Source: a virus
Length of the DNA: 32,436 nucleotides
Strand: one strand, 5' to 3'
Virus record (IMG/VR): IMGVR_UViG_3300031576_000459
Coordinates: 1 to 32,436 of that record
Numbering within the stretch: the stretch's first letter is position 1; each line of letters begins with the position of its first letter. Of the stretch, positions 1-32,436 are shown in pieces. The notes under the pieces were generated by a model. It saw only the letters and a program-made list of their open reading frames with translations, ran no database searches and was not told the DNA's origin. Position numbers and translations under genes: made by a program.

Positions 1-21
1 AAGCTAGCCAAATTGTTTTGT

Positions 22-166
22 GGGGCGGCGTAGAACGACCGAGACGGCTGGACAATGGTAAACGCACAACAGGGGCCGAGACACAGTAAGATACGGTTGG
101 TCAGTTGAAACCTACAGTCAGTGCGTACTCGGTAACGGCGGGTGCGATTCCCGCCCCGCTCCATCA
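22..166 (+). ncRNA. tRNA-like structure 1 with alanine-type acceptor
   Basis: Pairing read directly: 22-28 (GGGGCGG) with 156-162 (CCGCTCC) gives seven pairs, the third being G24-U160, equivalent to G3-U70. The discriminator is A163, followed by TCA instead of CCA. A T-type hairpin pairs 137-142 with 150-155 around the seven-base loop TGCGATT. Between acceptor and T arm, long-range helices can form: 38-43 (ACCGAG) with 128-133 (CTCGGT) and 62-67 (ACGCAC) with 121-126 (GTGCGT). I find no D stem and no seven-base anticodon loop, so this is not a normal tRNA. G3-U70 with A73 is the known identity signal for alanyl-tRNA synthetase and is shared by tRNA-Ala and tmRNA. The element is homologous at its ends to the next one (both TGTGGGG at the 5' side and CTCCAYCAAAT at the 3' side). 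Function is unknown; a tmRNA-like RNA, an aminoacylatable decoy or a decayed tRNA are all possible. Confidence 0.45.
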
Positions 167-171
167 AATGT

Positions 172-273
172 GGGGGCGTCAGGTATGCCTTCGGGATGAG
201 CAGCACACCGTTAGTATTAAGTCAGGAGCGTCATGCCGAAGGGATGTGAGTTCAATTCTCACCGCCTCCACCA
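172..273 (+). ncRNA. tRNA-like structure 2, alanine-type acceptor, encoded CCA
   Basis: 172-178 (GGGGGCG) pairs with 263-269 (CGCCTCC) in seven pairs, again with a G3-U70 equivalent (G174-U267). A270 is the discriminator and CCA is encoded at 271-273. The T arm is canonical: 246-250 with 258-262, loop TTCAATT. The part that should hold D, anticodon and variable arms instead folds as one long imperfect helix: 185-199 with 231-245, including the seven-pair core CCTTCGG (188-194)/CCGAAGG (236-242) and ATGA/TCAT, capped by a loop of about 31 bases. The linker 179-184 holds a GG that could contact the T loop. At 102 bases it is too long for an ordinary class I or II tRNA and has no anticodon arm. 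The architecture resembles the tRNA-like domain of tmRNA, but no tag reading frame is evident. Confidence 0.5.
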
Positions 274-300
274 AATTTGACACAAGAGAGGATCACAGAT

Positions 301-471
301 ATGAAATGTTACTTTTGTGCCGCCGAAGTCAGCGATGATGACTATTGCTATGGCTGTAAGGAGTACGTCTGCGCTGAATGCGACGTTATGAGCATTAACA
401 TGCCGTGGGGCGGTCACGGTGTTGATCTACACGCCGAGGAAGCGCTCGACGAGGATGAAGAACAAGATTGA
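301..471 (+). CDS. zinc-finger microprotein (56 aa)
   Basis: A 56-residue acidic protein opening MKCYFCAAEV, with CxxC pairs at the N-terminus (CYFC) and again CYGC and CAEC, so a two-site zinc ribbon or RING-like knuckle is likely. The C-terminus is a run of Glu and Asp. I chose ATG 301 because AAGAGAGG at 284-291 sits nine bases upstream; an in-frame TTG at 277 would add eight residues. It begins the plus-strand gene block and is followed almost at once by another cysteine-rich protein. Small zinc-binding proteins of this kind are common in phage early regions, where they bind host proteins or nucleic acid; I do not recognise the family and assign no specific function. Confidence 0.7.
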   Translation: MKCYFCAAEVSDDDYCYGCKEYVCAECDVMSINMPWGGHGVDLHAEEALDEDEEQD

Positions 472-473
472 CG

Positions 474-650
474 ATGGGTGAGACATTCTGCGGACAGTGC
501 GGTGACGATCTCCATAAACGACCGGACGTGTATGTCTGTTCGGAGTGTGGCGAACGATACTGCGAGTCCTGCGCGATTGATTGCATGCCAAATGGGGAGT
601 GCTGTTGGGTGTGTTCGGATGTGAGAGATGACAATGGTGGCGAAGGTTAA
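474..650 (+). CDS. zinc-binding microprotein (58 aa)
   Basis: A small protein with four CxxC motifs (CGQC, CSEC, CESC, CWVC), the pattern of a double zinc-binding fold such as a treble clef or RING-like finger. The preceding gene stops at 471. ATG 474 is the simplest start; a TTG at 468 in the same frame would overlap the upstream stop. There is no strong ribosome binding site, so translation is probably coupled to the gene before it. It resembles the 301-471 and 7496-7666 products in composition (aromatic, acidic, CxxC pairs) and they may be diverged paralogues. Function unknown. Confidence 0.65.
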   Translation: MGETFCGQCGDDLHKRPDVYVCSECGERYCESCAIDCMPNGECCWVCSDVRDDNGGEG

Positions 651-846
651 TCCACAGCGGATCATCCGCAACGCTGTACGGTGTAACACTTGTGGCGACG
701 AGATCGAATCGACAGATCGACATGATTTCAAATGGTGTAGTTGCGGTGCGGTCGCGGTTGATGGCGGACTCGATTACTTGAGACGGGCTTGGACGGTTGA
801 ACAAGGCACAGGATACACCGAATTGTCCGAGTGGGCCAGTGAGTAA
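634..846 (+). CDS. DUF7695-like zinc-ribbon protein (70 aa)
   Basis: The central part reads RNAVRCNTCGDEIESTDRHD followed by WCSCGAVAVDGG and DYLRR. This is the pattern of a family of short phage and Firmicutes proteins (I believe DUF7695) with a CxxCG...CxCG zinc site and the conserved AVDGG-DYLRR tail. The four cysteines are all present. ATG 634 is preferred over ATG 628 because GAGAG at 623-627 is six bases upstream of it. It overlaps the upstream gene by 17 bases and the next gene by 8. Molecular role is unknown for the family. Confidence 0.75.
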   Translation: MVAKVNPQRIIRNAVRCNTCGDEIESTDRHDFKWCSCGAVAVDGGLDYLRRAWTVEQGTGYTELSEWASE

Positions 847-1648
847 CACCGCACCGCCTATCCCTGCGGCGGACATCCGCGATGGTATCATCCGCGTGTT
901 CGAGTCGGGGGATTTCCCCGTCGAAGCGCTGAAACGCCTCGCGGTCGAAGCACCGGCGCATTGGGCCGAGCATCTCGATCTCGAACACTCTGTCCCTGGG
1001 CCGAGCAGCGTGTTGTCGTGTCGGCGGGCTATGTGGTATCAGACACACGAGGTTGAGAAAGATTCGACCCCGCCTGCGTGGTGGGCATACAACGCGACAG
1101 TCGGGACGCTGCAAGAGTTGATATGGTGCGCGGCGCTTGAAGCGGTCGATCCACGACTGAGAGTGGAGTTGTTCGAGAAACCGCTCGGTGAGACAATTAC
1201 TAATATAAACGCCGACACGGCATCCGAAAAATATGTCCTCCGCGGCACACCCGATGGTCGCCTACCCGAAGTCGCCGCGATCACGGAGTTCAAGAAGATT
1301 AACAACTACGGCTTCAAGATGGTGAGGGACAGCGGAGTGTACCACGGCAAAGAGGAACACTACGCGCAGTGTCAGATATACATGCTCCTCGCGGGCGTGG
1401 AGTGGTGTCTCTATATCGCTGCCGCGCAAGACCCGTCGAAGGTCAGCCCGTGGTTCGTGGTCGAGTGGATTCAGGCGGATAAAGATTATCTCTTTTGGGC
1501 GATCCGCAAGTTCGTCGATGGCTCCCGCGCCGTCGCGATGCCAACTGTTGCACCACGAGACTTCGATCCGGCGAAGGGTAAATTCCCGTGCGGGAGCGAA
1601 CGAAAAGCGTATTGCCCGTGGCGGACGCAGTGTGTGAAGGACGGATGA
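839..1648 (+). CDS. Cas4/RecB-like PD-(D/E)XK exonuclease
   Basis: A 269-residue protein with the signature of the Cas4/AddB-like branch of PD-(D/E)XK nucleases. Counting from GTG 839, it has an N-terminal cysteine in SCRRAMWYQ (Cys61), GTPDGR with Asp139, the catalytic EFK (Glu150, Lys152), a QxxxY-type stretch around 177-181, and a C-terminal trio of cysteines at 251, 259 and 265. The four cysteines are placed as in enzymes that hold a 4Fe-4S cluster. Such phage nucleases resect DNA ends and are usually encoded near a single-strand annealing or RecA-like protein; a Sak4-like ATPase lies three genes downstream. GTG 839 overlaps the upstream stop by eight bases; a TTG at 797 would extend the protein by 14 residues with no clear ribosome binding site. 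Family assignment is firm, exact substrate is inferred. Confidence 0.8.
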   Translation: MSNTAPPIPAADIRDGIIRVFESGDFPVEALKRLAVEAPAHWAEHLDLEHSVPGPSSVLSCRRAMWYQTHEVEKDSTPPAWWAYNATVGTLQELIWCAALEAVDPRLRVELFEKPLGETITNINADTASEKYVLRGTPDGRLPEVAAITEFKKINNYGFKMVRDSGVYHGKEEHYAQCQIYMLLAGVEWCLYIAAAQDPSKVSPWFVVEWIQADKDYLFWAIRKFVDGSRAVAMPTVAPRDFDPAKGKFPCGSERKAYCPWRTQCVKDG

Positions 1649-1830
1649 TGAAAATAACAACGGAGTGGACAGCAGACGGGATTGACTTAGTGGTGCGGAT
1701 CAGTTTGTATGAAGAAATGATCCAGCTATTCGGTGTCGAGGCTCTCGCCACACAAATCAGCGAGGCGTTCGATGCGCTGATCGAGCGTAATGTTATACAA
1801 GCTGTCGATGAACGTGGTTGGGTGCAGTGA
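1648..1830 (+). CDS. hypothetical protein (60 aa)
   Basis: A short protein beginning MKITTEWTADGIDLVVRI, predicted as a beta hairpin followed by helices, with no cysteines and no membrane segment. Its start overlaps the TGA of the nuclease gene (ATGATG at 1645-1650). GAAGG at 1636-1640 is seven bases from ATG 1648, which I prefer to ATG 1645. It overlaps the next gene by four bases (GTGA). No family recognised; its position between the nuclease and the ATPase suggests a role in the recombination module, which is only an inference from context. Confidence 0.65.
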   Translation: MKITTEWTADGIDLVVRISLYEEMIQLFGVEALATQISEAFDALIERNVIQAVDERGWVQ

Positions 1831-2000
1831 AAGAATTGACAACTTATGAGCCGCCCGATTGTCTCAGGTGCTTCGCGCATGGCAGAGAACCTCGAATTTC
1901 CGTCGCGGGGTATCCATTTCACTTGACATGCTTACTCGAATGTGTTAAGATAGAGATCGAAAAGTTGTTCACGAGAGAGACGCAGGAGAAATTACTGTAA
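1827..2000 (+). CDS. zinc-finger-like protein (57 aa)
   Basis: Starts at GTG 1827, overlapping the previous stop (GTGA), and ends TAA at 2000, overlapping the ATG of the ATPase gene (TAATG). The protein contains CLRC, then HLTC and LLEC, an arrangement able to bind one zinc ion. No recognisable ribosome binding site precedes the start, consistent with coupled translation. A promoter-like sequence for the next gene lies inside this coding region (1923-1951). Function unknown. Confidence 0.55.
   Translation: MKELTTYEPPDCLRCFAHGREPRISVAGYPFHLTCLLECVKIEIEKLFTRETQEKLL
1923..1951 (+). promoter_or_regulatory. candidate sigma70 promoter for the Sak4-like operon
   Basis: TTGACA at 1923-1928, a 17-base spacer, then TAAGAT at 1946-1951 preceded by TGT, giving an extended -10. 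It lies inside the upstream coding region and about 50 bases before the ATPase start, so it could give independent expression of the recombination genes. Match seen in sequence; activity is inference. Confidence 0.4.
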
Positions 2001-2755
2001 TGTACCAGCCTAAACGGTTCCAACCAGGTGACGCTCCCCCGAAGCGTAAGGGCGGGATCATCCGTATCTTTGGCCTCGAAGGGTCGGGCAAGAGTCAACT
2101 CGCTATCAACTCATGGGACATAGCGCAGCCCTTGTTCTACGCGAACTACGACCGCTGTGCGAGCCATCTCTTGAAGGCATACAAAGGAGAGGCAGGGTTC
2201 TTCTACGAGGAGTTCGGTAAGCTAGACTCCCGTGCGGATGCGAAGTCCGCTTGTGAACGGCTCGACGCATTCGCGAATGCTGCGATCAGCGTCGGTGATG
2301 GTGTGTTCGTCATTGACAACGAGAACAACGAATGGTCGATCACGAAGAAGGCGTATCTCCCGAACGAGGACGCCGCGGCAAAGGACTACGACGACGCGAA
2401 CGAGTTCGAACGGAACATCCGGCTTGGACTAGAGGCCGCGGGGATATGGACTGTGATTACCACACCCGCAAAACAGAAGTGGTTCGGCGCTCGGACATCG
2501 ACTCTCGATGGCGAGACGTACTACGAACCCTATGGTTGGGCGCATACAAAGTTCATGGCGACCGCGGAGGTATGGTTGTACCGCAGTCCGTTGAGTCCAG
2601 GTGCGACGATCACGCCAAGTGGCGACATGGCGGACTACAAGTATCTCGCCGAGATCAGGACGGCGAAGTATCGTGCTGCGGTCGAGGGCGTTGTTCTCGG
2701 CGAGGAGAAGCCGGTGACGCTGCGCGGGATTCTGGAAGTGGTGAAGGCGATATGA
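2000..2755 (+). CDS. Sak4-like RecA-fold ATPase
   Basis: A 251-residue P-loop ATPase. Walker A is GLEGSGKS at residues 25-32, right after a short N-terminal tail; Walker B is VFVID at 102-106. Size, early P-loop and the layout IIRIFGLEGSGKS... match the AAA_24 family that includes phage Sak4, a RecA-like protein acting with single-strand DNA-binding protein in annealing and strand exchange. AGGAG at 1984-1988 precedes ATG 2000, whose first base is the last base of the previous stop. Nuclease genes flank it on both sides (839-1648, 3151-3714), as expected of a phage recombination cassette. No single-strand binding protein is recognisable in the window. Confidence 0.8.
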   Translation: MYQPKRFQPGDAPPKRKGGIIRIFGLEGSGKSQLAINSWDIAQPLFYANYDRCASHLLKAYKGEAGFFYEEFGKLDSRADAKSACERLDAFANAAISVGDGVFVIDNENNEWSITKKAYLPNEDAAAKDYDDANEFERNIRLGLEAAGIWTVITTPAKQKWFGARTSTLDGETYYEPYGWAHTKFMATAEVWLYRSPLSPGATITPSGDMADYKYLAEIRTAKYRAAVEGVVLGEEKPVTLRGILEVVKAI

Positions 2756-2880
2756 AAAATTTAACACTTAACATGAAATACGACGAGAAGAGGATCAAAC
2801 AAAGTACCATCATCTTCAAATTAAACGAACTCCTTCAAGAAATGATATCCTCGTGGTCATGGGAAGTTATCCGCGAGTGA
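2752..2880 (+). CDS. hypothetical microprotein (42 aa)
   Basis: ATG 2752 overlaps the stop of the ATPase gene (ATGA) and is preceded by GAAGG at 2743-2747. The product opens MKNLTLNMKYDEKRIKQST and is a charged, probably helical peptide with two tryptophans near the end. The gene is easy to miss because a longer meaningless frame runs through it. Coupling to the ATPase suggests coexpression; function unknown. Confidence 0.55.
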   Translation: MKNLTLNMKYDEKRIKQSTIIFKLNELLQEMISSWSWEVIRE

Positions 2881-2890
2881 GAACGATCTA

Positions 2891-3238
2891 ATGGTCACGC
2901 GACAACAAGCCTTCAAACAGGCGCTCACGGAATCCCCGCAAGTCCGCACCACATCCGCGTTCGAGATCGACCCTGAGACCCAACTGAGTCTCCCGAAGGG
3001 GACGGTCAAGGGACTCCGGACGCAATGCAAGCACGAGAACGCCGATCGCAAACGCGGCGGCTACGGATACCGCTGCAAGGATTGTGGAGCGAAAGACCTG
3101 CTCCTTGTTGCTGTGGCGTCGGTATTTATGACCCCGAAGGAGGTGCAGGCGTGGCTGGTGTATCAGAAGAAGTCGAAGAACGCAAAGGAAGTGGCAGCGA
3201 AACAGCCGCGGCGCTCGCGGGACGCTTCGACATCGTAG
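2891..3238 (+). CDS. zinc-ribbon protein (115 aa)
   Basis: The central region, about residues 47-68, has C-x-H...YRCKDCGAK, a zinc ribbon with one Cys-His and one CxxC pair. The N-terminal 45 residues are polar and the C-terminus is basic (KKSKNAKE..., QPRRSRD), which suits nucleic-acid binding. ATG 2891 has only a weak upstream purine stretch. Its last 88 bases also encode the N-terminus of the ERCC4-like nuclease in another frame, and the ribosome binding site of that gene (AAGGAGGT, 3137-3144) is read here as Lys-Glu-Val. Function unknown. Confidence 0.7.
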   Translation: MVTRQQAFKQALTESPQVRTTSAFEIDPETQLSLPKGTVKGLRTQCKHENADRKRGGYGYRCKDCGAKDLLLVAVASVFMTPKEVQAWLVYQKKSKNAKEVAAKQPRRSRDASTS

Positions 3239-3714
3239 GGCGGAATGAACGACAACGAAAAACGAAAACAATCCGAATCGACGCAAACGAGCAAGACCGC
3301 CTCGTTGACACTCTCCTTAAGGGAATGGGCTATGTTGTCGAGCGCCACCGCTATCCAGTTGGAGACTATGGGTGGGATTTACAAGCAGGGAGTTTTCTAC
3401 GAGAGAGACTTGGCGCGGAAGCTGTTATCATTGAACGAAAAAGTCTATCAGACATACGCGACACTGCGCGACTCATTCGACAACTCGAATCCATGACCGA
3501 CCCGAAAGTGTATTACATGCTGTTGATGGATCACACACAAGACACGGACGGACATCGTGCCTGGGGTGATGACGCGCTGATGAACGCGGAGTTGTCGGTT
3601 CAGCTTGGCGGGATCGCGGTGACACACTGCCTCGGAGGGCATGTGGCGAGTCGGATTGATAGCCTGTGGCGGTGGAGTCAAAAGGCGACGCACAGTTTGA
3701 CACCGGATTATTAG
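3151..3714 (+). CDS. ERCC4-type nuclease
   Basis: A 187-residue protein with the motifs of the ERCC4/XPF nuclease fold. Counting from GTG 3151: IRIDANEQ with Asp44 and Glu47, GDY at 71-73, and IIERKSLSDIRD with the catalytic ERK at 95-97 and Asp101. Such enzymes cut branched or flapped DNA, and phage versions accompany recombination genes. The start is set by a perfect AAGGAGGT at 3137-3144, six bases before GTG 3151. No later ATG, GTG or TTG exists in this frame before the first catalytic motif. The first 30 or so residues therefore come from an overlap with the upstream zinc-ribbon gene and are low-complexity (Glu, Gly, Ser, Ala). Family is clear from motifs; the exact substrate is inference. 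Confidence 0.8.
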   Translation: MAGVSEEVEERKGSGSETAAALAGRFDIVGRNERQRKTKTIRIDANEQDRLVDTLLKGMGYVVERHRYPVGDYGWDLQAGSFLRERLGAEAVIIERKSLSDIRDTARLIRQLESMTDPKVYYMLLMDHTQDTDGHRAWGDDALMNAELSVQLGGIAVTHCLGGHVASRIDSLWRWSQKATHSLTPDY

Positions 3715-3723
3715 AGAGGGCCA

Positions 3724-4185
3724 ATGAATAGCGCAGAATTCGTAGCCATCGCGAAGCAAATCGACGACGAAGCATCGACGGCCCTCCGCACGAAGGGCGA
3801 GGACTCCCCCGTCAATGACGACCGCCTCAGTAACTTCACGGCGACCGCCGAGATCGCGTCGCTGATCCTCAATCGGGATGTCACGCCCGCTGAGGTCGCC
3901 GTGATCTTCTTTATCAAGCACTTCATCCCGCTTGTGAAGTTTGCCGAGGGGACGGAGTTGGTGAGTGAACCACCGTTGGGCCGCGCCGCGGACGCGCAGA
4001 ATTACATCAAGTTGATGTATGCAATTGGTGCGGAGACGCTAACGGACACCAGGAATGATGCGACAGGGGGGACAGGGAAATGCACAGTGGATGGTTGGTG
4101 TGGAATGAGAGACGATCTGTGTTGGTGCTGGGGTGAACCAGACTGTGATTGGTGTCGAAACGCGTCTAGCGGTAGTGCAGAATGA
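3724..4185 (+). CDS. all-alpha phage protein with Cys-rich tail (153 aa)
   Basis: Residues 1-110 are helical and carry the pattern KGEDS...DRLSNF...KHF...ADAQNYIKL. This resembles phage proteins of the DUF6378 / nucleotide-modification-associated type (D-R-L-x-N-F, K-H, D-x-x-N-Y), some of which look like MazG-type all-alpha pyrophosphatases; I see the pattern but cannot confirm the family. Residues from about 118 hold seven cysteines and several tryptophans, probably an added zinc site. GAGAGGG precedes ATG 3724. It overlaps the next small gene by four bases. Adjacent nucleotide-metabolism genes support a role in nucleotide handling, as inference. Confidence 0.6.
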   Translation: MNSAEFVAIAKQIDDEASTALRTKGEDSPVNDDRLSNFTATAEIASLILNRDVTPAEVAVIFFIKHFIPLVKFAEGTELVSEPPLGRAADAQNYIKLMYAIGAETLTDTRNDATGGTGKCTVDGWCGMRDDLCWCWGEPDCDWCRNASSGSAE

Positions 4186-4307
4186 TCGACCACGGATACA
4201 CCTTTCTCCTCCTTGGCGAATGTCTCGCGCTGTGGGCGCGGTTTTGGATGCCGTGGTTGAGTTGGTTCGAGGCGGAGTCGGTAGGATCGGAGAAGTTTCA
4301 GCTTTGA
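4182..4307 (+). CDS. short hydrophobic microprotein (41 aa)
   Basis: ATG 4182 overlaps the previous stop (ATGA), and the TGA at 4305-4307 overlaps the TTG start of the next gene (TTGA). The product opens MIDHGYTFLLLGECLALWAR and has a hydrophobic, tryptophan-rich stretch at about 8-30 that could be one membrane segment. The exact fit into the 118-base gap between two real genes, with stop-start overlaps on both sides, is the main evidence that it is translated. Confidence 0.5.
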   Translation: MIDHGYTFLLLGECLALWARFWMPWLSWFEAESVGSEKFQL

Positions 4308-4738
4308 AAATCTACCTGATCGGATCGTTGCGGAATCCCGAAGTCCCAAAGATCGGGAATGAACTTAGGGCTGAAGGGTACATTATCTACGACGATTGGT
4401 TTGCCGCCGGTGAATTCGCGGATGATGCTTGGCGCGACTATGAGCGGGGACGCGGCCATACGCTACCAGAAGCATTGAAAGGTCTAGCTGCTGAACATAT
4501 GTTTAATTTCGATCTTGCTCTTATCAAAGAAGCACAAGTGGGTGTGCTAGTGTTGCCTGCCGGACGGTCAGGACATATCGAATTGGGTTACATGGCAGGA
4601 GAAGGAAAGGGCACATTCGTTCTGCTGGAGGGTGATCCCGACCGCTATGACCTGATGTATCGCTTATTCACTGCCGTTTGCAAGACGAAGCAAGAGTTAC
4701 TAAACGCGTTAAGAGAATATGCTAATGCCTATTCTTAG
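4304..4738 (+). CDS. nucleoside 2-deoxyribosyltransferase-like protein
   Basis: The 144-residue product opens with LKIYLIGSLRNP and continues with a DDW motif, FNFDLALIKEA and LVLPAGRSGHIELGYMAG. This is the fold of the nucleoside 2-deoxyribosyltransferase superfamily, where the glutamate in HIELG is placed like the catalytic nucleophile and the N-terminal strand binds the substrate. Such enzymes exchange or remove bases of deoxynucleosides. The start is TTG 4304, eight bases after GGAGAAG (4289-4295); earlier in-frame starts would overlap two other genes. It overlaps the IMP dehydrogenase-like gene by 14 bases, so the two products are made together. Substrate is not predictable from sequence. 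Confidence 0.72.
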   Translation: MKIYLIGSLRNPEVPKIGNELRAEGYIIYDDWFAAGEFADDAWRDYERGRGHTLPEALKGLAAEHMFNFDLALIKEAQVGVLVLPAGRSGHIELGYMAGEGKGTFVLLEGDPDRYDLMYRLFTAVCKTKQELLNALREYANAYS

Positions 4739-5720
4739 GGCATTAACCTTCGACGATGTTCTTCTGGTGCCTAACTATGGGAACGAGAGTCGCGACGATG
4801 GAGATGTCAGCGCCGCGCTAGGCCGCTACAAGTATTCAATTCCAGTTATCTCCGCTAACATGGATTCAATCACGGGGCCAAAAATGGCAGCGGCAATGAC
4901 TGACGCGGGCGGCTTAGGCATTCTGCATCGCTTTATGACCGTTGATGAGAATGTCCTAGCATTCAGGCAAACGGCAGGATTCACAATCAGCACAGATGAA
5001 GTTGGCGTCTCAATTGGGGTGGGCGAGAAAGAACAGGAACGTGCTGAGGCTCTTTATAGTGCAGGCGCACAGCTATTCTGCATAGACATAGCCCATGCCC
5101 ATAGCAAACAGATGGGGAAGATGATAAAGTGGTTAAGGACAGAATATAAGGATGTCTACATCATCGCAGGGAACGTAGCTACCTACTCTGGTGCTGACTA
5201 TCTTGTGAGTTGTGGTGCAGATGCAGTGAAAGTAGGTATCGGTGCGGGGTCAGTTTGCACTACCCGTGAGGTTACAGGTTTCGGGGTGCCACAGTTGACT
5301 GCGATCATGGATTGTGCTAGAATAGATAAACCGATCATCGCTGATGGCGGAATGAGGACATCGGGGGATATTGTCAAGGCGCTGGCGGCAGGGGCAACGA
5401 TGGTGATGCTCGGCGGGATGCTCGCAGGGACAGACGAGTCGTTAGGTGGATGGACATATCGCGGTATGGCGTCTCAAGAGGCACGGCAGGATTACTACAG
5501 ATTTGATACTGGAAGCGGGTATCGTGTCGCAGAGGGCGTTTCTGTAGACGTATTTTCTCGTGGGCCGGTTACTGCTGTGCTTGCCGAGATTGTCGGCGGT
5601 ATTAAATCAGGTCTGTCCTATGCTGGTGCGAAGAACCTGGACGATCTCCGCCGAAAAGCGCAGTTTATCGAGATAACACCGGCTACCGAAAGAGAGGGAC
5701 GCCCTCATGCCATTAGATAA
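4725..5720 (+). CDS. IMP dehydrogenase / GMP reductase family enzyme
   Basis: A 331-residue TIM-barrel enzyme with [10 protein letters not shown] near the N-terminus, a catalytic loop [20 protein letters not shown] with Cys178, the phosphate-binding [10 protein letters not shown] at 207-216, and a C-terminal YRGMAS...[12 protein letters not shown] region. The two CBS domains of typical bacterial IMP dehydrogenase are absent and the length is that of GMP reductase (about 345). The N-terminus looks more like IMP dehydrogenase, so I cannot decide between IMP oxidation and GMP reduction. ATG 4725 is chosen because AAGAGA at 4711-4716 lies eight bases upstream; ATG 4719 is too close. It sits between a deoxyribosyltransferase-like gene and a deaminase-like gene, a purine/pyrimidine pool cassette. 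Confidence 0.85.
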
Positions 5721-6144
5721 ATGGGATCGACGGTTTCTCGATCTTGCAAAGTTGGTGTCAACATGGAGTAAAGACCCCTCTACACAAACAGGGGCAGTGA
5801 TCGTTGACAAGAATAATCAAGTTGTGTCGGTAGGGTTCAATGGATTCCCGCGGAAGATCGTTGATGATATTCGACTCGATGAGCGTGACGTGAAGTACGA
5901 GATGATCATTCATTGCGAGATGAACGCGGTCTTGTTCGCACTACGACCATTAGACGGATGTACACTTTATACCTACCCGTTTCTCTCGTGTTCGCGCTGT
6001 GCGGCGGCGATGATTCAAGTAGGGATTACGCGAGTCGTCGCGCCAGCACTACCAAGAGATAAGTTACGGTGGGAGGTGAATATGAGGCTCAGTAAAGCAT
6101 TATTCAGCGAGGCTAATGTAGAAGTGGAGGAGATCGATGATTAA
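5707..6144 (+). CDS. dCMP deaminase-like zinc enzyme
   Basis: A 145-residue cytidine/deoxycytidylate deaminase-fold protein. The zinc and proton-shuttle site is HCEMNAV (His69, Glu71) with Cys95 and Cys98 in PFLSCSRCAA; the usual proline before the first cysteine is serine here. STQTGAVIV near residue 25 and GFNGFPRKI are typical of dCMP deaminases, which make dUMP for thymidylate synthesis. Phage versions are common, but no thymidylate synthase is visible in the window. The start overlaps the upstream gene by 14 bases and the end overlaps the next gene by eight. Confidence 0.85.
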   Translation: MPLDKWDRRFLDLAKLVSTWSKDPSTQTGAVIVDKNNQVVSVGFNGFPRKIVDDIRLDERDVKYEMIIHCEMNAVLFALRPLDGCTLYTYPFLSCSRCAAAMIQVGITRVVAPALPRDKLRWEVNMRLSKALFSEANVEVEEIDD

Positions 6145-6331
6145 TTGGATTAAACATGTCGCGCCGTGGAAGTGGAGGCCGGTTTTCCACGCAGGGGCAG
6201 ATTGGTGGTTCTGGCACTTCGGGGTGCAATTCTACATCGATTTGGCACTAGGGTTTCATTTCGATCGGTTTCGCCTCGACTTGGCATTCGGCCCGTTGTG
6301 GCTCCACGTAGGCGTGGAGGCTAATAACTAA
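6137..6331 (+). CDS. aromatic-rich small protein (64 aa)
   Basis: Opens MINWIKHVAPWKWRPVFHAG and contains seven tryptophans, about nine phenylalanines and several histidines in 64 residues. Alternating aromatic and charged residues suggest an amphipathic beta sheet or a membrane-surface peptide rather than a plain transmembrane helix. It overlaps the deaminase by eight bases and its TAA overlaps the next ATG (TAATG). No family recognised. The tryptophan load is notable because the phage carries its own tRNA-Trp. Confidence 0.6.
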   Translation: MINWIKHVAPWKWRPVFHAGADWWFWHFGVQFYIDLALGFHFDRFRLDLAFGPLWLHVGVEANN

Positions 6332-7134
6332 TGATCGAAACTTGGTGCTGGTGGGATCGTTGTCACTCATGGGTGCCTGAGACCCACAACGCGCGATACT
6401 GCAAGGAATGTCGGTGCAAACGTAAGAGTGAGGCCGCTGTGAAACGCGGCGAAGTCGTCGTGACAGCGCAAGCCGAGGATGAAGTGCTTTGGCAACTCGC
6501 CGAGAATCGGAAGCTTGCTAATGCCGAACGCGCGCTCGCGAAGAATCAGTGGTTGCTCAGTACGAAGTCATTCGCGATGTTCGATTTGGAAACCTACGAT
6601 CTCGCGGCGGACTTCGGATTGATTATGGTGGGCTGTATCAAGACCCGCGGCGACGACGGGCCAATCTGGACAGCGACGACACGAACGGGCGATCCTGCAA
6701 CGATGGATCGTGAATCGATCGTGGCGATCCGTGATAAGTTGGAGAAATACGACTACGTTGTGACCTACAACGGGACTCGGTTTGATATTCCGTACCTCAA
6801 CACACGGTTACTTGTCCACGACGAACGCCCACTTGCATTCATCCGTCATATCGATCTCTACTACACCGTGCGGTACAACCTCCGTCTCCAACGATCGAAG
6901 CTGGTCAGCGTGGAGTTGGCGTTGCTCGATTCGACGGAGAAAACGCAGATTCTTCCTGGGATATGGGCGCGAGCATTGCAGGGATCGCAGGATGATATGG
7001 ATTACATTGTGGAACACTGTCAAGGGGATGTGAAAGTCCTCGAAGCCGCGTTCGATAAACTGTGTGGCTTTGTCAACTTCTCGCAAGTGCGTGTACGGAA
7101 GTACGGTGGCTCCGGTTATGGAGGGATTGCATGA
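6331..7134 (+). CDS. DEDD-family 3'-5' exonuclease with N-terminal zinc finger
   Basis: The C-terminal 190 residues have the RNase H-like exonuclease motifs in order: MFDLET (Asp85, Glu87), VTYNGTRFDIPYL (Asn147, Asp152), IDLYYTVRY (Asp175) and HCQGDVKVLEA (Asp233). This matches the YprB/RNase_H_2 group of DEDD exonucleases. The first 35 residues hold Cys6, Cys11, Cys24, Cys27 and Cys29 with His12, a zinc finger likely to bind DNA; a basic helical linker follows. It is too short for a DNA polymerase, so it is a stand-alone exonuclease, probably for repair, replication or recombination. ATG 6331 overlaps the upstream TAA; the end overlaps the next start (ATGA). Confidence 0.8.
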   Translation: MIETWCWWDRCHSWVPETHNARYCKECRCKRKSEAAVKRGEVVVTAQAEDEVLWQLAENRKLANAERALAKNQWLLSTKSFAMFDLETYDLAADFGLIMVGCIKTRGDDGPIWTATTRTGDPATMDRESIVAIRDKLEKYDYVVTYNGTRFDIPYLNTRLLVHDERPLAFIRHIDLYYTVRYNLRLQRSKLVSVELALLDSTEKTQILPGIWARALQGSQDDMDYIVEHCQGDVKVLEAAFDKLCGFVNFSQVRVRKYGGSGYGGIA

Positions 7135-7499
7135 CCCGCGCTAAGTACGGCGACGGCGGATCGATCTTTGACCCTGACCACAGCACGAGCCTCGATGAAG
7201 TCGTGGCAGATATTCGTGCGGAGGAACGGGTGCAACGAGTCGCGGAGAGGCTGAACGATCGCGGTGCGACAGGGATCGTGAATGTGAAGCCGCATACGCT
7301 CAACACACCCTGCCTCCGTTCAGCAAGATGGAAGGCACACCACTTTACCGTCACACAGATTGGTCGTGGCCGATGGGACAAGAAACTCGGACTATTCGTC
7401 CGAAAGTTTTGCGGGGTGTGTAAGCAGTGTGGCGGGATCGACGAATGGACTAACGGGGAATACGATCCCGATTGGGCCGATTCAATGGCGGCAGGATGA
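7131..7499 (+). CDS. zinc-ribbon protein (122 aa)
   Basis: ATG 7131 overlaps the exonuclease stop (ATGA) with GGAGGG at 7120-7125. The N-terminal half (VADIRAEERVQRVAERL) is a charged helix; the second half has a lone Cys and paired histidines (NTPCL, KAHHF), then FCGVCKQCGGIDEW, a CxxCxxC zinc site. It has the look of a small nucleic-acid or enzyme accessory protein. Translational coupling ties it to the exonuclease. Family not recognised. Confidence 0.65.
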   Translation: MTRAKYGDGGSIFDPDHSTSLDEVVADIRAEERVQRVAERLNDRGATGIVNVKPHTLNTPCLRSARWKAHHFTVTQIGRGRWDKKLGLFVRKFCGVCKQCGGIDEWTNGEYDPDWADSMAAG

Positions 7500-7666
7500 C
7501 TCTAATGGATAGGGAAACGTGTGAAAACTGTGGTGAGATTGTGCGGGAAATCCCTACTTGTTCGTTCTGCGGTATTGAAATGTGCGAAACATGCGTGGTC
7601 AAAGACCACACAGAGAACGATAGTGTTGGCGATTGGTGTGGGGAATGCAGCGAAGATGACGATTAA
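7496..7666 (+). CDS. zinc-finger microprotein (56 aa)
   Basis: Contains CENCGE, CSFCGIEMCETC and CGEC, seven cysteines in 56 residues and an acidic tail, closely like the cysteine-rich products at 301-471 and 474-650. ATG 7496 overlaps the previous stop (ATGA); ATG 7505, nine bases after AGG, is an alternative. Its stop overlaps the next possible start (TAATG). It may be a paralogue of the left-end zinc proteins. Function unknown. Confidence 0.65.
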   Translation: MTLMDRETCENCGEIVREIPTCSFCGIEMCETCVVKDHTENDSVGDWCGECSEDDD

Positions 7667-7827
7667 TGTGTGACCATCTCATGTTCACGGCTATTATGCT
7701 CGAAATGATCGGATGGGATTGGGAGGCGCTGCCATGCCCCACGGTGTACTTTAAGACGAATCGGAGTCCTTACCGTCGAGACGGTCAACGACCATTTCGA
7801 GTACCTGTGCGACCCGTCCGAGCATAG
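7666..7827 (+). CDS. possible terminal plus-strand gene (53 aa)
   Basis: ATG 7666 overlaps the TAA of the zinc-finger gene and opens MCDHLMFTAIMLEMIGWDWE. The reading frame runs on to TAG at 7825-7827, so its last 77 bases are antisense to the end of the holin-like gene on the minus strand. The coupled start and the plausible first 25 residues favour translation, but the arginine-rich C-terminal half is what reading antisense to a real gene would give. No clear terminator separates the converging operons. Confidence 0.35.
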   Translation: MCDHLMFTAIMLEMIGWDWEALPCPTVYFKTNRSPYRRDGQRPFRVPVRPVRA

Positions 7828-7951
7828 TCGCCACATCGGTCAAATGATTCCCCATCATTTTCAAGCAGACATAGATTAGTCCCATCGAAACTAACGCAAG
7901 GCCAACCGCGCCGCCTTGTATGATGATTTGCACAAGTTCTGTGGATGGCAT
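7751..7951 (-). CDS. holin-like single-span membrane protein (66 aa)
   Basis: One strong hydrophobic segment (about residues 7-32, IIIQGGAVGLALVSMGLIYV) is followed by a helical, amphipathic C-terminal tail (HLTDVATMLGRVAQVLEMVV) and an acidic end. Size, topology and position as the last gene of the virion operon fit a phage holin or antiholin, but holins have no signature motif and no endolysin gene adjoins it. It could also be another small membrane protein. Start ATG 7951 lies three bases after the upstream stop. Confidence 0.5.
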   Translation of the reverse strand: MPSTELVQIIIQGGAVGLALVSMGLIYVCLKMMGNHLTDVATMLGRVAQVLEMVVDRLDGKDSDSS

Positions 7952-7954
7952 TGG

Positions 7955-8731
7955 TTATCCCGTCCTTGCTGCTAGTGCGTATATCGGGTGGTTGCTTGCC
8001 GTAGTGAATCGGAATCCCACATGAACACCAGACTTGAGAATGTCCGTCCATGTGTCCGTGCCGGTGTCATACTGTACAAGATCGTGGTGTGTGATCGCAA
8101 CCGAGTTGTCTGTCTCCGCCCACAGCCAGATGATCGGGCCTGCGGCGATCACAGTTAGTCTGATATCCGCATCGCCTGTCACCGCTGCACCGAACTGCAC
8201 GGCCTTGAGCGTTGTCAGCGTCCCCGCGACTCGCTTGACAAGGCGTAGCTCACCATTCGCCGCAGCGATATCCGCGTCTACGATCTCAGCGATAAGGCAA
8301 TCATTCGCGCTTGATGCGCGGAAGATGAAGCGGATCGCGGCGGAGGCAACGGAGGCATTTAACCGCGCTGTGATGGTCGCGTTGAGGTATTCCTGGTGTC
8401 CGAGAGGAGTCATCACGACGGCTTGGCCTGTGTCGAGGACAGACGCGCGGAGCGTGTTCGTGCTAATCTCGGTATTACCTACTGCTTCAAGCCACGGGCG
8501 GAAGGAGCGATCCTCTGTTGTGCCTACGGTCGTACTGTCGGCACGAGTGAAGGAGTCGTAGAGAGACTGGTAACGGTAGTATTTCTCGAAGTCCCGTGTC
8601 TGCTGTTCATTAAACGCAGCACGGCGAATCGGGGATTCGGGGAGATATAACTTCTCGACACCCTGATGCTGGACATGGGACGGACGGGTTCGTAGTGCAT
8701 CGGAGTCGCGATCAGTCGGTGTCGTTGGCAT
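7955..8731 (-). CDS. lectin/glucanase-fold virion protein (258 aa)
   Basis: After about 60 polar residues with a predicted helix, the protein reads DSFTRADSTTVGTTEDRSF and then alternating beta strands to the end. This is the opening of concanavalin A-like (LamG-type) domains, the D-F-x-R-A-D-S...G signature seen in phage structural and tail proteins. The domain usually binds carbohydrate or packs against other virion proteins. It follows the 694-residue protein with two bases between stop and start, near the end of the virion operon, so a tail or receptor-contact role is likely. Not an enzyme as far as I can see. Confidence 0.55.
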   Translation of the reverse strand: MPTTPTDRDSDALRTRPSHVQHQGVEKLYLPESPIRRAAFNEQQTRDFEKYYRYQSLYDSFTRADSTTVGTTEDRSFRPWLEAVGNTEISTNTLRASVLDTGQAVVMTPLGHQEYLNATITARLNASVASAAIRFIFRASSANDCLIAEIVDADIAAANGELRLVKRVAGTLTTLKAVQFGAAVTGDADIRLTVIAAGPIIWLWAETDNSVAITHHDLVQYDTGTDTWTDILKSGVHVGFRFTTASNHPIYALAARTG

Positions 8732-8733
8732 AT

Positions 8734-10818
8734 CTACGACTCCAACATTTCGACCGCGACACTACCCGTAGGCACTTTCATACTCTTCGCCTCGGATGGC
8801 GTGAGAATCGTTGCGGAGAGGACGGTGACGGTACGGGCCTCTTTGTATGGGTCTGTGAACGTAGCCTTCTTTGATGTAGAGATGTTAGTTAGTATCGTGC
8901 GAAGCGATGTTGAATCGTACCGCTGCCTTGACTGCCATGTGCGGGGCTTGTCGCCAGAGACGATCATCTTGATCCGCCGCACGGTGTCAGGGACTTCACG
9001 GCCTTCCAGCACGATCTGTACCACAGTCGCAGGGGTATCCTGCATGTCTGTCGAGTCGCCGTTGAGCGACCATGTAAGACGAATCTCGATGTCATAGGCT
9101 GTCTGGTCGAGTTCGAATTCTACTTCTACGGGGTCTGCGAGCGCCACGCCGGTCATGGTGCCGATCGACGCAAATGCCCCGCCGTCGTATGACGCGCTGA
9201 CTTCGATGTCCCCACCACGGTTCGGCCCAATCGTTGTACCCAAGTTCTTCACAAGAAACTTCGCCGCTGTCCAGTGGCGAAACACACGACGATCGCGTCT
9301 GGCATATCGACCCGACCGCCAACGACACTGGACGGTGTACCCGCCCGTACCGTTCTCGTGTTGATAATCATTCAGCCCAAAGAATAATCCGCCGTCTGTA
9401 AAGGTCAATCGACAGACGCCTACACCATGTCCTGTCCCGATCGCTAGATCAGCCCGCGCAGGTGAGGCAGTATGCCACCAGATAGGAAGGAAGGGGCGCG
9501 GTGCGGCCTCAAAGCCGCGGGTATCCCCGCCGACTACATCCGGCCCACCTTCGTTAGTCGAGCCTGCATCACGGAGTACCTGATGCCACGCATACGCGCT
9601 CGGCCCGATATCAGCACCAGGATGTTTGACACCGCACCAGACCTCCCACACGTTATCCGAACGATCGGGATACCAAACCAAGGCCCACAGGTTTCCGTTC
9701 GGTGCGTCTTGGAAGTCTTGGATATTGCAGCGCTCGATAACTGCTAGGGGGTTGGTGTCTGGCCCAATGAATGAAGCATAAGACCGAGATGCGTATCCGA
9801 TCGTGCCGTTGCCGTACATACCGAACACGATTCCACCGGCAGCGGGCTTTAATGGTGCAAGATTGCGCGTAATCGGGCCGTGCGGGAGCGGGAGAAATTG
9901 CGGTGTCAAGTTCACGGGGAATCCCCCCTCGCCGATAACCCATAGCCCTTTTGGGGTGCCGATGTAAACCGTGTCGTCAATCGCCGCAACCTTGACAGTG
10001 GATATTTGTGTATTGCCTTCGAGGATCGGTAGGAGTACAGGGGAAGTCCAACTAGCAGCAGCACTTAGATCAGCGAGGATACTAGCATTGGACACTCCAA
10101 CATGGAAGTTGTCGCCATTGGCCGCGCCAACACGAATCAACCGCCCACCTACTTGCACGACACTCTCCGTAGCTATTACCACTTGTGGCCCTAAAGCACC
10201 AGGTGTGATACCTGCACGGAAGGTGCGACCTGTGTAAACGAAAAATTCCTCTAGTGACGCTGTTTGTGGATTGCGGATTGGGAAGATAAGATTCCCCCAT
10301 CCTAGACTTGCACTCGTCTCAGCGGATGTATCTATGTCCGAGCCATCACCTGCGCCTGTGCCAGTATACGCCGAAGTGAGGTTGCGCTGTGTAATGTTAT
10401 TCGGGCGGTTATCACCGATAAGATTCTCTTTTCGGATCAGCGCGATAAGTGTGTCGTCAATGAACGAGTGCGCGAGACCAGCGACGCCGTAATGATTCAG
10501 TGTTACTCCGTCATGGATGTTAACGGTGCTACGGCGCTTCGGCCCTGGTTTCATTTCCCCAGGACGTGTGCAGTCCACGTTGATTGATTCGAAGTAGTAG
10601 CCGTCCTGGACAAACTCACGAATAAACGCGCCTTTGTGCCATGACGTAAAGGTGTCAACAAACCGCTCGCCGTCTTGAGGGTCGAGGACTTCTGGCCCGA
10701 CGACGGTTTCCTCGCGGTACTGCGGGGTGCCGTCCTCGTCCACGACGATCCGCATAGGCGTATGGATGCTGTTGAAATCAGTCAGGACAACATCGAGGCC
10801 GGTCTTAGTGAGACTCAA
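8734..10818 (-). CDS. tail nozzle-like / tail tubular protein (694 aa)
   Basis: A 694-residue, mostly beta protein. The N-terminus (DFNSIHTPMRIVVDEDGTPQYREETVV...) is followed by repeated strand units such as TVYIGTPKGLWVIGEGGFP and GNLWALVWYPDR that look like beta-propeller blades, then a jelly-roll-like section and a short C-terminal domain. Size and position after the capsid and adaptor-like genes fit the nozzle (tail tubular protein B) of short-tailed phages. The start is TTG 10818, six bases after a perfect GGAGGA, overlapping the upstream gene by 14 bases. The role is inferred from order and fold impression only. Confidence 0.5.
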   Translation of the reverse strand: MSLTKTGLDVVLTDFNSIHTPMRIVVDEDGTPQYREETVVGPEVLDPQDGERFVDTFTSWHKGAFIREFVQDGYYFESINVDCTRPGEMKPGPKRRSTVNIHDGVTLNHYGVAGLAHSFIDDTLIALIRKENLIGDNRPNNITQRNLTSAYTGTGAGDGSDIDTSAETSASLGWGNLIFPIRNPQTASLEEFFVYTGRTFRAGITPGALGPQVVIATESVVQVGGRLIRVGAANGDNFHVGVSNASILADLSAAASWTSPVLLPILEGNTQISTVKVAAIDDTVYIGTPKGLWVIGEGGFPVNLTPQFLPLPHGPITRNLAPLKPAAGGIVFGMYGNGTIGYASRSYASFIGPDTNPLAVIERCNIQDFQDAPNGNLWALVWYPDRSDNVWEVWCGVKHPGADIGPSAYAWHQVLRDAGSTNEGGPDVVGGDTRGFEAAPRPFLPIWWHTASPARADLAIGTGHGVGVCRLTFTDGGLFFGLNDYQHENGTGGYTVQCRWRSGRYARRDRRVFRHWTAAKFLVKNLGTTIGPNRGGDIEVSASYDGGAFASIGTMTGVALADPVEVEFELDQTAYDIEIRLTWSLNGDSTDMQDTPATVVQIVLEGREVPDTVRRIKMIVSGDKPRTWQSRQRYDSTSLRTILTNISTSKKATFTDPYKEARTVTVLSATILTPSEAKSMKVPTGSVAVEMLES

Positions 10819-12115
10819 CGATGTTCCTCCGAAGGCGCATGTGGGAGAAGGCTAGTTCACCGGATTCCCACAGGGCGCGGGACTTCTGGATTTTTCGCAT
10901 GTGTTCCTTTGAACGTCGGTCGAACTTGTCCGCCCATATTGTGAGCGCTTGCTGGTACTCAGACTTGTCAACGATCTGTGGCGAAGAGACGAGCCAGCGG
11001 AGGACTTGTACTGCGACTGCGGCGCGGATAAGATCATCTGGCGCGGCGGTAGTTGATGTATCGAGGGCAAGTGCAGGATACGGTAACAGTAGTGCCATTT
11101 CTCCGACTGCATCATCGATATCAGGGCAGTAGAGACGAATGTTCGGATCGGTCGTGGTCGCATCGGCTTGTATCACATTTGCTGGTCGGATACGTTGGCG
11201 GACACCATCAGTGAGATTATACAACATAGGCGACCAGACAATACCGATTGACCCTCCGCCCACATGGTTTACTTCGAACCGTACAGTTGCCGTATTGTCC
11301 GTGGTTTCAAGATCGGCTACGATTTGTTGCACAGCGGTTGTACCGTCACTGGCTACACTAGTGATTTCATCGGATGAACCATCGGCGCGACGTGCGGTAA
11401 GGGAGAGGGTCTGCGTACCTCCTGTGTTGGTTACGGAGATGACACCGCGTACCCGTTGCGGGCCGCGAATAGTTGCGTCTTGTCGGATGGACTCAGTAGT
11501 ATCTAGTTCGACAGCATATGCGACGTTATCACGGTCGGTGTTACGGCCTGCCGTGCCAAGGGTCATTACCCAATCAGTGGGTACAGTCGCGGCTGCGGGC
11601 CAACGGAATTCTGAGTTTTTGAGAAGGTTCTGCCCGACGTAGTAGAGACGACGGAACCGCTCGACGCCGATGATATCATCCCAATCCGCGAGGTCGTAGT
11701 AGTTACGGCCTGTAAGCGAGATGTATTGGAATGAGATAAATCGGATCAGCCGGAGTGCGTCGTCAATGAGCGTCGGCCAGATCGTAAATGGGCTGAGAAT
11801 TGGCTCGGTGTGGATTTCGTAGTCGGGGGTTGTGTCGGTAAGGGCAGGTGATAGTGCCCCTGTCCATGTCACACGCTGAGACGCGGGGACGTAAGTGAGA
11901 TTCTGCCGGAAGTAGCGATCCGCGTCCGAGTCGAGGATGTACAATCCCGCGCCGTTGAAACGCGAGGAGTCATCGCCTGGGTCGAACGGCGAATCGTCGG
12001 AAGTGTCATTGAGTTGTACCGCACCAGCGGCGTCTACTGATGTCGCGGTGCCGGAGAATATGATACCAAGTTCACGCCCCACCTGGGAGCGGAGTTGTGT
12101 TCGAGTCAGGGCCAT
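10805..12115 (-). CDS. adaptor-like head-tail protein with inserted beta domain (436 aa)
   Basis: The N-terminus (MALTRTQLRSQVGRELG...) and the C-terminal 100 residues (PDDLIRAAVAVQVLRWLVSS..., helical, ending in a basic segment) look like the alpha-helical body of phage head-tail adaptors (T7 gp11-like). Between them, from about residue 160, NLLKNSEFRWP...PTDWVM starts a beta sandwich of roughly 150 residues of the carbohydrate-binding (galactose-binding-like) type. So this may be an adaptor carrying an inserted decorative or glycan-binding domain. GAGGT lies eight bases before ATG 12115; the 3' end overlaps the nozzle-like gene. Domain calls are from pattern, not from a search. Confidence 0.5.
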   Translation of the reverse strand: MALTRTQLRSQVGRELGIIFSGTATSVDAAGAVQLNDTSDDSPFDPGDDSSRFNGAGLYILDSDADRYFRQNLTYVPASQRVTWTGALSPALTDTTPDYEIHTEPILSPFTIWPTLIDDALRLIRFISFQYISLTGRNYYDLADWDDIIGVERFRRLYYVGQNLLKNSEFRWPAAATVPTDWVMTLGTAGRNTDRDNVAYAVELDTTESIRQDATIRGPQRVRGVISVTNTGGTQTLSLTARRADGSSDEITSVASDGTTAVQQIVADLETTDNTATVRFEVNHVGGGSIGIVWSPMLYNLTDGVRQRIRPANVIQADATTTDPNIRLYCPDIDDAVGEMALLLPYPALALDTSTTAAPDDLIRAAVAVQVLRWLVSSPQIVDKSEYQQALTIWADKFDRRSKEHMRKIQKSRALWESGELAFSHMRLRRNIVESH

Positions 12116-12440
12116 TGCTGTTTACCTCATTCTGAGCCTTCGCACATTGACGAACGGTGTCGTACCAAGTCGAAGGAAGTTTGGCCGAATAGAATCCGTA
12201 ATAGATGTTGTATTTCGTCATGCAGGCGTGGCAGCACCAGATTGACGGTAGGCTTTCGCCCGCGATACCAGGGAGCATATCCCCGTGCATCGCGGTGCCG
12301 TCTAGCGGGCACGCTGTGAGGAATATTGGGCCGAGAGTGTGACAGGCGCGGTCAATGCTGTCCTGTTCAGTGGGCCAGCGTGGTTGCCATCCCTTTACAC
12401 CTGGGCGGACGGATAGGACAACTGGCATGAGTTGCGCCAT
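12072..12440 (-). CDS. hypothetical virion-operon protein (122 aa)
   Basis: Opens MAQLMPVVLSVRPGVKGWQP and contains cysteine-rich elements (RACHTLG, LTACPLDG, WCCHACMTKY) that could bind zinc. ATG 12440 has GGAG five bases upstream; ATG 12452 (four more residues) is possible. Starts further out would run through the hairpin at 12472-12495. The 3' end overlaps the next gene by 44 bases. It fills what would otherwise be a gap of over 400 bases between the adaptor-like and beta-rich genes. Family not recognised. Confidence 0.5.
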   Translation of the reverse strand: MAQLMPVVLSVRPGVKGWQPRWPTEQDSIDRACHTLGPIFLTACPLDGTAMHGDMLPGIAGESLPSIWCCHACMTKYNIYYGFYSAKLPSTWYDTVRQCAKAQNEVNSNGPDSNTTPLPGGA

Positions 12441-12471
12441 AAACGCTCCCATGCTAGTTATCCCACCCGAC

Positions 12472-12495
12472 GAGTCGAAGTTCGCTCTTCGACTC
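12472..12495 (-). other. perfect 9-bp stem-loop upstream of 12440 gene
   Basis: GAGTCGAAG at 12472-12480 and CTTCGACTC at 12487-12495 form a perfect nine-pair hairpin with a six-base loop, in the intergenic stretch 12453-12549 of the minus-strand operon. No T tract follows on the minus strand, so it is not a classical terminator. An RNA-processing or stability element is possible. Confidence 0.45.
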
Positions 12496-12549
12496 CGGCA
12501 TTCCGCTGCATAACGGTGCCTACCCGCCACTTATGAATCGCTGTTAGCC

Positions 12550-12969
12550 CTAGGGTGTAACAGGGATAAATCCGAGGACTACCCGTGGCTCGGCAAACGA
12601 GGGGGTTGTACCCGCGACATTTGCACGAATTCTAACGACAGACCCACGAGCGATTCGAGTCGTCTGAACCGTGTGGCTCAGGGTCTCTTCCTTCGGAGTG
12701 CCGTCCGTCCATGTGTTCGCAAGGGCTGACACGCCGGTGTACACGACGGTCGTAGCTGTCGCTTCGGTCGTGCCGAAGGTAATCTCCCACGCTAGAGCCT
12801 CGTCACCTGTTGTGAAGTCGATAGTCCCCGTGAATATCGACCACAATTCCTTGAGGAAACACGTCTCCGGTACGACGAAGAATTCATCCACGTCTACCGT
12901 GATCGCGGTCGAAGCGGAACCACTGAACCGCTGCGGCGTTACCCATGTTCTGCTTGCTAGTCTACCCAT
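12550..12969 (-). CDS. beta-rich small virion protein (139 aa)
   Basis: A 139-residue protein rich in Thr, Val, Ser and Ala, with alternating strands (STAITVDVDEFFVVPETC..., TATTVVYTGVSALANTW...), no membrane segment and no motif I recognise. AAAGGAG lies just upstream of ATG 12969. Two genes downstream of the major capsid gene and of similar composition to capsid decoration or head-completion proteins, it is probably a structural component; the specific role is unknown. Confidence 0.55.
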   Translation of the reverse strand: MGRLASRTWVTPQRFSGSASTAITVDVDEFFVVPETCFLKELWSIFTGTIDFTTGDEALAWEITFGTTEATATTVVYTGVSALANTWTDGTPKEETLSHTVQTTRIARGSVVRIRANVAGTTPSFAEPRVVLGFIPVTP

Positions 12970-13062
12970 TTCAGTTTAACTCCTTTGATACAATGAGTTG
13001 TTGGTTTCTCTCCGCGATTCTCGGTGCAAACCGTGAGGCCGCACCACTCATCGCGGGCTAGG

Positions 13063-13302
13063 CTATTTGATATTTGGCTTAGGATCGCGTTCGATGTATC
13101 GACGGCCTAGACCGTCCATCGATGAACGTTCCATTTGAGATGTTCGAAGGTCAACTCCGTCGATCTCCGCAGCACGAATCATCTCCCGTTCAGCCTCCCA
13201 TGCGTTCGCACCGCCGAGGACAACCCTGGTCGAGCGGCCCTGCGCGTCACGCAGAACCGCCGACCGGATGGATGGACGTTTGACGATGATCGTCAGTGAC
13301 AT
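13063..13302 (-). CDS. small protein after capsid gene (79 aa)
   Basis: Opens MSLTIIVKRPSIRSAVLRD, with ATG 13302 four bases after the stop of the major capsid gene (TAGGCCGATG). The first half is beta-like and the second half helical and charged (WEAEREMIRAAEIDG). It lacks a strong ribosome binding site of its own, so it probably depends on readthrough from the capsid gene. Position suggests a head-completion or capsid-associated role; unproven. Confidence 0.5.
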   Translation of the reverse strand: MSLTIIVKRPSIRSAVLRDAQGRSTRVVLGGANAWEAEREMIRAAEIDGVDLRTSQMERSSMDGLGRRYIERDPKPNIK

Positions 13303-13306
13303 CGGC

Positions 13307-14236
13307 CTACAGAGTCGCCGTGTCAGTGTCGAATTGCACGACCCACTGCGGGAACGCACCGACGCGGAATCCGTAGTCGCAATGTGCCCGCATGATGATC
13401 CCGATCCACGAATCTTCCTCGAAGAACTTCAAATCCCAATCCTTTGAGATGCCAAGATGAATCGCGTGCTTCGAGAACATCCCACCGTGGTCAGGAGTTG
13501 TTACGCCCTGAACGGTCGTGTCGATGTATCCTGAACGATACACTGGAATACCGAGAAGGTTTCCCATGTACCCTTCGATACCATACGCGGCAGTCACGAG
13601 GGTCGGGTCTTGGAGGGGTCTAACGAACGTGGTCGAGGCCGCAGCCACACCGATGTCGGTGAGCAAATGGGCCTCTTGAATGGGGTTGATAACGAGAGCG
13701 ATAGGCGTCTTGGCGGGGCCGCCCTGAGAGCGTGCCACGTTGTAAAGCAGTGCCCTCGCATCGCGGACGTGACCAAGGTTCGTGTTGGCACCGGCAGCAC
13801 CGAGGTCAACCGTACCTGTGTCGTTGAGCGTTGAGAGTAGGTCAGCCTCGATTCGCTCTGCCTTCGCCTTTGCGAGTTCTTCGCCTGCCATCGCAGCGAT
13901 GTCCACGGTAGAAAATCGTAGAGCACGGTCAGTGAGGCGAGCAGGGATAACCAACTCAGTTGTGGTCAGATCGATTGTGTCAATCGTGAACCGCTGTGAG
14001 GTCGAAACCTCGTCGCCGTCAGTGTGGGCCTGTACGACGAACGTGCTGTCTTGGAACGGAATCCTGATTCGGTCGCTACCACGGGGGATGTTGTGCTCCG
14101 TGACGAGCAATCGCATCGTGGCGAATTCCAATTCCAGGCTTTCAGCCGTGGCGTACATGATGTCGAATACTTCGCTCAGGTTGGCCTGAGACGAAATCGT
14201 ATCACCTACGACTCCGGCACTAGCTGGAAGCGTCAT
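13307..14236 (-). CDS. major capsid protein
   Basis: A 309-residue protein with a layout typical of HK97-fold coat proteins: a helical N-terminus, an extended stretch rich in charged and aromatic residues (IRIPFQDSTFVVQAHTDGDE), a helical spine (AGEELAKAKAERIEADLLSTL), a central domain with ALVINPIQEAHLLTD and GIPVYRSG, and a C-terminal HCDYGFRVGAFPQWVVQFD. It follows a charged scaffold-like gene and has a strong AAAGGAG site, as expected of the most abundant virion protein. Assignment rests on gene order and overall pattern. Confidence 0.75.
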   Translation of the reverse strand: MTLPASAGVVGDTISSQANLSEVFDIMYATAESLELEFATMRLLVTEHNIPRGSDRIRIPFQDSTFVVQAHTDGDEVSTSQRFTIDTIDLTTTELVIPARLTDRALRFSTVDIAAMAGEELAKAKAERIEADLLSTLNDTGTVDLGAAGANTNLGHVRDARALLYNVARSQGGPAKTPIALVINPIQEAHLLTDIGVAAASTTFVRPLQDPTLVTAAYGIEGYMGNLLGIPVYRSGYIDTTVQGVTTPDHGGMFSKHAIHLGISKDWDLKFFEEDSWIGIIMRAHCDYGFRVGAFPQWVVQFDTDTATL

Positions 14237-14279
14237 TAGTTGTTACTCCTTTTCATTAGTATTTGGTCGAACAAAGGGA

Positions 14280-14308
14280 AAAGCCCCTACCATCGCAGCA
14301 GGGGCTTT
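14280..14308 (-). terminator. terminator-like hairpin between scaffold and capsid genes
   Basis: 14280-14288 (AAAGCCCCT) pairs with 14300-14308 (AGGGGCTTT), nine pairs around an 11-base loop. Read on the minus strand the stem is followed by a short T run (TTTT at 14279-14282 overlaps its base), then the capsid leader. Because capsid protein must be made in excess, this is more likely a leaky attenuator or 3'-end protecting hairpin than a full stop. Confidence 0.55.
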
Positions 14309-14339
14309 AACCGAGAGAGGAGAGGAAAGAAGTGAGTGT

Positions 14340-15146
14340 CTAGCTTCTAGATGCTGTCAGGACTTCGCGGTATTCTTCCCGCGATAGCTCACCTTTTCGT
14401 AGTCTCCTCGCGGCGTCGCCTAAGTCCTTGATGCCTGTTTTGGACAGGACAGGATTTGGAGGGCGTCGGGTCGATGCGGCTTTGGCTTTGTCCGCTGCGG
14501 CTTTGACGGCCTGTGCTGGCGCGTCATCACCTTCTATAGCGGGTTTCTCTATCGTTGCCGGTACACCGCCGTACTTTCGACTGACATGGATCATCGCGTT
14601 TTTCCAGGCTCGGTATCCTGCGGCTGTCCGCGGGAACCGTCCTGCGTCGAGGAAATCGACTGCGGCCCAATCGTCGTCCGTTAGTGGTACGCCCTGCATC
14701 GCTGCGAAGAATTCTTTGACATCCGCGGCCCACTCCTCGGCGCGAATTTCCTCTTCGAGACCTTGTTTGATCTCGTTCAGCTTGCGCTCGGCAATCGCTT
14801 GTCGTCCGATCTCTTCATAAGAAGGAGGGGATTCCTCCTCCTGATATCGCGTGGAACCGCTCGCCGCGGGTGTTCCGGCAGACTGTCGCCCTAATAGACC
14901 GTGGTATTCGGTCAGTAGTTCGACTGTCTTGGGGTTCATCCGGTCGAATTGTCCCCGTTTCATCTTTTCGCGATCGGCATCAACGATCGATTGCCACTTT
15001 TGCTGTGCGCGGGCTTCCGCCGTCTTTGTGGCCGCTCCGTCTGGAGGAGAGTCGGCGGGAGAATCGGTCTGATCCGTGCCCGCGCCTGCCTCCGGTGAAG
15101 CATCTACCGTTTCAACTGTCGTTGAATTCGTATCTTCGAGGGTCAT
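14340..15146 (-). CDS. capsid scaffolding-like protein (268 aa)
   Basis: A 268-residue highly charged, helix-rich protein without cysteines. A low-complexity N-terminus (Asp, Thr, Ser, Pro, Ala) precedes long helices (EEIGRQAIAERKLNEIKQGL, KAAADKAKAAS) and a short basic C-terminus (RRLRKGELSREEYREV) like the coat-binding hook of phage scaffolds. It sits immediately before the coat gene. ATG 15146 is chosen because AAGAAGGGA precedes it; a longer frame back to 15236 would begin at the transcription start of the 15.25 kb promoter and is unlikely. Confidence 0.65.
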   Translation of the reverse strand: MTLEDTNSTTVETVDASPEAGAGTDQTDSPADSPPDGAATKTAEARAQQKWQSIVDADREKMKRGQFDRMNPKTVELLTEYHGLLGRQSAGTPAASGSTRYQEEESPPSYEEIGRQAIAERKLNEIKQGLEEEIRAEEWAADVKEFFAAMQGVPLTDDDWAAVDFLDAGRFPRTAAGYRAWKNAMIHVSRKYGGVPATIEKPAIEGDDAPAQAVKAAADKAKAASTRRPPNPVLSKTGIKDLGDAARRLRKGELSREEYREVLTASRS

Positions 15147-15208
15147 TGTATTCCCTTCTTGGCCCGCTTTACCGCTGATGCGGTTGCGTGTTGTTATGCC
15201 ATTAAGCA

Positions 15209-15297
15209 GAATTCTATTTCTAGAATTCAACTCCACGACTACAGTGTATCATGAATTGGGATTCTTGTCAAGAGTTTCCGGAAATTTATTTCTAGAA
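15209..15297. repeat. TTCYRGAA palindromes around the 15.25 kb promoter
   Basis: GAATTCTA (15209-15216) and TAGAATTC (15221-15228) form a perfect eight-base inverted repeat with a four-base spacer. TTCTAGAA occurs at 15218-15225 and 15290-15297, and TTTCCGGAAA at 15275-15284. They flank the promoter on both sides, the arrangement of operators. The same cores recur in the right-end cluster. Confidence 0.5.
15243..15271 (-). promoter_or_regulatory. sigma70-like late promoter for scaffold and capsid genes
   Basis: On the minus strand: TTGACA (15271-15266), a 17-base spacer, TACACT (15248-15243) preceded by TGA (extended -10). Start of transcription would be near 15236, about 90 bases before the scaffold start. 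The 18-base block CGACTACAGTGTATCATG at 15236-15253 is repeated exactly at 31264-31281, covering the -10 of the other minus-strand promoter. The spacer holds GAATTGGGATTC, also present in the right-end repeat cluster. Confidence 0.7.
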
Positions 15298-15444
15298 TCT
15301 ATACCGTGCCGTCTTACAGCGACGGCAGACCATTGCGCTCGTAGGCCAGCGATAGCCACAGCCCAGGCACTTCCATCCAGCGAACCAATCCCATAGATTG
15401 CCTAGATACCAGATAGCCGCGCGGCGAAGCCAACACCAGAACAT
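15292..15444 (-). CDS. Trp-rich zinc-ribbon microprotein (50 aa)
   Basis: A 50-residue protein opening MFWCWLRRAAIWYLGNLWDW and ending with a zinc ribbon, CLGCGYRW followed by VCRRCKT. Seven tryptophans in 50 residues suggest an amphipathic or membrane-associated helix before the ribbon. ATG 15444 overlaps the TGA of the upstream gene (TGATG); ATG 15453 is an alternative. Starts further upstream would overlap that gene out of frame. It ends just upstream of the 15.25 kb promoter and its operators. Function unknown. Confidence 0.5.
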   Translation of the reverse strand: MFWCWLRRAAIWYLGNLWDWFAGWKCLGCGYRWPTSAMVCRRCKTARYRF

Positions 15445-15614
15445 CAGACACATTCCAATGTTATACAACCGTCTTTTCGTGCTATTAGTCGTAGACGTGT
15501 GCCAAGAGATAGACCACCATCTGCCCATGCTCTAAATAATTCGCCTGCGTATTTCATCCCCTCGATTGTTAATACATCATTATGCTTATCGTAATCGAAT
15601 TTAAGTTCTGTCAT
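15444..15614 (-). CDS. small phage protein, LTIEG...GELFR type (56 aa)
   Basis: A perfect AGGAGG lies a few bases before ATG 15614. The product reads MTELKFDYDKHNDVLTIEGM, then YAGELFRAWA, LGTRLRLIARKDGCITLE. I recall short phage proteins with this 'NDVLTIEG..YSGELFR....G..LR.' pattern, but not their function. It is a compact beta-rich domain without cysteine pairs. It is translated right after the 1788-residue gene, nine bases past that stop. Confidence 0.65.
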   Translation of the reverse strand: MTELKFDYDKHNDVLTIEGMKYAGELFRAWADGGLSLGTRLRLIARKDGCITLECV

Positions 15615-15623
15615 TTTAGCCTC

Positions 15624-18600
15624 CTAATAGTGCTTCGAACTACGACCGAGAATTTCCGGTTCAGCAGGAGACATATCTGGATACCACATGGACAACTCTT
15701 GATGCCCTGTCCAGAATTGATAACGCGCAGGATTGCGCTGTGACTGTAAGGCACGAAGAGCAATGATACGTTCCTCCGGCGCGAGACCTGGCATAGTCAT
15801 CACGGCGCGGGCACGGGGGAGCGAGACGCCCGCGGGAAGTGTTTTGAGGAACGCATCGACACGGGAGAGTACACCGTCTGCGGCATCGCCTTCATCGTTT
15901 GACAGGCCAACATACTTCGGCACGTCGTAGTATTGATTAAGGACGGTCTGAGCGCGGGTGAATTCCTGTTCGGTGTTCGACATCGACATCTCGCGGCGGG
16001 TCGTGATGTAGTCCTGAATCCAGGTCGGCTGTGAGCGGTAGTAATCATTACGGGCCTGGAAGAAGGCTTTCATGTCGGTTGTGCCGACGATACCGTCGCC
16101 GTCGAGGTCTTGCGGTTCAAGTTTGTTGAAGTCGAGGTACGCGATCTCTTCGGGTTTCGATGGTGCTTGCCGTTCAGAGTTGATGTACGGTGCGAAATCA
16201 GGTGAGGTCTCGAACGCGGTGATTGCCGCGGACATGTTCTGGCGAAGGTCAGCACGCCGGTCGCGGTATTCTTTCGGGAGAATTTTGCCAGATTCGACTG
16301 CGGTATCGAGGGCACGTTGGAGACGAGCGGTTTCCTTCTGGATACGAGTCGTATTACGGTAATATTGGTCGAGTGCCTTGCGTCGTTTAGCAGATTCAGG
16401 AGATTCCTGATACGGTGGAATCGCGAGGACATCGCCGAATTCGGGGATCGCTTTATTGAGACCGGCCTTTTGGATCGCGTCGAGGGATTTATACTTCTGT
16501 GTGACGTTACGAGCGGTCGCATCGACGCCGAAGATTTTCATGTACTGCGCGGCACGTTCGCGGATGGATTCGAATTCAGGATCGTGAGGTCGGACGATAC
16601 CGAGTGTGCCGCCGATGAAATCACGGGCCGCTACTTCGATACGAGCGCTTTTGAGGTCATGCTCGGCGACGTAATCGCGGAGGTGCTGAACTTCATCGGG
16701 GTGTGGCTCGCGGCCATTCGTTCGGCGGAAGTCATCGATGCGCGTAGCAAGACGGCCAGCAAGGACTTTCTTGACTTCTCGCTCGCGAAGGTCAGACGAT
16801 GCACCGATGATCGGCGCGGTGAGGCCAGAGCCTTGATTGATCCCCGCGATTGCCGTTAGGTCTTGGACAACGCGCCACTGCGGGAGGATGCCGCCACGGA
16901 ATTCCGGCGCGGCTTGTGTGAGGCCGACCGCGCCGGTGATGCCAGATTGATCTGCAAAGCGATTAACAGCATCCGAGGCGATCTGAACGTGAGGCCCAGG
17001 CGAGAACCCGAACATCGAGATGATGTCGTTCCATTGATTGAATGGGTGATCTTCGGGGTTGACAAAGTTCTGCCCCGCGAGGATCGGGAGGTAAGATAGG
17101 CGCATCTGTGGGGCGAGGACAAGACCGCCCGCGCCGAATGCGAGTCCGAGCGGGCCAGTGAGGCCGTTCTCTTCACCCGCTTGTGTGAAGTGATTCATCG
17201 CGGCGATGATACCTGGGCGCTCCATGAATGTGCGGGCGAGATAGCCTGGGAGAGCAAGTTGGAATGACGCGAAGGGCATCACAGACTGGATGATTTCGTG
17301 GTAACCCTGCTTGTTTGTGTAGTCCACCATGCGATTACGCATCCACGGGATGCCGGATTCCTGGACACCACGGGCGAAGGCATCGTCGAGCCATTTTTGG
17401 GTGCGGGAGTCGGAGGTCGTTGAGAGCCAGTTTTCAAGGAGTGTAGTGGCCTTTGTGAGTCCGCGGGCGTCCGCGTCGTCATTGAAGCCGACTTGCATGA
17501 TGTTACGAACGAGATCGTTCGTGTTCTGGCGAAACTTCGCGGCGACGTTCTTTGGCATGAGTTTCACGAGGGACTGGACATGGGCCTCACCGATAGTCGG
17601 GTACATAGCGAGAGCATCGGCCTCGAATTCGGCGTAGGGGCGTGAGGGAGGATTCGCGAGGAGATTGGCAAGTTGGGCGTCTTGTGCGTCCTGTTGTGCA
17701 ACGAATACCTTGAATACGTCGTTTCTATCGATCATCTCTGGCGCTTCGGTTTTGATACGGGCGAGGACAGTGGCGTCGTCAAGTGCCTGTGGGTCGATAC
17801 CCATTTGCTGTAGTTTCACTTTATCACCGAAGCCGAGGACATCCTGGATCGCATTTGCGGCCTCGCGCTTCTCGCGGATGATTGTCTCGCGGGCGAGTTT
17901 GTTATCGACGGCCATCGGCACCATTTCCGCCTCGTTGCCAGTCAAGACCGCGAGATCGCCGCCGAGACGCGCACGTTGGGTCGCAAGGTCGCCGATCTGA
18001 AATACCTCGTTCGTGGAATGGCGCATCGAACGTTCGATGGAACGATGTGCGTGTTCGCCTCGTGCCGCCATTTCGCCGAAGTGATCGCCGAGCCGGATTT
18101 TCTGGCCGACGAAGGCGGAAGCCATCTCCTGGTGGGCCGTGTAGAGATGCTGCCGGATCACGACAGGAGACGGGAGAGTTTTGGTCTCTTGGTACTCACG
18201 GAGAAACCGGCCATAGCTGCCGTGTGACTCAGACAGGCGAGAAAGGGCGAACAGAGCATCATCGTCTGTGCCAGACATGATGGCTTTCTGGTACACGTCT
18301 GTCCACTTGCCCATGTCCTGTGTCGCGCCGACGATGCGGTTGGTGACGTTCTGCTCCCATCGGAAATAGGGGCGGGTGTAGAGCATGTGGGATGAACCAC
18401 TGTTCGCGGCGCGTTTAGCGATGCCGGTGATGGCGATAGCATCGGCTTGGTCAGACGCAGCGCCAACGGGGGTGATACGGTCGGTCAAATGAGCCGCGAG
18501 AGATGTGTCATGTTGTGCCGCTACATCACGCACGGTCGTCATAGACGCCTTCAATGCCCTACGATTAGCGCGGCGAGCCTTGTCAAAGTTCTCGACACCG

Positions 18601-20990
18601 GCTTGCTTCATCTGTCCGTTCATAATCGCGTTGAAGAAGGGTAGATGCTCGGTCGCGGATGCGAACGGGTCGGCCAGCATCTCGTCGAGTTTCGTGTTTG
18701 TCTCGCGAGTCGCTTCGATCATCGATTGGCGGATACCGAGACCAGGGTTTTCAAGGAATATGCGGTCAACGTTCTCCCGCCATGCGGACTGCCAGCGCGG
18801 AGGCATCTGGCGGAAGGAGATTTGATTCTCAACGCCGATGCGCTTGAGGTTGTTGAGATCGAACATCTTGTCCGCGGTAGCGCGGATTTGTTCGGGGGTC
18901 TTGCCTGATGTGACTAGCTTCTCGATCTCGTCGAGGATCGTGGGATTTATCGATTCCTCGGCACGGGCTTGGTCGAGAAGCAATTTACCCTGGTAGATTA
19001 GGCTTTCTGGTGGCGCATCGAAGATTTGACGAAGCACGTCCCGTTGGGTCGCCGCGAGGGTCATACGGGCTTGCGCGGACTGATCGAGACGGGCGGCAAG
19101 GTAGCCTGGGATATCCTTCCACGAAGAGATGTCATGTCCCGCGAGTTCGCCCATGAAGGTTTCAACTGATTGAACGGAACCGGATTTGAGCGATGCGGTG
19201 AGTTCGGGCGAACGGTTGCGGAGCGCCTTGATTTGTTCGCCGAGGGGCTTGGCTATAAGCGCGATACGATCTTCAGGGTAGCCTGCCTTGCGGAGCGTCG
19301 TGGCGATCTCGGAAAGTTCGCGTCCATTAACACCCCAGCCAGTGCGGAATATGTTGTCCATCCAGTTGACGAGTTGGAATGACGGATTGTACGATGTGAC
19401 GAAGGACTTCCAGCCGTTGACCATGCCCATTGTGAAACCGAAGGAACGGTTGAAGAGGTTGGGGTCGATCTGGGAGATTTGGGACGGTAGGAGGCCCGCG
19501 TAGTCCTTTCCGATGTTGCCAAGGATACCCCGTTCGAGGTCTTTGAAGAGGCCATCTTGAGACTTTCGCCCACGAACGAGGCGAGTGAAGTCCTCGTCTG
19601 GCATGCCCTTTAGTGTTTCAAACAGCTTATCACGGGCATAAGGGTTCATTGTCGGGAGGAGGGCTTCGGCTTCGGACGCTCCGCCTGCGCGTACACCAGC
19701 GAGAACGTCGGTCATGTCGGTGAGCGTGACGAGAGTGGGATCGGCCACGGAACCCTTCAGCCCTGCGGCGACATCCTGTGTTGTCCGAGCGGCCTCGCGG
19801 GAGAGCGTTGCGTAGTTGCTGCTGAATATGTGTTGACCGAGTTGTCCCTTTGTCGCTGCGGATCGAAGGGAATAGTACGGAGCGGAGACGAGGTTGCCGA
19901 ACTTGTCCCGTTCGGTTGGCCCGACTTTCTCCGCGACCCATAGGAGTTCCTTGATCGGGTGCTTGTTGCCGAGCCAATCGAGAGCCGAGATACCGATGCC
20001 GGTTTCACCTTTGAGATTCTTGAACACATTAAGCGGGCCGAGGACAGGCGCGACGGCCCCGAACGGCGCTCGCCAGACGTTCTCGAATAGCGAATCCACA
20101 GGGCCGAGAATACGACTGAGACGGAGCGGTTCAGTGATACGAGCGAGAGTACCTGGCCGAAATTGATCGAGGAGTTCCGGCGCTTTGAGTATTTTCGCGA
20201 TTTGGTCGTCCGCAAGGGCGCGGGGGAGTAACCTGAGCCGTTCCATTTCGCCGAACGCCACGCGGAGTTCGGATTCGAGTTCGACAGGCTTGAGTCCAGC
20301 GCGGTAAGCAGACTTCGAGAGGTTGGTGAGAGACTGCCGCGCCTCGTTGCTGAATCCGAGTTCGGCCTTGAATGCGCGGCTTGTGTCGCGGACGGCCTCG
20401 CCGACGTTCTTAGCGCCCTGCGCGAGACGGCCTACCCAACGGGCACTTGCGGGCGCACCCTCGGCGGCTCCCGCGGCTACGGCACGACCAAGAAGGCCGG
20501 TGCTTTTTACACCTTCCGCAGCTTCGAGGGCAACACCCATGATCTTCGCCCCGCGAGTAGCGGCTGTGCCCCATGCACCAAAGCCAGTCCACACAAGCGG
20601 GTCAGCGGCCATCTCAGCGGTGAAGCGGATAACTGGATCGAATCGTCCGAGGTCAACATCGTCCCATGTACGGCGGAGATCATGGATTGACCGGATGTTG
20701 ACATCTTGGCCTTCGAGCGCCTGGACACCAGCGACCATCGCGCCGAGCATAGGCTTGGCGACCCATTGACGAGTAAGATCGAGTCCTTTGAATGCGTACC
20801 CTGTGCCCTTGATAACAGGCTTGGCGATTGTACCAAGGGCGCTCTGCATGAATCGCCCGATGCCGAAGCCTCCGTCACCGGATTGCTCCTGACGGGCGAG
20901 TTCGCGCTCTTGAGCAGCATCACGTTGGGCGGCGATAGAATCAACGAGACCCTGTAGTTTTGACGAGACGGGGATTTTCCGTCCTGGCAT
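15624..20990 (-). CDS. giant internal/ejection virion protein (1788 aa)
   Basis: A 1788-residue, mostly helical and charged protein with AAGGAG before ATG 20990. The N-terminal 230 residues are Gly/Ala-rich with weakly hydrophobic helices (GFGIGRFMQSALGTIAKPVI, MAADPLVWTGFGAWG). The middle is long helices; around residues 1200-1400 are semi-hydrophobic segments (SVMPFASFQLALPGYLARTF). Near the C-terminus, residues 1628-1639 (DLDGDGIVGTTD) form a perfect EF-hand/dockerin calcium loop. Length, helix content and position between portal and scaffold match the large internal proteins that podoviruses eject to make a channel across the cell wall. I see no lysozyme or transglycosylase motif. Function is inferred from order and composition. 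Confidence 0.6.
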   Translation of the reverse strand: MPGRKIPVSSKLQGLVDSIAAQRDAAQERELARQEQSGDGGFGIGRFMQSALGTIAKPVIKGTGYAFKGLDLTRQWVAKPMLGAMVAGVQALEGQDVNIRSIHDLRRTWDDVDLGRFDPVIRFTAEMAADPLVWTGFGAWGTAATRGAKIMGVALEAAEGVKSTGLLGRAVAAGAAEGAPASARWVGRLAQGAKNVGEAVRDTSRAFKAELGFSNEARQSLTNLSKSAYRAGLKPVELESELRVAFGEMERLRLLPRALADDQIAKILKAPELLDQFRPGTLARITEPLRLSRILGPVDSLFENVWRAPFGAVAPVLGPLNVFKNLKGETGIGISALDWLGNKHPIKELLWVAEKVGPTERDKFGNLVSAPYYSLRSAATKGQLGQHIFSSNYATLSREAARTTQDVAAGLKGSVADPTLVTLTDMTDVLAGVRAGGASEAEALLPTMNPYARDKLFETLKGMPDEDFTRLVRGRKSQDGLFKDLERGILGNIGKDYAGLLPSQISQIDPNLFNRSFGFTMGMVNGWKSFVTSYNPSFQLVNWMDNIFRTGWGVNGRELSEIATTLRKAGYPEDRIALIAKPLGEQIKALRNRSPELTASLKSGSVQSVETFMGELAGHDISSWKDIPGYLAARLDQSAQARMTLAATQRDVLRQIFDAPPESLIYQGKLLLDQARAEESINPTILDEIEKLVTSGKTPEQIRATADKMFDLNNLKRIGVENQISFRQMPPRWQSAWRENVDRIFLENPGLGIRQSMIEATRETNTKLDEMLADPFASATEHLPFFNAIMNGQMKQAGVENFDKARRANRRALKASMTTVRDVAAQHDTSLAAHLTDRITPVGAASDQADAIAITGIAKRAANSGSSHMLYTRPYFRWEQNVTNRIVGATQDMGKWTDVYQKAIMSGTDDDALFALSRLSESHGSYGRFLREYQETKTLPSPVVIRQHLYTAHQEMASAFVGQKIRLGDHFGEMAARGEHAHRSIERSMRHSTNEVFQIGDLATQRARLGGDLAVLTGNEAEMVPMAVDNKLARETIIREKREAANAIQDVLGFGDKVKLQQMGIDPQALDDATVLARIKTEAPEMIDRNDVFKVFVAQQDAQDAQLANLLANPPSRPYAEFEADALAMYPTIGEAHVQSLVKLMPKNVAAKFRQNTNDLVRNIMQVGFNDDADARGLTKATTLLENWLSTTSDSRTQKWLDDAFARGVQESGIPWMRNRMVDYTNKQGYHEIIQSVMPFASFQLALPGYLARTFMERPGIIAAMNHFTQAGEENGLTGPLGLAFGAGGLVLAPQMRLSYLPILAGQNFVNPEDHPFNQWNDIISMFGFSPGPHVQIASDAVNRFADQSGITGAVGLTQAAPEFRGGILPQWRVVQDLTAIAGINQGSGLTAPIIGASSDLREREVKKVLAGRLATRIDDFRRTNGREPHPDEVQHLRDYVAEHDLKSARIEVAARDFIGGTLGIVRPHDPEFESIRERAAQYMKIFGVDATARNVTQKYKSLDAIQKAGLNKAIPEFGDVLAIPPYQESPESAKRRKALDQYYRNTTRIQKETARLQRALDTAVESGKILPKEYRDRRADLRQNMSAAITAFETSPDFAPYINSERQAPSKPEEIAYLDFNKLEPQDLDGDGIVGTTDMKAFFQARNDYYRSQPTWIQDYITTRREMSMSNTEQEFTRAQTVLNQYYDVPKYVGLSNDEGDAADGVLSRVDAFLKTLPAGVSLPRARAVMTMPGLAPEERIIALRALQSQRNPARYQFWTGHQELSMWYPDMSPAEPEILGRSSKHY

Positions 20991-20999
20991 GGTTACTCC

Positions 21000-21893
21000 T
21001 TAGAGTGAGAGAGCGCGGGCGTTCGTGGTCGGCAGGAATGAGCGGGTGATGTCCTCAAGGAAGTCGCCCGCGGCTTGTCCTGTCTCGGACTGTCCGAGTG
21101 CGCCGAGGAATCCACGTTCGATTTGGTTTAATCCTTCGAACTGCTGTTGGGTCACAGCGGTTTTACCAGGGATGGTTACGCCGAGGTTCTGGCCGCGAAT
21201 GACGTTCTCGCCAGCGGCAGATGTTACACGGCGATTCGTGCCACCAAGCTGTTCGGGGAGGCCGAAACCTGGTAATGCTTCGCCAGCGAGAAGGGCTTTG
21301 ACGAACGGGAGGTTTTGAAATATCGACGCGACTTGTTCCTGTGGTGCGCCCTGGCCGCGAGCGAGATAGGCGAGTTGGATCGCACCAGTCGGGCCGGTCG
21401 CGAGACCCGCAGCTTCGAGAAGGCGTTGGGATGTAATGTCCTTCTGTTGGAAGGCTTCTTGCTCGCGGCGGAATCGGATGTCCTCGTCGAATTGACGTTT
21501 CTGTTCAGCGAGGCGTTCGCGTTCGAGAGATGCTTGGAGTTCTTGTGATGCACGATCGGAGGATGCTTGATTCGCCGCGGCTTCGCGGTAGGCGTCTGCG
21601 ATCGCGGAGGATTGATCGCCGAATGAACTACTGAATAGATCGGCTCCGGCGAGCGTTGAGACAGAACCCGCGCCTTTGCGTTCGAGGCCAAGGAGTCCAC
21701 TCTGTAGGGACTGGTAGAAGTCCGACGATAGGACGTTCTTCCCGCCTGTGAGTTGGGGGGAAGTCAATATATCTTGAAGGCTTTTCCCGCCGAGATTGCC
21801 GCCGAATAGTCCTTTGAGTTCATCGAGGGATGTAATGGTCTTGAAGCCACCACCACTGCGTCTCGTTGTTCCACTTTCTGCTGGCCGTACCAT
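21000..21893 (-). CDS. internal virion protein, coiled coil (297 aa)
   Basis: A Gly/Ser/Gln-rich N-terminus (SLDELKGLFGGNLGGKSL...) is followed by a long coiled coil at about residues 110-150 (ASQELQASLERERLAEQKRQ), then Gly/Ala-rich segments (QLAYLARGQGAPQEQ) and a C-terminus ending RSFLPTTNARALSL. Such low-complexity, coiled-coil proteins directly upstream of the giant gene are typical of ejection proteins in short-tailed phages. GGGGTGA precedes ATG 21893. No enzymatic motif is visible. Confidence 0.5.
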   Translation of the reverse strand: MVRPAESGTTRRSGGGFKTITSLDELKGLFGGNLGGKSLQDILTSPQLTGGKNVLSSDFYQSLQSGLLGLERKGAGSVSTLAGADLFSSSFGDQSSAIADAYREAAANQASSDRASQELQASLERERLAEQKRQFDEDIRFRREQEAFQQKDITSQRLLEAAGLATGPTGAIQLAYLARGQGAPQEQVASIFQNLPFVKALLAGEALPGFGLPEQLGGTNRRVTSAAGENVIRGQNLGVTIPGKTAVTQQQFEGLNQIERGFLGALGQSETGQAAGDFLEDITRSFLPTTNARALSL

Positions 21894-21894
21894 T

Positions 21895-22719
21895 TTATTT
21901 CACCCCTTCCGAGCGAAGCATGTCGAATAGATTGTTACTTGGCCCCTGAGCCGATTGGGAAACCGATTGCCCGCCTGCACTACCGCCGAAGCCCGCAAAT
22001 ACGGAATCGGACGGGAGGAACAAGTTACGGAATCGGACATCTTGTAGAAGTGAGGCGATGAATTGCCCACGTTGGGCCTGTGGGAGAGTGCCCGCGAGGT
22101 CTAACACACCACCGCGCCAGAAGTCGATCTGATCGCGTTCGGCCTGCTGGCGGACAAGTTCTTGCTGCTCATCGAGGTACTGTTGGGCGAGGTCGGCATC
22201 GGCGGGGAGTTCTTCGGACACGGCACCTGTCGCGAGATCGATCGATACGCCGAGGCGTTTGGCTTCGGATTCGGCGGATTTCTGGAATGCGCCGGTTTCG
22301 GATACAAACGCTGCCCAATCACCGTCATCATCGTTGGCGAGTCCTTTGGCAATACGCTCTTCATGCTGACGATTAAAACCGATTACACGAAGGCCGAGTT
22401 TATCGGTATCCGTGAGAGTGCCTGCTTTCCACGCGGCGAGCGCAGTGAGTTGCTGACGATCGGTGTCGTCGAGGGCACGACGGTCTTTGGCTTTCTGGCC
22501 GAGTTCATTGTACAGAAACTCGATCCATGTGTCCTCAAGGGCAGTCGGGGTCTCGTCAAAGGTAAGGGCATCCTCGCGCTTTGGGCCGGTGAGGAACCGC
22601 TTGACAGGCTGGTCTCCGAGGGGCTTGAAGTTGTAGATATTTTCAAGCGTTCCCTTGATACCGCGCTTCTTGCCTAGCTGCTCGCCTAAGCGTTCTTGTA
22701 GAGTGTTACCGTCACTCAT
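21895..22719 (-). CDS. internal virion protein candidate (274 aa)
   Basis: A charged, helix-rich protein: LQERLGEQLGKKRGIKGTLE at the start, DRQQLTALAAWKAGTLTDTD in the middle, then a coiled segment with QQYLDEQQELVRQQAERDQI and a Gly/Ser-rich tail ending NNLFDMLRSEGVK. The start overlaps the upstream stop (TAATG at 22719) and one base separates its stop from the next start. It belongs to the portal-to-giant-protein block and is probably packaged with it; nothing specific is recognised. Confidence 0.5.
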   Translation of the reverse strand: MSDGNTLQERLGEQLGKKRGIKGTLENIYNFKPLGDQPVKRFLTGPKREDALTFDETPTALEDTWIEFLYNELGQKAKDRRALDDTDRQQLTALAAWKAGTLTDTDKLGLRVIGFNRQHEERIAKGLANDDDGDWAAFVSETGAFQKSAESEAKRLGVSIDLATGAVSEELPADADLAQQYLDEQQELVRQQAERDQIDFWRGGVLDLAGTLPQAQRGQFIASLLQDVRFRNLFLPSDSVFAGFGGSAGGQSVSQSAQGPSNNLFDMLRSEGVK

Positions 22720-22976
22720 TAGACTCCCCTTCCGAGGACTCGTGCGGTTGCTTTCTCATGGATATCCTTGAGCATGTCGAGGCCGTCCGCGCCGTGGTTA
22801 GAGAATATCTCCATGAACATTTCGTGACGTTGCTCGAACGTGGCATGGAGGTAAATCTCCGTCATGGTATCAACATCGATTGTGTTTTGCTGGACGATCT
22901 CGGCGGCATTGAGAGTATCGCGCATCGAGAGGGCTTGTTTCGCCATTTCAGTTACGTTATCGAACTTCTTAACCAT
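22719..22976 (-). CDS. small helical protein after portal gene (85 aa)
   Basis: ATG 22976 overlaps the portal stop (TAATG), and its own stop overlaps the next ATG in the same way. The product is helical and Met/Glu-rich (MVKKFDNVTEMAKQALSMRD, FEQRHEMFMEIFSNHGADGL) with no cysteines or membrane segment. A longer frame upstream is antisense-like filler across the portal gene. Role unknown; strict coupling to the portal suggests a portal-associated or internal protein. Confidence 0.55.
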   Translation of the reverse strand: MVKKFDNVTEMAKQALSMRDTLNAAEIVQQNTIDVDTMTEIYLHATFEQRHEMFMEIFSNHGADGLDMLKDIHEKATARVLGRGV

Positions 22977-24949
22977 TAGACGTTGCTCACAGGCCGGTTC
23001 CCCTGCGCTCCTATGGTGCCGAACTGCGGCGATGCATTCTGCGTCGCGCCGACCGTGGGGGTCGCTGGTTCGCCGAGGCCAGGTACAGGGACGATCACGC
23101 CGTTCGGGTTCGCCCCTTGACTTGCGGGGGATAGTCCCTCCGGCCCCGCGGCGAACTGGAGGGCGAGTTGTGCGAGCGCAGGCGGGAGCAGCCCCTGTTG
23201 CGCCGCGGCGAGTAGTTCGTCGATTTGGCCTGCGCGTTTGAGGGCTTTCATCATCTCGATCGGACGGTAAAACTTGGAGAAATCTTCGAGGAGGATTTTC
23301 TGATCTTCCATCTCTGGCTGCTCGACGCGGTAGCCTTCGCGCTGGACAGTATCGCGAGAGATGTAGCCCGACTGGTTGCCCTGGGCAAGCCATTGGGTTT
23401 TGGAAATCTGGTCGGATGGGAGCGGTGCTTCGATTCGTACTTCGAGGTTGCGAGTGCCACGGGATTCGTTCGGGCGGTACGAGACGTATGCACCCTCGGA
23501 CTTCTCATTCTGCTGCACCGCGACGACGACTTCGGATTCGAGGTTGCGGTCGATCATGTCAAGCATGTAGAGGGTTGCGCCGCGAATTGCCCGCGCTGTT
23601 TGGTGGAGAAATGGGACGTACTTGGACACCGCGGCGGAGGCGAGTTGGGACATCAGATACCCCGTGGTGCCCGCGGGCGGGAGACGGCCAGTGAGAATGT
23701 CCGCGAGCGCGACGTTCTGGATTTCCTCATCCACATCCCGCTTCGAATCGGCGAATAGCGCCGAGACGTTTGCAGGAGTGATGTATTTCAAGTCCTCACC
23801 GGCCTCAAGTTCGGTCAACTCGCCGATCAATTCTTCCTCTTCCTCTTGTTCAGGGAGGTCGGGTTCTTCATTCGCAGGTGTGGCCGGACGTTTTCGTGTC
23901 CGCACCATCCGCGCAAAACCGTGCTTGTAGAGGAAAGCGTATTCCATCGCGAGGAGACCGAGTTTGCGGTTGAACGTTTCGAAGGCGTTGTAGAGCAACG
24001 GGAGACCCATGCGGCCTGGATCGGGCGAGGATGTCACTTCGCCGAGGCCGAGGAAGTAAGGAATCGGGAGATCGGCGTCGAGTGGCTGGACGTAGATCAC
24101 GGTGTCATTGAGCATGTAGACACAATGCTCGCCGCGCACCCAGTATTCCTTGTATTCGATCTGCCGTTCGCAATTGATCTCGATGTCATGGAAGCACGGG
24201 GCGAGTTCACCGCTTGCGTCGTCGTATTCATCGATTCGGATCGGGATACGGAGTCTCTTGCGCTTCTCGTCGTAGTGCCCACCGAATTCCGCCGCAGCAT
24301 CGAACGCGGTGATCCGCTTCGTCTCGACGAGGCGAGTGATACCATCGACGGTCATGTCGTAGTAGCAATTGCGATACTCCGGCACCGTGATGTCGAACGG
24401 GAAGTTGCGGATTTTCCAATCACGGAGGCGCGTGTTGTAGTCGCGACCAGATTCGTTCGGGTAGACATAATCGGGCATGGAGTTCCACCGATCGAGTCGG
24501 AAGGCCACCTTGAAGAACGCACCACCAGAGGCGAGTTGCTGATCGCCGAATACACGAATGATCGGGAGGCCGACGCGATCCTCGATCGTGAGCCACGACG
24601 AGCGGGAGAACGTCGCGAGTTTTGCCGCGACCAGGCCCGCGGCTTCGCTGAGGCCCGCAGAGTGATAAATCCACTTCGGGTACGCCGCGGTGAGAATCGC
24701 GAGTATCCGCGCGAGGATTTCATTGGCCTGTTTCGACGCGCTCGCTGTCTCCGGCACAATCTCACGGTGCGATGGCGGTAGTGGAGCCACAGTGAGGCCA
24801 TGCCGGAGTTCGAAGGAGAGATCGGCGTTCTGATCGCGGATGTGGAAAGCGGGCCGGACGTTTGAGAGGTACGACTTCGCATCCTTCCCCAAGTCCTGCC
24901 AATGGTTCCACGTCGGGTTATTCGTCAGTGCGGGAGGTATCATTGCCAT
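22976..24949 (-). CDS. portal protein (657 aa)
   Basis: Directly downstream of the terminase gene. The N-terminal half includes LTAAYPKWIYHSAGLSEAAG, the central part GRMGLPLLYNAFETFNRKLG and AMEYAFLYKHGFARM, then a Glu-rich insertion (EEEEELIGELTELEAGEDLK) before KYITPANVSALF. This is the 'clip-stem-wing' style of phage portals, where a helix with Y/F-rich residues follows acidic loops and the EDLKYITP segment precedes the tunnel loop. The C-terminal 80 residues are Gln/Ala/Pro/Gly-rich, like a barrel or crown tail. Size (657) is in the range for short-tailed phage portals. ATG 24949 and 24943 are both possible starts. Confidence 0.75.
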   Translation of the reverse strand: MAMIPPALTNNPTWNHWQDLGKDAKSYLSNVRPAFHIRDQNADLSFELRHGLTVAPLPPSHREIVPETASASKQANEILARILAILTAAYPKWIYHSAGLSEAAGLVAAKLATFSRSSWLTIEDRVGLPIIRVFGDQQLASGGAFFKVAFRLDRWNSMPDYVYPNESGRDYNTRLRDWKIRNFPFDITVPEYRNCYYDMTVDGITRLVETKRITAFDAAAEFGGHYDEKRKRLRIPIRIDEYDDASGELAPCFHDIEINCERQIEYKEYWVRGEHCVYMLNDTVIYVQPLDADLPIPYFLGLGEVTSSPDPGRMGLPLLYNAFETFNRKLGLLAMEYAFLYKHGFARMVRTRKRPATPANEEPDLPEQEEEEELIGELTELEAGEDLKYITPANVSALFADSKRDVDEEIQNVALADILTGRLPPAGTTGYLMSQLASAAVSKYVPFLHQTARAIRGATLYMLDMIDRNLESEVVVAVQQNEKSEGAYVSYRPNESRGTRNLEVRIEAPLPSDQISKTQWLAQGNQSGYISRDTVQREGYRVEQPEMEDQKILLEDFSKFYRPIEMMKALKRAGQIDELLAAAQQGLLPPALAQLALQFAAGPEGLSPASQGANPNGVIVPVPGLGEPATPTVGATQNASPQFGTIGAQGNRPVSNV

Positions 24950-24952
24950 CGA

Positions 24953-26461
24953 TTAGCACCATCGAACTTTCTTATTCTTGCGGCGTCGGGGAAGCGGCGG
25001 CAGGTAGGCCCGCGCCCATTGCGCGAGGCCCATTGCGATCACCTGATCGTCGTTGCCGGATTGTGCTTCCCACTTCATCGGGCCTTTTTGAGCAAAGTTG
25101 ATGAATTCCCGCCACATCGGGACATCACGGGAATCGAGGGCATGCGCGTTCACCGACGCAACGAGGTTCCCGACGATACGCCCTTTGATCGTCTGTGTCT
25201 GTGTGATGCCGATGGTCGGCTCTTCGATACGGCGGTCTTCGGGGATCGCGTGCCACGGTTGGAAGCGATAGAAGTTCGCATAGCCGAATCCTTGCAGGGC
25301 TGCGATCATGCCTGCGCCCGCGCCGTTACGCTCGACACAGAGGTACGGGTTGTACTGTTGAAGGAGGTTGTATATCTCCATCGACGCTTCGGTTAGCTCC
25401 ATCCGGCCATCCCAGGACGCGACGTGGCGATTGTTCATATCGATGATCTTGAGGGATGTGCGGTCGGCATTGCCTTTTTGGGACACACCCTGGGCGCAGT
25501 CGAGGCCCGCGGCGTACCGCTTGCCCGCTTCGGGGCCGATGAATATGCGTGTCCGGCCATCATTGGTCATCTGCGTCGCAGCGGGCATCCCATCGACCTT
25601 TTTGATGTGGTTGAGAATCCAATCGACATCAAAGGGACAGGTGCCGGACTTGATGAACGCCTCGCGATCGTCGTCGGGGTATTCTTGTTTGAATTGTTCC
25701 TCGGTCAGCGCGTAGTCTGCGCGTTCGCGTTCGAGCCAGGCATCGTTACGGTGCGCCGGAGCGTACCAGCCGATGAAAACCGGCGTGAATGCGGATTCCT
25801 GCATCTTTGCTTTCTCCCACATACTGTGAAAAAGATTCCCGATGCCATTGCCCGTCGAGATGATGATGCAAGAGCCTAGACCTTCGAGCGTGGGGTAGAT
25901 TCCAGCCCAATTCTTCTCTGCGGCTTGGTGGAAGGCGTGTTCATCGAGGATAACACAAGTCGCTGCACGTCCACGACCGCCTGCTTCTGTGGATGCAAGG
26001 CAAGTAATACTGTTGCCATTAGACAGCACGAAGCGAAAAGACTGGTCTGTAATCGCATCCATACGGATGCCTTCCGGCTGGTGCGCGTTAATGATAGGTA
26101 TCTTCGCGAGGAGAACTTGCGACGCGTCCTCTTTAGACTTCGAAAGAACGACAACATGTTCTCCTCCTGGTTTGCCGAAGCGGATGCGCCAGTATGCGTA
26201 GGACATTGTGAGGGTCGATACCCCGACCTGCCGCGCCTTGAGGATTATGAGTCGCTTCTCGGATTGGAACAGCGATGCGAGGGATTCCTGGAACTTCCAG
26301 ATCGTCTCGTGCATCGGGACGATGCCTTTTTCGCGCACTTCGACAACGGCATAGTGACTTAACCAGAAAGGAAAATCTACCTCACACCGTGCAATCATCG
26401 CTGCGTGACGAAGTTCCGGCGAGAGATCGTTAATTGTTAGGATAGGGGCTTTCGTCGCCAT
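24953..26461 (-). CDS. terL: terminase large subunit
   Basis: A 502-residue packaging motor. The ATPase has a deviant Walker A, LKARQVGVST (about 74-83), Walker B CVILDEHAF (Asp173, Glu174) and coupling motif ISTGNG (201-206). The RNase H-like nuclease has AAGLDCAQG (Asp321), LCVERNG (Glu377) and NDDQVIAMGLA (Asp471/472). It cuts and translocates concatemeric DNA into the prohead through the portal encoded next to it. The first 32 bases overlap the 3' end of the homing endonuclease gene. The leader has only a weak GGGTGAT site, so translation may depend on the upstream gene. Confidence 0.9.
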   Translation of the reverse strand: MATKAPILTINDLSPELRHAAMIARCEVDFPFWLSHYAVVEVREKGIVPMHETIWKFQESLASLFQSEKRLIILKARQVGVSTLTMSYAYWRIRFGKPGGEHVVVLSKSKEDASQVLLAKIPIINAHQPEGIRMDAITDQSFRFVLSNGNSITCLASTEAGGRGRAATCVILDEHAFHQAAEKNWAGIYPTLEGLGSCIIISTGNGIGNLFHSMWEKAKMQESAFTPVFIGWYAPAHRNDAWLERERADYALTEEQFKQEYPDDDREAFIKSGTCPFDVDWILNHIKKVDGMPAATQMTNDGRTRIFIGPEAGKRYAAGLDCAQGVSQKGNADRTSLKIIDMNNRHVASWDGRMELTEASMEIYNLLQQYNPYLCVERNGAGAGMIAALQGFGYANFYRFQPWHAIPEDRRIEEPTIGITQTQTIKGRIVGNLVASVNAHALDSRDVPMWREFINFAQKGPMKWEAQSGNDDQVIAMGLAQWARAYLPPLPRRRKNKKVRWC

Positions 26462-26801
26462 ATATCACCCGCAAGACACGTTGTGCCTTCTCTGAATAAG
26501 GAGCAATCTGAATACATAATGTCTCGGCATTTAGGATTCTGTTGATCCGCCACGCAAACATCGGCTTTGTGCCTAATGAACCATTTCTCGTTTTGCAATC
26601 GATATACCCGCAACCTGTCGCCCGCAAGATGGCGGAGATGATTTCGGGATTTGTATTGCCAATACGGATATCGGGGTATCGATCATGTGTAAACCGCACC
26701 CAACCCTCACCATCAAGCATTGCACCAACGTAGGCTGCTTGATCGTCCGACATAGAACGCACCTGCGATGTCTTGTCGTATGTTCCCATCGGTCGCCCCA
26801 T
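26430..26801 (-). CDS. LAGLIDADG-type homing endonuclease (123 aa)
   Basis: Residues 23-33, AYVGAMLDGEG, form a LAGLIDADG-type motif with the catalytic acidic residue, followed by WVRFTHD and IRIGNTNPEII, the beta strands that contact DNA. One motif in 123 residues implies a homodimeric enzyme. It is a free-standing gene: GGAGGA precedes ATG 26801, which directly follows the stop of the candidate small-terminase gene, and its 3' end overlaps the first 32 bases of the large terminase gene. Homing endonucleases spread by cutting alleles that lack them and often sit in or next to conserved phage genes such as terminase. No intron or intein is seen in the terminase gene, which appears intact. Confidence 0.75.
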   Translation of the reverse strand: MGRPMGTYDKTSQVRSMSDDQAAYVGAMLDGEGWVRFTHDRYPDIRIGNTNPEIISAILRATGCGYIDCKTRNGSLGTKPMFAWRINRILNAETLCIQIAPYSEKAQRVLRVIYGDESPYPNN

Positions 26802-27245
26802 TTAATCCTCCAAATGGATAACACCATCTATCGCAGCGGGCAATAATGGTGGCGGACTGTCCGCTTGCATCCAATCACGCAGCAAAGCCCGTGTTTCCGG
26901 ACTAATTTCATGGACTGTTCGTGTTTGCTGTTCGTTTTGGCCGAGGAGTGCGCGTCCCCAATCCAACAGATACTTTATCGACCCCACATGTGGCGGGACA
27001 GAGTAGGCTGTCCCTTCGACGTTCATAACCTTGATCCCTGTCGCGAGGGCGACAAGTCCATCGAGCGCATCGGGGAGCGCTTCGAGGACTTTCTTTTTCG
27101 TTGCATCGCCTTCGGTCGCGATCGCGCGTTCGACCGCCCGACTCAGAGATGCCGAGACTTGCTCGTATGTCGCTTCGACTACGGGCAGACCGACAATATC
27201 CTTTGGTGCGGGCTGTGGAGGGCGCTTCGAACGACCGCGTGGCAC
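26802..27245 (-). CDS. candidate small terminase subunit (147 aa)
   Basis: A helix-rich protein with a basic, proline-rich N-terminus (RGRSKRPPQPAPKD), central helices (SASLSRAVERAIATEGDATK) and an acidic C-terminus. It lies two genes before the large terminase gene, separated only by the homing endonuclease, the usual place of the DNA-recognition subunit. I cannot see a clear helix-turn-helix, so the call is from position, size and charge. The start is GTG 27245, four bases after the previous stop, with GAGGAAG upstream. Confidence 0.45.
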   Translation of the reverse strand: MPRGRSKRPPQPAPKDIVGLPVVEATYEQVSASLSRAVERAIATEGDATKKKVLEALPDALDGLVALATGIKVMNVEGTAYSVPPHVGSIKYLLDWGRALLGQNEQQTRTVHEISPETRALLRDWMQADSPPPLLPAAIDGVIHLED

Positions 27246-27248
27246 GAA

Positions 27249-27380
27249 TTACTTCCTCTTCTTGTTATACTTGTTCAACGTCTTCGTTGTCTCGGTAATT
27301 CCTCGTAACGGCGTGACTTTATACACGTCCTTCGCTACTTTCTTTGCCTTCTTGACGATTTTCTTAATCGGGCTTGGCAT
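27249..27380 (-). CDS. lysine-rich basic microprotein (43 aa)
   Basis: ATG 27380 follows GGAGGAAG by a few bases; the product is MPSPIKKIVKKAKKVAKDVY then VTPLRGITE and a basic tail (NKYNKKRK). About a third of residues are lysine or arginine, giving an amphipathic cationic helix. Such peptides in virion operons may be packaged DNA-binding or membrane-active proteins. It overlaps the coiled-coil gene by 17 bases and ends four bases before the next GTG. Too short to place in a family. Confidence 0.6.
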   Translation of the reverse strand: MPSPIKKIVKKAKKVAKDVYKVTPLRGITETTKTLNKYNKKRK

Positions 27381-27579
27381 GCGCTTCCTCCATTTCTTTA
27401 ACTTGCTTCTTCAATCGTTCGATATGCGCCCGCGTTTCATCGAGCGTGTTTTTGTTTTCGATATATCTCGCGTCAAGATGCCGATATTCGATCGACAACT
27501 CATTGTATCGACTTAGCGGGACAACGAGGCGTTCATCGACGATTATCGGTTCGATAATTTTCCTTCCGAACAGCCACAT
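27364..27579 (-). CDS. coiled-coil protein (71 aa)
   Basis: Opens MWLFGRKIIEPIIVDERLVV and continues as a coiled coil (DETRAHIERLKKQVKEMEEA) to the end. GGAGGGG is upstream of ATG 27579, at a slightly long spacing. The N-terminal MWLFGRK is hydrophobic then basic, which might anchor it at a membrane or in a particle. Nothing else recognised. Confidence 0.55.
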   Translation of the reverse strand: MWLFGRKIIEPIIVDERLVVPLSRYNELSIEYRHLDARYIENKNTLDETRAHIERLKKQVKEMEEAHAKPD

Positions 27580-27596
27580 AATCTCTATCTCCCCTC

Positions 27597-28073
27597 CTAA
27601 ACTAACTTTAACCGTTCGACGCCAGTGACGAACAATACACCTGCCTTGAGCGTTGCCGTCTCGTTCGCGACTGCCTGTGCTACGGGCACAGGGAAGGTAA
27701 TACGGGTCGTCCCGTCTGTCGCGATGACTTCTTCATGCCCTTGAATCAACTCGGCCAATTGCTGTGCGATTTCGGATAACCGATTGTTGATCTTCGCGGG
27801 CATGGCTTGTATCTCAGTAAGAACCTTCGTATCAATCGTACCTACCTGCCCTGTGGGTGTTTCAAGGTTCGCCACGGCGAGGTCGATCCTGCCTGCAAGA
27901 TCATTCGCGTTGGTCTGGATCGCCGTTTTCTGTGCATTGGTAAGGGTGAGCACAAGGTTTACGAGCCGGAGTTGTCCCGCTTGATATGTCGAGGCAAGAA
28001 TATTCAACCGGCGAAGTCCCTTGTCTACCCCGACTAGCCGTGTCCGAAGGTCAATCGCATCACGGTCATCCAT
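27597..28073 (-). CDS. helical/coiled-coil protein (158 aa)
   Basis: Long helices dominate (LVNLVLTLTNAQKTAIQTNA, MPAKINNRLSEIAQQLAELI), then a short beta-like C-terminal domain (TRITFPVPVAQAVANETATL...). GGAGAAG precedes ATG 28073. Lying right after the fibre-like gene and rich in trimer-like heptads, it could be a fibre accessory, hinge or chaperone. This is inference from order; no family recognised. Confidence 0.5.
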   Translation of the reverse strand: MDDRDAIDLRTRLVGVDKGLRRLNILASTYQAGQLRLVNLVLTLTNAQKTAIQTNANDLAGRIDLAVANLETPTGQVGTIDTKVLTEIQAMPAKINNRLSEIAQQLAELIQGHEEVIATDGTTRITFPVPVAQAVANETATLKAGVLFVTGVERLKLV

Positions 28074-28086
28074 AAATCACTTCTCC

Positions 28087-29787
28087 TTATGAACCTACTT
28101 GATATGTTCTAATCGTTGCGTGCCATGTTACGTTCATGTCAGCTTTACCCGCCACACGCACCGTGGCGTTAGTGCCGGATACTACGATGTCCGCACTGCC
28201 CCACAGAGCGTCGTGGGCGGATTCCCAATCCAACTCGGCTCCGGTCGTTGGAGTACCTTCCGTCACCGTACCTGCAACATTCCGGTAGACATTCCGAACG
28301 ACCGCCGCGTAACCATCGCCCGTCGCGCCAACTGCGGCAGTACCGCCTGTACGCCGAGCGACAATCTTCGCTTCGATGTAGACAACGGTGCTAGTAGGGA
28401 TGGCGACTGTGTGGATTACGGTAGCTGTCGCATCGGTCGTTGTGACTCGGTTCTGAACGACTACTTCTGTAGGATCGTCACCAGTAGCCTCGCTCGTGAT
28501 CCGGTGGACTTCGTTGCCAAGAGTAACGAATTGTGCGACGACCATAGACCCGTCACGTCGGATATAGGTTTTTTCGGCTGTGCGATCTCCATAAGCGAAG
28601 GGGAATTGAATTCCATCCGCGTCCGCGTCGAAGGCGTCGATCTGGATACCATAGGAAGTCATTGACACGGTGTTACCCGTAGTCTGATCGGCGACCCTGA
28701 CGCCGATTCGCTCGGTTGTCGTTGTGTTGGTTATTGCGTTGGCTTGGAAACCGATTTGCGACGTAATTGTGCCCGCTCCACCGATGTTACGGGCCACAAA
28801 TCCGATACGTGCCGTCACCGTTCCCGAAGTAACCGTTCCGCTCGTATCTACACCTGTGAATGCGGGGTAGGTATTCCCTACACCACTTACAGTACCCTGT
28901 ACCGAAGCAGTGGTTAGACTCGAACTACCTCCGCCGACAGTATCGCTTATTGTTGGCGCGAAAAGAAGAACAAGATGCGTACCAAGAGCATTGCCTTGAA
29001 TATCCAATGTTGCCAGTCCGTGGAACATCGTCATCAACGCCCCCACGCCTGACGCGGTTGTAGTGCCGCTGATCCTTGCATGCGTCAGTTGCCCTGCCGT
29101 AGACGCGGGGCCGACCATCTTGATAACCGAGGCTGTCGCCGCAGAGGGGTCGGACTCACTACCGCAGATCAACTGATCGATAGCGGTTATCAGACCCTTC
29201 GTCGCATGGGAAGTTGATCGTAGATTGAGCGGGTTGCTCGCCGCTGTGCCACCGTGAAGTGCTTGACCGCCTGCCCGCCCTAACAGCTTTCCGTAGAGCG
29301 CCATGTTGACTTCTGTTTCGTTGCCGACACCATCGTCGGTAAGCAGTACCCCATCAGGTTCAAGGAAGTTTAGCCCGACGCGGGCCGTGAAGTCTACCCC
29401 GTCCTCTCGGATTGTATGACCGGCACTACCGCTTGCCGCGGTGACTGTTATATCGACTTCCTCGTCCACACCATCATCAGCGATAGTGAGAGTAATGTTC
29501 GTTCCTTCGATAAGGTTCAGACGACGCCGAGTTCCTACGACCGCGCCGGTATTCTTCCGCACCGCGATACGGGCATTGGCATTGAGCGTCGCTGCAAGCG
29601 ATACATTTGCCTCGCCCGCGGGCGCTGATGTTACATCAAAATCCGCTCCCAAGAAATCAAGCGAACTCGTCGCAGCGTCAACAACAACATCATTCTCTTC
29701 GACACTGATCGTACCTGCGCCACCTGTACTACCAGGACGTTTCGCAAGAGATATGCCGATCGCGGGGTGAGCAGAATTACGAACCAT
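28087..29787 (-). CDS. tail fibre-like protein (566 aa)
   Basis: A Gly/Thr/Ala-rich beta protein with repeated short strands. RRLNLIEGTNITLTIADDGV and GGQALHGGTAASNPLNLRST are patterns I know from phage tail-fibre and tailspike shafts (NLIEG-N-T-V..., GGQ-L-GGTAA). The C-terminal 100 residues (TTDATATVIHTVAIPTSTVV...) look like a small beta sandwich tip. No intramolecular chaperone triad is evident. Receptor binding or fibre structure is likely. Unusually, it is encoded at the head of the virion operon, before terminase. Confidence 0.65.
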   Translation of the reverse strand: MVRNSAHPAIGISLAKRPGSTGGAGTISVEENDVVVDAATSSLDFLGADFDVTSAPAGEANVSLAATLNANARIAVRKNTGAVVGTRRRLNLIEGTNITLTIADDGVDEEVDITVTAASGSAGHTIREDGVDFTARVGLNFLEPDGVLLTDDGVGNETEVNMALYGKLLGRAGGQALHGGTAASNPLNLRSTSHATKGLITAIDQLICGSESDPSAATASVIKMVGPASTAGQLTHARISGTTTASGVGALMTMFHGLATLDIQGNALGTHLVLLFAPTISDTVGGGSSSLTTASVQGTVSGVGNTYPAFTGVDTSGTVTSGTVTARIGFVARNIGGAGTITSQIGFQANAITNTTTTERIGVRVADQTTGNTVSMTSYGIQIDAFDADADGIQFPFAYGDRTAEKTYIRRDGSMVVAQFVTLGNEVHRITSEATGDDPTEVVVQNRVTTTDATATVIHTVAIPTSTVVYIEAKIVARRTGGTAAVGATGDGYAAVVRNVYRNVAGTVTEGTPTTGAELDWESAHDALWGSADIVVSGTNATVRVAGKADMNVTWHATIRTYQVGS

Positions 29788-29795
29788 CGTCTAAG

Positions 29796-30110
29796 CTACG
29801 GGTGCCATTCGGAGTGCTGCACGACGCAGCGATAGGCAGAGTTAGTCCCTAAATGGGTTATTCTCAGGCGTCGGACGCCAGCAAAATGAAATATCTCCTG
29901 GTCTTTGACCGTAATCACATCGCCGTAGGTTGAGCCGTTGTGTGAAAGTTCGATCGTGAAACTGCCCGAACCATCATTGACGATATAACCGTCTCCATCG
30001 GCACGGCCAGAACTATCCAGTGCCGCAGAGAAATTAAGCGTCGCGGGAGAATCCCCCGCGATAAACGAAGTATCTTCGAACGATTGTGTCAGGCCAACTA
30101 GCCCGCTCAT
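29796..30110 (-). CDS. beta-sandwich small protein (104 aa)
   Basis: A compact all-beta protein (SFTIELSHNGSTYGDVITVK, FHFAGVRRLRITHLG), rich in Gly, Ser and Thr, without cysteine pairs or signal peptide. Its start abuts the preceding stop exactly (30110/30111). Likely a virion component, such as a decoration or fibre-associated domain, by company with its neighbours. Family not recognised. Confidence 0.5.
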   Translation of the reverse strand: MSGLVGLTQSFEDTSFIAGDSPATLNFSAALDSSGRADGDGYIVNDGSGSFTIELSHNGSTYGDVITVKDQEIFHFAGVRRLRITHLGTNSAYRCVVQHSEWHP

Positions 30111-30566
30111 TTAGGCCGCTACCAAGTCGCCGTTACTCGACAATGGCCTCCATGCTACCTCGAAGCGGATCGTCCCGTCCGTGATGTCGCCAGTCGCGAC
30201 GGTAATGTTGATGCTGCCCGTGATTGCGATTTGTTTGAGGGCGGCTGTCACCGCAGCACCGCCAGATGTCGGGGTGCCAGAGAACCACCATTCGTTGTTA
30301 TCAAGGTTCGTCGCGGTTGTCAGGGCGATGAAAAGCTGCGGATTGAGTGGGATACCAAGGGTCATTGTTCCCGCACCGGCTGATAGTAAGTCCTCTGTGC
30401 AGAACGGCGTAAGCGTTTCAATGAGAACCTGCCCAACGACGGTGAACACCGCGACGGTTCCAACGGCTCCGTTACCAGCGGTTCCGTCGAGTGTAACCGT
30501 CTTCGTTGCGGTGCGCTGAATACGCTCATTGGAACTAGCGACGCCTGGGAGAATAAGAAGTGCCAT
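30111..30566 (-). CDS. beta-rich virion protein (151 aa)
   Basis: Predominantly beta with alternating hydrophobic and Thr/Gly residues (TKTVTLDGTAGNGAVGTVAV, TLGIPLNPQLFIALTTATNL), ending in a WRPLSSNGDLVAA tail. Similar short proteins occur in phage virion operons as structural or decoration proteins, but I cannot name a family. The stop-start spacing with both neighbours is zero to three bases, so it belongs to one message. Confidence 0.5.
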   Translation of the reverse strand: MALLILPGVASSNERIQRTATKTVTLDGTAGNGAVGTVAVFTVVGQVLIETLTPFCTEDLLSAGAGTMTLGIPLNPQLFIALTTATNLDNNEWWFSGTPTSGGAAVTAALKQIAITGSINITVATGDITDGTIRFEVAWRPLSSNGDLVAA

Positions 30567-30569
30567 TGA

Positions 30570-30863
30570 TTATACCTGCCCGTAACTGACACGCAGTGTT
30601 GCGTCGGATGCTCCTGAACGGATAAACCGAGCGCGGCTGATCTGGTCGCGGCTATCGAGAATCAACTCGGCGTCTGTGGGAAGGATATGCCCCACGGAAG
30701 CGGTCGGATTCGTCCCGTCGAGCCGGAAGCGACACGGATTTGACTCATTGGTGATGAAGGCAACTTCCGCTCTAGCGTATGTCGCTGCGGTCAATGGAAC
30801 CGCCGACGTGCTAACTGTCAGCGATTCGAAGGTATCATAAGATTCTCCAAGTTCAAGCGCCAC
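30570..30863 (-). CDS. beta-rich phage protein, FRLDGTNPT...VSYGQ type (97 aa)
   Basis: Contains CRFRLDGTNPTASVGHILPT and ends LRVSYGQV, a pattern I recall from short phage structural proteins (F-R-x-D-G-x-x-P-T-...-G..L...D.....FI......L.V.YG). These are small beta barrels of unknown detailed role. The start is GTG 30863, overlapping the upstream stop (TAGTG). Confidence 0.6.
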   Translation of the reverse strand: MALELGESYDTFESLTVSTSAVPLTAATYARAEVAFITNESNPCRFRLDGTNPTASVGHILPTDAELILDSRDQISRARFIRSGASDATLRVSYGQV

Positions 30864-30991
30864 TACTTTTTCCCTTTCTTACGTCCACGATGCGGCTTTT
30901 GGCCGGTAGATTTTATACATACTGCATAGGCGTTCTTCGCGGAACCCTGTTTCTTCACCTTCGCGACGCAGCGCATGAGTTTAGCGGGCAA
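30863..30991 (-). CDS. basic microprotein, RCVAKVK...AYAVC type (42 aa)
   Basis: The peptide reads LPAKLMRCVAKVKKQGSAKN, then AYAVCIKSTG and a basic tail (HRGRKKGKK). Short phage proteins with this M-R-C-V-x-K-V...A-x-A-V-C signature are common near terminase genes, function unknown. The start is probably TTG 30991, six bases after GGAGG; ATG 30976 is the fallback. It overlaps the upstream gene by 11 bases and the next by one codon. Confidence 0.6.
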   Translation of the reverse strand: MPAKLMRCVAKVKKQGSAKNAYAVCIKSTGQKPHRGRKKGKK

Positions 30992-31226
30992 TTAGTGCCT
31001 CCGGCATTGTTCCTGGTTTTGTCCAGTCGGCCCGTTCGCGGCGTAACTGCCAGCGGAGGAAGTCCGACCAGATGATGAAACGGCCGATTAGTGAGATTTC
31101 AGCGATTGCACGCGAGGCAACGCGAGACTTGATACAGTCGAGACAGGGGCATGCTGTCGCTTTGCGGTGTGCGATGGGGCGCTGCGGGGAGCCATATGGA
31201 TAGTATGGTATGTAGTCTTCGGCCAC
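30981..31226 (-). CDS. first gene of the virion operon (81 aa)
   Basis: Begins at GTG 31226, about 38 bases after the predicted start of the 31.28 kb promoter. Opens MAEDYIPYYPYGSPQRPIAH, then ATACPCLDC, a possible metal-binding CxCxxC site, and a mildly hydrophobic helix (AEISLIGRFIIWSDFLRWQL). No strong ribosome binding site (only GGA). Not recognised; leader position suggests an early-made product of the late message. Confidence 0.5.
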   Translation of the reverse strand: MAEDYIPYYPYGSPQRPIAHRKATACPCLDCIKSRVASRAIAEISLIGRFIIWSDFLRWQLRRERADWTKPGTMPEALIAR

Positions 31227-31270
31227 AGCGGAATTCCAATGCTAGAAGTGAGATTCATACAATCGACTAC

Positions 31271-31299
31271 AGTGTATCATGGATCGGGCGGGAAGTCAA
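31271..31299 (-). promoter_or_regulatory. sigma70-like promoter of the virion operon
   Basis: Minus strand: TTGACT (31299-31294), 17-base spacer, TACACT (31276-31271) with TGA extended -10; start near 31264. Shares the 18-base block at 31264-31281 with the 15.25 kb promoter. It is back-to-back with the plus-strand promoter at 31320. Confidence 0.7.
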
Positions 31300-31319
31300 G
31301 GGGTGAGACGGGGGAATAC

Positions 31320-31348
31320 TTGACAAATCGCGGGGAATGTGAGACACT
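31320..31348 (+). promoter_or_regulatory. sigma70-like promoter for small gene and tRNA-Trp
   Basis: TTGACA at 31320-31325, 17-base spacer, GACACT at 31343-31348 preceded by TGA, so it carries the same TGAnACACT signature as the two minus-strand promoters. The gene at 31373 follows with a perfect AGGAGG. The two divergent -35 boxes are only 20 bases apart. Confidence 0.65.
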
Positions 31349-31372
31349 AGAGGGGATAGGAGGAAGGTGCGA

Positions 31373-31579
31373 ATGTTCAAGAAGGCGATTGGCTACGCAA
31401 TCCTCGGTTTGCTCGTACCGTTCAGGGCGGCGAATTACGTCACACATCCTAGCGCTCTAGTAGCAGAAGTCGAAGGACGCGGCGTGGTGTGCTACTTCCT
31501 CGGCCACCGCGTCAAAAAGACGTATTACAGGTTATACTGTAGTCGCGGCTACTGTGGTTACGCACAAGAATGGTTATGA
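31373..31579 (+). CDS. small membrane-anchored protein (68 aa)
   Basis: AGGAGGAAGG at 31358-31367 precedes ATG 31373. The product starts MFKKAIGYAILGLLVPFRA, a short basic head then a hydrophobic helix, fitting an uncleaved membrane anchor or signal segment. The remainder has tyrosines and three cysteines (VVCYFLGHRVKKTYY, LYCSRGYCGY). It is expressed from its own promoter on the strand opposite the virion genes and ends six bases before tRNA-Trp. Function unknown; an early host-takeover or exclusion role is conceivable but unsupported. Confidence 0.65.
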   Translation: MFKKAIGYAILGLLVPFRAANYVTHPSALVAEVEGRGVVCYFLGHRVKKTYYRLYCSRGYCGYAQEWL

Positions 31580-31585
31580 CCGCCC

Positions 31586-31660
31586 AAGCGGATAGTGTAG
31601 TGGCTAACACATCGGTCTCCAAAACCGACGACGCGGGTTCGAGTCCCGCTCCGCTTGCCA
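31586..31660 (+). tRNA. tRNA-Trp (anticodon CCA)
   Basis: Full cloverleaf: acceptor 31586-31592 (AAGCGGA) with 31650-31656, U8-A9 at 31593-31594, D stem GTGT/ACAC (31595-31598, 31607-31610), anticodon stem TCGGT/ACCGA (31612-31616, 31624-31628) with loop CTCCAAA and anticodon CCA at 31619-31621, four-base variable loop, T stem GCGGG/CCCGC with loop TTCGAGT, G73 (31657) and encoded CCA at 31658-31660. All stems pair perfectly. Reads UGG, so it does not recode UGA. Downstream of the 31320 promoter. Confidence 0.95.
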
Positions 31661-31897
31661 GTATAGAGTATGTCTGCCTGCGCGGTCACTGGCAATCGAA
31701 CGATGGTAATTGGTGGACATACACCCCATCTGGTTTTCGGCGGCGTGCCGATGCGCCACGCAGTTTGCCGTGCTGGGAACCCTACGAGGACGACATCTGC
31801 GGGAAGCTCGCGCAAAGGGTCGCCCGCCGAGGTAATTGTTAAGGTGCTTTGTAGAGGGCTTGGGGAAATATATTCTTCACTTCGTTCACTATACATC

Positions 31898-32118
31898 AAT
31901 ACCAGAATCTTGATCCGCGTTTTGCAATACCGGAAGTGGACTTCCGGAATTAGGTGTCCGGAATCAACCCATTTTTATTGCGCCGAAAAGATAGGCGCTT
32001 CCGGAATCGCAATACCAGAAGTGCAGTTCTGGTATCAGGATTCCCGAACGACGCACGGAGAGGCCGCTGAGTCGATTCTAGAAATGAACTTCCGATTAGG
32101 AATTGGGATTCCGGTATC
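31898..32118. repeat. cluster of ATACCRGAAGT / TTCYRGAA inverted repeats
   Basis: Two full copies: 31926-31950 (core CCGGAAGT-GG-ACTTCCGG) and 32011-32036 (ATACCAGAA-GTGCAG-TTCTGGTAT, nine perfect pairs). They differ by compensating changes that keep the dyad. Half-copies: AATACCAGAATC (31898-31909), TCCGGAATC (31957-31965), TTCCGGAATC (31999-32008), TTCTAGAA (32076-32083) and GGAATTGGGATTCCGGTATC (32099-32118). These look like binding sites for one dimeric protein, either operators or origin iterons. The same cores flank the 15.25 kb promoter. Confidence 0.6.
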
Positions 32119-32323
32119 GGGGTCGGTGGTTAGGACACTTCACTGCAGCATGCCCGCAGATTGCCCTGTTCTAAGCCCTCCTAGTGCCACTCTAGCCCCC
32201 AACCCATACCAGACTACCACTTTGCGCCCAGAGGCCCACTGACGGGCCTTAAAACCGCCTTAGAATCGATTCTCGTGTGCCATCACAGCGTCAAATATCC
32301 GCCGTCCAGGCCGTCAAATCGAG

Positions 32324-32342
32324 CTATAGACAGGCTCTATAG
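32324..32342. repeat. perfect inverted repeat before the right-end gene
   Basis: CTATAGA (32324-32330), CAGGC, TCTATAG (32336-32342): seven perfect pairs, five-base spacer. It overlaps the first bases of AGGAGGT (32341-32347), so as RNA it could sequester that ribosome binding site, and as DNA it could be an operator. Confidence 0.5.
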
Positions 32343-32357
32343 GAGGTATAGATAGAG

Positions 32358-32402
32358 GTGCAAAACCCCTACCAATTGAGACTAAGTATCAGTTTGGAGT
32401 AA
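32358..32402 (+). CDS. possible 14-residue leader peptide
   Basis: GTG 32358 lies ten bases after a perfect AGGAGGT and opens a 14-codon frame (VQNPYQLRLSISLE) ending TAA at 32400-32402, two bases before the next ATG. A strong ribosome binding site with no other start in range suggests that this leader is translated, with coupled entry into the downstream gene. Low confidence because of size. Confidence 0.3.
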   Translation: MQNPYQLRLSISLE

Positions 32403-32404
32403 CG

Positions 32405-32436
32405 ATGCCACGTAAGCATGTAGAGAAGATGATCAG
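32405..32436 (+). CDS. partial gene running off the right edge
   Basis: ATG 32405 with GGAG at 32396-32399, then MPRKHVEKMI with no stop before the end of the window. The short basic start is all that can be seen. Its upstream repeats suggest a tightly regulated gene, for example a regulator or replication protein, but there is no sequence evidence for function. Confidence 0.45.
   Translation, partial: MPRKHVEKMI

Follow-up and report, generated by a model that had tools for sequence, protein, structure and literature searches.

The window analyzed here, that is, the whole stretch of 32,436 bases, is a linear IMG/VR record of a tailed phage. It carries a terminase gene (24953–26461), a match to a major head protein (13307–14236) and exonuclease genes. 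No phage match was found for the capsid protein, nor were relatives found through the neighboring exonuclease, and the relatives of the terminase (26–29% identity) were too distant to help. The window also contains a full-length gene for an IMP dehydrogenase/GMP reductase (4719–5720; Pfam 9.6e-100) and an ERCC4-type nuclease domain (3025–3714), here in a phage. Two tRNA-like elements lie on the plus strand at its start: E1 (22–166, 145 nt) and, starting 5 nt downstream, E2 (172–273, 102 nt). The contig begins 21 nt upstream of E1, and no promoter was found for either element. Directly 3′ of E2 (277–846) are three small ORFs with many CxxC pairs, resembling zinc ribbons; the two that were tested had no match in Pfam.

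Structure of the two elements

Both elements have an acceptor with G3-U70 and A73, followed by a stem-less D-loop, a P2 helix, a 3-nt linker and a T arm, and both lack an anticodon arm; this geometry is that of the family alignments presented below. The preliminary description of this DNA had given the same outline. Its coordinates all hold, and a check of the pairs confirmed the perfect 7-bp acceptors, the G3-U70 pairs, A73, the T arms, the long second helices and the missing anticodon arms.

In E2, the 5′ half of the acceptor (GGGGGCG, 172–178) forms 7/7 pairs with 263–269, G174-U267 being the G3-U70 pair, and the 3′ end (263–273) consists of CGCCTCC, A73 at 270 and an encoded CCA. The stem-less D-loop TCAGGTATG (179–187) is followed by CC (together GGTATGCC) and resembles the loops of Microbacterium phage members of the family. 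The 5′ strand of P2 (188–199) pairs with the 3′ strand (231–242) at 11/11 positions (188–194 with 236–242, 196–199 with 231–234), and the 7-bp part was reached by 438 of 20000 shuffles. Over the longer helix 185–199/231–245, 13 of 15 positions pair, with G.G at 187/243 and 195/235. The linker GAT (GAN in the family) leads to the T arm GTGAG-TTCAATT-CTCAC (246–262; 5/5 pairs, 246–250/258–262). No tag reading frame was found in E2.

The acceptor of E1 (GGGGCGG/CCGCTCC) likewise forms 7/7 pairs, between 22–28 and 156–162, with G24-U160 as G3-U70; its 3′ end (156–166) has A73 at 163 and TCA at 164–166, so CCA is encoded after E2 alone, as described earlier. The D-loop equivalent is the 9-nt CGTAGAACG (29–37). 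A P2-like helix follows (38–51 with 118–133; 14/14 pairs in segments of 6, 3 and 5 bp with two bulges), then the linker AAC. A 6-bp helix in this place was seen in 495 of 20000 shuffles. The T arm (137–155) has a 6-bp stem (137–142/150–155) and the loop TGCGATT, and owing to this stem the acceptor and T stack measures 13 bp, not 12. Within E1, at 64–108, is a tag-like frame, AQQGPRHSKIRLVS*, with TAAAC just before it, which resembles the resume context of tmRNA. The earlier statement that no tag frame is present thus stands for E2, whereas E1 has this one speculative frame.

To ask how often such elements arise by chance, we searched for a 7-bp acceptor, a 5-bp T stem with its T loop, and NYCA within 60–180 nt. 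This descriptor matched only E1, E2 and a tRNA-Trp in the 32 kb, whereas Markov-shuffled windows gave a mean of 0.003 matches and G3-U70 plus A73 in 0 of 300. Compensatory double changes distinguish E1 from E2 at pairs 5 and 6 of the acceptor and at pairs 50 and 52 of the T stem. The folding energies of the whole elements were mildly low (z −1.4 and −1.9). The two ends had been called homologous and the elements diverged duplicates. We found a weak likeness, with a local score of 12 where shuffled sequences average 8.3 (12 of 500 shuffles reach 12), and most of it is common tRNA constraint; origin by duplication is possible but, given such weak end similarity, unproven.

Standard tools did not recognize the pair. 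ARAGORN, run with default settings, with introns to 3000 nt and with relaxed thresholds, returned no credible tRNA or tmRNA at E1 or E2 and did not call E1 as a tRNA. Rfam placed neither element above threshold and gave no tRNA match; tmRNA proper (RF00023, RF04321) scored 10.3 and 17.3 bits against a gathering cut-off of 47, and the pseudoknots of tmRNA proper were not found in either element. A single tmRNA over 1–273 (Rfam 10.3 bits; ARAGORN only at relaxed ps60, tag AETQ*) was rejected because each half is self-closing. A permuted tmRNA composed of the E1 T arm and the E2 5′ half was rejected because the acceptors fail to pair.

A phage family of message-less tmRNA tRNA-like domains

We assembled a family of phage tmRNA tRNA-like domains (TLDs) of 74–135 nt that have no mRNA domain. 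A first set of IMG/VR pattern scans required an acceptor with G3-U70 built in and a T arm, with a middle region that exceeds the length allowed by a tRNA but falls short of a tmRNA. These scans yielded many RNAs of 74–135 nt that lack a message but have a P2 helix and either the tmRNA D-loop GGTTTCGAC or a variant of it; 3′ ends of E. coli ssrA, which matched through a chance GGGGTTG, were removed. In a second scan of IMG/VR, the D-loop and T-loop were fixed and the acceptor was left free.

G3-U70 is the signal for alanyl-tRNA synthetase. Among 65 distinct, well-paired candidates from the acceptor-free scan, 62 had G3-U70 and 63 had A73, whereas pairs 5 and 6 were of four or more types. Two of the three candidates without G3-U70 look like ordinary tRNAs beside a chance D-loop match. 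In alignment A3, the invariance of G3-U70 is partly a product of the search, some rows having come from G3-U70 patterns, but the count of 62/65 is free of that. The near fixation of the G-U pair is most simply read as the result of selection.

The shared structure is well supported. RNAalifold on 20 sequences recovered the acceptor, the P2 helix and the T stem, and 15 of the 19 pairs showed compensatory changes. In the alignment of 72 sequences, 71 of which come from viral contigs and one from an isolate, 96.2% of cells were paired, and the covariation score was 0.76 versus 0.16 when shuffled and about 0.1 when slid; the isolate-phage set gave 0.57 versus 0.15. Rfam called 13 of 14 canonical members as tmRNA (RF00023, 50–81 bits), and these span model positions 1–374 with only 80–89 nt, the mRNA domain being absent. 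ARAGORN tmRNAs with implausible tags overlap TLD-only RNAs at L274, L302, L323 and L389 and are likely mis-calls.

BLAST with family members located the element in 14 cultured phages of Microbacterium (Franklin22, Vitas, Armstrong, Eden, Dismas, Kieran), Streptomyces (BRock, LuckySocke, Alone3, Tomas, Riptide, pSt2308), Stenotrophomonas (virus Jojan60) and Pontimonas (phage phiPsal1). These elements mostly adjoin tRNA genes, and an RNA annotation of the element is missing in every isolate record examined. Pair 3-70 is always G-U in the isolates, whereas pair 4-69 has four types. In Jojan60, the 3′ part of an annotated hypothetical protein (L354:1381–1521) overlaps the TLD-only RNA. The element of Stenotrophomonas phage QDWS359 (L407:237–531) proved to be a permuted tmRNA (RF04321, 108.7 bits) and was left out of the isolate count; cyanophage S-CRM01 (L357, about 1501–1560) has an apparent permuted tmRNA.

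A strict pattern matched 52 IMG/VR loci, whereas prokaryote genomes totaling 257 Gb contained a single match, located on a Clostridia MAG contig of 228 kb. Therefore, the family is phage-borne and restricted to phages. In 21 of 72 members, a same-strand tRNA gene lies no more than 300 nt away, and a search of the family members gave no convincing tandem pair like E1/E2 elsewhere.

Further features were noted at several loci. A long-form subfamily of 109–112 nt (L109:1146–1256, L116:889–1000, L064:9859–9967, L095:1671–1782) carries a conserved inner domain, AGCAGCGCAAGCAGGACGATTA..CGCCC, atop P2. A 117-nt G3-U70 element in L107 and L113 contains a second T-arm-like hairpin, GCCGGTTCGATTCCGGTG. 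The 148.9-kb contig L185 (IMGVR_UViG_3300009149_000012) has several model matches, including a 151-nt G3-U70 element (GGGGTAGGAAGGCATGG...). On the minus strand of L274, a Pistol ribozyme match (6093–6154, 51.9 bits) lies ~100 nt upstream of a same-strand TLD-only RNA.

Placement of E1 and E2

Covariance models were built from 20 sequences (R1), from 72 phage members (R2) and from 15 isolate-phage sequences (R3, alignment A4, which includes L407, the element later recognized as a permuted tmRNA); the window was excluded from training. E2 scored 43.1 bits under R1, and no tRNA in the 674 kb searched exceeded 31.7 bits; with Infernal filters off, however, E2 reached only 29.4 bits (E=1e-5). Under R2 it scored 49.2 bits (E=7.8e-10, default filters), the same bits with filters off, and the best tRNA scored 35 bits, below E2. 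Under R3 it scored 50.5 bits (E=2.7e-10). We concluded that E2 is a divergent member of the phage TLD-only family. E1 was found in the correct register under R2 (20.9 bits, E=0.0035) and R3 (20.8 bits, E=0.0044), a score no better than that of a generic tRNA-like RNA. Its membership is supported by the tandem position, the intact pairing, the P2-like helix in place, the 3-nt linker and a D-loop as long as that of E2 (9 nt), and is weakened by the 13-bp stack, the TGCGATT loop and the TCA end. E1 is probably a second, more diverged member.

The canonical D-loop GGUUUCGAC, typical of the family, is missing in both E2 (GGUAUGCC) and E1 (AGAACGACC), and E2 does not have the tmRNA D-loop GGTTTCGAC. 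We count this loop as typical, not defining, because the GGNNNGCC variant occurs in isolate phages. The loops of Microbacterium phages, for example GGTTTGCC, GGAATGCC and GGTTCGCC, are of the E2 type, which is common only to these phages and, loosely, to a few contigs. The E1 loop fits the RGWWYG of E2-type members in a post hoc comparison with L395, L398, L400 and L401. A pattern of GGTATGCC plus the tail had no match, and E1-like patterns gave one match with 7/7 pairing (L383).

Most of the Microbacterium phage elements (90–93 nt) share with E2 the GGNNNGCC-type D-loop, and the elements have the long helical second arm, G3-U70 and A73. They differ in having C4-G69 for G4-C69 and in lying beside tRNA genes; outside the shared motifs no sequence identity with E2 was detectable. 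Rfam did not call them either. Like tmRNA (RF00023), E1 and E2 have an acceptor with G3-U70 and A73, a stem-less D-loop, P2 and a T arm; unlike it, they have neither an established tag frame nor pseudoknots and are only 145 or 102 nt long. The phage T4 species 1 and 2 RNAs (rnaC, rnaD; 139 and 119 nt) are also stable RNAs in tandem, separated by 6 nt and close to tRNAs. In structure, the T arm of rnaC is the sole common feature; rnaC has no GGG/TCC acceptor with G3-U70 and no tmRNA-like D-loop, and we found no homologous sequence or acceptor between E1/E2 and the T4 RNAs. The likeness is analogy only.

The closest known system is mycobacteriophage DS6A, for which a TLD-only tmRNA without an mRNA domain is reported in two papers (PMC4131195, PMC11915505). 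Its entry in The tmRNA Website (‘TLD only’, tmID 11587) is, like E2, a phage-borne TLD without an mRNA domain; E2 differs in its longer P2 arm, its GGTATGCC D-loop and the tandem arrangement. According to PMC4131195, tmRNA is strongly inhibited by a similar molecule whether or not it can be charged, perhaps through titration of SmpB, and PMC11915505 describes inhibition of endogenous tmRNA in E. coli by such a molecule. Among the readings offered in the preliminary description, a tmRNA-like RNA or decoy charged with alanine agrees with the high scores of E2 in a family where G3-U70 and A73 are almost invariant. Neither of the outcomes named there as refuting came about: ARAGORN reported no tRNA, and homologues keep both the acceptor and G3-U70. 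An RNA of a new class does not fit, as a CDS-less phage tmRNA had been published and a similar molecule inhibits tmRNA, according to these papers.

Proposed role and competing explanations

We think it fairly probable that E2 is a phage CDS-less tmRNA, with E1 probably a second, acting as an alanylatable tmRNA-SmpB decoy made during infection. E2 would correspond to the tRNA-like domain of a tmRNA, made up of acceptor, stem-less D-loop, P2, T arm and CCA, in which the P2 arm is lengthened and the mRNA-like domain is missing. The transcript would be matured by RNase P and 3′ processing, charged with alanine by the host AlaRS via G3-U70 and A73, and bound by EF-Tu and by SmpB, which would fill the place of the missing anticodon arm. 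It may then compete with host tmRNA for SmpB and stalled ribosomes. Having no tag template, it would leave trans-translation unfinished, and the decoy would damp host ribosome rescue during infection. A decoy is therefore the simplest account of E2, given the DS6A precedent and the inhibition of tmRNA described in those papers.

That published inhibition was independent of alanylation and hence does not explain the strict alanine signal. The conservation pattern suggests that charging matters in nature, and an action on the ribosome itself is conceivable. One alternative, which we consider unlikely, is that the alanylated RNA enters stalled ribosomes with SmpB and takes over the nascent peptide, giving rescue or turnover without a tag. 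Pure SmpB titration would not need charging, whereas the near-invariant G3-U70 and A73 imply that charging matters, and a similar role has been suggested for the tag-less mitochondrial tmRNAs, thought to help handle incomplete mRNAs (PMC11915505). Against it, there is no template leading to a stop codon, and the sole functional report on such a molecule is of inhibition (PMC4131195).

The remaining explanations concern what the elements are. Because degenerate genes are frequent in phage tRNA clusters, and because E1 has a TCA end, a 13-bp stack and an unusual T loop, E1 and E2 might be decaying, functionless remnants of deleted tmRNA or tRNA genes; the intact acceptor, T and P2 pairs, the compensatory nature of the E1/E2 differences and the strong covariation across the family make this improbable. 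A reading of E1 as a whole tmRNA in miniature, short tag frame included, with E2 as its tag-less partner, is very improbable. U-A-N-N-C precedes tmRNA resume codons, and the five bases before GCA in the candidate frame (TAAAC-GCA at 59–66, stop at 106–108) fit it, but this match is short and post hoc, pseudoknots are absent, the tag end is not ALAA-like, and the tmRNA mode of ARAGORN gives nothing credible. An attachment site, with the phage carrying a copy of the host ssrA 3′ end, comes to mind in that tmRNA genes are common integration sites (PMC11915505) and many pattern matches were prophage ssrA ends. We give this hardly any credence, as both elements contain, within 102–145 nt, P2 and a matching 5′ acceptor half of their own, and the larger ORFs scanned in the window had no match to integrase families. 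A tRNA with an intron or a long variable arm would account for the tRNA-like acceptor and T arm, yet ARAGORN offered only poor models even with introns to 3000 nt and relaxed settings, and the Rfam tRNA model had no match; we regard this reading as exceedingly improbable.

The decoy reading also has a broader form, which we put forward tentatively, as a possibility and not an expectation: phages may widely encode alanine-charged, message-less tmRNA mimics that either poison trans-translation at the A site or rescue ribosomes without tagging. If true, these mimics would form a functional class of their own among phage RNAs, including a GGNNNGCC D-loop subclass missed by standard tools, and tandem pairs may divide labor. 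The general kind is already known, from one published phage example in the searchable literature, DS6A. As far as we could find, three things are new: how widely the family occurs (in 71 uncultured viral contigs and 14 cultured phages), the D-loop subclass that standard tools overlook, and the tandem arrangement.

Nearly all bacteria use trans-translation. If many unrelated phages carry a decoy tmRNA, it would serve as a general means of countering ribosome rescue, or of reusing it. Since G3-U70 is nearly fixed, a need for alanylation is sharply predicted and can be tested in cultured phage-host pairs.
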